Positions 1-64,000 of a DNA stretch of 64,000 nucleotides are shown here, piece after piece. Source of the DNA: Kineosporia corallincola (GTDB taxonomy: Bacteria; Actinomycetota; Actinomycetes; Actinomycetales; Kineosporiaceae); NCBI RefSeq assembly GCF_018499875.1, contig NZ_JAHBAY010000001.1, positions 496,001 to 560,000 of the forward strand, in the 5' to 3' direction. The translations under genes and the position numbers were made by a program. The notes under the pieces are model-generated. The model was not told the origin of the DNA, did no database searches, and saw only the letters and a program-made list of their open reading frames with translations. Position 1 is the stretch's first letter; each line of letters begins with the position of its first letter.

Positions 1-2
1 TG

Positions 3-749
3 ACAAGCCTTCTCGAGTTCACGCTGCAATCCGTGCCGGGCAGTGTCGGCGTCGGTGTCAGCGTGGCCACCGACAGCCGGTCGGAAGGCGGCACCCCCAA
101 GACCACCGCCGCCATCGGTGTCGCCACCGAGCTCGACCCGGCGCAGTGGCAACACGCGCACGGCCCGATCTGGGAGGCGTTCCGGCACGACACCGTCGTG
201 GTCCGGCCGCTGGACGACGCCGCCGACCCGGGGCTGGGTGACCTGCCGGGCGTCTCGCAGGAGACGCTGGGCACCGTGAAGGGTGCGGTGTTCGTGCCCG
301 GTGAGTTCGGTTCCGACCTGCCCACGGTGTTCTCGGTGTACCTGGACCGCGTGCCCGACAACCGGGTGCTGCGCGACATCGACCGATACGAGCCCCTGGT
401 GACCCAGGCCCTGGCGGTGGTCGAGTACTGCGCCGGCGAGGAGCAGGTGGCCCAGCAGATGCTTCAGATGACCCAGTACCGGCGGGTGATCGAGCAGGCC
501 AAGGGCCTGGTGATGGGCGCCATCGGGGCCGATGCCCCGGCCGCCTTCGCCGCCCTGGCCCGGGCCAGCCAGCACTTCAACATCCGGCTGCGCAACCTGG
601 CCGTGGCCCTGGTCGAGCACGTCGGGGGCCAGGCCGCCGAGCATCCGGACGACCCGGACCTGGTGGTGCGCCCGACCCAGGCGGAGCGGGAGACCGCGGC
701 CCGGATCTGGGCGGCCCTGACCACCAGCGCGATCCTCGAGCAGAGCTGA
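3..749 (+). CDS. ANTAR-domain (probably GAF-ANTAR) regulator, 5' end outside window
   Basis: The reading frame is open to the left edge, so the N-terminus is missing; a GTG at 33 is only an internal candidate. The last third carries an ANTAR-type RNA-binding domain: an R-x-V-I-x-Q-A-K-G block at about 477-510, then a helix with A-F-A-A-L and S-Q-H-F-N before an A-V-A-L-V stretch. ANTAR proteins act as transcription antiterminators that bind paired hairpins in nascent mRNA. The upstream part is consistent with a degenerate GAF sensor, as in many actinobacterial GAF-ANTAR proteins, but this is inferred from layout. It lies 74 bp before lysS, which has its own promoter, so they need not be linked. 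Confidence 0.7.
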   Translation, partial: TSLLEFTLQSVPGSVGVGVSVATDSRSEGGTPKTTAAIGVATELDPAQWQHAHGPIWEAFRHDTVVVRPLDDAADPGLGDLPGVSQETLGTVKGAVFVPGEFGSDLPTVFSVYLDRVPDNRVLRDIDRYEPLVTQALAVVEYCAGEEQVAQQMLQMTQYRRVIEQAKGLVMGAIGADAPAAFAALARASQHFNIRLRNLAVALVEHVGGQAAEHPDDPDLVVRPTQAERETAARIWAALTTSAILEQS

Positions 750-809
750 TCGGCACCGCCGGGCGGGCGCCTCTTGACGGCACGGCGATGAACGCTTAGG
801 CGGGCCCAC

Positions 810-815
810 TAGGAT
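810..815 (+). promoter_or_regulatory. -10 element of leaderless lysS promoter
   Basis: TAGGAT ends 8 nt before the GTG at 824, which puts the transcription start at or next to the start codon. No Shine-Dalgarno sequence is visible. Confidence 0.55.
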
Positions 816-823
816 CGCCTGTT

Positions 824-2338
824 GTGACCGAGCAGCAGGCTGGTGCCACCAGCGAAACGCCCCAGGAGGACCTACCCGAGCAGATGCGCATCCGCTCGGA
901 GAAGCGGGCGCGCCTCCTGACCTCGGGTAAAGCTCCCTACCCGGTCGGGGTCGAGCGCACGCACTCCCTCGCCGACGTCCGCGCCGCGCACGCGGAGCTG
1001 GAGACCGGCGCCTCCAGCGGCGAGCTGGTGGCCGTGGCCGGCCGGGTGATGCGCTTCCGCGACGCCGGCAAGCTCTGCTTCGCCGTGCTGCAAGACGGTG
1101 ACGGCGCCCAGCTCCAGGTGATGGTCTCGGCCAAGGCCGTCGGGCCGGAGGCGCTGGCCGCCTTCAAGAGCGACGTCGACCTCGGCGACTTCATCTCCGT
1201 GCACGGCGAGGTGATCTCGTCCAAGCGCGGCGAGCTCTCGGTGATGGCCGACCGCTGGGAGATGGCGTCCAAGGCGCTGCGCCCACTGCCGGTGCTGCAC
1301 CGTGAGATGTCCGAGGAAGCCCGGGTGCGTCAGCGGTACGTCGACCTGATCGTCCGGCCGGCGGCCCGCGACGTGGTGCGCTCCCGGGCAGCCGTGGTGC
1401 GCTCGCTGCGCGACACCTTCCACTCCCGCGACTTCGTCGAGGTCGAGACGCCGATGCTTCAGGTGCAGCACGGTGGCGCGGCGGCCCGGCCGTTCAAGAC
1501 CCACATGAACGCCTTCGACATCGACCTGTTCCTGCGGATCGCGCCGGAGCTCTTCCTCAAGCGCGCGGTGGTCGGCGGCATCGACCGGGTGTTCGAGATC
1601 AACCGCAACTTCCGCAACGAGGGCGCCGACTCCACGCACTCGCCCGAGTTCGCGATGATCGAGGCGTACCAGGCCTACGCCGACTACAACTCGATCGGCG
1701 ACCTGGTGCGTGACCTGATTCAGGCTGCCGCGCAGGCGGTCTCGGGCGGCACCTCGGTGACCCTGGCCGACGGCACCGAGTACGACTTCGGCGGTGAGTG
1801 GCGCCAGATCACCATGTACGGCTCGCTCTCCGAGGCGGCGGGCCGCGAGGTCACGCCGGCCACCGAGCGCGCCGAGCTGGTCGAGCTGGCGGCCAAGCAC
1901 GACGTCCCGGTGCAGTCCTGGTACAGCCCCGGCAAGCTGGCCGAGGAGCTCTTCGAGGAGCTCGTGGTGCCGGACCTGTACGCGCCGACCTTCGTGCGCG
2001 ACTACCCGGAAGACACCTCCCCGCTGGTGGCCCCGCACCGCACCACGCCGGGCGTGACCGAGAAGTGGGACCTCTACGTGCGCTCGTTCGAGCTCGCCAC
2101 CGGCTACTCCGAGCTGGTCGACCCGGTGATCCAGCGCGAGCGCTTCGTGGCCCAGGCCCAGGCGGCTGCTGCGGGTGACGACGAGGCGATGCGCCTGGAC
2201 GAGGACTTCCTCCGGGCGATGGAGCACGGCATGCCGCCGACCGGCGGTATGGGAATGGGTCTGGACCGGTTGCTCATGGCAATCACCGGTCTCGGTATCC
2301 GGGAGACGATTTTGTTCCCCTTGGTCAAGCCCGAATAG
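824..2338 (+). CDS. lysS: Lysyl-tRNA synthetase, class II
   Basis: LysS charges tRNA-Lys with lysine in the cytosol. The 504-aa protein has the usual length and order: an N-terminal OB-fold anticodon-binding domain (about residues 55-160) and a class II catalytic core. Motif 1 lies near 190-212, motif 2 ([11 protein letters not shown]) near 257-267 and motif 3 (GMGLDRLLM) near 477-486. The block A-A-R-P-F and the [10 protein letters not shown] stretch are typical of LysRS. The start is the GTG at 824, supported by the -10 element just upstream and by the family length. A small membrane-protein gene follows 16 bp downstream, probably cotranscribed. Confidence 0.95.
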
Positions 2339-2354
2339 GACGCGAGGAACCGGC

Positions 2355-2579
2355 ATGGACTACGTGGCAGCGATCTTTCCTTCGATCGGTGTTCTCATCC
2401 TCTTCGTCATCGCGATCCGCGCCATCTTTCAGGCGGATCGCCGTGAGCGACTGGCCCAGGCCGCAGAAGACCGTCGCCTGGGTCTCGGACAGAATGGCCC
2501 GACCGGGCAAACGCATACCTCGCAATCTGTGAGTCCGGCGGAATCGGCGAAGCAGACGGGTACGACAGACGTTGATTAG
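2355..2579 (+). CDS. Small single-pass membrane protein downstream of lysS
   Basis: A 74-aa protein with one hydrophobic segment at about residues 4-24 (VAAIFPSIGVLILFVIAIRA), followed by a charged R-R-E-R-L patch and a Ser/Thr/Gln-rich tail that looks disordered. The start ATG at 2355 has GAGGA about 8 nt upstream. It sits 16 bp after lysS and ahead of a double hairpin, so it ends that transcription unit. No function is recognised; comparable short membrane ORFs follow lysS in other actinobacteria as far as I recall. Confidence 0.7.
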   Translation: MDYVAAIFPSIGVLILFVIAIRAIFQADRRERLAQAAEDRRLGLGQNGPTGQTHTSQSVSPAESAKQTGTTDVD

Positions 2580-2638
2580 CGTCACCCGTTCGGCCGAACG
2601 GGTGACGGCCCCGGTGAAAATGTGAATGTCACCGGGGC
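2580..2638 (+). terminator. Tandem hairpin terminators between the lysS unit and lsr2
   Basis: Two adjacent hairpins. The first is a perfect 28-bp palindrome at 2580-2607 (CGTCACCCGTTCGG and its complement). The second pairs GCCCCGGTGA at 2608-2617 with its complement at 2629-2638 across an 11-nt loop. There is no T-tract, as is common in high-GC actinobacteria. Confidence 0.7.
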
Positions 2639-2688
2639 GCGAGACAACTGCTAACCGCTCACTATTGCGGGCATCCTGCGGTGTTGGC

Positions 2689-2717
2689 TTGACATGCTTG
2701 AATGTCGACTCCATGAT
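2689..2717 (+). promoter_or_regulatory. lsr2 promoter with an embedded inverted repeat
   Basis: A consensus -35 TTGACA at 2689-2694 is followed after 17 nt by CATGAT at 2712-2717. GACAT (2691-2695) and ATGTC (2702-2706) form an inverted repeat with a 6-bp spacer over the -35 and spacer region, a natural place for a repressor. The predicted leader is about 55 nt. Confidence 0.55.
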
Positions 2718-2776
2718 TCCCATGAATGGGTTCATCTGCCCGGGGTGGACTCCGGTGGCGTTTCTAGGAGTAATTG

Positions 2777-3109
2777 ATGGCGCAGAAGGTGCAGGTCATT
2801 CTTGTTGACGACCTGGACGGCGGCGAGGCCGAGGAGTCGGTGTCGTTCTCGCTCGACGGGGTCAACTATGAAATTGACCTCTCCGCGACCAACGCGGAGG
2901 CGTTGCGAGACGCGATCGCACCGTGGGTGGGGCATGCCCGTCGTATCAGCGGCCGTAGCAGCCGTGGCCGGGGCACGTCGCGTGGCCGGTCCGCCGCCAA
3001 GGCGGATCTCGGTGACGTGCGGGCCTGGGCGCGCGACAACGGCTATCAGGTGAGCGATCGCGGCCGGGTCTCGGCCGAGGTGATGGCTGCCTACGAAGGC
3101 GCGCACTGA
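2777..3109 (+). CDS. lsr2: Lsr2-family nucleoid-associated xenogeneic silencer
   Basis: Lsr2 is the actinobacterial H-NS analogue, bridging AT-rich DNA and silencing acquired genes. The 110-aa protein has the N-terminal oligomerisation domain (MAQKVQVILVDDLDGGEA, then S-F-S-L-D-G-V-N-Y-E-I-D-L), a basic Arg/Gly/Ser linker at about 58-75, and a C-terminal DNA-binding domain with V-R-A-W-A-R-D-N-G-Y and the RGR minor-groove hook. The ATG at 2777 is chosen because AGGAG at 2766-2770 is 6 nt away; an in-frame TTG one codon earlier is unlikely. It is monocistronic: own promoter, strong terminator after it. Confidence 0.95.
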   Translation: MAQKVQVILVDDLDGGEAEESVSFSLDGVNYEIDLSATNAEALRDAIAPWVGHARRISGRSSRGRGTSRGRSAAKADLGDVRAWARDNGYQVSDRGRVSAEVMAAYEGAH

Positions 3110-3160
3110 ACCTGTCCCACCCGTGAGATCGCGCCACCGCCGTGAATCGACGGCGTAGTC

Positions 3161-3207
3161 CTGGACGGGCGCCGAACCGCTATGGTTCGGCGCCCGTCCA
3201 GGTTTTG
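3161..3207 (+). terminator. lsr2 terminator
   Basis: A perfect 18-bp stem (3161-3178 with 3184-3201) and a 5-nt loop, followed by GTTTTG. It begins about 50 bp after the lsr2 stop codon. Confidence 0.85.
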
Positions 3208-3307
3208 TCGTGGGTCTTTCGCTTTTCCCCGCCGGTCACCTCGCCGTGCGGTCGCGGTTCGGCCGGATCGAAAGAGTGTGCTCCGTCCGGGGGTGGACGC
3301 CCGGGTG

Positions 3308-3328
3308 AATTCGGCAGAATCCCGAATT
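3308..3328. repeat. Perfect inverted repeat AATTCGG-N7-CCGAATT
   Basis: Both 7-bp arms are exact complements with a 7-bp spacer, and the arms are AT-richer than the surroundings. A related palindrome CCGAATTCGG is at 3559-3568. This looks like a dimeric operator, or possibly a high-affinity Lsr2 target next to lsr2 itself; the binding protein is unknown. Confidence 0.4.
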
Positions 3329-3848
3329 GCCAGGTTGTGCTGAATGCGATTGTCCGGACTATGTCTGCGCTCCGGGATAGTGCCGCCCACCGGAAGCGGT
3401 ACTGACAACGTTCGGCGGAACTTCTGGTGATCGTTCCGCTGCTCCGCGTTGTTTGTCGGCCCCGCGGATAGGCAGGACGGGTGCGAACACCCGGTGCCCG
3501 ATCTGCCGGCGGGTAATCCCGCGGTAGCACGTAATGTGTGCTTAGCGGGGTGGCTTGTCCGAATTCGGCGGGTGAATTCCCTCGCTCCGGTGTTGTTCGG
3601 CGCTCGCCCGGAAACCTCGTCCCGGCCGCCGGGCGGCCGCCGGTGGACGTGTCGGAGCCGTCTGTTCGCCGTCCGCAAACAAGAGGGGGAACCGGAACGG
3701 TGGGGCGATCGGCTCGGGTGACCCGGCGTGACCGGCCCCGGCAACGGGTGGCACCCTGGACATGCGGCCGGGCCGCCCGCCGGGCCGAACCGGGACTTCC
3801 GTCCCGCGCCCGGGCGAGGGCCTCAAAGCTCGTGAAAAGCGTTGGTTC

Positions 3849-3867
3849 TGTCCGCCGAAAGCGAACA
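3849..3867 (+). promoter_or_regulatory. ClgR-type box over the -35 region of a clpC promoter
   Basis: TGTCCGC-N5-GCGAACA is a palindrome with one mismatch and contains CGC-N5-GCG, the core of the operator bound by ClgR, the actinobacterial activator of clp genes. A -10-like TACTGT lies at 3874-3879, so the box would cover the -35 position, as expected for an activator. A second -10-like TAGCAT is at 3985-3990. Confidence 0.55.
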
Positions 3868-3888
3868 TCGAACTACTGTGCTCCGGCC

Positions 3889-3909
3889 CTGGAACACGTA
3901 AGGTTCCAG
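3889..3909. promoter_or_regulatory. Perfect inverted repeat CTGGAAC-N7-GTTCCAG upstream of clpC
   Basis: Exact 7-bp arms with a 7-bp spacer, just downstream of the predicted TACTGT -10, so it would sit at or after the transcription start where a repressor could block. The geometry equals that of the HAIR element of HspR, but the arm sequence differs, so the regulator is unknown. Confidence 0.5.
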
Positions 3910-4044
3910 CTCCGTTGGCCGATGCACGGGTGTCGGCACAGTCTCACTCTCGGATTGCAGGGTGTTTCTTTCCGTAGCCCCAGATAGCATCGATAAGGTC
4001 AGCGAGACCCCGTCTCACCCCCACTGACCGCACGAGGAGCGCAG

Positions 4045-6564
<2,520 letters not shown>

Positions 6565-6579
6565 CCGCCACCCGCACCA

Positions 6580-6620
6580 CCGGAGGCCGGAACCCGCGAG
6601 GGTTCCGGCCTCCGGCCGTT
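6580..6620 (+). terminator. clpC terminator
   Basis: Perfect 15-bp stem (6580-6594 with 6601-6615) with a 6-nt loop, beginning 15 bp after the clpC stop codon. Confidence 0.85.
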
Positions 6621-6683
6621 TGCCGGATGTGACGAGGCTATCTTCGGCTCACACGCCCGGCGGTGGCGTGAGAACATCGACGG

Positions 6684-7187
6684 GTGGCTGACTTCCGCGT
6701 CCGGCGTGCCCGCACCACCGACGTCTCCACCATCGCGCGCATGGTGGCGGGCTACGCCGACCAGCGCATCCTGTTGCACAAGGAGACGGTCACCTACTAC
6801 GAGAACGTGCAGGAGTTCCGGGTCGCGGTGGACGCCGACGACCAGGTGATCGGCTGTGGCGCCGTGCACGTGCTGTGGGAAGACCTGGCCGAGGTGCGCA
6901 CCCTGGCGGTGTCGTCGGCCTGGCGCGGTGCCGGGGTCGGGCACGCCCTGCTCGACACCCTGATCGAGCAGGCCGGCGAACTCGGCGTGACCCGGCTGTT
7001 CTGCCTCACCTTCGAGGTGAAGTTCTTCGAGCGCCACGGTTTTCGTGAGATCGAGGGCACACCGGTGGCCCCCGAGGTCTATGCCGAACTGCTGCGCTCC
7101 GGCGACGAGGGCATCGCCGAGTTCCTCGACCTGGCCCGGGTCAAGCCCAACACCCTGGGCAACACCCGCATGCTCCGCGAGCTCTGA
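6684..7187 (+). CDS. argA: GNAT acetyltransferase, ArgA-type amino-acid N-acetyltransferase
   Basis: This short GNAT protein probably transfers acetyl from acetyl-CoA to the alpha-amino group of glutamate, the first step of arginine synthesis, as proposed for its M. tuberculosis counterpart Rv2747. The 167-aa sequence has the GNAT core: an N-terminal R-R-A-R-T-T-D motif, the strand V-R-T-L-A-V and the acetyl-CoA loop R-G-A-G-V-G at 81-86, then L-F-C-L-T-F-E-V-K-F-F-E-R-H-G-F, characteristic of short ArgA proteins. The GTG at 6684 is the only sensible start; no clear Shine-Dalgarno is seen. Substrate assignment is from family resemblance. It converges with the ABC ATPase gene, 21 bp apart. Confidence 0.75.
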   Translation: MADFRVRRARTTDVSTIARMVAGYADQRILLHKETVTYYENVQEFRVAVDADDQVIGCGAVHVLWEDLAEVRTLAVSSAWRGAGVGHALLDTLIEQAGELGVTRLFCLTFEVKFFERHGFREIEGTPVAPEVYAELLRSGDEGIAEFLDLARVKPNTLGNTRMLREL

Positions 7188-7208
7188 CCCGGCCCGGCGG
7201 GCCCCCGC

Positions 7209-8180
7209 TCACGGGGTCAGCCGGCGCACCAGCTCGGACACGTCCGGCTCCTCCAGGCTGAGGTTGCGCACGGGGGCCCGGGCCACCACCTCGGCCAGCA
7301 CCTTGGCCGTGCTGCCCCGGCCGGGCGTGATGCCCAGACGCTGGCGCAGGCCACCGGCCTCCACGGCGATCAGCTCGGTGCCGGCCAGATCGTCGAGCGG
7401 GGCCGTGGGAGCGAGCAGGTCCACCACGAGAACCCGCTCGGTGCCGAGCAACTCGGTCAGTGCGGGCACGTCGCCGTCGAAGCCGATCCGCCCGTCCACC
7501 CCGACCAGCAGCCGCGGGCACAGCGACTCGACGTCGGCCAGATCGCTCGTGGCCAGCAGCAGCGCACGCCCGTTCATCCGGTTCTCCTGGCGCAGCACCG
7601 AGCGCAGCCGTTCCTTGCTGCCGGCGTCCATGCCCCGGGTCGGCTCGTCGAGGATCAGCACCTCAGGGTCGGGCAGTAGCGCCGCGACCAGCTCGGCCCG
7701 GCGGCGCTGGGCCGGTGTCAGGTTGCCGACCGGCGTTCTCAGCGCCCGCCCGAGCTCCAGCCGCTCGACCAGCTCGTCCGCGCTGCCGTCGGGCAGCTCG
7801 AGCAGACGGCAGACCATGGTGAACGACTCGCCCAGCGGCACGTCGAACCACAGCTGTGAGTGCTCGTTGACGATGGCGCCGACCCGGCCGGCCAGTTCCG
7901 CGTGCCCGGTGTACGGCTTGTGGCCCAGAACCGAGATCGAACCGAAAGACGGCGAGCAGTGGCCTGTGGCGAGCTTCACCAGGCTCGTCTTGCCGGCTCC
8001 GGGCGGAAACAGCAGGCCGACGGCCTCGCCCGCGGCCACCGAGAAGGACAGGCCGTCGAAGACGGTGGAGTGACGACGCCAGAACCCGCGTCGCACCGAG
8101 TAACTGACCTGCTCGAAGGCAACGACCGGACGCGGCGCACCGCTCGGAGCGGGCCGCTGACCCCCGTCATTCTGCGCCAC
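7209..8180 (-). CDS. Lone ABC-transporter ATP-binding protein with degenerate motifs
   Basis: The 323-aa protein has the ABC ATPase fold but several altered catalytic motifs. Walker A at 58-65 reads FPPGAGKT, with Phe replacing the first Gly. The signature at 154-158 reads LTPAQ instead of LSGGQ. Walker B V-L-I-L-D-E-P (174-180) is intact, but the switch His after the D-loop is absent (T-S-D at 211-213). The Q-loop block S-Q-L-W-F-D-V-P resembles the ABC-2 exporter ATPases of COG4586. No permease gene is adjacent. It may be a regulatory or inactive subunit working with a permease elsewhere. The GTG start at 8180 is supported by a TAATCT 6 nt upstream. Confidence 0.7.
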   Translation of the reverse strand: MAQNDGGQRPAPSGAPRPVVAFEQVSYSVRRGFWRRHSTVFDGLSFSVAAGEAVGLLFPPGAGKTSLVKLATGHCSPSFGSISVLGHKPYTGHAELAGRVGAIVNEHSQLWFDVPLGESFTMVCRLLELPDGSADELVERLELGRALRTPVGNLTPAQRRRAELVAALLPDPEVLILDEPTRGMDAGSKERLRSVLRQENRMNGRALLLATSDLADVESLCPRLLVGVDGRIGFDGDVPALTELLGTERVLVVDLLAPTAPLDDLAGTELIAVEAGGLRQRLGITPGRGSTAKVLAEVVARAPVRNLSLEEPDVSELVRRLTP

Positions 8181-8186
8181 GCGTTG

Positions 8187-8192
8187 AGATTA
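8187..8192 (-). promoter_or_regulatory. -10 element for the lone ABC ATPase gene (leaderless)
   Basis: TAATCT on the minus strand, 6 nt before the GTG at 8180. It separates this gene from the upstream disA-mutY operon. Confidence 0.5.
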
Positions 8193-8255
8193 GCGAAGAT
8201 TTAAGGCGGTCAGTTGGCAGCCGTAACGTACGCCTTCTGTATCCCGTATGGGCGT

Positions 8256-9161
8256 TTACCCGGGTAACTGGTAATGATCACCGGGCAGCGGCTCCACCAG
8301 ACCGTCTTCGATCAGCCCGGCCAGGCAGCGTGAGCGCTGTCCCGGGTCGCGCAGGGCGCCGTCCGGCACCTCGATCACCAGCTGCGGGTGCGAGAGCGGG
8401 TCGCGGCTCTTGCGCAGGGCGGCCATCAGCGCGCCGCGGATCTGCCGGTCGGTGCCGGCCCAGGCCTGGCCCTTGCGGGCCGGGCCGGTGTGCGGTGGGG
8501 AACCGGCCAGACGCCAGGCACACTGCGAGGAGACCGGGCAGCCGGCGCACTTGGGCGAGCGGGCGGTGCAGACCAGCGCACCGAGCTCCATCACCGCCAC
8601 GGCCCAGCGGGCGGCCCGGGCCGGTTGCTGCGGCAGCAGTCCGGTGGCCAGCCGGGTCTCGGCGGAGGTGACGGCGGGCGGCGGGTACTCGATGCCGGTG
8701 ACGGCGCGGGCGAACACCCGGCGCACGTTGGTGTCGAGCACGGCGTGACGCTGGCCGAACGCGAAACTGGCCACGGCGGCGGCGGTGTAGGAGCCGATGC
8801 CGGGCAGGGCCAGTAGCTCGGCGTGGTCGCTGGGCACGGCGCCGTCGTGGCGGTCCACGATCGCCTGTGCGGCCTGGTGCAGGCGCAGCGCACGCCGCGG
8901 GTAGCCGAGCCGGCCCCAGGCCCGGATCACCTCGCCGGGCGGCTCCTTCGCCATGTCGGCGGGCTCGGGCCAGCGCTGCACCCACTCCCGCCAGATCGGC
9001 AGCACCCGGCTGACCGGGGTCTGCTGGAGCATGATCTCGCTGATCAGGACGTGCCAGGGCGGGCAGTCCGGCTCGCGCCAGGGCAGGTCGCGGGCGTTCG
9101 CCTCGTACCAGGCCAGGATCGGGCGGTGCAGCGGATGTGCGCCGGTGTCGGTGGTACTCAG
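8256..9161 (-). CDS. mutY: A/G-specific adenine DNA glycosylase (probable CTG start)
   Basis: MutY removes adenine mispaired with 8-oxoguanine. The first ATG in frame (9032) is too late, because it would delete the conserved D-L-P-W-R and the catalytic Glu of S-E-I-M-L-Q-Q-T. Reading upstream restores L-A-W-Y-E...R-D-L-P-W-R and reaches a CTG at 9161-9159 that overlaps the disA stop (CTGA), with GGAG 8 nt before it. From that CTG the protein is 301 aa with Glu42, the HhH L-P-G-I-G near 119-125, the catalytic Asp143 in V-L-D-T-N, and a 4Fe-4S cluster C198-x6-C205-x2-C208-x5-C214. The C-terminal MutT-like domain is short. It is cotranscribed with disA. Confidence 0.9.
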
Positions 9162-10240
9162 ATGTATCGCTCCAGGATGCTGGACTCGGCCAGCCGGGAA
9201 AGACCTTCCCGGACGGCGCGGGCTCGCTGGTCGCCGACGCCCTCCACGAGCATCAGGTCGTCGAGGTTGGCGGCAAGGAGTTTCTGGAGGTCGCCGAAGT
9301 GGTCGACCAGGCGCTCGACGATCGCGCCCGGCAGACGCGGCACCTTGGTGAGCAGCCGGTAGCCCTTGGGACTGACCGAGGCGTCGAGGGCATCGCTGCC
9401 CTGCACGAAACCCAGAACCCGGGCGACCAGCCCGAGGTCGACCAGGTCGTTGGAGGGGATCTCGGCCAGGGCGGTGACCACCTCGGGCATCGAGCGCTCG
9501 CGCCGGGTGGCGTCGAGGTAGTCGCGGATGACCAGGTCGCGGTCGGGGCCGACGCCGCCGATCAGCTCGTCGAGCTGGAGCGAGAGCAGCCGGCCGTCGG
9601 TGCCGAGTTCGACCACGTAGTGCTGGATCTCGTCGGAGATGCGGCGCACCATCTCGAGACGCTGGATGACGATGGACACGTCGCGCACGGTGACCAGGTC
9701 TTCGATCTCCAGCGCGGAGAGCGTGCTGGTGACCTCGTCGAGCCGGGCCTTGTAGCGCTCCAGCGTGGCCAGGGCCTGGTTGGCCTTGCCCAGGATGGCG
9801 TCGGAGCCCTCCAGCACGTAGCGCCGGCCTGCCACGTAGAGCGCGATGATGCGCATGGACTGGCTGACCGAGACCACCGGATAGCCGGTCTGCTTGGCCA
9901 CCCGCTCGGCGGTGCGGTGCCGGGTGCCGGACTCGTCGGTCTGGATGCTCGGGTCGGGCACCAGCTGCACGGCGGCCCGGAGGATCCGCGACCCGTCCTG
10001 GTCGGTGACGATCGCGCCGTCCATCTTGGCCAGCTCACGCAGCCGGGTGGCGGAGAAGCCGACGTCGAGATTGAAGCCACCGGTGCAGATGCTCTCGACC
10101 AGGGTGTCGTGCCCGAGCACGATGAGAGCGCCGGTGCGGCCGCGCAGAATGCGTTCCAGACCGTCGCGCAGCGTCGTGCCCGGCGCGACCGCGGCAAGGG
10201 TGTACCGCAGCAGCTCTTCGGGAGTGCGCTCGGCGACCAC
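9158..10240 (-). CDS. disA: DNA-integrity scanning diadenylate cyclase
   Basis: DisA makes c-di-AMP from two ATP and stops when it meets branched DNA. The 360-aa protein has the N-terminal DAC domain with D-G-A at 74-76 and R-H-R at 107-109, the two signature motifs that bind ATP, a helical linker, and a C-terminal helix-hairpin-helix region ([13 protein letters not shown]) for DNA. A TAGACT 6 nt before the GTG at 10240 indicates a leaderless mRNA. mutY follows with a 4-bp overlap, and radA diverges upstream, placing three genome-integrity genes together, an arrangement also seen elsewhere with radA-disA. Confidence 0.95.
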
Positions 10241-10246
10241 GGGGGG

Positions 10247-10252
10247 AGTCTA
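10247..10252 (-). promoter_or_regulatory. -10 element of leaderless disA-mutY promoter
   Basis: TAGACT on the minus strand ends 6 nt before the disA GTG. Confidence 0.55.
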
Positions 10253-10326
10253 TCCGGCCGGTGAACGGTCACGGGCCCAAAGCTCCTGGCCGGGCCGCCG
10301 GGGCCAGAACTGTCGGTGGTGGCGCG

Positions 10327-10332
10327 TAGGTT
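10327..10332 (+). promoter_or_regulatory. -10 element of leaderless radA promoter
   Basis: TAGGTT ends 7 nt before the GTG at 10340, which decides between that start and a TTG 24 bp earlier. Confidence 0.55.
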
Positions 10333-10339
10333 CTGCGGG

Positions 10340-11800
10340 GTGAGTACAACTGGCGTGCGAAGTGGTGGGTCGGCCGGCCGGGGCCGGCGGTCGGGGCGCG
10401 ACAACCCGGGGTACCGCTGTGCCGAGTGCGGCTGGACCACGGCGAAATGGGTCGGCCGGTGCGGTGAGTGCCAGGCCTGGGGCACCGTCATGGAGGCCAC
10501 CTCGGCCGCGCCCGCCGGCGTCACCAAGGCCCGCACGGTCACCGAGAAGGCCCGGCCGATCGGCGAGATCAGCGCCGAGAACGCGAAGACCTGGTCCACC
10601 GGCGTCGACGAGCTCGACCGGGTGCTCGGCGGCGGCATCGTCAGCGGTGCCGTGGTGCTGCTGGCCGGTGAGCCCGGCGTCGGCAAGTCCACCCTGCTGC
10701 TCGACGTCGCGTCCCGGGCGGCCGCGCAGACCCGCACGGTTCTCTACGTCACCGGTGAGGAGTCGGCCAGCCAGGTGCGGCTGCGGGCCGAGCGCATCGG
10801 GGCGCTGCGGCCCCGGCTGCTGCTGGCCGCCGAGACCGACCTGTCCACCGTGCTGGGCCATGTCGAAGACGTGTCGCCCGACCTGATGGTGGTCGACTCG
10901 GTGCAGACCATCGCCAGCGACGCGATCGAGAGCTCGGCGGGCAGCGTCTCGCAGGTGCGCGAGGTGGCGGCCTCGCTGATCCGGGTGGCCAAAGAGCGGG
11001 GTATGGCCACGGTGCTGGTCGGCCACGTCACGAAAGACGGCTCCATCGCCGGGCCCCGGGTGCTGGAGCACCTGGTCGACGTGGTCTGCCAGTTCGAGGG
11101 CGACCGGCACTCCCGGCTGCGGCTGGTGCGCGCCGTGAAGAACCGTTACGGCCCCACCGACGAGGTGGGCTGCTTCGACCTGTCCGAGGTCGGCATCGTC
11201 GGTCTCACCGATCCCAGCGGCCTGTTCGTGTCGCAGCACGCCCAGCCGGTGCCGGGCACCTGCGTCTCGGTCACCCTGGAGGGGCGCCGCCCGCTGGTCA
11301 GCGAGGTGCAGGCACTGGTCGCCCCGACCGCCTCCAACAACCCGCGCCGGGCCACCTCCGGGCTCGACAACAGCCGGGTCTCGATGATCCTGGCGGTGCT
11401 GGAACGCCGCGCCGGGGCCCGGCTGTCGGGCAACGACGTCTACGTGTCCACGGTGGGCGGTGTGCGGCTCGCCGAGCCGGCCTGCGACCTGGCGGTGGCG
11501 CTCGCGGTGGCCGGTGCCGCCATCGACCGACCGCTGGCCGCGGGCACCATCGCGATCGGCGAGGTGGGGCTGGCCGGTGAGGTGCGCCCGGTCGCCGGTG
11601 TCGGCCGCCGTCTGGCCGAGGCCGCCCGCCTGGGCTTCACCTCGGCCTTCGTGCCGGCCGGCACCCAGGAGTCCGCGCGCCCGCCGGAAGGCATGACGGT
11701 GCACGAGGTTCCCGACGTGCTGACCGCCCTCAGCCGGGCGACCTTCCCCCTGACCGGGAGCGGGGGTGGCAGCGGCAGCGGGGGAGGAGGGAACCGGTGA
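10340..11800 (+). CDS. radA: DNA repair ATPase RadA (Sms)
   Basis: RadA is a RecA-like branch-migration factor in recombination. From the GTG at 10340 it is 486 aa: a C4 zinc finger (C27, C30, C41, C44 in Y-R-C-A-E-C-G-W and G-R-C-G-E-C), Walker A GEPGVGKS at 110-117, the RadA-specific K-N-R-Y-G near 267-271, and a C-terminal Lon-protease-like domain beginning near N-D-V-Y-V-S-T-V-G-G. The C-terminus ends in a Gly/Ser-rich tail. The start is chosen from the -10 hexamer just upstream; the TTG at 10316 would add eight unconserved residues. It is divergent from disA. Confidence 0.93.
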   Translation: MSTTGVRSGGSAGRGRRSGRDNPGYRCAECGWTTAKWVGRCGECQAWGTVMEATSAAPAGVTKARTVTEKARPIGEISAENAKTWSTGVDELDRVLGGGIVSGAVVLLAGEPGVGKSTLLLDVASRAAAQTRTVLYVTGEESASQVRLRAERIGALRPRLLLAAETDLSTVLGHVEDVSPDLMVVDSVQTIASDAIESSAGSVSQVREVAASLIRVAKERGMATVLVGHVTKDGSIAGPRVLEHLVDVVCQFEGDRHSRLRLVRAVKNRYGPTDEVGCFDLSEVGIVGLTDPSGLFVSQHAQPVPGTCVSVTLEGRRPLVSEVQALVAPTASNNPRRATSGLDNSRVSMILAVLERRAGARLSGNDVYVSTVGGVRLAEPACDLAVALAVAGAAIDRPLAAGTIAIGEVGLAGEVRPVAGVGRRLAEAARLGFTSAFVPAGTQESARPPEGMTVHEVPDVLTALSRATFPLTGSGGGSGSGGGGNR

Positions 11801-11848
11801 GGAAGGGCGCCGGGGCCACCACCGCTCGGAAAGGAGCTGCGGGAGCAG

Positions 11849-11920
11849 GCTGACCGGTGCGGGCCGGCTGAGTGGTGTGGGCCGGCTGAGTGGTGTGGGT
11901 CGGCTGAGGGGTGCGTGCCG
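11849..11920. repeat. Four tandem 18-bp repeats after radA
   Basis: Four units of 18 bp (11849-11866, 11867-11884, 11885-11902, 11903-11920) close to GCTGAGTGGTGTGGGCCG; units 2 and 3 differ at one base. Decayed copies continue to about 12000. The 225-bp gap between radA and the convergent methyltransferase gene holds nothing else I can identify. Confidence 0.7.
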
Positions 11921-12025
11921 ACGGGTGTGGTGACGGCTGGCTGGGATGGTGCGGGCCGGCCGTTGTGGTGTCGGCCGGCTGAGATGGTGCCGGCCGCCGG
12001 CACGGTCCTCGATGCCCGCGGAGCC

Positions 12026-12757
12026 TCAACGCCCGCGCCGCAGAAGCCCTTTCGGTGCCTCGTACGAGAACAGGTTCACGGCGTAGTCCACCGACGTCCC
12101 CGGGTGCGAGGCCAGGATGCGGTCGGCGTGCTCGGCGCTGAACTCGATCCGCACCACGGCCTCGAAGTCCGCCCGGGTCGGCATCTCCCAGCGGATGTCG
12201 AGGGTGCGGCGCGACCAGCCCTGCCGGGCCCAGAACGCCTCCACCGCGGCCGGGTCGTAGGTGGGCAGCCAGCGCCGGAACCAGCTGCCGAAGGTGGAGC
12301 GGGTGGCGTCGTTGTCGATCACGAACGCCACACCGCCCCGCCGCAGCACCCGGCGGATCTCGGCCAGTCCGGGCTCGCAGCCCGGGCCGAAGAAGTAGGC
12401 CCAGCGGGCGTGCACCACGTCGATCGAGCCGCTGGGAACCGGCAGCTGCTGGGCGGTTCCGGCGCGCACGTCGATCCGGGCGCGGGCCTCGTCGTCGTCG
12501 ATCGAGGCCACCCGGCGCCGGGCCAGCTGCACCAGCGGCGGGTGTGGCTCCACGCCGACCACCGAGGCCGCGGCGGTGGCGAACCCGGGCAGGTGATAGC
12601 CACTGCCGCAACCGATGTCGAGCACGTCCAGGCCGTCCCAGGGGCGGATCGCGCGCATCGCGGCCTCGATCACGCCGTCCGGGTCGACGCTGCGGTTCTC
12701 GATCTCGTACACACCCGGGTACCGCCAGATGTTGGGGCTCGGGATGATCTCGGTCAT
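12026..12757 (-). CDS. Class I SAM-dependent methyltransferase (Methyltransf_11 type)
   Basis: A 243-aa Rossmann-fold methyltransferase of unknown substrate. Motif I VLDIGCGSG lies at 45-53, an acidic V-G-V-E-P-H-P follows strand 2, and the G-S-I-D-V-V-H-A-R-W motif and R-R-V-L-R-R-G-G-V post-I block are typical of UbiE-like small-molecule enzymes. The ATG at 12757 lies 2 nt after the stop of the cysteine-cluster gene, so the two are one operon. Nothing in the sequence points to a substrate. Confidence 0.8.
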   Translation of the reverse strand: MTEIIPSPNIWRYPGVYEIENRSVDPDGVIEAAMRAIRPWDGLDVLDIGCGSGYHLPGFATAAASVVGVEPHPPLVQLARRRVASIDDDEARARIDVRAGTAQQLPVPSGSIDVVHARWAYFFGPGCEPGLAEIRRVLRRGGVAFVIDNDATRSTFGSWFRRWLPTYDPAAVEAFWARQGWSRRTLDIRWEMPTRADFEAVVRIEFSAEHADRILASHPGTSVDYAVNLFSYEAPKGLLRRGR

Positions 12758-12759
12758 GA

Positions 12760-13638
12760 CTACCGGCGGGCGAGCGTGGTGGCCGGGTGCACGGTCAGCG
12801 GGATCAGTTTGCGCGCCCCGGTGATCTGGTCGCAGTGCCGGGCCAGCTCGTCATAAGCGGCCTGGCCCATCAGCTCGACCAGTTCCGGCCGCAGGCTGCG
12901 GTACACCGGCTGCGCCCCGACGTGGGCCTGCGGGTTGCCGGTGCAGTACCAGTCCAGGTCGTGCCCGCCGGCGCCCCAGCCGCGCCGGTCGTACTCGCTG
13001 ATCGTCACCTCGAGGTAGCTGGTGCCGTCCGGCCGCTCGATCGTGCGGTACGAGCGGCGGATCGGAAGCTGCCAGCAGACATCCGGTTTCACCTCCAGCG
13101 GCTCGCGTTCCTCGGCCCACGCCATCTTGTGCAGCGAGCAACCGTCACCGGCGGCGAAGCCCGGCCGGTTCAGGAAGATGCAGGCGCCGTCGACCACGCG
13201 GGTCTTGCGCTGGCCCTCGGCGTCCACCTCGGTCCAGCCGTTGCGCAGGCCCTCCTCGGAGTGCTGCCACAGGGCCGGGTCCAGCCGCTCGACCGCCTCG
13301 GTGACCCGCGCCTCGTCCTCCTCGTCGGCGAAGTGCGCGCCCAGAGTGCAGCATCCGTCGGAGGGGCGGTCGGCGTAGATGCCGGCGCAGCCGCTGCCGT
13401 AGACACAGGTCCAGTTGGACGTGAGCCAGGTCAGGTCACAGCGATAGACCTGTGCGGGCTGATCGTCGTCCTCAAGTTCTTCGTCATCAGGATCCTCGTC
13501 CTCCTCGTCTTCGAGAACGAAGTCGACGGGATCCTCGGGATCCTCGTCGTCGGCGGGCTCGGCTTCCTCGGGGTCGGGGAACTCCAGCCAGAGCCGGGCC
13601 GGGTCGAGGCCGATCTCCGGCGCGGGGGGATGGGGCAT
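12760..13638 (-). CDS. Cysteine-cluster (YkgJ/CxxxCxxCC-like) protein with acidic N-terminus
   Basis: A 292-aa cytosolic protein. Residues about 20-60 are almost entirely Asp/Glu/Pro. The rest has regularly placed cysteines ([41 protein letters not shown]) that fit a metal-binding YkgJ-like family; zinc or iron binding is inferred. The ATG at 13638 is preferred over a TTG three codons earlier because TACATT ends 7 nt upstream of it. It heads a two-gene operon with the methyltransferase and is divergent from ppx. Confidence 0.65.
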
Positions 13639-13645
13639 GGGCGAC

Positions 13646-13651
13646 AATGTA
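13646..13651 (-). promoter_or_regulatory. -10 element of leaderless promoter for the cysteine-cluster gene
   Basis: TACATT on the minus strand, 7 nt before the ATG at 13638. Confidence 0.5.
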
Positions 13652-13708
13652 AGCCCTGCAAGGGGGTACCCACGTGCAAGGGGAGCCTTGTCGGCGCCGG
13701 TGGTGGGG

Positions 13709-13714
13709 TACTTT
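13709..13714 (+). promoter_or_regulatory. -10 element of leaderless ppx/gppA promoter
   Basis: TACTTT ends 6 nt before the ATG at 13721. A -35-like TTGTCG lies at 13688-13693, a short 15-nt spacing. Confidence 0.55.
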
Positions 13715-13720
13715 CACAGA

Positions 13721-14659
13721 ATGCGGCTGGGTGTTCTCGACGTCGGGTCCAACACGGTGCACCTCCTGGTGGTGGATGCACATCCGGGGGCCCGGCCGTT
13801 GCCTGCCTCGTCGCACAAGGTCGAGCTGAAACTGGCCGAGCAGCTGGAGGCGGACGGGCGGATCTCCGCGGCGGGTGAGAAGGCCCTGCTGGAGTTCGTC
13901 GGCAGCAGCCTGACCGTGGGCGAGGACCTGGGCGTCGAGGAGGTCATCGGGTTCGCCACCTCGGCCATCCGCGACGCCCCCAACGGCCAGGAACTGCTGA
14001 ACCGGGTGCGCACCGAGACCGGTGTCGAACTGCGTGTACTGGCCGGGGGCGACGAGGCCCGGCTGACGTTCCTGGCGGTGCGCCGCTGGTTCGGCTGGTC
14101 GGCGGGCCGGTTGCTGGTGCTCGACATCGGTGGTGGTTCGCTGGAGATCGGCGCGGGTCTGGACGAACTGCCCGACGTGGCCATCTCTCTGCCCCTCGGC
14201 GCCGGCCGGCTGACCCGCGACCGGCTCGCCGGCGACCCGCCGGACGCCGAATCGGTGCGCTCCGCGCGGCGGTACGTGCGTGCCGAGATCGGCCGCGTGG
14301 TCCGGGACGTCGTCCGTGGGGGTGTTCCAGACCAGGTCGTCGGCAGCAGCAAGACGTTTCGCACACTGGCCCGGATCTGCACACCGATGGACGACGAGGG
14401 GCCCGCGCGCACGCTGCGTCGTGCCGACCTCAGTGCGTGGGTGCCGCGTCTGGCCGCGATGACCGAGTCCGAGCGCTCCGGGCTGCCCGGCGTCTCGACC
14501 GGCCGGGCCCGGCAGATCCTGGCCGGAGCCCTGGTGGCCGAGGGCGCGATGGAGCTGCTCGGCGTGGAGAGCCTCCAGATCAGCCCGTGGGCGCTGCGCG
14601 AGGGCGTGATCCTGCGTCGGCTCGACGCCGTGATGAGTGCGTCCGGCCCGGGGCTGTAG
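13721..14659 (+). CDS. ppx: Ppx/GppA-family exopolyphosphatase
   Basis: The family hydrolyses inorganic polyphosphate or the pentaphosphate of (p)ppGpp. The 312-aa protein has the ASKHA fold: the N-terminal phosphate loop [11 protein letters not shown], the [12 protein letters not shown] segment, and the second loop [10 protein letters not shown]. It lacks the extra C-terminal domains of the E. coli enzymes, as in the short actinobacterial form (M. tuberculosis PPX1, Rv0496). The ATG at 13721 agrees with the leaderless promoter and with the conserved beginning [11 protein letters not shown]. Confidence 0.9.
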
Positions 14660-14722
14660 ACCGGGAGAGTGAGCCCCGAGCGCCCGGGGAGGGTGTGCAC
14701 AAGCGCCCACAGCGGGAGTGAC

Positions 14723-14728
14723 TACGCT
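14723..14728 (+). promoter_or_regulatory. -10 element of leaderless promoter at 14736
   Basis: TACGCT ends 7 nt before the ATG at 14736, which favours that ATG over a GTG at 14718. Confidence 0.5.
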
Positions 14729-14735
14729 GAAGTGC

Positions 14736-15578
14736 ATGGGCCGATCGAACAATGGTGGGCGGAAACCGTCTGGGAATCCCGCAGCCAAGGTGGCGCTGTC
14801 GACGAGTTCCGTGTACCCGGAGTCATGTGCCGACGCGTTCGAAATCGCTGCGCGACTGGGCTACGACGGTGTCGAGGTGATGGTCTGGACCGATCCGGTC
14901 AGCCAGGACACCGGCGCGCTGAAGCGGCTCTCGCAGCACTACGGCGTACCCGTGCTGTCGGTGCACGCCCCCACGCTGCTGGTCACCCAGCGGGTCTGGG
15001 GCAAGGAGCCGTGGTCGAAGCTGGAGCGCTCGCTACAGATGGCCGAGTCGCTGGGTGCGGCCGCCGTGGTGGCGCACCCACCGTTCCGCTGGCAGAAGGA
15101 GTACGGCGCCGGCTTCGTGGACGGCGTCGCCCAGCTGAACGACAGCTACGCGGTGCCGCTGACGGTGGAGAACATGTACCCCTGGCGGGCGCGTACCCGT
15201 GAGGTGATGGCCTACTCGCCGGGCTGGGACCCGCTGGAGCAGTCGTATCGCCACGTCACACTGGACTTCTCGCACGCCGCCACGGCCGGTGGTGACTCGC
15301 TGGCGATGGCGCGTGCGCTGGGTGAGCGGTTGCGGCACATCCACCTGGCCGACGGCGCCGGCTCGGCCAAGGACGAGCACCTGCTGCCCGGCCGCGGCAC
15401 CCAGCCCTGCGGTGAGGTGCTCGACCTGCTGTCGGAGTGGAACTGGTCCGGCGTGGTGGCGGTCGAGGTGAACACCCGTAAGTGCCGCACCCGGGCCGAG
15501 CGGGAGGCCGAGCTGACCGAGTGCCTCAACTTCGCCCGCGAGCACCTGTCGTCGGCGAACCTGACGCCGACCCTCTGA
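14736..15578 (+). CDS. Sugar phosphate isomerase/epimerase-like TIM-barrel protein
   Basis: A 280-aa xylose-isomerase-like TIM barrel. Visible family features are L-G-Y-D-G-V-E-V on strand 2, V-H-A-P, V-V-A-H-P-P, the metal-site pattern P-L-T-V-E-N-M-Y, the T-L-D-F-S-H-A and I-H-L-A-D-G motifs, and G-V-V-A-V-E-V-N-T near the end. These supply the Glu, Asp and His ligands for a divalent metal. The substrate is unknown. The M. tuberculosis counterpart (Rv0498) sits in the same place between the ppx homologue and proC. A bidirectional terminator separates it from the convergent pruA. Confidence 0.8.
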
Positions 15579-15585
15579 CGTGGAA

Positions 15586-15627
15586 CACCGTGGGCTCCGG
15601 ATCGAGGGGATTCCGGAGCCCACGGTG
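15586..15627. terminator. Bidirectional terminator between the isomerase-like gene and pruA
   Basis: Perfect 16-bp stem (15586-15601 with 15612-15627) with a 10-nt loop in the gap between convergent genes. Confidence 0.85.
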
Positions 15628-15638
15628 GCTCATCATTG

Positions 15639-17267
15639 TCAGCCCATGTGCGGGTAGCGCCAGTCGAGCGCCGGCTCGAACGTCTCCTTGATCGAGCGGG
15701 TCGAGGTCCAGCGCTGGAGGTTCTGCGGCGCACCGGCCTTGTCGTTGGTGCCGGAGGCCCGGGCACCGCCGAACGGCTGCTGGCCGACCACCGCACCGGT
15801 CGGCTTGTCGTTGATGTAGAAGTTGCCCGCCGCGAAGCGGAGTGTCTCCATGGCGCGGGCCACGGCCTGCCGGTCCTGGGCGATGATCGCCCCGGTCAGC
15901 GCGTACTTCGAGTCCTTCGCGATACCGGCTGCGACCCGGTCGAAGTCGGCGTCGTCGTACACGTGCACGGCCAGGATCGGCCCGAAGTACTCGGTGCTGA
16001 GCGACTCGTCGGCGGGGTCGTCGACGACCAGCACGGTCGGGTCGACGAAGTAGCCGGTGCTGTCGTCGGCCGTGCCGCCGGCCAGTACCTCGATGCCCGC
16101 GGTCGCGGCGGCGCGCTCCAGGGCGGCCTGGTGCTTGGCGAACGCCCGGGCGTCGATCACGGCCGAGGTGAAGTTGGCGAAGTCGGTGGGGGCGCCCACG
16201 GGCAGCGCCTTCGTGGTCTCCGCCAGGCCCTCGCGCAGCCGCGCCCACACGCTGCGCGGCACGTAGGCCCGCGAGGCGGCCGAGCACTTCTGCCCGGAGT
16301 ACTCGAAAGCGCCTCGCACCAGGGCGGTACGGAGCACGTCGACGTCGGCGCTGGGGTGGGCCAGCACGAAGTCCTTGCCGCCGGTCTCACCCACGATGCG
16401 CGGGTAGGAGCGGTAGTTCGTGATGTTCTTACCGACCTCCTGCCACAGATGCTGGAAAGTGGCGGTGGAGCCGGTGAAGTGGATGCCGGCCAGGTCCGGG
16501 TCGTTCAGCGCGACGCCCGACACCTCGGGCCCGGCGCCGTGCACCAGGTTGATCACACCCGGCGGCAGGCCGGCGGCGGCCAGCAGGCGCATCGTGTACT
16601 CGGCCGAGAGTGCCTGGGTGGGGCTGGGCTTCCAGAGCACCGTGTTGCCCATCAGGGCCGGGGCGGTGGGCAGGTTGGCCGCGATCGAGGTGAAGTTGAA
16701 CGGCGTGACCGCGTAGACGAAGCCCTCCAGCGGCCGGTGGTCCATCCGGTTCCACACGCCGGGGGAGTTGGCCGCAGGCTGCTCGGCATAGATCTGCCGG
16801 GCGAAGTGCGCGTTGAACCGCCAGAAGTCGGCCAGCTCACAGACCGCGTCGATCTCGGCCTGGTAGATGGTCTTGGCCTGGCCGAGCATGGTGGCGGCGT
16901 TGGTCACCGCGCGCCAGCTGCCGGTGAGCAGGTCGGCGGCCTTGAGCAGGATCGCGGCGCGGTCGTCGATCGACAGTGCGGCCCAGGCCGGGGCGGCCTG
17001 CCGGGCGGCCTCGATCGCCCGGGTCGTGTCGTCGGCGGTGGCGGCGCGGAAAGTGCCCAGCACGTGCGACTTCTCGAACGGTGCGACGACGTCGGTCGGC
17101 TCGCCGCCGCCCGGCACGGCCTCGCCGCCGATCCAGTTGGTCAGCTCGGCGCGGGTGCCCCAGATCTCCTTGAGGGCGGGTTCCAGGGCGGCGCGGTCGG
17201 CGCCGCCGGCGGTGTAGGGGCGAGGGGGCTCGTTGACCGGAGCCGGGACGTTCGTGATGGCGTCCAT
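15639..17267 (-). CDS. pruA: L-glutamate gamma-semialdehyde (1-pyrroline-5-carboxylate) dehydrogenase
   Basis: PruA oxidises the semialdehyde made by proline dehydrogenase to glutamate with NAD+. The 542-aa ALDH has the P-F-N-F-T-S cofactor block, the catalytic base Glu in G-E-T-G-G-K-D-F (near 293) and the nucleophile Cys in Y-S-G-Q-K-C-S-A (near 328); these patterns are specific to P5C dehydrogenases. The ATG at 17267 is chosen for the AAAGGA upstream; an in-frame ATG ten codons earlier lies in the gap after putB. It is the second gene of the putB-pruA operon (26-bp gap). Confidence 0.95.
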   Translation of the reverse strand: MDAITNVPAPVNEPPRPYTAGGADRAALEPALKEIWGTRAELTNWIGGEAVPGGGEPTDVVAPFEKSHVLGTFRAATADDTTRAIEAARQAAPAWAALSIDDRAAILLKAADLLTGSWRAVTNAATMLGQAKTIYQAEIDAVCELADFWRFNAHFARQIYAEQPAANSPGVWNRMDHRPLEGFVYAVTPFNFTSIAANLPTAPALMGNTVLWKPSPTQALSAEYTMRLLAAAGLPPGVINLVHGAGPEVSGVALNDPDLAGIHFTGSTATFQHLWQEVGKNITNYRSYPRIVGETGGKDFVLAHPSADVDVLRTALVRGAFEYSGQKCSAASRAYVPRSVWARLREGLAETTKALPVGAPTDFANFTSAVIDARAFAKHQAALERAAATAGIEVLAGGTADDSTGYFVDPTVLVVDDPADESLSTEYFGPILAVHVYDDADFDRVAAGIAKDSKYALTGAIIAQDRQAVARAMETLRFAAGNFYINDKPTGAVVGQQPFGGARASGTNDKAGAPQNLQRWTSTRSIKETFEPALDWRYPHMG

Positions 17268-17293
17268 CAATCGTCCTTTCTTGATAGGGCTTT

Positions 17294-18202
17294 TCAAGAA
17301 CCGAGGTGACGCAGCAGGAACAGCATGTTGGCCGGCCGCTCGGCCAGCCGGCGGATGTAGTAGCCGTACCAGTCGGTGCCGAACGGCAGGTACACCCGCA
17401 CGTCCACCCCGGCGGAGGCGAGCAGGCGCTGCTCGTCGGCGCGGATCCCGTAGAGCATCTGGAGTTCCCAGTCCCCCCGGGCCCGGCCCAGCGCGCAGGC
17501 GTCCGCCACCAGGGCCATGTCGTGGGTGGCGATCATCGGGTGGCCCTGCCCGGCGAACAGGATCTCCATGCAGCGGCGGTAAGCGGCGTCGACGTCCGTC
17601 TTACGCGGGTGGGCGACCGAAGCCGGTTCCGCGTAGGCACCTTTCACCAGGCGGACCCGGGACCCGCTGCCGGCCAGATCGCGGCAGTCGCCCTCGGTGC
17701 GGTACAACGCGGCCTGGAGCACGGCGCCCACCCAGGGGTGCTGTTCCCGCAGTTCGCGCAGGACGCCCAGGGTGGAGTCGACCGTGGTGTGGTCCTCCAT
17801 GTCGAGGGTCATCGTGGTGCCGGCCTCGGCCGCGGCGGTGGCCACCGAGAAGGCGTTCTCCAGGGCGATCTTGTCGCCGTCGGCGCCCAGGGCCTGGCCC
17901 AGGGCGGAGAGTTTCACCGACACCTCGGCCCGGTCGGCCAGCCCGGCGTCGGACAGCGAGCCCAGCAGGGAGCGGTAGGCGGCCGCGGTGGCGGCGGCCT
18001 GCGCGCGATCGGTGACGTCCTCGCCGAGCACGTCGAGCGTCACGGCCAGGCCCTGGTCCCGCAGCGACTTCGTGACCGCCAGGGCGGAGGGGGCGTCCGG
18101 TCCGGCGATGAACCTGCGGACCATCTTGTGGGTCATCGGCAGCGCGCTCACGGAGGCCCGGACCGGCCGGGTCCGGGCGGCAGCCAGCAGGAGTTTCGGC
18201 AT
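17294..18202 (-). CDS. putB: Proline dehydrogenase, monofunctional
   Basis: The FAD enzyme oxidises proline to P5C and passes electrons to the quinone pool, here presumably menaquinone. The 302-aa length matches the monofunctional actinobacterial form. Characteristic blocks are V-S-V-K-L-S-A-L-G, T-L-D-M-E-D-H-T, R-L-V-K-G-A-Y-A-E-P, A-T-H-D, Q-M-L-Y-G-I-R and the C-terminal Y-L-P-F-G-T-D-W-Y-G-Y-Y-I-R-R-L, whose paired Arg residues bind the substrate carboxylate. The ATG at 18202 follows a TAGCCT by 6 nt, predicting a leaderless operon mRNA. The divergent PucR-type gene is the obvious candidate regulator. Confidence 0.95.
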   Translation of the reverse strand: MPKLLLAAARTRPVRASVSALPMTHKMVRRFIAGPDAPSALAVTKSLRDQGLAVTLDVLGEDVTDRAQAAATAAAYRSLLGSLSDAGLADRAEVSVKLSALGQALGADGDKIALENAFSVATAAAEAGTTMTLDMEDHTTVDSTLGVLRELREQHPWVGAVLQAALYRTEGDCRDLAGSGSRVRLVKGAYAEPASVAHPRKTDVDAAYRRCMEILFAGQGHPMIATHDMALVADACALGRARGDWELQMLYGIRADEQRLLASAGVDVRVYLPFGTDWYGYYIRRLAERPANMLFLLRHLGS

Positions 18203-18208
18203 ACGGCC

Positions 18209-18214
18209 AGGCTA
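18209..18214 (-). promoter_or_regulatory. -10 element of leaderless putB-pruA promoter
   Basis: TAGCCT on the minus strand, 6 nt before the putB ATG. Confidence 0.55.
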
Positions 18215-18227
18215 GGAGCGAGGTCCG

Positions 18228-18251
18228 GATGTCACCATGTGCAGATGTCAC
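18228..18251. promoter_or_regulatory. Direct repeat in the putB/regulator intergenic region
   Basis: GATGTCAC occurs at 18228-18235 and again at 18244-18251, 16 bp apart, between the divergent putB and PucR-type genes. This is a candidate operator. An imperfect inverted repeat (GTTCCGAC and GTCGAAC) follows at about 18257-18275. Confidence 0.4.
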
Positions 18252-18279
18252 GAGCCGTTCCGACGATTGTCGAACCTGG

Positions 18280-19476
18280 ATGACCTCCGCCACCGGTGAG
18301 TCCGACCCACGGGCGCTCCAGGACCTCGTCGACGACGTCTCCGACCTGTTGCAGGCCCCGGCCACGCTGGAGGACACCGGATTCGCCCTGCTGGCCTACG
18401 GCTCGCACGGCCCGGACGGGGTGGACCAGGTGCGGGCCGCGTCGATCCTGCGCAAGACCGCCACCCCCGCCGTGCGCAGCTACTTCCTCGAGCACGGCAT
18501 CGCCTCGGCCACCGCCCCCGTGCGGATCCCGGCCGACGAGAGCCGGCAGATCGCCGCGCGGGTCTGCGTGCCGGTGCGGGCGGGCGGCCGCACCCACGGC
18601 TACTTCTGGGTGGTCGAGCCGACCGCCGGGGTCGATGCCGCGTCGCTGGTGCGGGTGGTCCCGCTGGCCGAGCGCGCGGGGGTGCTGCTGGCCCGGCGGG
18701 CCGGGGTGGCCGACGAGCGGGCGGGGCTGGTCGCCGCGCTCCTGTTCGGCGGTGCCAAGGCGGGCGGTCGGCCAATGATGGACGACGAGGAGCCCGGGCC
18801 GCGCGCCGCCTGGCGCCGGCTGGTGGCCCTGGGCGAGCTGAGCCCGCAGGAGCCACTGGTCGTGGCCGTGGTGCGGGAGGCCGACGGAACGGTGCGGCAC
18901 ACCGTGCTGTCGGTGCCGGCCGGGGCGGCGCCCGACCTGATCGCCCGGCGGGTGGCCCGTCAGGTGCCGGCGGGGGCGGTGGCCGGGTTCAGCGGGCCCT
19001 GCCCGCCGCCGGCCGAAACCGTCGGCTCGCAGGTTGATTCGGGTGTGGGTGTGGGTGCCGGTGCGGGTGTCGGCCTGCCCGCCGCGGCCGTGCGGGCCGC
19101 GACCGCGCTGCGCACCGCGATCGCGCGCCCGCACCTGGGGCCGGTGCTGAGCTGGGACGACCTGGGTTTCTACCGGGTGCTGGAGCAGGGCCCGGAGGTG
19201 GTCGCCGCGCTGATCGCGGGCACCCCGGCCGCCCGGCTGAGGGAGCGGGCCGACGCCGACCTGATCCGGACCGTGCTGGTCTGGCTGGACTCCGGCGGCA
19301 ACGCGGCCCGGACCGCCGCCGCGCTCTCGGTGCACCGGCAGACCCTGTACTACCGGCTGGAGCGCGTGGAGCAACTGACCGGGGTGGACCTGGACGAGGG
19401 TGAGGCCCGCCTGGGTCTGCACCTGGGACTGGCGCTGAGCGAGGTGCTGGCTGTGGCACCCCCGGTACCGGGCTGA
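18280..19476 (+). CDS. PucR/CdaR-family transcriptional activator, likely of proline catabolism
   Basis: A 398-aa regulator. The C-terminal 60 residues carry the PucR-type helix-turn-helix (L-D-S-G-G-N-A-A-R-T-A-A-A-L-S-V-H-R-Q-T-L-Y-Y-R-L), preceded by the G-F-Y-R-V-L GGDEF-like CdaR region; the N-terminal half looks like a GAF-type sensor. Divergence from putB-pruA matches the layout of the mycobacterial PruC and streptomycete PutR systems, so a role as proline-responsive activator is likely but inferred. Residues about 247-262 form a Gly/Val run (G-V-G-V-G-A-G-A-G) in a linker. The ATG at 18280 is the most plausible start. Its TGA lies in the first unit of the tandem repeat described next. 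Confidence 0.75.
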   Translation: MTSATGESDPRALQDLVDDVSDLLQAPATLEDTGFALLAYGSHGPDGVDQVRAASILRKTATPAVRSYFLEHGIASATAPVRIPADESRQIAARVCVPVRAGGRTHGYFWVVEPTAGVDAASLVRVVPLAERAGVLLARRAGVADERAGLVAALLFGGAKAGGRPMMDDEEPGPRAAWRRLVALGELSPQEPLVVAVVREADGTVRHTVLSVPAGAAPDLIARRVARQVPAGAVAGFSGPCPPPAETVGSQVDSGVGVGAGAGVGLPAAAVRAATALRTAIARPHLGPVLSWDDLGFYRVLEQGPEVVAALIAGTPAARLRERADADLIRTVLVWLDSGGNAARTAAALSVHRQTLYYRLERVEQLTGVDLDEGEARLGLHLGLALSEVLAVAPPVPG

Positions 19477-19528
19477 GCTCGAGTTGAGCTCAGGTTGAGC
19501 TCAAGTTGAGCTCAGGTTGAGCTCAGGC
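19474..19528. repeat. Five tandem 11-bp repeats, TGAGCTCRRGT
   Basis: Five consecutive 11-bp units, each with the GAGCTC palindrome. The first contains the stop codon of the PucR-type gene. An 11-bp period is close to one helical turn, so the palindromes would line up on one face of the DNA, which suits cooperative protein binding; slippage is the simple alternative. Confidence 0.85.
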
Positions 19529-19538
19529 GCTTTCTCCG

Positions 19539-19579
19539 AGTCGTTGTCTCACGAACGACTTTGTCTCTCGTGAGACAAC
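19539..19579. promoter_or_regulatory. Overlapping alternative inverted repeats upstream of proC
   Basis: GTTGTCTCACGA (19543-19554) pairs perfectly with 19568-19579 across 13 nt. AGTCGTT (19539-19545) pairs perfectly with AACGACT (19554-19560). The two stems share bases and cannot form together. This could be a terminator for the upstream gene, a dimeric operator, or a switchable leader for proC. Confidence 0.55.
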
Positions 19580-19619
19580 CCGGGTGCGGGGCGCGCCGAG
19601 GTGCCCAGGTGGGCCCGGC

Positions 19620-20486
19620 ATGATGGCGGGCATGGTCGATCAGGTCACGCAACAGGCTTCCGAGCACGCCACCGTTCCCGCGCCCGCGGGGCGGGTGGCG
19701 ATCCTCGGCGCCGGCAACATGGGCGGCACCATTCTGGCCGGGCTGCTGCGCGGCGGACGGGAACCGGGCGACGTGGTGGTCTCCGCCCGCCGCCCGGAGC
19801 GGGCCGACGAGCTGCGGCAGCGGCACGGCGTCGAGGTGCTCGGCAACGTCTCCGCCGCCGCCTGGGGCGACACGGTGATCGTGGCGGTCAAGCCGCGGGA
19901 CGTGGCCGGGCTGCTGGCCGAGATCAGCCCCGCGCTCCGGCCGGGCACGCTGGTGGTCTCGCTCGCGGCCGGGCAGACGATCGCGGCCCTGGAGGGCGGG
20001 CTGCCCGAGGGCACGCCGGTGATCCGGGTCATGCCGAACACCCCGTCGCTGGTGGACCAGGGCATGTCGGTGCTCAGCCCGGGCACCCACTGCCGGCCCG
20101 AGCACACCGAGCGGGCGCAGGAACTGCTCAGCGCCACCGGCAAGGTGCTCCAGGTGCCCGAGTCGTACCAGGACGCGGTGACGGCGGTCAGCGGCTCCGG
20201 CCCGGCCTACGTGTTCTACGTGGCCGAGGCGATGATCGAGGCCGGGGTGCTGCTCGGCCTGCCGCGCACGACGTCCACCGAGCTCGTGGTTCAGACCCTC
20301 TACGGCGCCGCGACCATGCTGCGCGACACCGGCACCCACCCCAGCATCCTGCGGGAGCAGGTGACCAGCCCGGGTGGGACCACGGTGGCCGCGGTACGGC
20401 TGCTCGACGACCAGCGGGTGCGGGGTGCGTTCGTCTCGGCGATCGAGGCGGCCTGCAACCGTTCGGCACAGCTGTCGCAGGGCTGA
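19620..20486 (+). CDS. proC: Pyrroline-5-carboxylate reductase
   Basis: ProC reduces P5C to proline with NAD(P)H, the last step of proline synthesis. The 288-aa protein has the N-terminal Rossmann motif V-A-I-L-G-A-G-N-M-G-G, the V-I-R-V-M-P-N-T-P-S-L signature and the C-terminal S-G-S-G-P-A-Y-V-F and V-T-S-P-G-G-T-T segments. The ATG at 19620 is chosen because AGGTGGG lies 6 nt upstream; ATGs at 19623 and 19632 are also possible. It is located just after the proline catabolic genes and their regulator, and the upstream tandem and inverted repeats may control it. Confidence 0.92.
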   Translation: MMAGMVDQVTQQASEHATVPAPAGRVAILGAGNMGGTILAGLLRGGREPGDVVVSARRPERADELRQRHGVEVLGNVSAAAWGDTVIVAVKPRDVAGLLAEISPALRPGTLVVSLAAGQTIAALEGGLPEGTPVIRVMPNTPSLVDQGMSVLSPGTHCRPEHTERAQELLSATGKVLQVPESYQDAVTAVSGSGPAYVFYVAEAMIEAGVLLGLPRTTSTELVVQTLYGAATMLRDTGTHPSILREQVTSPGGTTVAAVRLLDDQRVRGAFVSAIEAACNRSAQLSQG

Positions 20487-20542
20487 GGACCACGTCGCGG
20501 ACGACCTGACAGGTGCACCTGCCAGGGGTGCGGAACAGCGAT

Positions 20543-20548
20543 TACCGT
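20543..20548 (+). promoter_or_regulatory. -10 element of leaderless acuC promoter
   Basis: TACCGT ends 7 nt before the GTG at 20556, favouring it over a GTG at 20547. Confidence 0.5.
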
Positions 20549-20555
20549 GGGGGTC

Positions 20556-21737
20556 GTGGAGGCGCTGAGGCTGGTCTGGGACGAGGCATTCACCGCCTAC
20601 GACTTCGGCGGCGAGCATCCGATGGCGCCGATCCGGCTGGAGCTCACCGCCCGGCTGGCCGACGCCCTGGGTCTGCTCGACGCCCCCGGCGTGCGCGTGG
20701 TCAGTGCCGAGCCGGCCCCCGACGAACTGCTGCTCACCGTGCACGCCGCGGACTACGTGGAGGCGGTGCGCCGGGCCTCCACCCGGCCGGTCGCCTCCGG
20801 CCTGAGATTCGGCCTGGGCACCACCGACGTCCCCACCTTCCCCGGCATGCACGAGGCCGGCGCCCGCATCTGCGCGGCCAGCCGGGAGGTCGCGCTCGCC
20901 GTCTGGGCCGGTCAGGCCGGGCACGGGGTGAACTTCACCGGCGGCCTGCACCACGCGATGCCGGCCGCGGCCAGCGGGTTCTGCGTCTACAACGACGTCG
21001 GGGTGGCGATCCGGGCGCTGCTCGACGCCGGCGCGCAGCGGGTGGCCTACGTCGACGTGGACGTCCACCACGGCGACGGCGTGGAGAAGATCTTCTGGGA
21101 CGACCCCCGGGTGCTCACCGTCTCGCTGCACGAGAACGGCCGGGTGCTGTTCCCCGGCACCGGTTTTCCCGAGGAGATCGGCGGTCCGCACGCGTCGGGC
21201 ACCGCGGTCAACGTGGCGCTGCCGCCGGGCACCTCCGACGCCGGCTGGCTGCGGGCCTTCCACTCCGTGGTGCCGCCGCTGCTGCGCGCCTTCGAGCCGG
21301 AGGTGCTGGTCACCCAGCAGGGCTGCGACTCGCACGTGCTCGACCCGCTGGCCCACCTGGCCCTCTCGCTCGACGCCCAGCGGGCCTCGTACGAGGCCCT
21401 GCACGAGTTCGCCCACGAGTTCTGCGACGGGCGCTGGGTCGCGTTCGGCGGAGGCGGCTACGAGGTGGTGGACGTGGTGCCGCGGGCCTGGGCGCACCTG
21501 ATCGCGATCGCCGCGCACCGTCCGGTGGCCCCGGGCGCGGACGTGCCGGACAGCTGGCGCGACTACGTCACCGCGCGTTGCGGCCGGGCCGCGCCGCAGC
21601 GGATGACCGACGGCGCGGACACCGGCTACCGGGCCTGGTCCACCGGCTACGACCCGGCCGACGCCATCGACCGGGTGGTGCTCGCCACCCGCAAGGCGAT
21701 CTTCCCGTTGCACGGTCTGGACCCCTACTTCGACTGA
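20556..21737 (+). CDS. acuC: AcuC-type histone-deacetylase-family hydrolase
   Basis: AcuC is a zinc-dependent protein deacetylase; in Bacillus it reactivates acetylated acetyl-CoA synthetase. The 393-aa protein keeps the class I HDAC residues: G-G-L-H-H-A (general-base His pair), Y-V-D-V-D-V-H-H-G-D-G (zinc Asp and His), Q-Q-G-C-D-S-H (second zinc Asp) and G-G-G-G-Y-E near the C-terminus (the Tyr that polarises the carbonyl). All catalytic positions are therefore intact. Its target here is unknown. The GTG at 20556 is set by the upstream -10. A palindromic terminator follows at once. Confidence 0.88.
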   Translation: MEALRLVWDEAFTAYDFGGEHPMAPIRLELTARLADALGLLDAPGVRVVSAEPAPDELLLTVHAADYVEAVRRASTRPVASGLRFGLGTTDVPTFPGMHEAGARICAASREVALAVWAGQAGHGVNFTGGLHHAMPAAASGFCVYNDVGVAIRALLDAGAQRVAYVDVDVHHGDGVEKIFWDDPRVLTVSLHENGRVLFPGTGFPEEIGGPHASGTAVNVALPPGTSDAGWLRAFHSVVPPLLRAFEPEVLVTQQGCDSHVLDPLAHLALSLDAQRASYEALHEFAHEFCDGRWVAFGGGGYEVVDVVPRAWAHLIAIAAHRPVAPGADVPDSWRDYVTARCGRAAPQRMTDGADTGYRAWSTGYDPADAIDRVVLATRKAIFPLHGLDPYFD

Positions 21738-21753
21738 CCCCCGGCCGGGGGTC
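21736..21753. terminator. Palindromic terminator after acuC
   Basis: Perfect 18-bp palindrome (GACCCCCGG and its complement) beginning inside the acuC stop codon. The remaining gap to 22000 is lower in GC and likely holds the promoter of the next gene, but I cannot place it. Confidence 0.55.
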
Positions 21754-22000
21754 GGAGTCGGCCTTTGATGCACACGATGCCCGTACTGGTGGGTTGCGGG
21801 CCAAAAACGGTCAGTTCGGAGGATCGACGCACCCGGGAATTCGGGCCAGTCGGCAACTCGATTCACACATCAGGCTCACTTACACCTATGGTTGGTTACT
21901 GGGCGTTGCCGAACGTATCCGGAGTGAAATCGTCATCCGGCGCGAGAGGGCTCGAACGCCCGTGATTCGGACCGTCAGCCCTACCGAGGGGAGACCTGAG

Positions 22001-22231
22001 ATGACCGCCGTGCGTGCCCTGCCCAGGGGAGATTTTGAAGTCCGTTTCCTCACCGTGGCCGAGGTGGCCGGGATCATGAGGGTGTCGAAAATGACCGTCT
22101 ACCGGCTCGTGCACGCCGGCGAGCTGGCCGCGATGCGGGTGGGCCGTTCCTACCGGGTCCCGGAGCGGGCGGTGCAGGAGTACCTGCGTCACTCCTACAT
22201 GAGCGGCAACGCGACCACCGAGACCGCCTGA
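22001..22231 (+). CDS. Excisionase-type helix-turn-helix DNA-binding protein
   Basis: A 76-aa single-domain protein with an HTH_17/excisionase-type winged helix: F-L-T-V-A-E-V-A-G-I-M-R-V-S-K-M-T-V-Y-R-L-V at about 17-38 for the recognition unit, then G-E-L-A-A-M-R-V-G-R-S-Y-R-V for the wing. The M. tuberculosis gene Rv0500A, at the same place after proC, is of this type. The ATG at 22001 is preceded by GAGGGGAGA; an open frame extends far upstream but without homology. There is no prophage nearby, so it is a chromosomal regulator rather than a true excisionase. Confidence 0.85.
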   Translation: MTAVRALPRGDFEVRFLTVAEVAGIMRVSKMTVYRLVHAGELAAMRVGRSYRVPERAVQEYLRHSYMSGNATTETA

Positions 22232-22404
22232 GGCCTGCTTGACGACGGTGCCGGACCGGGCGTCACGGAGGCGAGACCGGGGGCACCGCGCCCGAGGCGC
22301 TACCCTGGGGAGCAGGTACGGCTGGTGCGGGTGTCCCCGTGCCGCGAGAACCTCCATCCCGCGCAGGTGTCGCGGGCGACCCGATCTACGAACTGCGAGG
22401 ACCC

Positions 22405-22503
22405 GTGGGCTCCGTCATCAAGAAGCGCCGCAAGCGGATGGCCAAGAAGAAGCACCGCAAGCTGCTGCGCAAGACGCGTCACCAGCGTCGTAACAAGAAG
22501 TAA
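22405..22503 (+). CDS. 30S ribosomal protein bS22 (AURKAIP1/COX24 domain)
   Basis: A 32-residue, extremely basic protein beginning MGSVIKKRRKRMAKKKHRKL and ending in R-R-N-K-K. It is near-identical to M. tuberculosis Rv0500B, now known as the small ribosomal protein bS22 seen in mycobacterial ribosome structures near the decoding centre. The GTG at 22405 has a GCGAGG sequence 6 nt upstream. It is too short for most gene finders. A perfect 10-bp hairpin follows 32 bp after the stop. Confidence 0.93.
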   Translation: MGSVIKKRRKRMAKKKHRKLLRKTRHQRRNKK

Positions 22504-22534
22504 GTGCACTGAACCGGACGTAGTACCGCACACC

Positions 22535-22558
22535 GGCGGCCAGTATCCACTGGCCGCC
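22535..22558 (+). terminator. bS22 terminator
   Basis: Perfect 10-bp stem (GGCGGCCAGT and its complement) with a 4-nt loop, followed by GCGCGTGCTTTG. Confidence 0.75.
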
Positions 22559-22605
22559 GCGCGTGCTTTGCGGCGCCGGTGACGGCGTGACTCGGGGGTG
22601 GGTTG

Positions 22606-23652
22606 ATGGGTCGATCGGTGCTGGTGGCAGGCGTCTCCAGATATCTCGGCGGCCGGTTCGCCCGGCTGCTCGCCGAGCAGCCCGGGGTCGACCGGGTGAT
22701 CGGCGTCGACGTCATCGCCCCGCCGCACGACATCGGCCGGGCCGAGTTCGTCAGGGCTGACATCCGCAACCCGATGATCGGCCGGATCATCGAGCAGACC
22801 GGCGTCGACACCGTCGTGCACATGAGCGTGATCGCCACCCCGGTCTCGGCCGGGGGGCGTACCGCCCAGAAAGAGATCAATGTCATCGGCACGATGCAGC
22901 TGCTCGCCGCCTGCCACCGGGCGCCCGCGCTGCGTCGGCTGGTGGTGAAGTCGACCTCGGCGGTCTACGGCAGCAGCCCACGCGATCCGGCCATGTTCAC
23001 CGAGACGCAGGTCGGCAAGCACCCGCCCCGCAGCGGCTGGGGCAAGGACTCGGCCGAGGTCGAGGAGTACGTGCGGGGCTTCAGCCGCCGCCGGCCCGGC
23101 GTGGAGGTGGTCACGTTGCGGCTGGCCAACGTCATCGGGCCGGGCATCCGCACCTCGATGACCGACTACTTCTCGCTGCCGGTCGTCCCGTCCGTGCTCG
23201 GCTTCGACCCGCGCCTGCAATTCCTGCACGAAGACGACGCGGTGGAGGCGATGCGCCTGGCCACCCTGGGCGAGGCCGGCGGGGTGATCAACGTGGCCGG
23301 TGACGGCGTGATCGGCCTGGGCCAGGCCGCGCGTTTCGCGGGCCGGCCCACCGTCGGCGTCCCGCCCCGCCTGGCCGGTCTGATGGGCAGCGTGTACCAC
23401 CGGGGCGGTCTGGCCGACTTCAGCGCCGACCAGATCCGCTACCTGCGCTTCGGCCGCTGCCTCGACACCACGCGCATGCGTGAGCACCTCGGTCTGGATC
23501 CGGCCTACAGCACCCGCACGGCGTTCCAGGACTTCGTGCGCACCCGTGGCCTGCGCGGTCCCTTCTCCCCGGAGGTGGTGAACGCGGTGGAACAGCAGCT
23601 GGTGGCCCGATTACGGCCCGGGCGACGGCCGCGGGCCGGGGTGGTGCGGTGA
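22606..23652 (+). CDS. NAD-dependent epimerase/dehydratase-like protein lacking the catalytic dyad
   Basis: A 348-aa extended-SDR fold protein, counterpart of M. tuberculosis Rv0501 (annotated galE2). The Rossmann glycine motif reads G-V-S-R-Y-L-G, with Arg in place of the middle Gly. The usual catalytic Y-x-x-x-K is not evident; the aligned segment reads W-G-K-D-S-A-E-V-E-E-Y. S-T-S-A-V-Y-G is kept. Epimerase activity is therefore doubtful, and a nucleotide-binding or regulatory role is as likely. The ATG at 22606 has a purine-rich GGGGGTGGG upstream. The stop overlaps the acyltransferase start (GTGA), so both are translationally coupled. Confidence 0.75.
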   Translation: MGRSVLVAGVSRYLGGRFARLLAEQPGVDRVIGVDVIAPPHDIGRAEFVRADIRNPMIGRIIEQTGVDTVVHMSVIATPVSAGGRTAQKEINVIGTMQLLAACHRAPALRRLVVKSTSAVYGSSPRDPAMFTETQVGKHPPRSGWGKDSAEVEEYVRGFSRRRPGVEVVTLRLANVIGPGIRTSMTDYFSLPVVPSVLGFDPRLQFLHEDDAVEAMRLATLGEAGGVINVAGDGVIGLGQAARFAGRPTVGVPPRLAGLMGSVYHRGGLADFSADQIRYLRFGRCLDTTRMREHLGLDPAYSTRTAFQDFVRTRGLRGPFSPEVVNAVEQQLVARLRPGRRPRAGVVR

Positions 23653-25142
23653 GCGTGGGGGACGCGGAGAACCTGGAGGGGCCCGGGAACCTGGGCGGAT
23701 CCGGCAAACCCGGCAGACCGGGACGGGCCGGGGGCGGGCGAACTGCGGATCCGGAAGGCGGGCGGAAACGGTCAGGCGCCGGGGCAGACCGGGTGCCGCG
23801 AACCGCCGGTTCCAGACGTGGCGCGGTGCCGAAGAAGGCTGTCACGCCGGTGAAGGAGGCTTCGCCGGCGAAGAAGATCGCGCCAGCGAAATCGGTGAAG
23901 CCGGCACCTGACTCACCGGCACCTGGCCCGCCGGGGCGGAAGCGGCCCGGGCGCCCGGTTCCCGTCGCCACCGGCAGCACCCCGCAGGTGCAGGCCGGTC
24001 CCGAAGACATCGTGCATCCGGATCCGGCCGCGCTGCGCCAGGTGCGGGCCGGGGCCGAGCGGGCCGCGGCCGAACGCAACCGCCGGCGGGTCAGCCCGCT
24101 GCTGCCGGTCGCCGAGGAACCGCCTCCGGGGGTGCCCGACGCCGAGATCCCGCGGCCTTCCGTCGTCCCCAGTTCTTCGGCGGCGTCGATGGTGCTCTCG
24201 ATCGCGGGACAGATCGGGCAGGCGGTGCTGACGGCCATCACCGAGGCGCCGCCCCCGGATCCGGCGAACGGGGACGCCTCGACCGGCACCACGGCGGACG
24301 ACGCCTACCTCGACCATCCGGACCGGCTGCTCGAGGTGATCGAGTTCTTCCGCTCGCGGCTGGCCGGCGACTACGCGATGGACGAGTTCGGGTTCGACCC
24401 GGAGTTCGCCGACGCGGTGCCGATGAACCTGCTGCGCCCGCTGTACCGGCACTGGTTCCGGGTGGAGGTGCGTGGGGCGGAGAACATCCCGGCCGAGGGC
24501 GGGGCCCTGATCGTGGCCAACCACTCCGGTGCGGTGCCGATGGATGCTCTGATGACGGCGGTGGCCGTGCGCGACGAACGCGAGCGCCACCTCCGCATCC
24601 TGGGCGGCGACCTGGTGTTCCAGACCCCGGTGCTGGCCGGGCTGGCCCGCCGCAGCGGCGCCACGCTGGCGGCCACCCCGGACGCGGAGCGACTGCTGTC
24701 GACGGGCGAACTGGTCGGGGTCTGGCCGGAGGGCTACAAGGGCATCGGCAAACCCTTCTCCGAGCGCTACAAGCTCCAGCGGTTCGGCCGGGGCGGATTC
24801 GTGTCGGCGGCCCTGCGCACGGGGGTGCCGATCGTGCCCTGCTCGATCGTCGGGGCCGAGGAGATCTATCCGATCATCGCGAACGTGCCGTCACTGGCCC
24901 GGCTGCTCGGCCTGCCCTATCTGCCGGTGACGCCGTTCTTCCCGCTGCTGGGCCCGCTCGGTGCGGTGCCCCTGCCGAGTAAGTGGCTGATCGAGTTCGG
25001 CACCCCGGTGCCCACCCACGACCTGGGGACGCAGGCGGCGGAGGACCCGATCCTGGTGTTCGACCTGACCGACCGGATCCGCCAGACCATCCAGCAGACC
25101 CTGTATTCGCTGCTGGTTCAGCGCCGTTCGGTCTTCTTCTGA
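23649..25142 (+). CDS. PlsC-like acyltransferase with long basic N-terminal extension
   Basis: A 497-aa protein. Residues 1 to about 185 are a low-complexity Pro/Gly/Lys/Arg/Ala region with P-A-K-K-type repeats, probably disordered. The C-terminal 290 residues form a lysophospholipid-acyltransferase domain: I-V-A-N-H-S-G-A-V-P-M-D near 288-299, which departs from strict H-x4-D, and V-W-P-E-G-Y-K-G near 357-364, as in the MGAT-like branch. The M. tuberculosis homologue Rv0502 has the same neighbours. It probably acylates glycerolipids at the membrane; substrate unknown. The GTG overlaps the preceding stop by 4 bp. Its end overlaps the convergent HAD gene by 25 bp. Confidence 0.8.
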   Translation: MSVGDAENLEGPGNLGGSGKPGRPGRAGGGRTADPEGGRKRSGAGADRVPRTAGSRRGAVPKKAVTPVKEASPAKKIAPAKSVKPAPDSPAPGPPGRKRPGRPVPVATGSTPQVQAGPEDIVHPDPAALRQVRAGAERAAAERNRRRVSPLLPVAEEPPPGVPDAEIPRPSVVPSSSAASMVLSIAGQIGQAVLTAITEAPPPDPANGDASTGTTADDAYLDHPDRLLEVIEFFRSRLAGDYAMDEFGFDPEFADAVPMNLLRPLYRHWFRVEVRGAENIPAEGGALIVANHSGAVPMDALMTAVAVRDERERHLRILGGDLVFQTPVLAGLARRSGATLAATPDAERLLSTGELVGVWPEGYKGIGKPFSERYKLQRFGRGGFVSAALRTGVPIVPCSIVGAEEIYPIIANVPSLARLLGLPYLPVTPFFPLLGPLGAVPLPSKWLIEFGTPVPTHDLGTQAAEDPILVFDLTDRIRQTIQQTLYSLLVQRRSVFF

Positions 25143-26038
25143 CCCTCGGTCGACGGCTGCCACCCGGTGATCTCGGCGACCGGCCGCTGCCAGCCCGAGG
25201 ACGGCGGCAGGTGCAGGTGCTGCTGACGCCGGTTGGCCAGGCTGGCCCCGGCGGCGAACCCGGCCAGCACCCCGGCGCAGGCGGCGGGCAGCCCGATCTT
25301 CGCCGCCCGCCGGGTGGTGCGGTAGTCGTGCACCTGCCACCCGTTGGCCCGGGCGTGGGCGCGCAGCCGGCCGTCCGGGTTGATGGCCACCGGGTGGCCG
25401 ACCATCGACAGCAGCGGGATGTCGTTGGAGGAGTCGGAGTAGGCGGCGCAGCGGCGTAGCGACAGCCCTTCGCGCTCGGCCAGTGCGGCCACCGCGTCGG
25501 CCTTGGCCTCTCCGTGCATCGGGGCGCCGACCAGCTGGCCGGTGTAGCGCCCGTCGACGTGCTCCGAGATGGTGCCGAGTGCGCCGGTCAGCGCCAGGCG
25601 CTGGGCGATCACCTCGGCGATCTCGATCGGGGTGGCGGTGACCAGCCAGACCCGCTGGCCCGCGTCTTCGTGCATACGTGCCAGGGCGAGGGTGCCGGGC
25701 CAGATCTTGCTGGTCAGAATTTCCTCGAAGACCTCTTCGCCGATCGAGCGCATCTCCGCGACCGATCGGCCGGCGATGAACGCCAGCGCCCGCGTCTGCA
25801 CCTCGGCCAGGGCGTGCGGGTGCTCGCCGAGAGCCAGGAAGCGGCCCTGCTGGAGGGCGAACTTGAGGATGTCGCGGGGGGTGAGGAAGCCGCGGTGATA
25901 GAGACCCTTGGCCAGGTGGAAGATCGAGGCCCCGCGGACGATGGTGTTGTCCACGTCGAAGAAGGCGGCCGCGGTCGGGTCGCCCGGGCGAGCCGGTGGG
26001 GAGTGGCTCTCCACCATCCGGATCTCGGCGTCCGACAT
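25118..26038 (-). CDS. HAD-IB family hydrolase (SerB-like), membrane-tailed
   Basis: A 306-aa HAD phosphatase of the IB/SerB-like group. The nucleophile motif F-F-D-V-D-N-T places Asp28 and Asp30; V-T-A-T-P gives Thr134; Lys179 follows; Y-S-D-S-S-N-D gives Asp202 and Asp206. The family acts on small phosphomonoesters; the M. tuberculosis counterpart is Rv0505c (annotated serB1). A hydrophobic stretch at about 248-267 near the C-terminus could anchor it in the membrane. The ATG at 26038 follows a TAGACT by 7 nt. Confidence 0.85.
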   Translation of the reverse strand: MSDAEIRMVESHSPPARPGDPTAAAFFDVDNTIVRGASIFHLAKGLYHRGFLTPRDILKFALQQGRFLALGEHPHALAEVQTRALAFIAGRSVAEMRSIGEEVFEEILTSKIWPGTLALARMHEDAGQRVWLVTATPIEIAEVIAQRLALTGALGTISEHVDGRYTGQLVGAPMHGEAKADAVAALAEREGLSLRRCAAYSDSSNDIPLLSMVGHPVAINPDGRLRAHARANGWQVHDYRTTRRAAKIGLPAACAGVLAGFAAGASLANRRQQHLHLPPSSGWQRPVAEITGWQPSTEGQKKTERR

Positions 26039-26045
26039 GTGCGGG

Positions 26046-26051
26046 AGTCTA
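26046..26051 (-). promoter_or_regulatory. -10 element of leaderless HAD hydrolase promoter
   Basis: TAGACT on the minus strand, 7 nt before the ATG at 26038. Confidence 0.5.
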
Positions 26052-26163
26052 CGCGTGCGGCGGCCGGGGTACAGGCCGTGCCACGCGTGCATCCCGGTAA
26101 GTCGACGTGAACAACCCCGAATTGTGTGACGTCGAGTGCGGGTTGGGCAGGTCCCGGGAGTCG

Positions 26164-26169
26164 TAATGT
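26164..26169 (+). promoter_or_regulatory. -10 element of leaderless glutaredoxin-like promoter
   Basis: TAATGT ends 7 nt before the GTG at 26177, which decides the start. Confidence 0.55.
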
Positions 26170-26176
26170 TGGGGGC

Positions 26177-26464
26177 GTGCCAGACGTTACCGCCGATGAG
26201 GCGCGAATCACCCTGATCGGCAAACCGGGGTGCCATTTGTGCGACGACGCCCGGGTTGTGGTGGAAAAAATCGCCAATGAAACCGGGACGGGTTGGAAGG
26301 AAGTGTCCATTCTGGATCACCCGGATCTGGCGGAGGCATATGCGGAACAGATACCGGTGATCCTCGTCGACGGTGCCCAGCACACCTATTGGCGGGTGGA
26401 CGAAGACAGGCTGCGAACAGCGCTCACCCGGCGTAAGGGGCTCTTCTCGCGCCGTAACCGATGA
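26177..26464 (+). CDS. Glutaredoxin-family (DUF836-like) thiol protein
   Basis: A 95-aa thioredoxin-fold protein with the redox motif C19-H-L-C22 in G-K-P-G-C-H-L-C, then D-D-A-R-V-V-V-E-K-I, and a cis-Pro region I-P-V-I-L-V-D-G. This is the pattern of short glutaredoxin-like proteins such as M. tuberculosis Rv0508, found immediately before the heme genes. It probably reduces protein disulfides; the partner is unknown. The start is the GTG at 26177, set by the -10 hexamer; an in-frame upstream start would add unrelated residues. rex follows 131 bp downstream from its own promoter. Confidence 0.85.
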   Translation: MPDVTADEARITLIGKPGCHLCDDARVVVEKIANETGTGWKEVSILDHPDLAEAYAEQIPVILVDGAQHTYWRVDEDRLRTALTRRKGLFSRRNR

Positions 26465-26474
26465 GCGCGAGACT

Positions 26475-26503
26475 TTGTGCGTGCGTTCACAAGCGCTTAG
26501 GCT
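26475..26503 (+). promoter_or_regulatory. rex-hem operon promoter with overlapping Rex operator
   Basis: The 18-bp TTGTGCGTGCGTTCACAA at 26475-26492 matches the Rex operator palindrome at 15 of 18 positions, with a perfect right half. Its first six bases (TTGTGC) also serve as a -35, followed after 17 nt by TAGGCT at 26498-26503. Rex binding would therefore block RNA polymerase when NADH is low. The predicted leader is about 85 nt. Confidence 0.8.
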
Positions 26504-26595
26504 GGGTAACGAACCACCGGCATGACTGCGCCGGTCACAAGGCGCCAGTCGTCCCTCATCAGGGGTACCAAAGCCATCGAAGGAGCCGGCCGACT

Positions 26596-27381
26596 GTGAC
26601 CCGACCACGCCCCGCACGGCTCGTCCGCTCCGGTCGAGCGACCCGTGACGGGATCCCCGAGGCAACGGTCTCCCGGCTCCCGTTCTACCTCCAGGCGCTG
26701 ACCGCCCTCGCCGAACGCGGCGTGGCGACGGTCTCGTCCGAGGAACTCGCCTCGGCCGCCGGAGTCGGCTCGGCGAAGCTCCGTAAAGACTTTTCCCACC
26801 TCGGTTCCTACGGCACACGTGGTGTTGGTTACGAGGTTCAGTACTTGATTTACCAAATTTCGCGTGAACTCGGCCTGACGCAGGACTGGAAGGTCGTGAT
26901 CGTCGGTATCGGAAATCTCGGGCACGCGCTGGCGAACTACGGCGGATTCACGTCCCGGGGATTCACCGTCGCCGCTCTGGTCGACGCCGATGCCAGGGTC
27001 GTCGGCGAAACTGTGGCGGGCCTCACCGTCAGCCCGCTGGAATCACTCGATCAGATGGTCTCCTCGCTGGGGATCCAGATCGGTGTGGTCGCCACGCCGG
27101 GCCCGGCCGCGCAGGAGATCTGCGACCGGCTGGTCGCAGCCGGTGTGACCGGCGTCCTCAATTTCGCCCCGTGCGTGCTCACCGTCCCGGACGGCGTGAT
27201 GGTGCGCCGCGTCGATCTCGCCACCGAGCTCCAGATCCTGGCGTTCCACGAGCAGCGTCGTGCCGCGAGCCGGCTGACCAGCGAGATGCCCACCGAACCA
27301 CAAGATCTCTCCGGGGCGCTGGGTGCCCTGGCCGAACCAGGAACCGCCATGAGGAAGCCGAGAGCCGAGGCCGCCGGATGA
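26596..27381 (+). CDS. rex: Redox-sensing transcriptional repressor Rex
   Basis: Rex senses the NADH/NAD+ ratio and releases DNA when NADH binds. The 261-aa protein has an N-terminal winged helix (about 20-85) with I-P-E-A-T-V-S-R-L-P-F-Y-L and S-A-K-L-R-K-D-F-S-H-L-G-S-Y-G-T-R-G-V-G-Y, a Rossmann domain with G-I-G-N-L-G at 104-109, and the C-terminal domain-swapped helix. The GTG at 26596 (AGGAG 10 nt upstream) is chosen because the conserved protein begins there; an ATG at 26461 would add 45 unconserved residues. It is the first gene of rex-hemA-hemC-hemD-hemB, as in Streptomyces, and is probably autoregulated through the operator upstream. Confidence 0.95.
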   Translation: MTRPRPARLVRSGRATRDGIPEATVSRLPFYLQALTALAERGVATVSSEELASAAGVGSAKLRKDFSHLGSYGTRGVGYEVQYLIYQISRELGLTQDWKVVIVGIGNLGHALANYGGFTSRGFTVAALVDADARVVGETVAGLTVSPLESLDQMVSSLGIQIGVVATPGPAAQEICDRLVAAGVTGVLNFAPCVLTVPDGVMVRRVDLATELQILAFHEQRRAASRLTSEMPTEPQDLSGALGALAEPGTAMRKPRAEAAG

Positions 27382-28748
27382 GCATCATGATCGTCGGGCT
27401 GTCGCACCGCACCGCACCGATCTCCCTGCTGGAACGCACCACCCTGACCGCCGAGGCGGCGTCCGGCCTGGTGGCCGGCCTGTGCCGGGGCGACCACGTC
27501 GCCGAGGCGATCGCGCTGGTCACCTGCAACCGGCTCGAGGTGTACGCGGACGTCAGCAAGTTCCACGGCGGGATCGGTGAGATCGGCGCCGGGCTGGCCG
27601 AGGCCACCGGGGTGCCGCTGGCCGAACTCACCGAGCACCTCTACGTGCACTACGAGAACGCCGCGGTCGCGCACCTGTTCCAGGTCACCTGCGGGCTGGA
27701 CTCGATGGCCGTGGGCGAGCAGCAGATCCTCGGCCAGGTGCGGGTGGCGCTGCGCGCCGCCCAGGCGGCCGGCTCGGCCGGGCGCACCATCGGCCACCTG
27801 GTGCAGAACGCGCTGCGGGTGGGCAAGCGCGTGCACTCCGAGACCACCCTCGACCGGGCCGCGCCCAGCCTGGTCGACGCCGGGCTGCGCAAGGCCGCCG
27901 AGGTGCTCGGCCCGCTGCCCGGACTGAACGTGCTGGTGCTGGGTGCCGGTGCGATGAGCGGTCTTTCGGTCGCCTCCGCGCACCGGGCGCAGGCCGGTTC
28001 GATCGCCGTGTGCAGCCGCACGCTGCCCCGCGCCCGGCGGCTGGCGGAGTCGGTCGACGGCACCCCGGTCCCGCTGGAGAACCTTCAAAACGCGCTGGCC
28101 GCCGCCGATCTGGTGATCGCCTGCGCCGGGGCCGGTGGCTACCTGGTCGACCTGGACGCCGCCGGGCGGGCCGCCGCGGCCCGTGGCGGCAGGCCCCAGG
28201 TGTACGTCGACCTGGCGCTGCCCCGCGACGTGCAGCCGGAGATCGCCGGCCTGCCGTCCACGCGGGTGTTCGACCTGGAGCACCTGGGTCAGATCCTCAC
28301 CGCCGGTGGCCTGAGCGAGGACCTCGCCGAGGCCCGGTCGATGGTCGAGGACGAGGTCGCGCTGTATCTCGCCGACCAGCGGGCCAAGGAGGTCGCCCCG
28401 ACCGTCGTGGCCCTGCGGGCGATGGCGCGCTCGGTGATGGAGGCCGAGCTCGGCCGGCTGTCCGGTCGGCTGGACGGCCTCGACCCGGACGTCTTCGCCG
28501 AACTGGAGCAGACCGTTCACCGGGTGGTGGAGAAACTGCTCCACCAGCCCACCGTGCGGGTGAAGGAACTCGCGGCAGCGCCGGGTGGCGACACCTACGC
28601 GGAGGCGCTGCGACTTCTGTTCAATCTCGGGCCGGCACCGGAGCCGAAAGCCGGTGAGCTTCCGGGGGTGGAGCTCGCCGTCCAGCTGGAGCAGGATTCG
28701 ATGTCCGACCTCTCCGCCCTGCTCGGCCGTACTGGAGGAGCCTCGTGA
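27378..28748 (+). CDS. hemA: Glutamyl-tRNA reductase
   Basis: HemA reduces glutamyl-tRNA to glutamate-1-semialdehyde, the first committed step of C5 heme synthesis. The 456-aa protein has the catalytic Cys50 in V-T-C-N-R-L-E-V-Y, the S-H-R-T-A-P motif near the N-terminus, the G-E-Q-Q-I-L-G-Q-V block, an NADPH Rossmann domain with V-L-G-A-G-A-M-S-G and a C-terminal helical dimerisation domain. The ATG at 27378 overlaps the rex stop (ATGA). Regulation by Rex follows from the operon. Confidence 0.95.
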   Translation: MSIMIVGLSHRTAPISLLERTTLTAEAASGLVAGLCRGDHVAEAIALVTCNRLEVYADVSKFHGGIGEIGAGLAEATGVPLAELTEHLYVHYENAAVAHLFQVTCGLDSMAVGEQQILGQVRVALRAAQAAGSAGRTIGHLVQNALRVGKRVHSETTLDRAAPSLVDAGLRKAAEVLGPLPGLNVLVLGAGAMSGLSVASAHRAQAGSIAVCSRTLPRARRLAESVDGTPVPLENLQNALAAADLVIACAGAGGYLVDLDAAGRAAAARGGRPQVYVDLALPRDVQPEIAGLPSTRVFDLEHLGQILTAGGLSEDLAEARSMVEDEVALYLADQRAKEVAPTVVALRAMARSVMEAELGRLSGRLDGLDPDVFAELEQTVHRVVEKLLHQPTVRVKELAAAPGGDTYAEALRLLFNLGPAPEPKAGELPGVELAVQLEQDSMSDLSALLGRTGGAS

Positions 28749-29815
28749 CCACGCTCAGCGACCTGTTCGCCACCACACCCGGCCTCGAGCAGCTGGAGAG
28801 TCTGCCCACGGTGCTGCGGCTGGGCACCCGCCGCAGCCTGCTGGCCCGCACCCAGTCGCGCTGGTTCGCCGACCGCCTGGTCACCGCGCTGTCGCTGGCG
28901 GTGCCCGGCCGGGAGTTCCGGGTGGACCTGGTCGAGGTGGTCACCAAGGGCGACATCACCCCGGGGCCGCTCCAGAGCATGGGTGGCACAGGCGTTTTCG
29001 TGTCGGCGCTGCGCGAGGCCGTGCTGCGCGGCGACTGCGACTTCGCCGTGCACTCGCTGAAAGACCTGCCCAACGCCCAGCCCGAGGGCCTGGTCCTGGC
29101 CAGCGTCCCGCGCCGGGAGTGCCCGGTCGACGTGCTGATCGCCCGTGACGACCTGGGTTTCGACGAGTTGCCGCCCGGCAGCGTCATCGGTACCGGGTCG
29201 CCCCGGCGCGCGGCCCAGCTGCGGGCCCTGCGCGACGACATCGAGGTGGTCGGCATCCGCGGCAACGTGGACACCCGGATCGCCAAGATCACCTCGGGCG
29301 AGGTCGACGCCGTGGTGCTCGCGCTGGCCGGGCTGCACCGCCTGGGCCGGCAGACCGAGGCCACCCACGTGTTCACCGAGGAGCAGATGCTGCCCGCCCC
29401 CGGACAGGGTGCCCTCGCGGTCGAGTGCGGTGCGGGGTCCACGGCGCTGCTGGCGGCGCTGCGGCTGGTGGACGACCGGCCCACCCGCGCCTGCGTGCTC
29501 GCCGAGCGGGCCCTGCTGGCCCGGCTGGAGGCGGGCTGCGCCGCCCCGGTGGGTGCCCTGGCCACGATCGAGACCGAGCACGGCCGGCAGACGCTGACGC
29601 TGACCGCGTTCGCCGGTTCGGTCGACGGCGAGAGGACCATCCGCCGCAGCGCGACGGTCCCGCTGGCCGACCCCCTGGCGGACGAGCCGGCCGCCACCAC
29701 CCTGGGCCGTGCGCTCGCCGGGCAGATGCTCGACGCCGGCGCCGCCCTCCTGATCCCTGTACCAGACCCCCTGCCGGCGGCCGACGAGGCCGTGGCAAGA
29801 GAAGGTGACTCGTGA
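28745..29815 (+). CDS. hemC: Hydroxymethylbilane synthase (porphobilinogen deaminase)
   Basis: HemC polymerises four porphobilinogens to hydroxymethylbilane. The 356-aa protein has the L-G-T-R-R-S-L-L-A-R start of the substrate domain, H-S-L-K-D-L-P, the G-T-G-S-P-R-R-A-A-Q-L motif, G-N-V-D-T-R and the dipyrromethane cofactor Cys265 in E-A-G-C-A-A-P-V-G. It carries about 25 extra residues before the conserved domain and a similar extension at the C-terminus. The GTG overlaps the hemA stop (GTGA) and the next gene repeats the arrangement. Confidence 0.95.
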   Translation: MTTLSDLFATTPGLEQLESLPTVLRLGTRRSLLARTQSRWFADRLVTALSLAVPGREFRVDLVEVVTKGDITPGPLQSMGGTGVFVSALREAVLRGDCDFAVHSLKDLPNAQPEGLVLASVPRRECPVDVLIARDDLGFDELPPGSVIGTGSPRRAAQLRALRDDIEVVGIRGNVDTRIAKITSGEVDAVVLALAGLHRLGRQTEATHVFTEEQMLPAPGQGALAVECGAGSTALLAALRLVDDRPTRACVLAERALLARLEAGCAAPVGALATIETEHGRQTLTLTAFAGSVDGERTIRRSATVPLADPLADEPAATTLGRALAGQMLDAGAALLIPVPDPLPAADEAVAREGDS

Positions 29816-31428
29816 CCTCGACCATCACCAGCAAGAAGGCGGTCCCCGGCGGCTACGTGGCCTTCGTCGGTGCCGGCCCCGGCGATGACGGCCTGCTCAC
29901 CCTGCGCGCCGTCGAGCGGCTCGGCGAGGCGGACGTCGTCGTCGTCGACCAGTTGCCCCGCGAGGCGGTCATCGCCCGCTACTGCCGTCCCGGCGTCGAG
30001 ATCCTGGACGCCGGTTTCGGCGAGGACGGCCAGCCGATGACCCGGGCGGCCCGGGCCAAGGTCGTGGTCACCGCGGCCAGGGCCGGTGCCCGCGTGGTCC
30101 GGCTGATGGACGGCGACCCGGCCACGTTCACCGGGCTGGCCGAGGAGATCCAGGCCTGCCGCAAGCAGTCGCTGCCGTTCGAGGTGGTGCCGGGCGTGTC
30201 CGCCGCCTCGGCCGTGCCCGCCTACGCGGGGGTCCCGCTGACCCCGGCCGGGGTCAACGGCCTGCACGTGGTGCACCCGCACGGTGTGGACGTGGACTGG
30301 AAGCTGCACGCCTCGGCGGGCACCACGGTGGTCGTGCTGGGCGCGGAGGAAGACATCGCCGGTGCCGCCGACGGCCTGCTGGAGGCGGGCCGCAAGGCGT
30401 CCACCCCGGTCGTGGTCACCGCCCACGGCACCACCACCCGGCAGCGTTCGGTCTCCTGTCAGCTCGGCGAGCTGGCTCCGGTGCTGGCCGCCGCCAAGCT
30501 GGACAAGCCGATGACCGCGGTGATCGGCGAGGCCGCGGGCATGCGCGACAAGGCGTCGTGGTTCGAGACCAAGCCGCTGTTCGGCTGGCGCGTGCTGGTG
30601 CCGCGCACCAAGCAGCAGGCGGGCGGCATCGTGAAGGAGCTGGCCGACCACGGTGCCACCGCCCAGGTGGTGCCGACCATCTCGGTCGAGCCGCCGCGCA
30701 CGCCGCACCAGATGGAGAAGGCGGTCAAGGGCCTGGTCACCGGCCGCTACGAGTGGATCGGCTTCACCAGCGTCAACGCCGTGCGCGCGGTGCGGGAGAA
30801 GTTCGAGGAGTTCGGCCTGGACGCCCGGGCCTTCGCCGGGCTGAAGGTCGCCGCCGTGGGCGGGGTCACCGCCGCCGCGCTGCGCGACTGGGGCATCGAG
30901 CCCGACCTGATGCCGGCCGAGAACCAGTCCGCGCTCGGCCTGCTGGAGTGCTGGCCGCCCTACGACGAGGTGCTCGACCCGATCAACCGGGTGTTCCTGC
31001 CGCGCGCCGACATCGCCACCGACACCCTGGTGGCCGGGCTGGAGCAGAACGGCTGGGAGGTGGACGACGTCACCGCCTACCGCACCGTGCGGGCCGCCCC
31101 GCCGCCGGCCGAGACCCGCGAGGCGATCAAGAGCGGGCACTTCGACGCGGTCGTCTTCACCTCCAGCTCCACCGTGCGCAACCTGGTCGGCATCGCCGGC
31201 AAGCCGCACGCCACCACGGTGGTGGCCTGCATCGGGCCGCAGACCGCGAAGACCGCCGAGGAGCACGGCCTGCGGGTCGACGTGCTGGCCGCCGAGCCGA
31301 GCGCGGACGCCCTGGTGGACGCCCTCGCCGAGTACGGTGCGGGATTGCGGCTGAGCGCCGACGAGGCGGGCGAGCCGGTGCTGCGCCCGAGCCAGCGCAA
31401 GGGATCCACGAGGAGGAGCGCGAAGTGA
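29812..31428 (+). CDS. hemD: Bifunctional uroporphyrinogen-III C-methyltransferase/synthase
   Basis: A 538-aa fusion. The N-terminal 250 residues are a SUMT (CobA/CysG-A) domain: [32 protein letters not shown]. In SUMT the usual glycine-rich block reads G-D-P-F-V-F-G-R-G; here it reads G-D-P-A-T-F-T-G, a change also recalled for the actinobacterial fusions, so methylation activity is uncertain. Residues about 265-510 are HemD ([25 protein letters not shown]). It makes uroporphyrinogen III, branch point to heme, siroheme and B12. The GTG overlaps the hemC stop by 4 bp. Confidence 0.9.
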
Positions 31429-32414
31429 CGAGCTTCCCGAGCAGCAGGCCGCGGCGGCTGCGGGTGAACCCCGCGGTGCGCCGTCTGGTGGCCGAGAACC
31501 GGCTGCACCCGGCCGAACTCGTGCTGCCGGTGTTCGTTCGGGAAGGGCTGTCCGAGCCCCAGCCGCTCAGCTCGATGCCGGGTGTGTACCAGCACACCCG
31601 CGACTCGCTGCGCAAGGCCGCCGCCGAGGCCGCCGGGCTGGGGCTGGGCGGGATCATGCTGTTCGGCGTCCCGGAACAGAAGGACGCCGTGGGGTCGGGT
31701 GCCACCGACCCGGACGGCATCCTGAACCTGGCCGTCGCCGACGTGCGCGCGGAGGTCGGTGACGATCTCGTGGTGATGGGTGACCTCTGCCTCGACGAGT
31801 TCACCGACCACGGGCACTGCGGCGTGCTGACCCCCGAGGGGGTGGTCGACAACGACGCCACGCTGCTGCGCTACGCCGACATGGGCGTGGCGATGGCCCA
31901 GGCGGGTGCCCACATGGTCGGCCCCAGCGGGATGATGGACGGTCAGGTCGCCGCGGTGCGGAAGGCCCTGGACGAGAACGGTTTCGCCGAGAACGTCTCG
32001 ATCCTGGCGTATGCCGCCAAGTACGCCTCGGCGTTCTACGGGCCGTTCCGCGAGGCGGTGAACTCCAGCCTCCAGGGTGACCGCCGCACCTACCAGCAAG
32101 ACCCGGCCAACGCGCAGGAGTCGCTGCGCGAGGTGGAGCTCGACCTGGCCGAGGGCGCCGACCTGGTGATGGTGAAGCCGGCGATGAGCTATCTCGACGT
32201 GGTCGCCCGGGTGGCCGACCGGTTCGAGGTTCCGGTTGCGGCGTACCAGATCTCGGGTGAGTACTCGATGATCGAGGCGGCCGCCGCGAACGGCTGGATC
32301 GACCGGGAGCGGGCGATCCTGGAGTCCCTGCTGTCGATCCGCCGGGCCGGCGCGTCGATCATCCTCACCTACTGGGCCGCCGAGGTGGCGAAAACCCTCC
32401 GGGAGCAGGGCTGA
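31425..32414 (+). CDS. hemB: Delta-aminolevulinic acid dehydratase (porphobilinogen synthase)
   Basis: HemB condenses two ALA molecules to porphobilinogen. The 329-aa protein has both active-site lysines ([12 protein letters not shown] and V-K-P-A-M-S-Y-L-D). The metal loop reads [14 protein letters not shown]: two of the three zinc Cys remain and the middle one is Asp, the pattern usual in actinobacteria and suggesting a Mg- or K-assisted rather than a classical zinc enzyme. The GTG at 31425 overlaps the hemD stop and has AGGAGGAG just upstream. It ends the coupled rex-hem chain. Confidence 0.95.
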
Positions 32415-32559
32415 GGCCCTACCCAACGTCACCGTCGGCCGCCGGGTTTCACCCTCCCGGCCCCTCCTGGCACTACTCCGCCCGCCGATCGGGAGGGTGC
32501 GGGCCGAATCCTGAGGCCTGCTTGATCCTCAAGGTTCGGCAAGTTCTCCGGGAGGGGCG

Positions 32560-32766
32560 ATGAGTGTAGGAACAGTGAGCAACCAGTACGCCTACGTGGG
32601 CAACGGAGGCGTCGACGTGCTCCAGACCATGCAGGCGCTCGCCCAGCGCCAGGCGTCCCGCGCCCTGGCGCAGCGCGCGGCCGACGCGGCCATGGTGGCG
32701 GCGCAGGCGGCGCAGATGGCGGCCCTCCAGGCGATCGGTGCGGGCCGGGTGGACCTGTACCTCTGA
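32560..32766 (+). CDS. Small Ala/Gln-rich helical protein between hemB and hemL
   Basis: A 68-aa protein with a good GGGAGGGGCG ribosome-binding site before the ATG at 32560. Residues about 18-60 are a long amphipathic helix, rich in Ala, Gln and Met (L-Q-T-M-Q-A-L-A-Q-R-Q-A-S-R-A, A-M-V-A-A-Q-A-A-Q-M-A-A-L-Q), ending in G-R-V-D-L-Y-L. No family is firmly recognised; in size and in its short C-terminal strand it faintly recalls the YjfB putative motility proteins. A CCGGCG-N6-CGCCGG hairpin with a run of A follows (32768-32789). It is not part of the 4-bp-overlap chain. Confidence 0.6.
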   Translation: MSVGTVSNQYAYVGNGGVDVLQTMQALAQRQASRALAQRAADAAMVAAQAAQMAALQAIGAGRVDLYL

Positions 32767-32767
32767 C

Positions 32768-32789
32768 CCGGCGCTGATTCGCCGGAAAA
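32768..32789 (+). terminator. Short hairpin after the small protein gene
   Basis: CCGGCG (32768-32773) pairs with CGCCGG (32780-32785), followed by AAAA; weak as an intrinsic terminator. Confidence 0.35.
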
Positions 32790-32848
32790 CCCAGGGCCGG
32801 AAGACCCCCAGTCGCTGACACCACCGCCGGAGCTGGGACACTGCACTG

Positions 32849-34183
32849 GTGACAGACGTCAGTGGGGTTTACCCGGCCGACGCTCCCGCCTCGCAGGCGC
32901 TGTTCGATCGCGCCTCCGCCGTGACACCCGGCGGCGTGAACTCCCCGGTGCGTGCCTTCCGCGCCGTCGGGGGCACGCCGCGGTTCATGGTCCGGGGTGA
33001 GGGGCCGTATCTCTTCGATGCCGACGGGCGGCGTTACGTCGACCTGGTCTGCTCCTGGGGTCCGATGATCCTCGGGCACCAGCACCCGGCGGTGATGGAC
33101 GCCGTCCGTGCGGCTACGGCGAACGGGTTCTCGTTCGGCACGCCGACCGAGGGCGAGGTCGCGCTCGCGGAGGAGATCGTCGCCCGGGTGGCGCCGGTCG
33201 AGCAGGTGCGCCTGGTCTCCAGCGGCACCGAGGCCACGATGAGCGCCATCCGCCTGGCCCGCGGATTCACCGGCCGCAGCAAGATCGTGAAGTTCGCGGG
33301 CTGCTACCACGGCCACGTCGACAGCCTGCTGGCCGCCGCCGGATCGGGCGTCGCCACCTTCGCCCTGCCGGACACGCCCGGGGTCACCGGTGCCGCGGCC
33401 GCCGACACGATCGTCCTGCCGTACAACGACGCCGAGGCGCTGGCCACGGTCTTCGAGACCGACGGCGACCAGATCGCCGCCGTGATCACCGAGGCCGCCG
33501 CCGGCAACATGGGCGTGGTCCCGCCCAGCCGCGAGTTCGAGACCGCCCTGCGCGACCTCACCCGGCTGCACGGCGCACTGCTGGTCTCCGACGAGGTGAT
33601 GACCGGCTTCCGGGTGTCGAAGGCGGGCTGGCACGGCCTGGGTTCGGGCGACGATGGGGCACCCGACCTGTTCACCTTCGGCAAGGTGATGGGCGGTGGG
33701 TTCCCGGCCGCGGCCTTCGGCGGGCGCGCCGACGTGATGGCCCACCTGGCGCCGTCCGGCCCGGTGTACCAGGCCGGCACGCTGTCGGGTAACCCGGTGG
33801 CCACCGCGGCCGGCCTGGCCACGCTGCGCAACTGCACCGACGACGTCTACGCTCACCTGCTCGCGCAGTCCGGCAAGCTGGCCTACGCGGTGCGCGACGC
33901 GCTGAACGCCGAGGGCGTGCCGCACCTGATTCAGTCCGCCGGCTCGATGTTCAGCGTGTTCTTCACCGGCCTGACCGCGGTGACGAACTACGACGAGGCC
34001 CGGCAGCAGAACCTGCCGGCGTTCGCCGGGTTCTTCCACTCCATGCTGGCCCAGGGCGTGTACCTGCCGCCCAGCGCGTTCGAGTCCTGGTTCCTGTCCG
34101 CGGCGCACGACGACACGGTGCTGGACCAGGTGGTCTCCGCGCTGCCCGCGGCGGCCAAAGAGGCTGCGAGGATGGCTCAGTGA
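32849..34183 (+). CDS. hemL: Glutamate-1-semialdehyde 2,1-aminomutase
   Basis: HemL isomerises glutamate-1-semialdehyde to 5-aminolevulinate, the step after HemA. The 444-aa class III aminotransferase has [12 protein letters not shown] near the start, [21 protein letters not shown] and the PLP lysine K279 in [10 protein letters not shown]. The GTG at 32849 fits the family. hemL heads a second operon with a phosphatase and the cytochrome c maturation genes; the phosphatase start overlaps its stop by 4 bp (GTGA). Confidence 0.95.
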
Positions 34184-34977
34184 CCAGCCAGGAGCACCCG
34201 CCCAGCGGGGAGAGCGCGACACCGCCCAGCAATCAGGAACTGATCCACCCCGACGTGCCGCCCGCACCGGACCACCTGCCCCCGGTCGACCCGGCCGTGA
34301 ACGCGGGCACGGTGCGCCAGCCGGCCGGCGACGAGGCCAACCACCGCACCGTCGTGCACCTGCTGCGGCACGGTGAGGTGTACAACCCGCAGGGCATCTT
34401 CTACGGCCGGCTGCCCGGTTTCCGGCTGTCCGACCTGGGCGAGCGGATGGCCGAGCGGGCCGCCGGCTACTTCGCCACGCGCGACGTGGTGCTGGTGATC
34501 GGCTCCCCGATGGAGCGGGCCCAGCAGACCGCCGCGCCGGTGGCCGCCGCGCACGGCCTGGAGGTCGGCCTGGACCCGCGAATCACCGAGGGCACCAGCG
34601 TCTTCCAGGGCCTGACCTTCGGTGTGGGCGACGGCTCGCTGCGCCACCCGCAGCACTGGTGGCACCTGCGCAACCCGTTCCGGCCGTCCTGGGGCGAGCC
34701 GTACGAGCAGGTGGCCGCGCGCATGCTGGCCGGTGCCGCGGACGCCCGGGACAAGGCCCAGGGCCACGAGGCGGTGCTGGTGAGCCACCAGCTGCCGATC
34801 TGGATGGCCCGGCTCAAGGTCGAGAACCGCCGCCTCTGGCACGATCCGCGCAAGCGGGAGTGCTCGCTGGCCTCCGTCACCTCGATCACCTACCACGACG
34901 ACCAGGTGGTCTCGGTGGCCTACACCGAACCGTCGCGGGACCTTCTGCCCGGTGCACAGAAAATTGCGGGAGCCTGA
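34180..34977 (+). CDS. Histidine phosphatase (phosphoglycerate-mutase-like)
   Basis: A 265-aa member of the histidine-phosphatase superfamily. The catalytic R-H-G lies at 63-65 in H-L-L-R-H-G-E; the second His is in V-L-V-S-H-Q-L-P. Residues 1-50 are a Pro-rich, poorly conserved extension. M. tuberculosis Rv0525 occupies the same position between hemL and the thioredoxin-like gene. The substrate is unknown; family members act on small phosphorylated metabolites. The next gene starts 5 bp after the stop. Confidence 0.88.
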
Positions 34978-34982
34978 GGTCC

Positions 34983-35558
34983 ATGTTTTCGCAAGGACGT
35001 CGCCGGGCCGTGCCCGCGGCCCTGGCCGTCGCGGCTCTGCTGACGGTGGCCGGCTGCTCGGGATCCTCGTCGTCCGACGGCACCTCGGTCGACGGCGGGG
35101 CCCTTCAGGTCATCCCCGCCGCCGACCGCAAGGCGCCGATCGAGATGTCGGGCACAACGGTGGACGGCGAGAAGCTGGACATCTCCACCCTGCGCGGTAA
35201 GCCGCTGGTGATGAACGTCTGGGGTTCCTGGTGCGGCCCGTGCCGCACCGAGGCCCCGGCGCTCCAGGCGGCCTACGAAGAGCTCGGCGACAGCACCAGT
35301 TTCGTCGGGATCGCCTTCCGCGACACCGAGACCGGTGCCAAGACCCACGAGAAGGAATTCGGGATCACCTACCCGAGTCTGTTCGACGAGGGCAGCCTGC
35401 TGCTCAACCTGAACGGTGCGGTCACCTCCCAGTCCATCCCGGTCACCCTGATCCTCGACGAGCAGGGCCGGATCGCCGGCCGCTACGTCGGCACGGTCAC
35501 CAAGGTGACGCTGATGGACCTGGTCGAAGACGTCGAGAAAAGTTCGGAAGCGGCATGA
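34983..35558 (+). CDS. resA: TlpA/ResA-type thiol-disulfide lipoprotein
   Basis: A 191-aa exported thioredoxin-fold lipoprotein. The signal peptide (R-R-R then A-L-A-V-A-A-L-L-T-V-A-G) ends at lipobox Cys25. The redox motif is W-C-G-P-C (Cys84, Cys87), and the cis-Pro region reads S-I-P-V-T-L-I-L-D. In System II maturation such a protein keeps apocytochrome c cysteines reduced for heme attachment and is itself reduced through CcdA, encoded next with a 4-bp ATGA overlap. The start ATG at 34983 follows GGGAGCCTGAGG. Confidence 0.9.
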   Translation: MFSQGRRRAVPAALAVAALLTVAGCSGSSSSDGTSVDGGALQVIPAADRKAPIEMSGTTVDGEKLDISTLRGKPLVMNVWGSWCGPCRTEAPALQAAYEELGDSTSFVGIAFRDTETGAKTHEKEFGITYPSLFDEGSLLLNLNGAVTSQSIPVTLILDEQGRIAGRYVGTVTKVTLMDLVEDVEKSSEAA

Positions 35559-36292
35559 CCGGCACGGTGATGAACGGGCCGCTGCTGGTGGCCGTCCCGA
35601 TCGCGGTCCTGGCCGGGCTGGTCTCCTTCGCCTCCCCCTGCGTGCTGCCGCTGGTGCCCGGCTACCTGGGTTACGTCACCGGCCTCACCGGGGAAGACCT
35701 GGAGCAGCAGCGCCGCGGCCGGATGGTGCTCGGCGTCAGCCTCTTCATCGCCGGCTTCACCGCCGTCTACGTCACGATGGGCTGGATCGCGGGGGCCCTG
35801 GGCCGCTCGCTGATGGAGTACAACGACACCATCACCCGGGTGCTCGGCGCCGTGGTGATCGTGCTCGGCCTGGTGTTCGCCGGGTTCGTGCCGAAGCTCG
35901 GGTCGATGGAGAAGCGGATGAGCATCCGCCCGGCCGCCGGCCTGCTCGGGGCGCCGCTGCTGGGCGTGGTGTTCGGCCTCGGCTGGACCCCGTGCATCGG
36001 CCCCACGCTGACCGCGATCGTGTCGATGTCGAGCGGCTTCGGTGACGCGAAACGTGGTGGGCTGCTGGCCTTCGCCTACTGCGTCGGGCTGGGCCTGCCG
36101 TTCCTGCTGGCCGCCCTGGCCTACCGGCGCGCGATGTCGGCGTTCGGCGTGCTGCGCCGGCACCGGGTGGCGATCACCCGCTTCGGTGGCGCGATGCTGG
36201 TGCTGATCGGCGTGCTGCTGGTCTCCGGCCTGTGGGGGCAGCTGATCGCCCACAGCCAGGGATTCATCGGCGGTTTCGAGCTGGCGATCTGA
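35555..36292 (+). CDS. ccdA: Cytochrome c biogenesis protein CcdA
   Basis: CcdA carries electrons across the membrane from cytosolic thioredoxin to ResA. The 245-aa protein has six predicted membrane helices and the two redox cysteines in S-F-A-S-P-C-V-L-P-L and G-W-T-P-C-I-G-P. The ATG overlaps the resA stop, and its own TGA shares one base with the resB ATG, so translation is coupled throughout. Confidence 0.93.
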   Translation: MTGTVMNGPLLVAVPIAVLAGLVSFASPCVLPLVPGYLGYVTGLTGEDLEQQRRGRMVLGVSLFIAGFTAVYVTMGWIAGALGRSLMEYNDTITRVLGAVVIVLGLVFAGFVPKLGSMEKRMSIRPAAGLLGAPLLGVVFGLGWTPCIGPTLTAIVSMSSGFGDAKRGGLLAFAYCVGLGLPFLLAALAYRRAMSAFGVLRRHRVAITRFGGAMLVLIGVLLVSGLWGQLIAHSQGFIGGFELAI

Positions 36293-38097
36293 TGAGCATC
36301 GACGACGACGTACAGCTGCGGCCCGGCCAGAAGGGCAAGCTGCCGCAGATCGACGACGGTGGCCGCCCGGCGATCGTGCAGCCGAAGCTCGGCCCGATCG
36401 GCTGGCTGCGCTGGATGTGGCGCCAGCTGACCAGCATGCGCACGGCCCTGATCCTGCTCATGCTGCTGGCACTGGCGGCGATCCCGGGTTCGCTGATCCC
36501 GCAGACCCGGATCGACCCGTCCAAGGTCACCACGTTCGCCACCGACCACCCCGGCCTGACCCCGTGGATCCGCCGGGTGGACGGGTTCAACGTCTACGGC
36601 TCGCCCTGGTTCTCGGCGATCTACCTGCTGCTGTTCATCTCGCTGATCGGCTGCGTGATGCCGCGCGGCAAGCAGCAGTTCAAGGCCCTGCGGGCGAAAC
36701 CGCCCAAGGCGCCGCGCCGGCTGGAGCGGATGCCGGTGCATGCCCGGGTAGAGACCGCCGCGAGCCCGGAGGAGGTGCTGGCCGCGGCGCGTAAGGCGCT
36801 GCGCCGCAAGCGCTACCGGGTGCACGCGCACGACGGTGAGACGGTCTCGGCCGACCGCGGCCTGCTCAGCGAGACCGGCAACCTGACCTTCCACCTCTCC
36901 CTGGTCGGCCTGCTCGCCACGATGGCCGTCGGGTCGTTCATCAGCTACTCCGGCCAGACCGTGGTGACGGTCGGCGACACCTGGTCGAACACCCTGCCGC
37001 AGTACGACACCTTCCAGGCCGGCCGCGCGGTGGACTCCGACGACCTGCCGCCCTACTCGTTCACGCTGAAGAGCTTCACCGCGGCGTTCGAGGAAGACAT
37101 CAAGAACAGCCAGTACGGCGCGGCCCGCGACTTCGAGGCCAAGGTCGAGTACACCTCCGAGCCGGGGGCGAAGACCCAGGAGAAGACCATCCGGGTCAAC
37201 TCCCCGCTCGACGTCGACGGTGCCCGGGTGTTCCTGGTCGGCAACGGCTACGCGCCCGAGATCACGGTGCACGACGGCGAGGGCAACGAGGTCTGGTCCG
37301 GGGCGGTGCCGTTCCTGTCAACCGACTCGAACTACACCTCGACCGGCGTGGTGAAGATGCCCGACGCGGAGCCCGAGCAGCTCGGTCTGTTCGCCGTGTT
37401 TCTGCCGACCGCGGGCTACGACGCGGACACCGGCGCCGAGGTGTCGATCTTCCCCGACGACCAGAACCCCAAGCTCCAGGTGTACGCGTTCACCGGGGAC
37501 CTGGGCCTGGACGACGGCGTGGGACAGTCGGTGTACGAGCTCGACCAGACGAACCTGACCGCCGTGCAGGACTCGGACGGCAAACAGTTCACCAAGACCA
37601 TCGCGGTCGGCGACTCGGTGAAACTGCCCGGCGGCAACGGCACCGTCACCTTCGACGGCGTCACCCGGTACGTGGCCCTCGACGTGCGCTCCGACCCGAC
37701 GAAGATCTACGTGCTGGTCTTCGCCCTGCTGGCCCTGCTCGGCGTGACCGCCTCACTGTTCGTGCGGCGTCGCCGGGTCTGGTTCCGGGCGGTCGCGGGG
37801 GCCGGGGGTGTCACGGTCGTCAGCGTCGGCGGCCTGTCCCGCACCGAAGACACGCAACTCGTCGACGAGGTGCGTAACCTGCTGATGACCGCGGTGCCGG
37901 AGCGGACGGGCGAGACGCCCGCGGTCGACGACGAGAAAATGGTGGACGACGAGAAGCCCGCAGACGGGCCTGCCGCGTCCGAGAAGGCCGTAGTGGCCGA
38001 GAAGGCTGTAGTGGCCGAGAAGGCCGACGAGGCCGAGAAGCCTGAGAAGGCCGACCCGAAGAGCGACGACCGACCGCCGTCCGGCGAAGGAGTTTGA
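36292..38097 (+). CDS. resB: Cytochrome c biogenesis protein ResB
   Basis: With CcsB, ResB delivers heme across the membrane and ligates it to apocytochromes. The 601-aa protein has three N-terminal membrane segments (about 44-66, 107-122 and 192-212), a long extracytoplasmic domain and a last helix near 484-502, the usual ResB layout. The cytosolic C-terminal tail (about residues 540-600) is a charged repeat, E-K-A-V-V-A-E-K-A followed by E-K-P-E-K-A, likely disordered and not part of the family. It is embedded in the hemL-resA-ccdA-resB-ccsB operon; the next start is 1 bp after its stop. Confidence 0.93.
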   Translation: MSIDDDVQLRPGQKGKLPQIDDGGRPAIVQPKLGPIGWLRWMWRQLTSMRTALILLMLLALAAIPGSLIPQTRIDPSKVTTFATDHPGLTPWIRRVDGFNVYGSPWFSAIYLLLFISLIGCVMPRGKQQFKALRAKPPKAPRRLERMPVHARVETAASPEEVLAAARKALRRKRYRVHAHDGETVSADRGLLSETGNLTFHLSLVGLLATMAVGSFISYSGQTVVTVGDTWSNTLPQYDTFQAGRAVDSDDLPPYSFTLKSFTAAFEEDIKNSQYGAARDFEAKVEYTSEPGAKTQEKTIRVNSPLDVDGARVFLVGNGYAPEITVHDGEGNEVWSGAVPFLSTDSNYTSTGVVKMPDAEPEQLGLFAVFLPTAGYDADTGAEVSIFPDDQNPKLQVYAFTGDLGLDDGVGQSVYELDQTNLTAVQDSDGKQFTKTIAVGDSVKLPGGNGTVTFDGVTRYVALDVRSDPTKIYVLVFALLALLGVTASLFVRRRRVWFRAVAGAGGVTVVSVGGLSRTEDTQLVDEVRNLLMTAVPERTGETPAVDDEKMVDDEKPADGPAASEKAVVAEKAVVAEKADEAEKPEKADPKSDDRPPSGEGV

Positions 38098-38098
38098 C

Positions 38099-39112
38099 GT
38101 GGGCGTCAACGAGACCCTGGCGCATCTGAGCAACAACCTGATCTATTCGGCGATGGCGGCCTACGCCGTCGCGCTGATCGCCTTCGCCGTGGACCTGTCC
38201 GGCCGGGGCCGGGTGGCGAACACCGCCGCCGCACGGGACAAGGAGCTGACCCGGGTCGGCGCCTCCGGCCCGGAGGTCAGCGGGGCCGGGGCCGGTGGCC
38301 GCGAGCTGCCGCCCACCTCGTTCGCGGCCGGAGACAGGCCGACCGAGAAGCGCCAGACCGTGGCGATGGCGATCATGGTCACCTGGCTGGCCTTCGCCCT
38401 GCACGTGGGTGGCGTGGTCACCCGCGGCCTCTCGGTGGACCGGGCGCCGTGGGGCAACATGTACGAGTTCTCGATCAGCGGCGCGATGGTCGTGATCGGG
38501 GTGTACCTGATCTCGCTCTGGCGCGCCGACCTGCGCTTCCTCGGCACCTTCGTGGTCGGCCCGGTGCTGCTGTCGCTCGGCCTGGCGGTCGCGGTGTTCT
38601 ACACCGACGCCGCCCAGCTGGTGCCCGCCCTCCAGAGCACCTGGCTGGTCATCCACGTGTCGGTGGCGTTCGTCGCCTCGGCCCTGTTCGTCATCGGGTT
38701 CTCGCTCACCGTGCTCCAGCTGGTGCAGGACCGGCGGCAGGCGCTGGCCGCGGCGGGCAGGCCGCCCACGCGCGGCGCGTTCATGGAGAAGCTGCCCACC
38801 GCCGAGGTTCTCGACCGCACCTCGTACCGGCTCTACGCCGTGGCGTTCCCGCTGTGGACGTTCACGCTGATGGCCGGGGCGATCTGGGCCGAGAAGGCCT
38901 GGGGACGCTACTGGAACTGGGACCCCAAGGAGATCTGGAGCTTCATCATCTGGGTCGCCTACGCCGCCTACCTGCACGCCCGCGCCACCCGCGGCTGGGA
39001 CGGACGGCGCGCCGCCTACCTGGCCTGCGTGGCGTTCCTCTGCCTGATGTTCAACTGGTTCGGCGTGAACATCTTCTTCTCCGGTCTGCACTCCTACGCG
39101 GGCATCGAGTAA
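38099..39112 (+). CDS. ccsB: Cytochrome c synthase subunit CcsB (CcsA family)
   Basis: The heme-handling partner of ResB. The 337-aa protein has eight or so membrane helices, the conserved W-G-N-M-Y-E-F-S, and the tryptophan-rich WWD signature W-G-R-Y-W-N-W-D-P-K-E-I-W-S-F followed by conserved His (Y-L-H-A-R). A hydrophilic insert of about 50 residues follows the first helix. GTG at 38099 has GGCGAAGGAG upstream. A strong terminator ends the operon. Confidence 0.93.
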   Translation: MGVNETLAHLSNNLIYSAMAAYAVALIAFAVDLSGRGRVANTAAARDKELTRVGASGPEVSGAGAGGRELPPTSFAAGDRPTEKRQTVAMAIMVTWLAFALHVGGVVTRGLSVDRAPWGNMYEFSISGAMVVIGVYLISLWRADLRFLGTFVVGPVLLSLGLAVAVFYTDAAQLVPALQSTWLVIHVSVAFVASALFVIGFSLTVLQLVQDRRQALAAAGRPPTRGAFMEKLPTAEVLDRTSYRLYAVAFPLWTFTLMAGAIWAEKAWGRYWNWDPKEIWSFIIWVAYAAYLHARATRGWDGRRAAYLACVAFLCLMFNWFGVNIFFSGLHSYAGIE

Positions 39113-39128
39113 GAACCCCGAGAACCAG

Positions 39129-39175
39129 GGACGGCGTCGAGCTCCGCACGGGCTCGACGCCGTCCTTAGTTGTTT
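39129..39175 (+). terminator. Terminator of the hemL-ccsB operon
   Basis: Perfect 14-bp stem (39129-39142 with 39152-39165), 9-nt loop, followed by TTAGTTGTTT, the most T-rich terminator in the window. Confidence 0.88.
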
Positions 39176-39189
39176 GGCCCTCGGACGCC

Positions 39190-39195
39190 TACGAT
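39190..39195 (+). promoter_or_regulatory. -10 element of leaderless PLDc_N-type gene
   Basis: TACGAT ends 6 nt before the ATG at 39202. Confidence 0.5.
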
Positions 39196-39201
39196 TGGGC
39201 G

Positions 39202-39492
39202 ATGGCCAGAGTTCTCTTCGTGCTCGTGGCGATCGGGGTCACCGTCTACGCGGCCATCGACTGCCTCCGCAGCAACGACGACGAGGTTCGCGCCCTGCCC
39301 AAACCGTTGTGGCTGTTGCTGATCGTGCTGCTGCCGCTGCTCGGAGGGCTGGTCTGGGTGTTCTTCGGGCGTCAGGATTCTCCCGGCAACCAGCCGCCGC
39401 GGCGGCTGCGCACCCTCGGGCCCGACGACGACCCGGACTTCCTGCGCAGCCTCGACCTGCGGCGCCCGAAACCGGACGACGGCGACAAGTAG
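39202..39492 (+). CDS. PLDc_N-type small membrane protein, copy 1
   Basis: A 96-aa protein with two membrane helices (about 3-20 and 36-57, the second L-W-L-L-L-I-V-L-L-P-L-L-G-G-L-V-W-V-F-F-G) and a cytosolic tail with L-G-P-D-D-D-P-D-F-L. This is the short phospholipase-D-nuclease N-terminal (PLDc_N) type, common as a stand-alone membrane protein in actinobacteria; function unknown. The gene at 53736-54134 is a paralogue with the same G-P-D-D-D-P-D-F motif. Confidence 0.8.
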   Translation: MARVLFVLVAIGVTVYAAIDCLRSNDDEVRALPKPLWLLLIVLLPLLGGLVWVFFGRQDSPGNQPPRRLRTLGPDDDPDFLRSLDLRRPKPDDGDK

Positions 39493-39504
39493 CGGCCACG
39501 CCGC

Positions 39505-42357
39505 TCACCGCCGGAGGGCGCGGGGCAGGCGCAGGGTGAACAGGTTGGTCACGTCCTGGGCCGGCATCGCCCGGGCGATGGCCTGACCCTGCACCACGTC
39601 GGCACCGATGCGCCGGGCGCCCTCCAGCTGCCCGGCGGTCTCGACCGATCCGCACACCACCCGCAGCCCGAGCGTGTGACACAGGTGCGCGGCCGCCCGC
39701 ACCACCTCGTCCGGCTCGCCGAGTTCCGCGGCCAGCCGGCCGTCCAGCTTCACCGCGTCGATCGGCAGCCGGCGCAGCATCGTCAGCGAGGTGCCGCCGC
39801 GACCGAAGTCGGCCAGCGCCACCGGGATCCCGAGCGAGCGCAGCATCCCCAGCGTGACCAGTGCCGGGCCGGACTCCTCCAGCTCGCCGGCGTTCACCTG
39901 GAGCACCAGCGACGACGCCGTCAGGCCCCGGATCGCCAGCTGTGCGGCCACTTCGTGGGCGAAGTCCGGATCGGCGAGCTGGGCCGGTGACAGCCCCACC
40001 CAGACCTGCTCGACCCCGACCCCCTCGTGCCGCCAGACCACCAGCGCGGCCAGGGCCCGGTTGATCGTCTGGAGCCCGAGCGCGACGCCCAGGCCCAGTT
40101 CGTCGGCCAGTGGGACGAAGGCCTGCGCGTCCGCGGTGGTGCCGTCCTGACGGCGCCAGCGCGGCAGGGCCTCGGCGCCGGTGATGTGGTCGTCGTCGTC
40201 CAGGCCGGCGCCGAGCGCGAGCATCGGCTGGAAGTCCACCTCGATCAGGCCCCGCAGGACGGCCTGGCGCAGCTCCTGCTCCAGACCCGCCCGCAGCAGG
40301 GCCCGGGCGCGCTCGGCCCGGTCGAACATGCTCCAGCGTCCGCGGCCGCCGCGGCGTGCGGCGCGCACCGCCTCGTCCGCCGCCTGGAGCAGGTCCTCGG
40401 CGGTGACCAGTCCCGGCCCGGAGATCGCGCCGCCGAGCGAACAGGTCAGGCCGAACTCCCGCCCGCCGCGGGCGGTGACCGAGCCGGAGGTGAGAACCGG
40501 CTCGTGCATCAGCCGGGTGACGGTGCGGGCGACGTCGGCGCAGGTGTCGGCGTTCGGGGCGGCCACGTCGTCGGTGAGCACCAGGGCGAACTGCCCCCGG
40601 CCCACCCGGCCGACCAGCAGGTCGCCGAAGGCGTCGGCGATCCGCAGGCCGGCCTGTGCGGCCAGGTCGTCGGCCACGGCCGGGCCCAGGCTGTCGGCCA
40701 GCGCGTCGAAGCCGTCCAGGTCGGCGAGCACCAGCCCGACCGGCGGCTGGGTGCTGCCGCGAGTGATCGGGTCGGGCTCGGTGAGGGTGATGGCGACGGC
40801 CCGCAGCAGGCCGTCCCGGTTCGGCAGACCGGTTGCCGGGTCGATCGAGGACGACGCGACCAGCGCGGCCGCCTCGGCGCGGGCCCGGCGCTCGGCCGCC
40901 AGCGCGGCCGAGGCGGCGCGCACCAGGCGGCGCCGGGCCGTGGTCGAGGTGATTCCCACCAGTGCCGCCACGAGAATGCCCGAGCCCAGCGCGATCTGGA
41001 TGCCGACCAGGGGACTGTCCTGGGGATGCAGCAGCAGCCGGGCGATCCGGGCCGGGCCGTCGAGCAGGGTCCGGCCGGTCAGGGCGCCGGCCAGGGCGAG
41101 CACCGCCAGCCCGGTGACCAGCCGACCGGCCACCGGCCCGAGCAGCAGCGGGTAGGAGGCCACGGTGGCCAGCACGATCACCAGCGACACCGGGGTCATG
41201 GCCGGGGCGAGCACGGGCAGGGCGGCGGCGGCCCCGAACAGCACCGTGGCCCGCAGTACCCGCATGGCCGGGAGGAACCTCGAGATCGGCAGCAGGGCCA
41301 GCAGCCCGGCCGCGGGGAGGGCCGCGAGCGCCAGCCAGATCTCCGGCGGCGCCGCGATCGCCCAGGCCGTGGCCGTGGCGATCATCGACAGCACCACCAC
41401 CAGCACGGCCTCCGGGATCCGGCGGGACTCCGGCACGGGCTGCAGACGTACGGGGCTCAGATCGACCCCGACCGACCCGACCGAGCCCGGCCGGCTCCCG
41501 GTCAGGCTGACGGGGACGGCCATGGATGTCGGAACCGTTGTGGCCGTGGGGTGTTTCGGGATTGCCGGGGCTGTCAGGAGGTCTTCGGGTGAGACGGCCC
41601 GTGTGCCGGAGGCGGTGGGGTCGAAGGGGAAGGAGCCGGGCCCGGTGGGATTCGTTGCGGTGAAGGAAGCTTCGGCGGTGTCGTCGTCCCCGGTCCGGTT
41701 CAGGGTGGGCGGGGCCGAGGGGGGCATCGGGCGGGGGCGGTGGATCAGCTTCGGGCCGTCGGACAGGTCGATCGCCATCGGGCCCGGCTGCTCCCACTCG
41801 GCGGTGTCGGGCTCCGGTGTGGTGGCGCGGTCCGGTTCGGCGTCGGGTTCGTCCGGCCGTGGGGTCGAGTCTTCCGGCGTGGCAACCGGTTCCGGCTGTG
41901 GACGGTCGGTGCGCCGGGCGCGGGGGGTTTCGTCGTCCTCGTGTGGACCCGCCGGACGCGGCACCGGACGGACCGCCGGACGTGGCCAGGGGATGCCACC
42001 CCGATCGGTGCCGAAGGCCAGCGTGTCGAAGCGGTGGTCGTGCCGGGCCGGCCGGTCGCGCAGGGGGTTCGGGATGGCCAGGGGCGGGGTCAGGAGCGGG
42101 GTCGGCAGGCTCGCCTCGACCCGCTCGCCCCGGCCGGTACCGTGCTCGCCGGTGATCCGCCGCAGGCGTCCCCGGGTGGTCCGGATCCGGGCCCGCACCC
42201 GGGAACCGCGCCGGGCGCCGCGGCCCATCCGGCTCCACCGGCCGGCCGGGGCCGGGGGCAGGTCCATGCCGCCGACCCCGAAACCGGGGGCGGGAACCGT
42301 CGGAGGGTGGTTGCCGGGACGGGGATCGCCGCCGGAGTCGGCCCCGAGAAGCTGCAT
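39505..42357 (-). CDS. Membrane protein with degenerate GGDEF and EAL domains
   Basis: A 950-aa protein: a disordered Pro/Arg/Asp-rich N-terminus (1 to about 310), five or six membrane helices (about 318-500), a GGDEF-like domain (about 535-690) and an EAL-like domain (about 700-945). The GGDEF site reads G-R-G-Q-F (near 589). EAL keeps E-A-L-P-R near 726, but the Asn of N-x-S is Gly (V-G-L-S), L-E-x-T-E reads L-Q-V-N-A, D-D-F-G reads A-D-F-G, and A-E-G-V-E-T reads C-G-S-V-E-T. Both enzymes are predicted inactive, so it is probably a c-di-GMP receptor or a scaffold. ATG at 42357. Confidence 0.8.
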   Translation of the reverse strand: MQLLGADSGGDPRPGNHPPTVPAPGFGVGGMDLPPAPAGRWSRMGRGARRGSRVRARIRTTRGRLRRITGEHGTGRGERVEASLPTPLLTPPLAIPNPLRDRPARHDHRFDTLAFGTDRGGIPWPRPAVRPVPRPAGPHEDDETPRARRTDRPQPEPVATPEDSTPRPDEPDAEPDRATTPEPDTAEWEQPGPMAIDLSDGPKLIHRPRPMPPSAPPTLNRTGDDDTAEASFTATNPTGPGSFPFDPTASGTRAVSPEDLLTAPAIPKHPTATTVPTSMAVPVSLTGSRPGSVGSVGVDLSPVRLQPVPESRRIPEAVLVVVLSMIATATAWAIAAPPEIWLALAALPAAGLLALLPISRFLPAMRVLRATVLFGAAAALPVLAPAMTPVSLVIVLATVASYPLLLGPVAGRLVTGLAVLALAGALTGRTLLDGPARIARLLLHPQDSPLVGIQIALGSGILVAALVGITSTTARRRLVRAASAALAAERRARAEAAALVASSSIDPATGLPNRDGLLRAVAITLTEPDPITRGSTQPPVGLVLADLDGFDALADSLGPAVADDLAAQAGLRIADAFGDLLVGRVGRGQFALVLTDDVAAPNADTCADVARTVTRLMHEPVLTSGSVTARGGREFGLTCSLGGAISGPGLVTAEDLLQAADEAVRAARRGGRGRWSMFDRAERARALLRAGLEQELRQAVLRGLIEVDFQPMLALGAGLDDDDHITGAEALPRWRRQDGTTADAQAFVPLADELGLGVALGLQTINRALAALVVWRHEGVGVEQVWVGLSPAQLADPDFAHEVAAQLAIRGLTASSLVLQVNAGELEESGPALVTLGMLRSLGIPVALADFGRGGTSLTMLRRLPIDAVKLDGRLAAELGEPDEVVRAAAHLCHTLGLRVVCGSVETAGQLEGARRIGADVVQGQAIARAMPAQDVTNLFTLRLPRALRR

Positions 42358-42463
42358 CGTGTCTCCTTGCTGGCGCCGGTTGCGCGGGTCACCCGGATGG
42401 GCGAACGCTGATGCGCGTTGCTTCGGCAGTACCGGGCGGCAGCTTGAAGACAGGTGGGCGGGA

Positions 42464-42469
42464 TACTCT
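42464..42469 (+). promoter_or_regulatory. -10 element of leaderless DUF4229-like gene
   Basis: TACTCT ends 7 nt before the GTG at 42477. Confidence 0.55.
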
Positions 42470-42476
42470 GGGGGAC

Positions 42477-42776
42477 GTGCACCAGGCTCTGATCAAGTAC
42501 ACCGTGATGCGATTGGCGCTGTTCGTCGTCGCGCTGGTGGTGCTGGACCTGTTCATGGACCCCAGCATCCTGTGGCTGGCGGCCGCGGCCGTGATCTCGA
42601 TGGCGTTGTCGTACCTGTTCCTGTCGCGCCCCCGCGAGCAGCTGACGCAGGCCATCACCGACCGCACCGAGAAGCGGCTGAACCACAAGGCCGAGGCCCG
42701 GCGGACCGGGCTCGACCGCCCCGACGACGAGATCGAGGACGAGGCGGACGACGCGGCCCGGGCCCAGGGCGAGTAG
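42477..42776 (+). CDS. DUF4229-like small membrane protein
   Basis: A 99-aa protein with two membrane helices (about 9-27 and 31-49) separated by a short D-P-S turn, then a basic and finally strongly acidic tail. The Y-T-V-M-R-L start and S-R-P-R-E-Q-L motif after helix 2 match the DUF4229 proteins found beside menA in many actinobacteria (recalled, not searched). Function unknown. The GTG at 42477 is set by the TACTCT upstream. It converges with menA, with a 7-bp hairpin (42779-42793) between. Confidence 0.75.
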   Translation: MHQALIKYTVMRLALFVVALVVLDLFMDPSILWLAAAAVISMALSYLFLSRPREQLTQAITDRTEKRLNHKAEARRTGLDRPDDEIEDEADDAARAQGE

Positions 42777-42778
42777 CA

Positions 42779-42793
42779 GGCCTTCAGAAGGCC
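42779..42793. terminator. Short hairpin between convergent DUF4229-like gene and menA
   Basis: GGCCTT and AAGGCC pair around a 3-nt loop; too short to be certain. Confidence 0.35.
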
Positions 42794-43665
42794 AGGCCCA
42801 CACCCATCAGCAGGGCCCACACCAGGCCCAGGCGCCCGGTGTCCTTCAGCGCCGGGATCAGTCCCAGCCCCACGGCACCCGACGTGACGCTCTCCACCGG
42901 TCCCTTGGCCAGCGGCAGGGCCAGCAGCGCGATCGTCGTCCAGTGGTTCCACGGCGCGATCACCACGGTGATCACGAACGGCAGGGCCACCAGGAACACG
43001 TAGAACACCCGCGTGCTGGCGTCGCCGAGCCGGACCGCGAGGGTGTTCTTGCCACTCACCGAGTCGGTCGGGATGTCGCGCAGGTTGTTGGCCACCAGCA
43101 CGGCACAGGCCAGCGCACCCATGCCGACGGCGGCACCGATCGAGGCCAGTGAGACCGTGCCGACCTGGGTGTAGGTGGTGCCGAGCACCGCCACCAGGCC
43201 GAAGAAGATGAACACCGCGACCTCACCGAGACCGGCGTAGCCGTAAGGGTGTTTGCCTCCGGTGTAGTACCAGGCGGCGAGGATGCACAGCACACCGACG
43301 GCGAGCAGCCAGTACTGCCCGGCCAGCACCACCAGCAGCAGTCCGGCCAGCGCGCCGACGCCGAACGCGCCGAACGCGGCGGTCTTCACCTGCTGCGGCG
43401 TGGCGGCCCGCGAGCCGGTCAGCCGGAACGGGCCGACCCGGTCGTCGTCGGTGCCGCGGATGCCGTCGGAGTAGTCGTTGGCGTAGTTCACGCCCACCTG
43501 GAGGGCCACCGAAAGGATCAGTGCGAGAAGCGCTTCGAGCAGCTGCTCGGCGCCCCAGCCACGGTCCATGCCGATCGCCGCGCCGGTGCCGGCCAGAACC
43601 GGTGCCACGGAGAGCGGGAGGGTACGCAGTCGTGCGCCCTCGACCCATTGGGTCGGTGTGGCCAT
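42784..43665 (-). CDS. menA: 1,4-dihydroxy-2-naphthoate polyprenyltransferase
   Basis: MenA attaches the isoprenoid tail to DHNA in the membrane, giving demethylmenaquinone. The 293-aa UbiA-family protein has about eight helices and both Asp-rich motifs: N-Y-A-N-D-Y-S-D-G-I-R-G-T-D-D-D-R (first) and N-N-L-R-D-I-P-T-D (second), which bind Mg-diphosphate. The ATG at 43665 has AAGGAA upstream. It follows menE by 15 bp in one operon. Confidence 0.95.
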   Translation of the reverse strand: MATPTQWVEGARLRTLPLSVAPVLAGTGAAIGMDRGWGAEQLLEALLALILSVALQVGVNYANDYSDGIRGTDDDRVGPFRLTGSRAATPQQVKTAAFGAFGVGALAGLLLVVLAGQYWLLAVGVLCILAAWYYTGGKHPYGYAGLGEVAVFIFFGLVAVLGTTYTQVGTVSLASIGAAVGMGALACAVLVANNLRDIPTDSVSGKNTLAVRLGDASTRVFYVFLVALPFVITVVIAPWNHWTTIALLALPLAKGPVESVTSGAVGLGLIPALKDTGRLGLVWALLMGVGLAF

Positions 43666-43680
43666 TGCGTCAGATTCCTT

Positions 43681-45048
43681 TCACGAACTGGTCAGGATCG
43701 TCGTGATCGCGGCCCGGTCGGGCTTGCCCGGGCCGCGCAGGGGGAGATGGTCCAGCACCGTCAGCTGCCGGGGCGCGGACCGGGCGGAGACCAGCTCGGT
43801 CACCAGTGCCCGGGCCTGGGCCAGATTAGGGGGTTGCGCACCGGGCGAGAGCACGATCGCCGCGGCCACCCGCTGACCCCACTCCGGATCCGGCACGCCG
43901 ACCACGACCGCCTCGGCCACGCCGGGCAGCCGGTGCAGCGCGGCCTCCACCGGGCCGGGGGCGATGTTCACGCCGCCGCTGATGATCATCGAGTCGAGCC
44001 GGCCGCCGACGCGCAGCACCGGACCGTCCCAGGTGCCGTGGTCGCTGGTGACGAACCGGCCCCCGGCGAACACCCCGGCGGTGGCGGCCCGATCGCCCAG
44101 GTAGCCGCGGGCCAGCACCGGCCCGCCGATCCGGATCCGGCCGGTGTCTTCGTCGAGGGCGATGTCCACGCCGTCCAGCGGCACCCCGTCGTACACGCAG
44201 CCGCCCGCGGTCTCGCTCATCCCGTAGGTGGTCACCGGCCTTGCCCCGGCCGCGACCGCGCGCTCCAGCAGGGCCGGGCTGGTGGCGGAGCCGCCGACCA
44301 GGATCGCGTCGTAGCGGCGCAGGGCCTCCAGCGCGGCCGGGTCCGCGGCGTCCAGGATGCGGGTGAGCTGGGTCGGCACCAGCGAGGTGTAGAGCCGGCG
44401 CCCGGTCAGCCGGGCCGTGGCGGCGGCGAAGCCGGCCGGGGTGAAGCTGCCGGTCAGGTCCATCACCACCGGGGTGGTGCCGGCCACCAGCGAGCGCACC
44501 AGCACCTGCATCCCGGCGACGTGCTGCGCGGGCAGGGCCAGCAGCCACTGGCCGCTCCCGCCCAGCCGGTCGTGGGTGGCCGCGGCCGAGGCGAACAGGG
44601 CCGAGGCGGACAGCAGAACCCGTTTGGGGACGCCGGTCGAGCCCGACGTGCGCACCGAGACCGCCGTCGGGTCCGAGGGGTCGTCGTCCGGGCCGAGGAG
44701 GTCGGCCGGCGGCTCGACGGGCCCGAGCACGGTGGTGCCGGGCCCGGTCCTCTCGTCGTCCACCGGTGTGGCCCGAACCCGGCCCGGGACCGGGGTGACC
44801 GGCCCGCCCGACGCCCCCATGACGTCCTGTGCGGCGTCCCCCGTGGGCCCTGCGGAAGGACCGCCCGACTCGCCCGGATCGGAACCGACTGTGGATTTAC
44901 GGTGACTTTGAGGAACTTCGTCGCTGAGTGCGAGGGCCGGTCCGCTGCCCGAAAGCGCCGCGCGGAGCACCGGCAAGACCCCCAGAATGCGGTCGTCTGC
45001 GCAGGTCAGGAGGGTTACCAAGGTGCGGGGAGGAAGCCCTGTGGTCAC
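43681..45048 (-). CDS. menE: o-Succinylbenzoate-CoA ligase
   Basis: MenE activates o-succinylbenzoate with ATP and CoA, ahead of MenB. The 455-aa ANL-superfamily enzyme has the ATP loop R-T-S-G-S-T-G-V-P-K-R at 133-143, T-Y-G-M-S-E-T-A-G-G, and the hinge/lysine region D-S-M-I-I-S-G-G-V-N-I and G-K-P-D-R-A-A. Residues about 43-115 are a Gly/Pro/Asp-rich, apparently unstructured insertion. The GTG at 45048 is preferred because TACCCT ends 6 nt upstream and the frame further upstream has no resemblance to the family. Confidence 0.9.
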   Translation of the reverse strand: MTTGLPPRTLVTLLTCADDRILGVLPVLRAALSGSGPALALSDEVPQSHRKSTVGSDPGESGGPSAGPTGDAAQDVMGASGGPVTPVPGRVRATPVDDERTGPGTTVLGPVEPPADLLGPDDDPSDPTAVSVRTSGSTGVPKRVLLSASALFASAAATHDRLGGSGQWLLALPAQHVAGMQVLVRSLVAGTTPVVMDLTGSFTPAGFAAATARLTGRRLYTSLVPTQLTRILDAADPAALEALRRYDAILVGGSATSPALLERAVAAGARPVTTYGMSETAGGCVYDGVPLDGVDIALDEDTGRIRIGGPVLARGYLGDRAATAGVFAGGRFVTSDHGTWDGPVLRVGGRLDSMIISGGVNIAPGPVEAALHRLPGVAEAVVVGVPDPEWGQRVAAAIVLSPGAQPPNLAQARALVTELVSARSAPRQLTVLDHLPLRGPGKPDRAAITTILTSS

Positions 45049-45054
45049 TGGGCC

Positions 45055-45060
45055 AGGGTA
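45055..45060 (-). promoter_or_regulatory. -10 element of leaderless menE-menA promoter
   Basis: TACCCT on the minus strand, 6 nt before the GTG at 45048. Confidence 0.5.
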
Positions 45061-45125
45061 AGCGGTGACCTGATCGGCCAGCGCGGCAGGTTCCCCAGGC
45101 GGGTCGGAAGTGGCAGGCTGCTGCC

Positions 45126-46451
45126 GTGCATTCCGTGGAACAGGCGCTGGCCGCAATCGGCCGCGCCGAACCCGAGGTGGCCGAGGACGCTCGGGCGGCT
45201 TGGGAATCGCTGACCGGGGGTGACGGGCCCGAGTCGGTGACGCAGTGGCGACTCCAGCAGTTCTGCTGGGACGAGCTGAACCGCTCCTGGATGTCGGACG
45301 CCGCGGGTCGCTGGCGGGTCGCCACCGCACTCGCCGCCCTCCTCGACGGCCTGGGGATGCAGCGGTACTCCGGCATCGCCCGCAGCGACACCACCCGGCA
45401 GATCCTGTTCACCGGCGACCAGGCCCCCGACCGGGGCCGCACCGTGGTGCGCCGGGCCATGCAGCGTTCCGGCATCGAGCCGCCCGACACCGAACTGCTC
45501 ACCTGGGGCGCCATCATGGGCCAGGCCGAGGCCCAGGCCCGGGAGGCGGTGGCCGACCGGCTGGAACTGGCCGTCGCGGTCGGCGACCTCCAGCCCGGCA
45601 CCCGCGGCTGGCGCGACGCGCAGGCCGAGATCACCCTGAACGTGCTGCTCTCGCCGCGGATGGACCTGTCCGGCGAGGCCCTCTACGACCAGATCCTCGA
45701 CGAGCGTCTGGACGACTGGGTGCGCGGCCCGCGCTCCACCACCCGCGGCGGTCTGCTGGCCCCGCTGGAGGCCTCGCTGCGCGAGAACGTCGACCCGGGG
45801 ATGGCCGCCCCGGCCCGTGCCCTGCTGCGCCCGCTCGACTGGCTGCTCACCGAGATCGGCGACGGCCTGGCCCTGACCGCGGCCGGCTACCTGCCGCCGC
45901 GCACGGTGTCCCGGGCTCTCGACGAACTGGGCTGGCGCGACGAGCTGATCGGCCCGGCCAACCGTGAGGTGGACGCCTACCCGGTGCTGGTGCTGCGCGA
46001 GACCGCGCAGCGTCTGGGCCTGTGCCGCCGCCGCGCCTCACGCCTCACCCTGACCCCCAGCGGCCGGGCCGCGCTGGCCGACGGCCGCACGCTCTGGCAC
46101 TCGGTCGCCGCCGGGCTGGTCGGGCCGGAGCACTCCGCCCTGGCCGTGGCCTGGGAGGTGGTGCTGGCCGTGCTGGCGCCGGGTGACGTGGTCGGCGAGG
46201 AAGACGTGCGCACCCTGGTGCAGGCCGTGATCACCGAGTCCGGCTGGCGGGTGGCGGGCCGGCGCACGCCGTCGGAGAGCGACACCAGTGCCCTGTTCTT
46301 CGCGGTGCTGCGTGAGCTGCGCTGGATGGAGCTGGTGGAGGAGTCCGGCGCGCTGCTGGACCGTCAGCTGCGGGCCCGCTCCGGCGCTGCCGACCTGTTC
46401 CGGGCCGCGCTGCGGCACCGGGTGCTGCACCGCGACATCGTGCCCTTCTAA
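45126..46451 (+). CDS. Uncharacterised 441-aa protein with C-terminal winged-helix-like half
   Basis: I do not recognise a firm family. The first half is helical and includes F-C-W-D-E-L-N-R-S-W and T-W-G-A-I-M-G-Q-A-E-A-Q-A. The second half has L-L-T-E-I-G-D-G-L-A-L-T-A-A-G-Y-L-P-P and R-R-A-S-R-L-T-L-T-P-S-G-R-A-A-L-A, phrases I recall from actinobacterial hypothetical proteins linked to the pRiA4b ORF-3 family, suggesting a DNA-binding-like winged helix. No membrane segments. The GTG at 45126 is the first start after the divergent menE. Its end overlaps the convergent giant gene by 4 bp. Confidence 0.55.
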   Translation: MHSVEQALAAIGRAEPEVAEDARAAWESLTGGDGPESVTQWRLQQFCWDELNRSWMSDAAGRWRVATALAALLDGLGMQRYSGIARSDTTRQILFTGDQAPDRGRTVVRRAMQRSGIEPPDTELLTWGAIMGQAEAQAREAVADRLELAVAVGDLQPGTRGWRDAQAEITLNVLLSPRMDLSGEALYDQILDERLDDWVRGPRSTTRGGLLAPLEASLRENVDPGMAAPARALLRPLDWLLTEIGDGLALTAAGYLPPRTVSRALDELGWRDELIGPANREVDAYPVLVLRETAQRLGLCRRRASRLTLTPSGRAALADGRTLWHSVAAGLVGPEHSALAVAWEVVLAVLAPGDVVGEEDVRTLVQAVITESGWRVAGRRTPSESDTSALFFAVLRELRWMELVEESGALLDRQLRARSGAADLFRAALRHRVLHRDIVPF

Positions 46452-49400
46452 TACCTGCTCAAGAAGCTCGGGATCTCTTCCGGCGGAAGCGGTCTGGCGA
46501 AGAAGTAGCCCTGGCCGACCTCGCAGCCGACGTCGCGCAGCAGGTCGGCCTGGGCCTCGCTCTCGATGCCCTCGGCCGTGGTCTCCAGCGACAGGATGCG
46601 GGCCAGGTCCACCACCGTGCGCACGATCGCCAGGTCCTCCTCCACGGTCTCGATGTTGTCGATGAACGACTTGTCGATCTTCAGCTTGTCCACCGGGAAC
46701 CGGCGCAGGTACGACAGCGACGAGTAGCCGGTGCCGAAGTCGTCGATCCCGACCTGCACGCCCAGCCGGCGCAGCTCGGACAGCTGCGCGGTGATCCCCT
46801 CCGGGTCCTCCATCAGCACGGTCTCGGTGAGCTCCAGGGTGAGGGCCGAGGCGGGCAGCCCGGTCTCGGCGAGCGTGCTGACCACGTCCTGCGCCAGCCC
46901 CCCGTCGGACAGCTGGCGCGCCGACACGTTGATGTTGAGCCGCAGGTCCGGGGCCGGGCCGCGGCGCCAGGCCGCCACCTGGCGGCAGCTGGTCACCAGC
47001 ACCCAGCGGCCCATCTCGATCACCGCGCCGGTCTCCTCGGCGATCGGCACGAACAACGCCGGCGAGATCATCCCGCGCTCCGGGTGCCGCCAGCGGATCA
47101 GCGTCTCCACCCCGATCGGCATCCGCTGCGGCAGCGTCATCAGCGGCTGGTAGACCAGCTCGAACTGGTTCTCCGACAACGCCCTTCGCAGGTCACCCTG
47201 GAGCTCCAGGCGGTCCCGGGCGTCCTCCTGCATCCGCTGCTCGAACACCGCCGCCCGCCGCGACCCGGTCTTCTTCGCCTGATACATCGCCAGGTCGGCC
47301 TGTCGCAGCAGCTCACCGGTCTCGTGCTGGGCGGCGTCGCCGTGGGCCACGCCCACGCTGGCCGTGACGAAGATGTCCCGCCCGGCCAGCCGGATCGGCC
47401 GGGCCAGCTGTGTGGTGATCCGCTCGGCCGCCCGCAGCGCCGGGGCGGTGCCCCGGGTGCCCTCCATCAGTACCGCGAACTCGTCGCCGCCCAGCCGGGC
47501 CACCGTGTCCGAGTCCCGGATGCACTCGCGCAGCCGCCGCGCCACCTCGGCCAGCAGCTCGTCGCCGGCGCCGTGCCCGAGCGTGTCGTTCACCGCCTTG
47601 AACCGGTCCAGGTCGATGAACAGCACGCTGACCTCGGCCGGATCGTGGTCCGCCGGACCGGACAGCGCCTGCTTGAGCCGGTCGAGGAACAGCGAGCGGT
47701 TGGCCAGCCCGGTCAGCGAGTCGTACGACGCCTCGCGGATCGCCTCCAGCGTGTTCGCGTCGTTCAGGGCCAGGCTGACCTGCTCGGCGAACGCCCCGAG
47801 CAGGTCCTGCCGCCAGTCCTCCGGGCCCAGCCGGTCGGCGGCGCTGGTCACCAGGCTGCCGATGATCCGGCCGTTCACCTGGACCGGCGCGGCGATCAGG
47901 GTGATCTCGCCGTCACCGTCGTCGAGGGCGGTGACCAGCTCGTCCGCCTCGATCGCGGCCGAGGCCATGCGCAGCACCGCGTCGTCGGTCTCGGCGGGGC
48001 CGCGGTGGCCGCTGACCGAGGGGATGTTCGGCCGGTCGGAACCCTCCAGGTCGAGCAGCACCAGGGCGACGAAAGCACCCTCCAGCATGCCCGAGGCGCC
48101 CTCGGTGACGGCGTCCAGCACCAGCTGGAGCGGCACCCGGTGGGAGATGTCCCGCTGGATCGCCAGCAGCGTCTCCAGCAGCCGCTCCCGCTGCCGCACG
48201 GTCTCCAGCAGCTTCTCCCGCTGCCGGGCCTCCTGCTCGGTGCGGCGCCGGGCCAGCGCGTTCTCGAACGACACGGCCAGCTGCCCGGCGATCAGCCGCA
48301 CGGCGTCCAGCCGGTCCGCCGAGAAGGCGTTGGTGTGCAGCTGGTTCTCCAGCACCAGCACCAGCCGGGACTCACCCCGCGACCGGATCGGCACCACCAT
48401 CAGCGCGCAGCAGGGCAGGGTACGCAGGTACTCGTCGCCGGAGAACCGGTCGTCACGGGTGGCGTCGGCCACCAGCAGGGGCTCCCCGGTGCGCTCGGCG
48501 TAGCGGAACGCGGACACCGGAAATCCCTGGCCGGCCAACGTCTTCGTGCCCTGTCCCGGGCTGGTCCAGTCCTCGCCGTCACGCAGCAGGATGGTCACGT
48601 CGGTGGCCCCGGCCATCGCGGTCAGCACCTCGACCACCCGGGCGTGCAACTGGTCGAAGGCCGTCTCCCGGCCGATCGCCTGCGAGGCCGACAGCACCGC
48701 CAGCAGGTCCACGGCGTCGGTGCCGTCCACGCCGGGGGAGGCCACCTCGTCCACGTTGTGCGGCCGCGGCTCGTGATCGGGGGTGACCGCCCTCAGGAAC
48801 GGGTAGCGCTGGCGCATCTGCTCGACCTTGGCCACCGCGCCCCAGGCCAGGTACGAGTCCCGGGCCAGGGTGAGCATGGCCCGGGCGCCGTACTCGTGCC
48901 CCTGCGCCTGCCGGAACAGCCCGGCCCGCTCCACGATCAGGGCCCGGTGCCAGCCCCGGTAGGGCACGGTGTTCAGGATCGCCTCGTCGAAGTGCCGCAG
49001 CGCCGCCAGCGGGTCGCCGTCCGCCCAGGCCACCTCGGCGTCGATCCAGGAGATCAGGTGGCCGAAGGTGGCCGGCAGCTCCTGCGCCCGGCGGCCCAGC
49101 CACTCCCGGCTCACCTCCAGCCGGGCCCGCAGCTCCGCGGCCGCCTCCGGCCCGGCCGACGGCAGCGACCAGGCCAGCGAGAGCACGTTCAGCAGGTGCG
49201 CCTGCGAGCTGGAGTACCCGCTCTCCAGGAACGGGAACCGGGCCATCACCGGGCCCAGGTGCGCGGCCAGCGACTGCTCGTCGCCGAGCACCGCGGCCAG
49301 CAGTGCGGCGAGCAGGTGCCGGCCGACCACGGCCGGCTGCACGGTCAGCCCGATGTCGGTGTCCAGCTCCGGCGGCTGATCACCGCGCAGCGCCAGCACG

Positions 49401-52400
49401 AAGTGCCGGAAGCTCACGATCAGCTGCCGGGCCTGGTCGTTGCCCATCCGGGCGGCCAGCGCCAGGCCCTGGTCGGTGCCGGCCAGCAGGCCGGCCAGGG
49501 TGGGGCTGAAGTCGAGCATGCTGGAGCACAGCGTGTGGTAACTGAACGCGGCGGCCTGCGGCTCGCCCCCGCGCAGCAGCCCGGACTCGGCGTGCTGGAG
49601 GTCGGCGATGGCCGTCTCCAGTGGTTCGAACCAGGGCCGGGCGGTAGCGCCGCACAGGTAGCGGGCGTACGAGCTCTCCGGCTCGTAACCGCGTTCGGTG
49701 CTGACCGCCAGCACCCGCCGCACCACCCGGTACCCGGTGCGGAAGTCGCCGTTGCGGCCGATGGTCAGGATCGACGAGTGCGAGAGCGCCTCCACCAGGT
49801 GGCGCTGCGGGCCGTGCTCGTCCCACATCCGGCGGCTGGTCAGGATCAGCCAGCCGAGCAGGTCGTGGTCGGCGAAGAAGGCCGCGTGGTTCAGGCGCCG
49901 CAGCACCGCCGCCCGGGCCAGCACCCAGGCGTCGCCGGTCTCCGGCCGGCGCAGGTCCCCGGCCACGTCGTCGGCCTCGGCCCAGGCGGTGAAGTCGGGC
50001 ATCCCGGCGGTGGTGAACGGCCCCAGCTCGTCGGCCGGCGGCACCGGCGTGCCGAGCGCGGCCAGCTGCCGCCGGCCCAGGGCGATCGCCTCGTGCACCC
50101 GGCCGCGGTTGGTCAGCGCGGCGATCTGGAGGCACACCGACTCGTTCAGCCGCAGCGGGTCGGTGCAGCGCCGCACCAGCGACTCGAACAGCGCGTCCAT
50201 GGTGTCCAGCTCGCCCAGGCCGTACACGGTGGCGTGCCGTTCCAGGTCGAGCCGGAGCAGCAGCTGCTCGTCCTCCTCCTGGCTGAGACCGTCCAGCAGC
50301 CGCATCCCGGCGGCGTAGAACCGTTCCGCCGTCACCGGATTGGTCACCCGGATCGCCGAGCCGGCCCGTTCCAGCAGGTCCGCGGCCCGGCGCCGCTCGG
50401 CCGGGTCGGTCAGCTCGGGCAGGGCCGCCACATACTGCGCCGCGGCCGTGGTCAGGTGCCGCGGGTCGCCGGCCAGCCGGTGCGCGATGGTCAGGTGCAG
50501 CAGCCCGGCGCTGCGTCCCTGGCGTCCCGGCCCACGCAGCAGCCGGTGGCTGCGCTCGTGCCGGAACCGCACCGTGCCCTCCTCCTCGGCCTGCCCGGTC
50601 GTGGTCGCCACCAGGCCGTCGACGATCGCCGGGTCCAGCCGGGCGTCGAGTTCCTCCAGCGACATCCCGGCGGCGGTGGCCAGCACCGTCAGCCTGCTCT
50701 TCGGCCCGAGCGCGGCCAGCACCTCCAGCACGGCGACCGTCGCGTCGGGCAGCCGCTCCAGCCGCCCGCCCAGCGGGTCACCGCTCTCACCGCCGGTCAG
50801 CCGGCCGCGCACCGAGGTGGCGTCCCAGGTCCAGCCGGACTCGCCGAGCCGCAGCGCCCCCTCGGCCCGCAGCGCGTTCAGCAGCTCGATCGTCTCGGAC
50901 GGGTTGCCGCGGGTGCGGGCGCCCACCATGTCGGCCAGCCGGGCCGACTCGCGGCGGTCCAGACGCAGCATCTCGGCGAGCATCTCGGCCAGATCGTCGC
51001 GGGCCAGGTTCTCCACCCGGATCGCGGCCGGCCACAGGCCCAGCTGGGTCCAGCGCGGCACCAGCGCGTGGATCGCGTGGCCCTCGCCCACCTCGTCGTC
51101 GCGGAACGCCCCGACCAGCAGCAGACCGTCGATCTCGCTACCGGTCAGCACGGCGTCGAGCAGCCCGAGGGGGAACGGCGCGGCCCACTGGAGCGAGTCC
51201 AGCACCATCACCACCGGGCGCTGCCGGGAGGCCGTGGCCCGCAGCACGTCCAGCGCTCCCTGCCGGGCCCGGCTCTGGATCTCCAGCGGGTCACCCAGCG
51301 GCGGGTCGCCGGCCACCCCGAGCACCGGGGCCAGGTCGGGCACCAGCCCGGCCATCAGCGAGGCGTTGCCGCCGAGCATGGTGCGCAGCCGTTTGCGCTG
51401 CTCCACCAGGGCGCTCTCGGTCTCGGCCAGCAGCAGCCGGCCGAGCGCACCGAGCGCCTCCACCACGGCGTTGGAGCGCAGGTCGGAGTCGGCCACGTCG
51501 AAGGTGCCGGAGATGAACCAGCCGCCGGCCGAGGCCACGGTCGGACGCAGCTGGTCGATCAGCGCGGTCTTGCCCACCCCGGCCCGCCCGGCCACGAGCA
51601 CGCCGTTCGACCCGCCCGAGCAGACACCGGCGAAGGCCGAGCGCAGCCGGGTGATGTCGGCGTCCCGGGCGAACAGCCGCGCCGGGCCGGTGAGCTGGTG
51701 CGGGAAGTCGTGGTCGCCGAGCAGGAACGGGCCGATCGCGGCCAGCTGCCGCCCGCCGTGCCCGCCGCCGGCCCTGACGATCTCCTGCCGCAGCCGCTTC
51801 AGGTCGTGCAGCAGCCCGGCGGCGCTCTGGTAGCGCCGGCCGGGTTCCTTCTCCAGCAGTTTCGCGAGGATGTCCGAAAACGGTCGTGGGCAGTCCGGAT
51901 TCAGCAGGGCGACCGGGGTGGGCAGCCGGGCCAGCTGGTCGCGCATCAGGCTCAGGGCGTCGGTCTCACCGCGGCCGAACGGGGGTTCACCGGCGCACAG
52001 TTCGTAGAGCATCACGCCCAGCGTGTACAGGTCGGCCCGCTGGTCCACCGGCTGGGCGGTGCGGCCGGTCTGCTCCGGGGCCAGGTAGACCAGGCGCTGC
52101 ATGATCGAGTTGCTGTGCGCGTAGCCCGGCCGCTCGCCGGAGAACATCGTGGCCCGGTCGAAATTGACGATCGTCGGGCGGTTTCCGGGAACGCTGAGGA
52201 GGATCACCTCGGGGTTCAGGTCGGTGTGCACCACGCCCCGGGCGTGGATCTGGCTGAGCAGGGCCGCCAGGTCCACGGCGAGGTCGACCAGGGCCGGCAG
52301 GTCGAGGTGCCAGTTCGGCGTGCGCATCAGCTGCCGCAGCGAGTTCCCGCGGAAGGCCCGCACGTGGAAGATCGCCCCGGTGACGCCGCCGGCCAGTTGC

Positions 52401-52657
52401 GGCACCCCGGTGATGCCCCGCAGGCGCTCCATCACGGCCGCCGAGTGCCGGGAGCGCTGGGCGGCGTTGGGCCCGCGCATCTCCCGCCGGATCAGCGCGT
52501 CGTCGCCGCTGCCGACCCGGGTCACCCGGCCGAATTGGTCGTCGTGGAGCAGGACCTCGCCGGGCGCCAGGCCGGGGGGCGCCTCCGCCGGCCGCTGCCC
52601 CGGAACCGCGCTCTCGGCCCGGGCGCCACTGCTGCTGCCCGGTTCCGTGTTGGTCAT
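46448..52657 (-). CDS. Giant pseudokinase-AAA-GAF-GAF-GGDEF-EAL signalling protein
   Basis: A 2,069-aa soluble protein. About 45-285 is a kinase fold whose catalytic signs are altered: H-T-D-L-N-P-E-V replaces H-R-D-L-K-P-x-N, N-F-D replaces D-F-G, and the strand-3 Lys region reads L-I-R-R-E. Next comes an AAA_16 NTPase with G-R-A-G-V-G-K-T near 356 and V-L-D-S-L-Q-W, then about 600 residues of helical repeats, GAF domains near 1330-1480 and 1500-1640, GGDEF near 1722 with an R-D-S-D product-inhibition site, and EAL with E-T-L, N-I-N-V-S, L-E-L-T-E, D-D-F-G-T-G-Y and A-E-G-I-E-S all intact. It resembles trifunctional kinase/ATPase/histidine kinases with a c-di-GMP output. The start at 52657 has GAGG 8 nt upstream; 52699 is possible. 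Confidence 0.85.
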   Translation of the reverse strand: MTNTEPGSSSGARAESAVPGQRPAEAPPGLAPGEVLLHDDQFGRVTRVGSGDDALIRREMRGPNAAQRSRHSAAVMERLRGITGVPQLAGGVTGAIFHVRAFRGNSLRQLMRTPNWHLDLPALVDLAVDLAALLSQIHARGVVHTDLNPEVILLSVPGNRPTIVNFDRATMFSGERPGYAHSNSIMQRLVYLAPEQTGRTAQPVDQRADLYTLGVMLYELCAGEPPFGRGETDALSLMRDQLARLPTPVALLNPDCPRPFSDILAKLLEKEPGRRYQSAAGLLHDLKRLRQEIVRAGGGHGGRQLAAIGPFLLGDHDFPHQLTGPARLFARDADITRLRSAFAGVCSGGSNGVLVAGRAGVGKTALIDQLRPTVASAGGWFISGTFDVADSDLRSNAVVEALGALGRLLLAETESALVEQRKRLRTMLGGNASLMAGLVPDLAPVLGVAGDPPLGDPLEIQSRARQGALDVLRATASRQRPVVMVLDSLQWAAPFPLGLLDAVLTGSEIDGLLLVGAFRDDEVGEGHAIHALVPRWTQLGLWPAAIRVENLARDDLAEMLAEMLRLDRRESARLADMVGARTRGNPSETIELLNALRAEGALRLGESGWTWDATSVRGRLTGGESGDPLGGRLERLPDATVAVLEVLAALGPKSRLTVLATAAGMSLEELDARLDPAIVDGLVATTTGQAEEEGTVRFRHERSHRLLRGPGRQGRSAGLLHLTIAHRLAGDPRHLTTAAAQYVAALPELTDPAERRRAADLLERAGSAIRVTNPVTAERFYAAGMRLLDGLSQEEDEQLLLRLDLERHATVYGLGELDTMDALFESLVRRCTDPLRLNESVCLQIAALTNRGRVHEAIALGRRQLAALGTPVPPADELGPFTTAGMPDFTAWAEADDVAGDLRRPETGDAWVLARAAVLRRLNHAAFFADHDLLGWLILTSRRMWDEHGPQRHLVEALSHSSILTIGRNGDFRTGYRVVRRVLAVSTERGYEPESSYARYLCGATARPWFEPLETAIADLQHAESGLLRGGEPQAAAFSYHTLCSSMLDFSPTLAGLLAGTDQGLALAARMGNDQARQLIVSFRHFVLALRGDQPPELDTDIGLTVQPAVVGRHLLAALLAAVLGDEQSLAAHLGPVMARFPFLESGYSSSQAHLLNVLSLAWSLPSAGPEAAAELRARLEVSREWLGRRAQELPATFGHLISWIDAEVAWADGDPLAALRHFDEAILNTVPYRGWHRALIVERAGLFRQAQGHEYGARAMLTLARDSYLAWGAVAKVEQMRQRYPFLRAVTPDHEPRPHNVDEVASPGVDGTDAVDLLAVLSASQAIGRETAFDQLHARVVEVLTAMAGATDVTILLRDGEDWTSPGQGTKTLAGQGFPVSAFRYAERTGEPLLVADATRDDRFSGDEYLRTLPCCALMVVPIRSRGESRLVLVLENQLHTNAFSADRLDAVRLIAGQLAVSFENALARRRTEQEARQREKLLETVRQRERLLETLLAIQRDISHRVPLQLVLDAVTEGASGMLEGAFVALVLLDLEGSDRPNIPSVSGHRGPAETDDAVLRMASAAIEADELVTALDDGDGEITLIAAPVQVNGRIIGSLVTSAADRLGPEDWRQDLLGAFAEQVSLALNDANTLEAIREASYDSLTGLANRSLFLDRLKQALSGPADHDPAEVSVLFIDLDRFKAVNDTLGHGAGDELLAEVARRLRECIRDSDTVARLGGDEFAVLMEGTRGTAPALRAAERITTQLARPIRLAGRDIFVTASVGVAHGDAAQHETGELLRQADLAMYQAKKTGSRRAAVFEQRMQEDARDRLELQGDLRRALSENQFELVYQPLMTLPQRMPIGVETLIRWRHPERGMISPALFVPIAEETGAVIEMGRWVLVTSCRQVAAWRRGPAPDLRLNINVSARQLSDGGLAQDVVSTLAETGLPASALTLELTETVLMEDPEGITAQLSELRRLGVQVGIDDFGTGYSSLSYLRRFPVDKLKIDKSFIDNIETVEEDLAIVRTVVDLARILSLETTAEGIESEAQADLLRDVGCEVGQGYFFARPLPPEEIPSFLSRY

Positions 52658-52772
52658 CAGTCGTGCCTCGCAATCCCCGTCCTTGCGAGGTATCGCCATG
52701 ACGGTGCGAACCCTTGACGCCCGACCAGCGGTTAACCACGGACGCCTGAGGCGGGTTCACACCGGGCGCGAC

Positions 52773-52778
52773 TAGGCT
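52773..52778 (+). promoter_or_regulatory. -10 element of leaderless F420-type oxidoreductase promoter
   Basis: TAGGCT ends 6 nt before the ATG at 52785. Confidence 0.5.
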
Positions 52779-52784
52779 GTCCAC

Positions 52785-53687
52785 ATGTTTGATACAGATC
52801 GAACACACGTGCAGGGCATCCCGCTCGGTGCCGACGCCCCCTACGGCGTCTGGCTGGGCCTGGGACCGCAGGCGCTCGGCGCCTATTCGGGCCGGGAGGG
52901 CGAACTGGCCGCCGAGCTGGAGGGCCTGAACTTCCCCTCGCTCTGGCTGGGCGGCTCGTGGGGCGCCGACCTGGCGCCGATCGAGCGGCTGCTGGCCGGC
53001 AGCGAGCGCCTGGTGGTGGGCACCTCGATCGCCAACATCTGGCGTGACCCGGCCGAGCAGGTGGCCGCCGCCCACACCCGGGTGGCCGAGCGGTTCGGCA
53101 ACCGGTTCGTGCTCGGCCTGGGCGTCGGGCACCATCCGCAGACCGAGCTCAACCAGGGGCAGTACGCCCGGCCCCTGGCGAAACTCGCGGCCTACCTGGA
53201 CGTGCTCGACGCCGCCGACCCGCCGGTGCCGGCCGGGCACCGGGCGCTCGCCGCGCTCGGCCCCAAGGCCCTGGAGCTGGCCCGGGACCGCTCGGCCGGT
53301 TCGCTGCCCTACCTGACCACGCCCGAGCACACCCGCACCGCCCGCGAGACCCTTGGCCCGGAGCGCTTTCTCGCGCCCGAGCAGAAGGTGGTGCTGAGCG
53401 ACGACCCGGACGAGGCCAGGGGCCTGGCCCGGACCGCGCTGCACCACTACCTGGAGCTGCCGAACTACCTGAACTCCTGGCGCCGGCTGGGCTTCGGCGA
53501 GCCGGACTTCGAGAACGGCGGCAGCGACCGGCTGATCGACGCCCTGTTCGGCTGGGGCCCGGACGCACTCGACCACGTGCGGCGGCACCGTGAGGCCGGC
53601 GCCGACCATGTCTGCGTGCAACCGATCCCGCGGAACGGCCGGCACGCCCTGGACGAGCTGCGGATCATCGCCCGCGAGCTGCTCTGA
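52785..53687 (+). CDS. LLM-class, probably F420-dependent oxidoreductase
   Basis: A 300-aa luciferase-like TIM barrel. Recognisable blocks are F-P-S-L-W-L-G-G-S-W-G, V-G-T-S-I-A-N-I-W-R, R-F-V-L-G-L-G-V-G-H-H and G-A-D-H-V-C-V-Q. I recall this pattern from the TIGR03620 group of F420-dependent enzymes; FMN cannot be excluded from sequence alone. Substrate unknown. It stands alone, with its own promoter and a 20-bp bidirectional terminator after it. Confidence 0.82.
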   Translation: MFDTDRTHVQGIPLGADAPYGVWLGLGPQALGAYSGREGELAAELEGLNFPSLWLGGSWGADLAPIERLLAGSERLVVGTSIANIWRDPAEQVAAAHTRVAERFGNRFVLGLGVGHHPQTELNQGQYARPLAKLAAYLDVLDAADPPVPAGHRALAALGPKALELARDRSAGSLPYLTTPEHTRTARETLGPERFLAPEQKVVLSDDPDEARGLARTALHHYLELPNYLNSWRRLGFGEPDFENGGSDRLIDALFGWGPDALDHVRRHREAGADHVCVQPIPRNGRHALDELRIIARELL

Positions 53688-53692
53688 GTCAC

Positions 53693-53741
53693 AATTGAGG
53701 ACGACGACGAGCCGCGGCACAGCTCGTCGTCGTCCTCAATT
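53693..53741. terminator. Bidirectional terminator between the oxidoreductase gene and PLDc_N-type gene
   Basis: Perfect 20-bp stem (53693-53712 with 53722-53741) and a 9-nt loop; the plus-strand stem is followed by TTCTGCTCTTC. It covers the stop codon of the convergent gene. Confidence 0.88.
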
Positions 53742-54134
53742 CTGCTCTTCGGGCCTCTCGGGGGGTTTCGGCTTCTTCTTGCCCTTCTTCTCCTGATCGT
53801 CGTCAGGCCGGGTCAGGGTGCGTTGGCGCTGCGCCCGGGCGAGACCCGCGATGAAGTCCGGGTCGTCGTCGGGGCCCACCGGGTACTGGGTCATGCCCTG
53901 CGCCGCCCAGCCGGTGCCGGACGGATGCCCCGGCGCGTGCTCGTGCCGGCCCCGGCGCGGGCCGGAGGCCAGCAGCCAGCACACCGCGCCGAAGAGCGGG
54001 ACCAGGATGATGACGGCGACCCACTGGCCGCGGGTCAGACGGTACAGCTCGTCCGCTGGAGTTTGTACGGCGTCGATCACCGAGTAGACGACCAGGCCGA
54101 TGTACAGCAACGCGGGCAAGGCGGTCAGCAGCAC
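53736..54134 (-). CDS. PLDc_N-type small membrane protein, copy 2
   Basis: A 132-aa protein with two membrane helices (about 2-20 and 37-55, the latter W-V-A-V-I-I-L-V-P-L-F-G-A-V-C-W-L-L), then V-G-P-D-D-D-P-D-F-I-A-G-L and a Lys/Pro-rich tail. It is a paralogue of the 39202-39492 product, longer by the linker and tail. Function unknown. The GTG at 54134 has GGGGAG upstream; an in-frame start 14 codons earlier looks less likely. menB lies upstream on the same strand; the 179-bp gap holds only a short GACCGT-N3-ACGGTC hairpin (54269-54283). Confidence 0.75.
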   Translation of the reverse strand: MLLTALPALLYIGLVVYSVIDAVQTPADELYRLTRGQWVAVIILVPLFGAVCWLLASGPRRGRHEHAPGHPSGTGWAAQGMTQYPVGPDDDPDFIAGLARAQRQRTLTRPDDDQEKKGKKKPKPPERPEEQN

Positions 54135-54313
54135 GTTCCGCTCCCCCTTCCTTCGGTTTCCGATCCCGGCGCCCACCGGGCGCGCGGCATCCCTCGGCGG
54201 GTCCTGGTGCCGACGACCGGCCGGGAGAAATCCGTACTCCCAAGCCTGCCACGTCCGGCGCGGTATGTGACCGTCGAACGGTCTGGGAGTCGCCGGGGAA
54301 TCCGCGGGGAGGA

Positions 54314-55264
54314 TCAGTAGTAGTACGGGTACGGGCTCCAGTCCGGCTCGCGCTTCTGGAGGAACGAGTCCCGGCCCTCCACCGCCTCGTCGGTCATGTA
54401 GGCCAGCCGGGTCGCCTCACCGGCGAACACCTGCTGCCCCATCAGGCCGTCGTCGGTCAGGTTGAAGGCGAACTTCAGCATGCGCTGGGCGGTCGGGCTC
54501 TTGCCGTTGATCGCCGCGGCCATCTCCAGCGCCGCGTTCTCCAGGTCGGCGTGGTCGGCCACCTCGTTCACGGCGCCCATCCGCTGCATCGTCTCGGCGT
54601 CGTAGGGCCGGCCCAGGAAGAAGATCTCCCGGGCGAACTTCTGGCCCACCTGCTTGGCCAGGTAGGCCGAGCCGTAGCCGGCGTCGAACGAGCCGACGTC
54701 GGCGTCCGTCTGCTTGAACCGGGCGTGCTCGCGGCTGGCGATCGTCAGGTCGCAGACCACGTGCAGGCTGTGCCCGCCCCCGGCCGCCCAGCCGCTGACC
54801 ACGGCGATCACCACCTTGGGCATGGTGCGGATCAGCCGCTGCACCTCCAGGATGTGCAGCCGCCCGCCCTCGGCCCTGGTGCGGGCGTCGTCCACCGTGT
54901 CGGCGGTCTCGCCCTCGGCGTACTGGTAGCCGGAACGGCCGCGGATGCGCTGATCGCCGCCGGAGCAGAAGGCCCAGCCGCCGTCCTTCGGGCTCGGGCC
55001 GTTGCCGGTGAGCAGCACGGTGCCCACGTCAGGGGTGCGTCGTGCGTGGTCAAGTGCCTGGTAGAGCTCGTCCACGGTGTGCGGGCGGAAGGCGTTGCGC
55101 ACCTCGGGACGGTTGAAGGCGATGCGCACCGTGCGGCCTGCCGGGCCCGAACGGGTACATCTGTGATAGGTGATGTCGGTAAAGTCGTATTCGGGAACGG
55201 ACTCCCACGACAGCGGATCGAAGATCTCGGAAACGGTCTCGGCAGCTTCGTGGGGGGTCGTCAC
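54314..55264 (-). CDS. menB: 1,4-dihydroxy-2-naphthoyl-CoA synthase
   Basis: MenB closes the second ring of the naphthoquinone by an intramolecular Claisen condensation. The 316-aa crotonase-fold protein has N-R-P-E-V-R-N-A-F, the oxyanion-hole W-A-F-C-S-G-G-D-Q-R, the G-W-A-A-G-G-G-H-S-L-H and D-A-G-Y-G-S-A-Y motifs, and the C-terminal Y-P-Y-Y-Y. The GTG at 55264 is chosen because TATTCT ends 7 nt upstream and the protein beginning V-T-T-P-H-E fits the actinobacterial form. It is divergent from the GAP1-like gene. Confidence 0.94.
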   Translation of the reverse strand: MTTPHEAAETVSEIFDPLSWESVPEYDFTDITYHRCTRSGPAGRTVRIAFNRPEVRNAFRPHTVDELYQALDHARRTPDVGTVLLTGNGPSPKDGGWAFCSGGDQRIRGRSGYQYAEGETADTVDDARTRAEGGRLHILEVQRLIRTMPKVVIAVVSGWAAGGGHSLHVVCDLTIASREHARFKQTDADVGSFDAGYGSAYLAKQVGQKFAREIFFLGRPYDAETMQRMGAVNEVADHADLENAALEMAAAINGKSPTAQRMLKFAFNLTDDGLMGQQVFAGEATRLAYMTDEAVEGRDSFLQKREPDWSPYPYYY

Positions 55265-55271
55265 CCACCCG

Positions 55272-55277
55272 AGAATA
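55272..55277 (-). promoter_or_regulatory. -10 element of leaderless menB promoter
   Basis: TATTCT on the minus strand, 7 nt before the GTG at 55264, the closest to consensus of the set. Confidence 0.6.
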
Positions 55278-55363
55278 GGCTGGCCGGCCTCGCGAACCGG
55301 CCCGGCCCCCGCGACGGCGAGCCCCAGGGCGGGGGTGGTGGCGAAGTGGTCCGCGAACCACGG

Positions 55364-58300
55364 ATGAGATTCACCCTCCGTGGGCACGACGCGGTCTGGT
55401 ACTACCAGCACCGGTCGCACAGTCACGTCCTCGTCGACCCCGACGCTCTCAGTCGTTCCCAGGCCCCGGGATTCGTCCGGCCGGCCGAGCTCTGGGCCGC
55501 CCCGCAGTGGTCGAGGCCGCCCAGTGCGCCGGTGGTGCGGTACGCGCAGCTGTTCGGCTCCCTGATCTCGATCGAGGACGACGAGGAGCCCGCACCCGCG
55601 CTGCCGGGTGCCGGGTCCCGCGTCGTCGACCGCGCCCGGGTGGTCGACTTCCTCACCGACCCGGCCTTCCGGCTGGGCGCCCTCGGCACGCTGATCGACG
55701 CCGTGGCCGGGGCGATGGCGGGCGGGCCGCCGGCGGTGCTGACCGTGCCCAGCCCCGACATCGGCATGCTCTGGATCGGTCTGGTCAGCTTCCTCGCCCC
55801 GCCGCCGGTCAGCCTGCGGCTGTCGTTCTCCGGCTTCGAGCGGGTCACCGACGTGCTGGCCCGGGCCTCCGCCGAGGCCGGTGGCGAGGGCGACCTGATC
55901 TCGGCGGCCCTCCAGGAAGACGACCCGGAGGGCTGGCGCACGCCGGTGCTCAGCGTGGTGCTCGACTACGACCTGGACTCGCACCTGCCTCGCGACCCCG
56001 ACCTGCCCGTCGTCATCATCGACCCGCGCTCCGACCCCACCCTGATCACCGCCGGCGGACGGGCCTACCGCCGTACCCATCTGGGCCAGCGGGTCCGGGT
56101 CACCGACTGGTCGCGGCTGGCGCTCGACGCGGTCTGCGAGGAACCCGGGGCCCTGGAACGCTGCCTGCGCCGGCTCGACGAGGTCAGCCTGGCCACACCG
56201 CCGACCGGCGGGCCACGCGGCGACTGGTGGCCGGGCCTGGGCAACTGGGGCGCGGAGCCGGGGGAGAGCCCCGACGCGAAGGGCGCGGCCTGGTTCCTGG
56301 CCGCCGCGGTCGCCCTCACCCCGGGCCTGCCGTTGTCGCTGCCCACCGCCACCCGGATCATCCTGCGCGACACCCCGCCCGGGCTGACGTTGTCGGACGA
56401 CCTGGCCGCCGCGCTGGCCGCGCTGGTCACGGCCACGGTCGACGACGCCGGGCAGGCCTGGGCCCGGCTGGTCTCGGCCCGCGAGTCCGACCCGCCCCGG
56501 CCGGCGCTGGTGCAGGCCGCCTTCGAGAGCTACCTCTACCTGGCACTCGACGACGACTCCTGGCTGCTGCGCGACCCGCCGCCGCTGCCCGCCACCGTGC
56601 GCTTCGACCCGGGACTGGCCGCCCGGCTACGCGCGCCGCTGGCCAAGCTCACCGACCGGCTGAGCCGGCCGGCCGGGGGAGGGGACGGCGACGTGCGGCA
56701 CGGCGTGCTGCTGCTGCGCGCCGTCGACTTCGCCCACCGCACGGCCCGTCTGGTGCACGGCCCCGACCTGGCCGCGGCCGGGCTGGAGCTGCTCGCCGAC
56801 CGGGCGGTGCGCATGCTCGCCTCGCCCGACGACGGCCTCGGCGAGCGGATCGCCCGGGTGGCCGGGGCGCTCGCCCCCGCCGCCCTGGCCCGCTGGATCG
56901 TGCCGCACCTGGCCGAGATCGGGCACGAGCCCGGCGGCTGGCTGCACTCCACCCGGCCGGCCGGGGAACGGCTGCCCGCCGAGGTGCTGGCGCTGGTCGC
57001 CCCGGCGGTGGACGCCGACCGGCTGGCCCGGCTGCGGCCGGAGGAGCTGGCCGCCGCCGACCGGGGCCAGGGCCCGGACCGGGTGGCGCTGGAGGTCGCC
57101 GTGGCCTCGGCCACCGGCCGGATCTCCGGCGACCCCCGGCTGCGCGGCCCGGCGGTGCGGCACCTGCTCCGGCTCGCCGTCGAGGCCAACCCGCACGTCG
57201 ACCCGGAACCGCTGGTGGCGGGCGTGTTCGAGCGGCTCACCGCGGGGGCTCCGTGGAGCGCCGGGCTGCTGCTCCAGATCGCCGAGCCCGCCCCCGAGGC
57301 CCTGGCCCCGCACCTGGTGCCGGTCGCGTTGCGGCACCTCGGCGACTGGCACGACGACGTGGACAGCGCGCGGCTGGCCGCCGTGCTGCTCAAGCGCATC
57401 GACTTCCTGCCCCGCCGGGACCCCGACGGCCGCGAGCGCCCCCGCCGGGCCGGCGTCACCGACGCCCAGGCCCAGCTGCTCAACCTGCTGGCCGTCACCG
57501 GCCCGGGCTGGCAGGAACAGGACGACGGCCTGCACCGGCGGGCCGCCGAGCTGCTGATGTTCGCCGACCGGGCCTGGCCCGGCCTGGACCAGGCCGAGCG
57601 CCGTCTGATCGCGCCGCGGGTCACCGTGGCCGCGTTCGCCGTGGCGATCGCCGCCGAGCCGGCCCAGCGGGACACCGTGCTGCGCTCGCGGTTGCCGGTG
57701 GTGCCGGTGGGCAGTGCCTGGCGCGAGGCCGTGCCCCTCGGCCTGGAGGCGGCACTGCCGCTGATCGCCGGCCTGCTCCGGCAGAACCGGTACCGGCTGG
57801 CCGGGGAGGTGGTGATCGCCTCCACCCGGGCCATGCTGCGCCGGCCCGGCGAGCTGCCCGCCCAGGCGCTGCCCGATACCGGGACCGACGTGCCCCGGCT
57901 GCCCGCGCTCCCGGTCGGCCCGGTCCTGCGTCACCTGGTCGACACCGAGGCCGCCACCCCGTTCGCCGCCCTGACCGCCACCCGGCTGGCGGAGAACCTG
58001 ATCGCCCTGGTCGAGGCCGAGGTCCGGGCCGCCACCGGGCCTGTCGACCGGGCCGGGCTGAGGGCGTTCTGGGAGCAGGCCCTGCCCGGATCCGTCCTGG
58101 CCGCCGATCCGTTCCCGCTGGAGGCGGGCGAGCCCGGGGTGATCCCGGGCCAGGTGCTGCCGAACGCCCCGGAGCACGGCCTGCGTTCGCGCCTGCGCTC
58201 GGCGGGCTCGGCGCTGAGCGGCTACCTCTCCGGTTCCGTGTCACCGGCCCGGGGCGTGCGTCGTCCGGAGCTGCCCCCCCGCCCCACCCCGCCCCACGGC

Positions 58301-59431
58301 ATGACCCCCGAAGACAGCTCCCGCGACCGCCCCCGCCCGGCGTTCCGGCCCGGCGACGCTGACGATTCCTGGGCGGTGGATCCCGGCCGCCCGGCCGGGT
58401 CCGGTCGGTCAGCCGAGCCGGACCGGTCGCCTGAGTCCGGCCGCTCGGCCGAGCCCGGAAAGGCACCGGAATCCGATCGGTACCCCGGACCGGACGGGTC
58501 GCCCGGAGGCGTCAGGTCGCCCGAAGCCAGCGGGTCGCCCGAGCGATCGGGAGACCCGGGGACGCCGGGACGCGGCACGCCGTCCAGGCCCGCCGAACCT
58601 CGTGGTTCCGCCGAATCCGCACCCGACTACCGGTCGGCGCGAGGAAGCCACGTGGAGCGTGCCGACCGCGATGACCTCGCCCAGTGGACCGACCGCGCCG
58701 AACGTCCCACCCTCCCCGGGCCGGGAAGCTGGCCCTCGCAGCAGGGACTGGCCAGGTACGGCAACCTGGCCGGTCACGCCGAGACGCCCGGCATCGACGC
58801 CGGCACCGACGCCGGAACCAAGGACGAGATCGCGGGCGGCACCGACCCCGGTCAGGGAAACACCGCAGAGCGGCCCGACCAGCCCACCTCGGCGGACCGT
58901 CCTGACGTCATCGGTCGGCGCGGCCCGTTCGACCGGTACCGGCCCGCCGACCGGCGTGAGCCCGCCGACCGGCGTGAACCTGCCGACCAGAGTGAGCCTT
59001 CCGACCGCCCCAGCTTCGCCGAGGGACTCGGGCTCACCGATCACCCCGAACCCGCCGACGAGTCCGGGCACACCGACGGGCCGGATTTCATCGATCGTCC
59101 CGGGCCGGTCAGCAGGCCGGTCAGCAGGCCGGTCAGCGGGTCAGCCGGCGGGTCAGCAGGCGGATCAGCCGTCGAGCCGAACCCTGCCGACCGCCCCGAC
59201 CCGGCCCGCCGGACCGAGCGCCTCACCCGCGACACCGAGGACCCCGGCCCCCCGCACGACCCCACCGGCGACGGGACGGAAGCAGACGACCTGGCCGAGG
59301 GTGGTACCTCCCCGGCCACCGAACCGCCCTCGCGCCCGGACGCCGGGCTTCGCCGCCCTCGCGGCGCCGAGCGTGCGGTGAACCGGCCCCCGTGGCTGGA
59401 GTGGGTGCGCTCGGTCCGGCGCCGGCGCTGA
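55364..59431 (+). CDS. Large protein resembling GTPase-associated protein 1 (GAP1), with disordered tail
   Basis: A 1,355-aa protein of unknown role inside the men cluster. The N-terminal 250 residues recall actinobacterial GAP1-related proteins: S-H-V-L-V-D-P followed by R-P-A-E-L-W-A-A-P-Q-W, then a GAP1-M-like stretch with V-V-D-F-L-T-D-P, L-G-T-L-I-D-A-V, L-W-I-G-L-V-S-F-L-A-P and L-R-L-S-F-S-G-F-E. The usual N-terminal half of that domain seems missing. Residues about 300-960 are Leu/Ala/Arg-rich helical repeats, and from about 965 on the chain is a low-complexity Pro/Asp/Arg/Gly tail with P-A-D-R-R-E repeats. No partner GTPase gene is in the window. ATG at 55364; a GTG at 55346 is possible. 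Confidence 0.5.
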   Translation: MRFTLRGHDAVWYYQHRSHSHVLVDPDALSRSQAPGFVRPAELWAAPQWSRPPSAPVVRYAQLFGSLISIEDDEEPAPALPGAGSRVVDRARVVDFLTDPAFRLGALGTLIDAVAGAMAGGPPAVLTVPSPDIGMLWIGLVSFLAPPPVSLRLSFSGFERVTDVLARASAEAGGEGDLISAALQEDDPEGWRTPVLSVVLDYDLDSHLPRDPDLPVVIIDPRSDPTLITAGGRAYRRTHLGQRVRVTDWSRLALDAVCEEPGALERCLRRLDEVSLATPPTGGPRGDWWPGLGNWGAEPGESPDAKGAAWFLAAAVALTPGLPLSLPTATRIILRDTPPGLTLSDDLAAALAALVTATVDDAGQAWARLVSARESDPPRPALVQAAFESYLYLALDDDSWLLRDPPPLPATVRFDPGLAARLRAPLAKLTDRLSRPAGGGDGDVRHGVLLLRAVDFAHRTARLVHGPDLAAAGLELLADRAVRMLASPDDGLGERIARVAGALAPAALARWIVPHLAEIGHEPGGWLHSTRPAGERLPAEVLALVAPAVDADRLARLRPEELAAADRGQGPDRVALEVAVASATGRISGDPRLRGPAVRHLLRLAVEANPHVDPEPLVAGVFERLTAGAPWSAGLLLQIAEPAPEALAPHLVPVALRHLGDWHDDVDSARLAAVLLKRIDFLPRRDPDGRERPRRAGVTDAQAQLLNLLAVTGPGWQEQDDGLHRRAAELLMFADRAWPGLDQAERRLIAPRVTVAAFAVAIAAEPAQRDTVLRSRLPVVPVGSAWREAVPLGLEAALPLIAGLLRQNRYRLAGEVVIASTRAMLRRPGELPAQALPDTGTDVPRLPALPVGPVLRHLVDTEAATPFAALTATRLAENLIALVEAEVRAATGPVDRAGLRAFWEQALPGSVLAADPFPLEAGEPGVIPGQVLPNAPEHGLRSRLRSAGSALSGYLSGSVSPARGVRRPELPPRPTPPHGMTPEDSSRDRPRPAFRPGDADDSWAVDPGRPAGSGRSAEPDRSPESGRSAEPGKAPESDRYPGPDGSPGGVRSPEASGSPERSGDPGTPGRGTPSRPAEPRGSAESAPDYRSARGSHVERADRDDLAQWTDRAERPTLPGPGSWPSQQGLARYGNLAGHAETPGIDAGTDAGTKDEIAGGTDPGQGNTAERPDQPTSADRPDVIGRRGPFDRYRPADRREPADRREPADQSEPSDRPSFAEGLGLTDHPEPADESGHTDGPDFIDRPGPVSRPVSRPVSGSAGGSAGGSAVEPNPADRPDPARRTERLTRDTEDPGPPHDPTGDGTEADDLAEGGTSPATEPPSRPDAGLRRPRGAERAVNRPPWLEWVRSVRRRR
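58946..59138 (+). repeat. Short in-frame tandem repeats in the tail of the GAP1-like gene
   Basis: Two 18-bp units (58946-58963, 58964-58981) encode A-D-R-R-E-P, and three 12-bp units GGCCGGTCAGCA (59103-59138) encode repeated P-V-S-R. They suggest the disordered tail evolves by slippage. Confidence 0.7.
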
Positions 59432-59606
59432 GCCATGAGCCCGCGGCCGGCTGAGCGAGATGCAGTCATGGTGCGGAGCACGGAGGAGGGCATCCGAATT
59501 CTGACACCGGCCTACCGCCCAGGGTGGTGTCAAAAATCCATAGGCGTCCCCGCCCTCGACGCGACGCCCCGCCGGCACCTGCCACCATGGACGACGTGAT
59601 TGCCCG

Positions 59607-61301
59607 GTGAATCCGTCGACCGCCCTGGCCACCGTCCTCGTCGATGCCCTGGCCCGGCTCGGCGTCCGGCACGTCGTGCTCTGCCCCGGCAGCCGGTCGG
59701 CCCCCCTCGCCTACGCCCTGGCCGAGGCCGCCGACGCGGGCACGATCGACCTGCACGTCCGCATCGACGAGCGCACCGCCGCCTTCCTGGCCCTCGGGCT
59801 GTCGCGCGGGGCCGGGCTCGCCGCGGGGGAGACCCCGGCACCCGCCGCCGTCGTCACCACCTCCGGCACGGCCGTGGCCAACCTGCACCCGGCGGTGCTG
59901 GAGGCGGCGCACTCCGGCGTCCCCCTGCTCGTGCTGTCCGCCGACCGGCCGCACGAGCTGCGCGGCACCGGAGCCAGCCAGACCACCGACCAGGTCAAGA
60001 TTTTCGGGTCGGCCGTGCGCTGGTTCGGCGAGATCCCGGCTCCGGTCACGATGCTGGAGGCGCAGTTCGCGGAATGGCGCAACGTCGCCTCCCGCGCCGT
60101 GGCCGCCTCACGTGGGCTGATCGGCGGGGCTCCCGGGCCGGTGCAACTCAACCTCGGATTCGCCGATCCGCTGACCCCGGACGGGCACGACGGGCCGGGC
60201 GGGCGGAACGAGCACGGGGAAACCGGTCTCACCCGGATCGCCGTCGCCGCGCCGCCCGCTCCGGTGATCATCGAGAGCGGGCCTCGCACGGTGGTTCTCG
60301 CCGGGGACGGGGCGGGGCCGCAGGCCGCCGCGCTGGCCGGGCGGGCGGGGTGGCCGCTGCTGGCCGAGCCGTCCTCCGGGGTCCGCGGCTCCGCGACCGT
60401 CGCGCCCTACCGCATGCTGCTCGGCAGCCCGCTCGGCGAGAAGATCGAGCGGGTCGTGGTTTTCGGTCGCCCGACGCTGTCGAGGCCGGTCACCCGGTTG
60501 CTCTCGGACGGGCGGGCCGAGGTGGTCGTGGTGTCGCCGCGCCCGGACTGGAGCGATGCCGGCCGCAAGGCCTCGCTGGTCGTGCCCGCCGTGGATGTTC
60601 CCGAGGATCACCGGGTCGACGAAACCTGGCTCTCCGAGTGGGTTTCCGCCGGGGACCAGGCTGAGAAGGCGATCGGCGCCGTGCTCGACGAGGAGGGCCG
60701 GATCACCGGGCAGCTGGTCGCTCGCGAGGTCGCCGCCGCCACCCGGCCGGGTGAGCTGCTGGTCTGCGGCTCCAGCAACCCGATCCGCGATCTCGACCTG
60801 GTCGGCCGGATCCCGCACGGCGCGGAAATCGTTGCCAACCGAGGACTCGCGGGCATCGACGGGACGATCTCCACGGCCCTGGGGGCGGCGCTGGCGAGCG
60901 GCCGCCCGGCCCGGTTGCTGATCGGCGACCTGACCTTTCTGCACGACGCCGGGGCCCTGCTGATCGGCCCGGGCGAACCCCGCCCCGATCTGACGGTCGT
61001 GGTGGTCGACGACAACGGCGGCGGCATCTTCGCCAACCTCGAGCACGGCGCCCGGGGTGAGCTGGGCGAAGTGCAGAATCGCCACTACGAAAGAGTTTTC
61101 GGAACGCCTCAACGATTCGAGCTGGGGCAGTTGTGCGTGGCCCACGGCATCGCGTACACCAGAATTGTGGACGACGAGGAGCTCCGTCGCGAGCTCACGT
61201 CGTCCACTGTTGGAATCAGGGTTCTGCACGTGCCGATCGACCGCACGCGGCACCGCGAGCTGGCGGCCAGGCTCGGCCGCGCCGTGAGGGCTATCGGCTG
61301 A
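59607..61301 (+). CDS. menD: SEPHCHC synthase MenD
   Basis: MenD is the ThDP-dependent enzyme joining isochorismate and 2-oxoglutarate, the first dedicated step of menaquinone synthesis. The 564-aa protein has L-C-P-G-S-R-S-A-P-L at 26-35, the ThDP-activating Glu55 in R-I-D-E-R-T-A-A-F, T-T-S-G-T-A-V-A-N, and the Mg-ThDP motif G-D-L-T-F-L-H-D-A...N-G-G-G-I-F. GTG at 59607. The last 11 bp overlap the convergent isochorismate synthase gene. The 175 bp upstream hold a TGACACC-N17-GGTGTCA hairpin (59502-59532) and no clear -10. Confidence 0.95.
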   Translation: MNPSTALATVLVDALARLGVRHVVLCPGSRSAPLAYALAEAADAGTIDLHVRIDERTAAFLALGLSRGAGLAAGETPAPAAVVTTSGTAVANLHPAVLEAAHSGVPLLVLSADRPHELRGTGASQTTDQVKIFGSAVRWFGEIPAPVTMLEAQFAEWRNVASRAVAASRGLIGGAPGPVQLNLGFADPLTPDGHDGPGGRNEHGETGLTRIAVAAPPAPVIIESGPRTVVLAGDGAGPQAAALAGRAGWPLLAEPSSGVRGSATVAPYRMLLGSPLGEKIERVVVFGRPTLSRPVTRLLSDGRAEVVVVSPRPDWSDAGRKASLVVPAVDVPEDHRVDETWLSEWVSAGDQAEKAIGAVLDEEGRITGQLVAREVAAATRPGELLVCGSSNPIRDLDLVGRIPHGAEIVANRGLAGIDGTISTALGAALASGRPARLLIGDLTFLHDAGALLIGPGEPRPDLTVVVVDDNGGGIFANLEHGARGELGEVQNRHYERVFGTPQRFELGQLCVAHGIAYTRIVDDEELRRELTSSTVGIRVLHVPIDRTRHRELAARLGRAVRAIG

Positions 61302-62550
61302 GGGCGCCCTTCACCGGCAGCAGCTTGGCCTCGGACTCGGCCAGCTCGGCCTCCGGGTCCGACCCGGCCACGATCCCGCAGCCGGCGAAAAGTCGCAGCT
61401 GACGCGGGTTCTCCGGGTCGAACTGGGCGCTGCGCAGGGCGATGCCCCACTCGCCGTCGCCGGTGCCGTCGACCCAGCCGACCGGCCCGGCGTACCGCGC
61501 GCGGTCCATCCCCTCGACCGCCTCGATCAGTTTCGCGGCCGCCGACGTGGGCGTGCCGCACACGGCGGCGGAGGGGTGCAGGGCGGCGGCGAGGTCGAGC
61601 GAGCTGGCGCCGTCCGCGAGCACCGCCGTCACGTCGGTGGCGAGATGCATGACGTTGGGCAGGTGCAGCACGAACGGCGAGTCGGGCACGTTCGTGGTGG
61701 CGCAGTGCGGGGCCAGGGCCTCGGCCACGGAACGCACGGCGTACTCGTGCTCCTCCAGGTCCTTGCTGGAACGGGCCAGCGAGGCGGCCAGGGCCAGGTC
61801 CTGCTCGTCGTTGCGGGTGCGCCGGATCGTGCCCGCCAGCACCCGTGAGGTGACCAGGCCGCGCTCCAGCTTGACCAGCATCTCCGGGGTGGCACCGAGC
61901 AGGCCGTCCACGCTGAAGGTCCAGCAGTTCGGGTAGCCGTCGGCCAGCCGGGCCAGCATGTCGCGGGGGTCCACGTCGTCGGTGGTGCGGGCCAGCACGT
62001 CGCGGGCCAGCACCACCTTCTCCACCTCGCCGGCCTCGATCCGGGCGATCGCCTCGCCGACCGCGGCCTTCCAGTCCTCGCGCGGGCGGGCGCCGTCGGT
62101 GAACCGGGTGCCCTCGGGAGCCCGCAGGTCACGCTCGTGCTGGGCCAGGGTGACCGGGGCGGGCAGGGCACCGTCGGCGCTGATCGTGGTGAGCCACCAG
62201 GTGTCGCCGCGATGACCGACCACCACCTCGGGCACCACCAGCACACTGCCGGCCGGGGAGGTCGGCGAGAAGGCGAACGAGCCGAACGCCACCGGCCCGG
62301 TGCCGGGCATCCGCACCTCGTCGCGGACCACGGCCCGGGCCATCACGTCGGCCCAGGCCCGGGTGGCCGAGTCGAAGCGGGACTCGCCCCCGCCGTTCAC
62401 CCGCATCGCCTCGCCCCAGCCGACCAGTCCCTCACCGTGACGCACCCAGGCCAGGCCCGGACCGGGTGGCAGCAGGGTGAGCAGGGGGCCGGGATCGGAG
62501 ATCGCCACGGTGCGCGCGATCAGGGGTGCCAGGGCAGGGGCAGTGGTCAT
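61291..62550 (-). CDS. menF: Isochorismate synthase
   Basis: Converts chorismate to isochorismate, the substrate of MenD. The 419-aa chorismate-binding enzyme has K-V-V-L-A-R-D-V in the core, G-A-T-P-E-M-L-V-K, A-G-T-I-R-R-T-R, E-H-E-Y-A-V and the C-terminal H-P-S-A-A-V-C-G-T-P, A-G-C-G-I-V-A-G-S-D-P-E-A-E. Its place between menD and menG argues for the menaquinone rather than a siderophore pathway, so menF is used; entC is the alternative name. The ATG at 62550 is preceded by TAATCT with a 10-nt spacer. It is divergent from menG. Confidence 0.9.
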   Translation of the reverse strand: MTTAPALAPLIARTVAISDPGPLLTLLPPGPGLAWVRHGEGLVGWGEAMRVNGGGESRFDSATRAWADVMARAVVRDEVRMPGTGPVAFGSFAFSPTSPAGSVLVVPEVVVGHRGDTWWLTTISADGALPAPVTLAQHERDLRAPEGTRFTDGARPREDWKAAVGEAIARIEAGEVEKVVLARDVLARTTDDVDPRDMLARLADGYPNCWTFSVDGLLGATPEMLVKLERGLVTSRVLAGTIRRTRNDEQDLALAASLARSSKDLEEHEYAVRSVAEALAPHCATTNVPDSPFVLHLPNVMHLATDVTAVLADGASSLDLAAALHPSAAVCGTPTSAAAKLIEAVEGMDRARYAGPVGWVDGTGDGEWGIALRSAQFDPENPRQLRLFAGCGIVAGSDPEAELAESEAKLLPVKGALSR

Positions 62551-62560
62551 GATGGGTTCC

Positions 62561-62566
62561 AGATTA
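62561..62566 (-). promoter_or_regulatory. -10 element of the menF promoter
   Basis: TAATCT on the minus strand, 10 nt before the ATG at 62550, predicting a leader of only about 3 nt. Confidence 0.45.
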
Positions 62567-62734
62567 GGAGCGCTTTCGGCCCGGTCCGTTGCCGGGTCCC
62601 ACCGGCGAATCCGGTGCAACCGGCAAATCCGCAGGTGATCAAGGCCGTGGCCTGCGCGGCAGAGGAACACTGTGAACTCGCGCACGATGCCCCCGAACGG
62701 GCTGCCGGGGCCGGCGCATGGGAGCATCGGGGGC

Positions 62735-63424
62735 ATGTCCCGCGCTGGTCTGGAGAAGACGCCACATGAGGTGGCGAGCATGTTCGACGGTGTCGCAGCT
62801 CGCTACGACCTGACCAACACCGTGCTGGCGATGCGCCAGGACCTGCGCTGGCGGAAGCTGGTGGCCGAGGCGCTCGATCTGAGGGCCGGGCAGACCGTGC
62901 TCGACCTGGCCGCGGGCACCGGCACCTCCAGCGAGCCGTTCGCCGACGCCGGGGTGCACACCGTGCCCTGCGACTTCTCGCTGGGCATGCTCCGGGTGGG
63001 CAAGAAGCGCCGTGAAGACCTGCCCTTCGTCGCCGGTGACGCCACGAAGCTGCCCTTCGCCGACGCGTCGTTCGACGCCGTCACGATCTCGTTCGGCCTG
63101 CGCAACGTGGTCGACCCGGACGCCGCCCTGGCCGAGATGCGCCGCGTCACCCGGCCCGGCGGCAAACTGGTGGTCTGCGAGTTCTCGCACCCCACCTGGT
63201 CGCCCTGGCGGGTGGTCTACACCGAGTACCTGATGCGGGCCCTGCCCGCCGTCGCCCGCGTGGTCAGCTCGAACCCGGACGCCTACATCTACCTGGCCGA
63301 GTCCATCCGGGCCTGGCCCGACCAGCGCGGCCTGGCCGCCAAGCTGTACCGGGCCGGCTGGTCCGACGTGGCCCACCGCAACCTCTCGGGCGGAATCGTG
63401 GCCCTGCACCGCGCCGTGCGCTGA
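62735..63424 (+). CDS. menG: Demethylmenaquinone methyltransferase
   Basis: MenG (UbiE family) methylates demethylmenaquinone, the last step. The 229-aa SAM enzyme has [16 protein letters not shown], motif [12 protein letters not shown] at 55-65, I-S-F-G-L-R-N-V and [10 protein letters not shown]. The ATG at 62735 gives the usual start M-S-R-A; an upstream in-frame ATG would add 21 residues. The divergent partner is menF. A 44-bp palindrome ends the transcript. Confidence 0.94.
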
Positions 63425-63435
63425 CCTCCTCGCGT

Positions 63436-63490
63436 CGACCGCGCTCCTCGAACCCGGCCGGGTTCGAGGAGCGCGGTCGTGGTTTTGGCT
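63436..63490 (+). terminator. menG terminator, a 44-bp perfect palindrome
   Basis: Positions 63436-63479 are a perfect palindrome: a 20-bp stem around GGCC, followed by TGGTTTTGG. It is the longest perfect palindrome I found in the window. Confidence 0.88.
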
Positions 63491-63728
63491 CCGGGACGAC
63501 GCAAGGGCTCCCGCCGGCCTTCGGGCCACCGGCCCTTCGCGTCCAGGCGTCCGGCCCGTTCGCGCTGTCTCACTACAGGCCCTCCTGCCGGTCCCGGTCG
63601 CCGGGTGGTTGGCCCCCTTCAGGACCTTGGACCGGGGTGAGTGCGGGACTGTTGGAAATAGCAAGTGCCGCGCCGTGGCAAAATGAAATGTTCGACGAAC
63701 GGTCTTCATTGAATATTTTTGCAGTCTC
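63491..63728. other. Non-coding stretch with an imperfect hairpin, turning AT-rich
   Basis: GACGC-x-AGGGC near 63497-63507 can pair with GCCCT-TC-GCGTC near 63531-63542, enclosing a second small stem (GGCC-TTC-GGGCC). No known RNA family is recognised. From about 63650 the base composition falls sharply. Confidence 0.4.
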
Positions 63729-63995
63729 ATGGATCTTTGGCCGCTTGTCTCCCATCAGAAACGCAGGACATACCCCGAACTTGTATTGACATGGAGTGTC
63801 AAAACAAAATCAGACGCCCAAAAACCGTCGTCGGCCGAAATGGCACTCGGTGACGAAAGCAAGGGCCAAGGTCCCGGGGTGTCGCGTCAGTGGTCCCATG
63901 AATTAGCGACGGATTTTGTCACGTTATTCACCACCGCTGCGCGAGGGTCACGAAAAACGTTATCCGACAAGGATATTCAATATCGAATTACGTGA
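63729..63995 (+). CDS. Doubtful 88-aa ORF in AT-richer DNA, possibly a truncated XRE-type regulator
   Basis: The frame ATG 63729 to TGA 63995 has a mixed codon third position, unlike the strongly GC-ending codons of every other gene here. No good ribosome-binding site is seen. The last 35 residues (L-A-T-D-F-V-T-L-F-T-T-A-A-R-G-S-R-K-T-L-S-D-K-D-I) faintly resemble the start of EspR/XRE-type regulators, which read like F-A-x-x-L-N-x-L-F; if so, the frame is broken at 63993 or the true start is internal. It may equally be non-coding. A TTGACA-N5-TGTCAA repeat lies within it. Confidence 0.3.
   Translation: MDLWPLVSHQKRRTYPELVLTWSVKTKSDAQKPSSAEMALGDESKGQGPGVSRQWSHELATDFVTLFTTAARGSRKTLSDKDIQYRIT
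63786..63802. promoter_or_regulatory. TTGACA-N5-TGTCAA inverted repeat in the AT-rich tail
   Basis: A perfect 6-bp inverted repeat whose left arm is also a consensus -35. It could be a promoter/operator for a gene beyond the window. Confidence 0.35.
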
Positions 63996-64000
63996 CTGAA

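Follow-up and report, generated by a model that had tools for sequence, protein, structure and literature searches.

The minus strand of the 64,000-nucleotide stretch of Kineosporia corallincola DNA analyzed here (the window) carries a gene that raises the question of whether a degenerate kinase fold and a STAND-like ATPase have been joined to an intact c-di-GMP module, and of what such a front half would do there. The gene is one uninterrupted ORF with zero internal stops that encodes 2,069 residues followed by a stop codon (Table 1). An alternative in-frame ATG lies upstream at position 52699 and would give a product of 2,083 aa; this start is less likely, because all four Kineosporia orthologs align from the MTNTEPG sequence that opens the 2,069-aa form. 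From the N- to the C-terminus, Pfam matches and structure models place a kinase fold, an AAA_16 NTPase, a TPR-like superhelix, two GAF domains, a GGDEF domain and an EAL domain, so the first-pass annotation of a 2,069-aa protein with this domain order is confirmed. Its assignment to the kinase/AAA_16/GAF family also agrees with Pfam, as does the absence of a C-terminal histidine kinase: neither HisKA nor HATPase_c was matched in the 2,069-aa protein up to an E-value of 1.

Table 1. Position of the receptor gene and its domains within the window
Feature	Residues	Coordinates	Strand	Evidence
Whole receptor	2069 aa + stop	46448..52657	-	ORF, Pfam; start common to orthologs
Pseudokinase domain (predicted)	36-300	51758..52552	-	Pfam Pkinase (104-281, E 7e-17), PknB matches, residue table, model topology
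AAA_16 STAND-like NTPase	327-515	51113..51679	-	Pfam (327-515, E 3e-23), residue table
Post-NTPase region with conserved GNP motif	516-720	50498..51112	-	Models: helices and short strands
TPR-like helical superhelix	721-1300	48758..50497	-	Model, Foldseek matches
GAF1	1334-1463	48269..48658	-	Pfam (better of two GAF stretches: 1338-1463, E 3e-17)
GAF2	about 1495-1620 (estimated limits)	47798..48175	-	Second Pfam GAF stretch; matches spanning about 1465-2066; GAF in L052
GGDEF domain, GGDEF and RxxD I-site intact	1643-1800	47258..47731	-	Sequence, Pfam (E 9e-48)
EAL domain with catalytic motifs	1822-2056	46490..47194	-	Pfam (E 2e-73), 4rnh alignment

In place of the residue set of an active Hanks-type Ser/Thr kinase (β3 Lys, αC Glu, HRD Asp, loop Asn and DFG Asp), the window protein has Arg58, Ser72, Asp146, Val151 and Asn165, with only the HRD Asp kept. 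The losses of the DFG Asp, the HRD-loop Asn and, with less certainty, the Lys had been proposed from the sequence and are all confirmed; that of the αC Glu is additional. The same pattern is found in all five Kineosporia proteins (the window protein and four orthologs), in which Lys is replaced by Arg, αC Glu by Ser or Ala, loop Asn by Val or Thr and DFG Asp by Asn, and D146 is retained throughout. All five catalytic residues are kept in 69 of the 91 relatives in the residue table, from which L001-L003, L020-L032, L041-L049, L052 and seven loci that duplicate retained rows were left out; the relatives without a GGDEF domain mostly keep them. An alignment with PknB places the HRD and DFG motifs at these positions too, and the kinase model matches PknB in Foldseek (TMt 0.81), with a strand (residues 55–60) that holds R58 and a helix (residues 65–78) that holds S72. 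The family alignment, the PknB alignment and the topology of the model together rule out the objection, raised in the first-pass annotation against its own reading, that a conserved catalytic Lys or DFG Asp lies elsewhere in the domain. On sequence and model, the domain is thus a predicted pseudokinase, in which the fold is retained and the catalytic residues are lost. Some pseudokinases bind ATP or transfer other groups, and the HRD Asp could permit unusual chemistry here. The presence of D146 in all five orthologs would suit a kinase that is active by such a route and acts on the NTPase, the repeats or the GAF domains, but the β3 Lys, αC Glu, loop Asn and DFG Asp are all gone, and a second copy of the protein in the same genome (45% identical) lacks the HRD Asp itself, which leaves this alternative improbable. 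The second copy keeps the Walker-B DD, αC Glu and DFG Asp; therefore, the two copies lost different residues.

The AAA_16 domain has an intact Walker A motif (GRAGVGKT), the Gly and Lys of which (G360 and K363) are invariant in the five Kineosporia proteins and in 91/91 relatives. The first Walker-B Asp, D487, is present in 5/5 Kineosporia proteins, so both of these STAND features are found. The Walker B motif reads LDS, however, and its second acid is replaced by Ser488, which is Ser in all five Kineosporia proteins versus Asp in 89 of the 91 relatives, a loss that the first-pass annotation did not list. The second acidic residue of Walker B has a role in NTP catalysis. Because it is lost, the NTPase may bind nucleotide without efficient turnover. 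The earlier proposal of a ligand-gated NTPase switch that sets c-di-GMP levels, with the pseudokinase as sensor or docking unit, is supported in that the kinase is a predicted pseudokinase and has to be qualified for the switch. The helical repeats that it placed behind the NTPase find support in the model of this region, a superhelix made only of helices and predicted confidently (mean pLDDT 93), for which Foldseek returned generic helical-repeat proteins only, with low TM-scores. The structure models each cover a separate part of the protein.

The c-di-GMP module is intact, as had been claimed. The sequence contains the GGDEF signature with its RxxD I-site (RDSDTVARLGGDEF), and the EAL motifs VETL, NVSARQ, ELTET, DDFGTGYSSL, KIDKSF, TAEGIES and GQGY align with those of the solved GGDEF-EAL chain 4rnh. 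GTP-sensing GGDEF-EAL enzymes exist, and the protein could be mainly a c-di-GMP phosphodiesterase in which the GGDEF domain serves as an allosteric GTP sensor, the EAL domain hydrolyses and the N-terminal part tunes the rate. The EAL domain is the most constrained part of the protein (dN/dS 0.19, 91% identity), the solved chains that match it best come from GGDEF-EAL proteins (4rnh, 4rnf, 5m3c and DosP), and the best named NCBIfam matches are phosphodiesterases, though far below their cut-offs (460 versus 980 bits for the first). Against this, neither the GGDEF signature nor the I-site is damaged and the domain has the top score among the 75 matched GGDEF stretches of the host genome, so it may also synthesize c-di-GMP; we regard a mainly phosphodiesterase role as less likely than not.

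Orthologs with 76–79% identity were found in four of the five other Kineosporia genomes; the protein is therefore present in 5/6 genomes of the genus, the window's own included, and its architecture is not a product of chance. In the fifth other genome (G395), the gene seems to have been lost by deletion. By a simple pairwise method, the values of which are comparative only, dN/dS is 0.37 for the whole protein, 0.24 and 0.42 for the C- and N-lobes of the kinase, 0.31 for AAA_16, 0.32 for GGDEF and 0.50 for the repeats; constraint is weaker on the repeats and the kinase N-lobe than elsewhere. The kinase C-lobe is under purifying selection, which speaks for a role other than catalysis that has been kept, and these constraints make a decaying gene unlikely. 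A vestigial receptor half, with a decaying front and a tail that alone matters, would agree with the rapid change of the repeats and with the lack of the whole gene in G395, but the five orthologs contain zero internal stops, the kinase C-lobe and AAA_16 are as constrained as GGDEF, and the Walker A Gly and Lys are invariant, so we consider it very improbable.

The protein is most likely a nucleotide-gated scaffold that would set c-di-GMP levels. We propose, with nearly even confidence, a receptor that turns signals from the superhelix and the GAF domains into a change in c-di-GMP through a slow NTPase latch and a non-catalytic pseudokinase lid. A protein or ligand bound on the TPR-like superhelix, together with signals on the two GAF domains, would start the response. 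The STAND-like NTPase would bind ATP and, because its second Walker-B acid is Ser, would be set for slow hydrolysis, and would therefore act as a conformational or oligomerization latch. The pseudokinase would transfer no phosphate and would persist as a lid for docking or regulation. The latch would signal along a GAF1–helix–GAF2 rod to a putative GGDEF-EAL dimer, in which net synthesis or hydrolysis would depend on how the rod is set and on feedback from c-di-GMP through the I-site. We counted for this proposal the domain content, the kinase losses in 5/5 orthologs (versus 69/91 intact relatives), the C-lobe constraint, the invariant Walker A Gly and Lys, the Walker-B D-to-S change, the EAL constraint, the intact motifs and the superhelix model, and against it the differing losses in the second copy, the lower constraint on the N-lobe and repeats, the intact distant proteins L172-L174 (see below) and the retained HRD Asp. 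Should the front half gate c-di-GMP with no phosphotransfer involved, the family's kinase fold may serve as an allosteric part. In an unlikely extension, a kinase–STAND receptor would have lost both its phosphotransfer and its NTP hydrolysis in Kineosporia and would now serve purely as an allosteric receptor that binds nucleotide and drives a bifunctional c-di-GMP enzyme, perhaps in a motile/sessile switch of zoospores; if true, this would be a bacterial NLR-like receptor with c-di-GMP turnover as its effector. The host genome encodes flagellin. Zoospores are reported for the genus Kineosporia in a title from the reference list of PMC10746217.

The annotated history, in which GGDEF plus EAL replaced a histidine kinase, is oversimplified beyond the absence of that kinase. 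The tails of relatives vary: in 80 relatives, the highest-ranking of 513 that were confirmed, the tail has GGDEF alone in 48, GGDEF and EAL in three and neither in 29 (four of the 29 end early at the right end). A class-wide search matched 123 of 394 genomes at 1e-20, many across the kinase only, and C-termini were read for only 25 further loci; GGDEF and EAL were found in three, GGDEF in six and neither in ten (one of them cut off) of 19 distant loci, and GGDEF in 6/6 further Frankia-type loci. The full architecture was found in none of 35 genomes of the Frankia-type family at 1e-105, with 11 candidates scored per genome. In a C-terminal tree of 34 modules, a chosen part of those found by the searches, the Kineosporia GAF2-GGDEF-EAL tail clusters with free-standing GAF-GGDEF-EAL proteins of ∼770 aa, with which it has GAF2 in common.

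The architecture is not unique to Kineosporia. L107, from a Micromonosporaceae MAG that made its fusion independently, likewise joins a degenerate kinase, AAA_16 and GAF to GGDEF-EAL, but has PAS_9 in place of GAF2, other lost residues and a separate GGDEF-EAL origin; its sister L116 shows similar kinase losses but ends in HATPase_c. Three distant actinobacterial proteins (L172-L174, 1964–1973 aa) share the order kinase, AAA_16, GAF, GGDEF, EAL (with Pfam matches for L172 and L174), but their front is about 30% identical to that of the Kineosporia protein, PAS replaces GAF2, and the kinase residues and DD Walker B are intact. Because the full architecture also occurs with intact kinase residues, GGDEF-EAL and a pseudokinase need not go together. 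A rule by which gain of EAL drives kinase loss was rejected on these counterexamples and because the degenerate kinase of the L107/L116 lineage is shared with the HATPase-type sister. On the N-terminal tree of 93 sequences (100 table rows minus P0001 and L054, which are copies of kept rows, L019, L130, L111, L118 and the too-short L051), EAL needs only two changes and the pseudokinase state four, and the two independent pairs are too few for a test.

Searches of the literature found no paper on the kinase–NTPase–GGDEF-EAL combination, and a pseudokinase–diguanylate cyclase fusion is absent from the titles of papers matching both terms. A 1826-aa Clostridium thermocellum protein with a kinase, six TPRs and GGDEF was reported in 2005 (PMC1262709); the likeness, by description alone, is a Ser/Thr kinase joined through repeats to GGDEF, and the accessible part of that paper mentions no EAL. 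Of the earlier caveat that such an architecture may have been described with a known function, the description thus holds for kinase-TPR-GGDEF, and no function is shown in the same part. The accessible part of PMC7159879 places GGDEF in other conflict systems. The TOMM kinase/cyclase fusion (TIGR03903) has, by name, a kinase–NTPase–cyclase plan and its best stretch covers residues 328–700 (the NTPase and following region), but the score of 82.2 bits against a cut-off of 705.75 excludes the window protein from membership. Frankiaceae and Micromonosporaceae proteins of the L006 and L059 type (kinase-AAA_16-TPR-GAF-GGDEF), for which we found no family name, are collinear with residues about 20–1490 at about 40% identity; they are without GAF2 and EAL and, unlike those of Kineosporia, have mostly intact kinase residues and a DD Walker B. 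Trifunctional Ser/Thr kinase/ATP-binding/histidine kinase proteins (HstK, cbSTKIII class) have the kinase fold, AAA_16 and GAF in common with the window protein, in which Pfam likewise places an N-terminal kinase fold before AAA_16. HstK has AAA_16. The trifunctional name is also carried by the plasmid matches H4 and H20, matched across part of the front half. The output of the trifunctional class is a histidine kinase, whereas the Kineosporia C-terminus is GGDEF-EAL. In summary, the Kineosporia protein is a real, conserved variant in a class of signalling chimeras that is already known, and no new kind of system. Kinase–STAND chimeras with intact kinase residues and GGDEF only, intact residues and GGDEF-EAL (L172-L174), and a degenerate kinase and GGDEF-EAL (Kineosporia and L107) form a natural series for the role of the kinase.

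AlphaFold2 models of the receptor, built on alignments of the window and locus sequences, are confident for both regions modelled. In residues 25–640 (mean pLDDT 87) the predicted secondary structure is that of a kinase and then an alpha-beta NTPase; the top Foldseek match is the PknB kinase domain (1o6y; E 3e-13, TMt 0.81). Residues 640–1320 (mean pLDDT 93) are helical beyond a short mixed stretch and, at low TM-scores, match TPR-like repeat proteins of a generic kind. The c-di-GMP module carries intact predicted catalytic motifs for both GGDEF and EAL: the EAL motifs and, in GGDEF, the signature and RxxD I-site are evident when the sequence is read directly and aligned to 4rnh. The models and Pfam matches thus bear out the first-pass annotation, which had described a kinase fold, AAA_16, helical repeats, two GAFs, GGDEF and EAL, with the EAL motifs and GGDEF I-site intact.

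Features of the receptor, its surroundings and related loci
Feature	Position	Strand	Remarks
Receptor ORF	window 46448-52657	-	open frame, 2,069 codons + stop
Pkinase	residues 104-281		Pfam
AAA_16	residues 327-515		Pfam
GAF	residues 1338-1463		Pfam; best of two stretches
GGDEF	residues 1643-1800		Pfam
EAL	residues 1822-2056		Pfam
441-aa gene	window 45126-46451	+	convergent with receptor; four-base overlap at the ends
Second GGDEF-EAL protein, 950 aa	window 39505-42357	-	about 4 kb from receptor
Luciferase-like gene	window 52785-53687	+	divergent from receptor
Second full-length receptor copy	L001:6509-12682	-	kinase losses differ from receptor's, including HRD Asp to Cys
1,888-aa frame	L002:2266-7932	+	long front, then GGDEF-EAL

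A MAFFT alignment covering the front region was used to score five kinase positions (beta3 Lys, alphaC Glu, HRD Asp, loop Asn and DFG Asp). The window protein has R,S,D,V,N, which agrees with the earlier claim that the DFG Asp, the loop Asn and probably the Lys had been lost (N, V and R, respectively), and among its four Kineosporia orthologs, L034 has R,A,D,T,N, L035 has R,S,D,T,N, and L036 and L037 both have R,S,D,V,N. The second Kineosporia copy has V,E,C,T,D, and L107, a fusion from a Micromonosporaceae MAG, has Q,E,N,N,G. All five canonical residues are present in 69 of the 91 other relatives, and K, E and DFG Asp in 84; among the remaining seven, L082 and L115 start at a contig end, L091 differs solely by Glu to Asp, and L064, L086, L095 and L116 show kinase residue losses. 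The register of HTD and NFD in the window protein is unchanged in the PknB alignment, and the Lys and Glu positions sit on strand 55–60 and helix 65–78 of the AlphaFold2 model. The canonical DFG triplet is scarce across the family (2/91), so what sets Kineosporia apart is not the missing DFG Gly but the missing DFG Asp. Nine relatives (L006, L009, L011, L012, L077, L088, L114, L123 and L132) have HRD Asp changed to Asn with the other four residues kept, and may form another pseudokinase set.

In the NTPase, the window protein, its four orthologs and all 91 relatives retain both the Gly and the Lys of Walker A. The first Walker-B Asp is likewise kept in all five (89 Asp and two Glu among the relatives). 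The second Walker-B acid is Ser in all five, which the first-pass annotation had not observed; this position is Asp in the second Kineosporia copy, L107 and 89 of the 91 relatives (one Gly, one Asn). Loss of this acid is linked to slower hydrolysis in AAA+/STAND proteins, and by analogy the Ser would slow NTP hydrolysis.

Receptor orthologs (76–79% identity by tblastn) occur in four of the five other genus genomes, i.e. five of six with the window genome; in the named-genome scan, Kineosporia rhizophila and K. babensis match the front half at 74–75% identity. In the remaining genome, G395, the receptor flanks align 35 bases apart, so that window positions 46450 and 53489 adjoin, and ∼200 bases are left of the luciferase-like gene, from its 3′ end, a pattern suggesting that the receptor was deleted there and not that the site had never been filled. 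The second full-length copy (45% identical) is confined to the window genome (1/6). Pairwise Nei-Gojobori dN/dS among the window protein and four orthologs is 0.37 overall, 0.42 in the kinase N-lobe, 0.31 in AAA_16, 0.43 in residues 516–720, 0.50 in the repeats, 0.39 and 0.38 in GAF1 and GAF2, 0.32 in GGDEF and 0.19 in EAL; the value of 0.24 in the kinase C-lobe indicates that this lobe is maintained. The 8.2-Mb window genome has two flagellin matches, 75 matched GGDEF stretches and 41 EAL stretches, some proteins being divided between two stretches. The 441-aa gene, for which Pfam gives no match at E 0.01, is 96–97% identical in the five other Kineosporia genomes, far above the receptor. The luciferase-like gene adjoins the receptor in three relatives (78–85% identity) and is missing from that place in two. 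The GGDEF signature of the 950-aa protein looks degenerate by eye (VGRGQFALVL), and its GGDEF domain scores much lower in Pfam, at 55 bits. The front of the L002 frame appears low-complexity and repeat-rich by eye.

In a tree of 34 GGDEF-EAL modules, the Kineosporia orthologs and second copy form one clade (100/99), nested in a supported group (99/98) that also holds eight free-standing GAF-GGDEF-EAL proteins of about 720–800 aa. L107 falls outside this group, and given the branches with support, the fusion must have arisen at least twice. In a tree of 93 front halves, from which the kinase was left out, the second copy again joins the orthologs (SH-aLRT 99, long branch), so both Kineosporia copies share one fusion. 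L107 pairs there with L116 (100), whose tail is HATPase_c; a degenerate kinase is thus also found in a protein of the L107 lineage that lacks EAL.

Among the best 80 of 513 named loci, three have GGDEF and EAL (two Kineosporia and L107), 48 have GGDEF without EAL, and 29 have neither domain, although four of the 29 are cut off. Extension of 25 further loci to their C-termini gave three with GGDEF and EAL, 12 with GGDEF and 10 with neither. The full architecture was found in none of 35 genomes of the Frankia-type family, with 11 candidates scored per genome. Searches of openly licensed literature yielded no publication on a Kineosporia-type protein with this domain combination; a kinase of Clostridium thermocellum that carries six TPRs and GGDEF was described in 2005 (PMC1262709), as is, in PMC2176072, a cyanobacterial class with GAF and HisKA that includes HstK. 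The earlier observation of the receptor is correct as a whole, and its interpretation stands in outline, but the receptor is new only as a variant, with a domain swap and lost catalytic residues within a known class of chimeras. A nucleotide-gated latch with a non-catalytic pseudokinase and c-di-GMP output is the likeliest explanation, at slightly less than even confidence. Like the receptor, the distant actinobacterial proteins L172–L174 join kinase-AAA_16-GAF to GGDEF-EAL (Pfam order in L172 and L174: Pkinase, AAA_16, GAF, PAS, GGDEF, EAL); unlike it, they have canonical kinase residues and a DD Walker B. They are the strongest evidence against regarding the architecture, or its tie to a pseudokinase, as unique, and are useful catalytic counterparts to the Kineosporia receptor.
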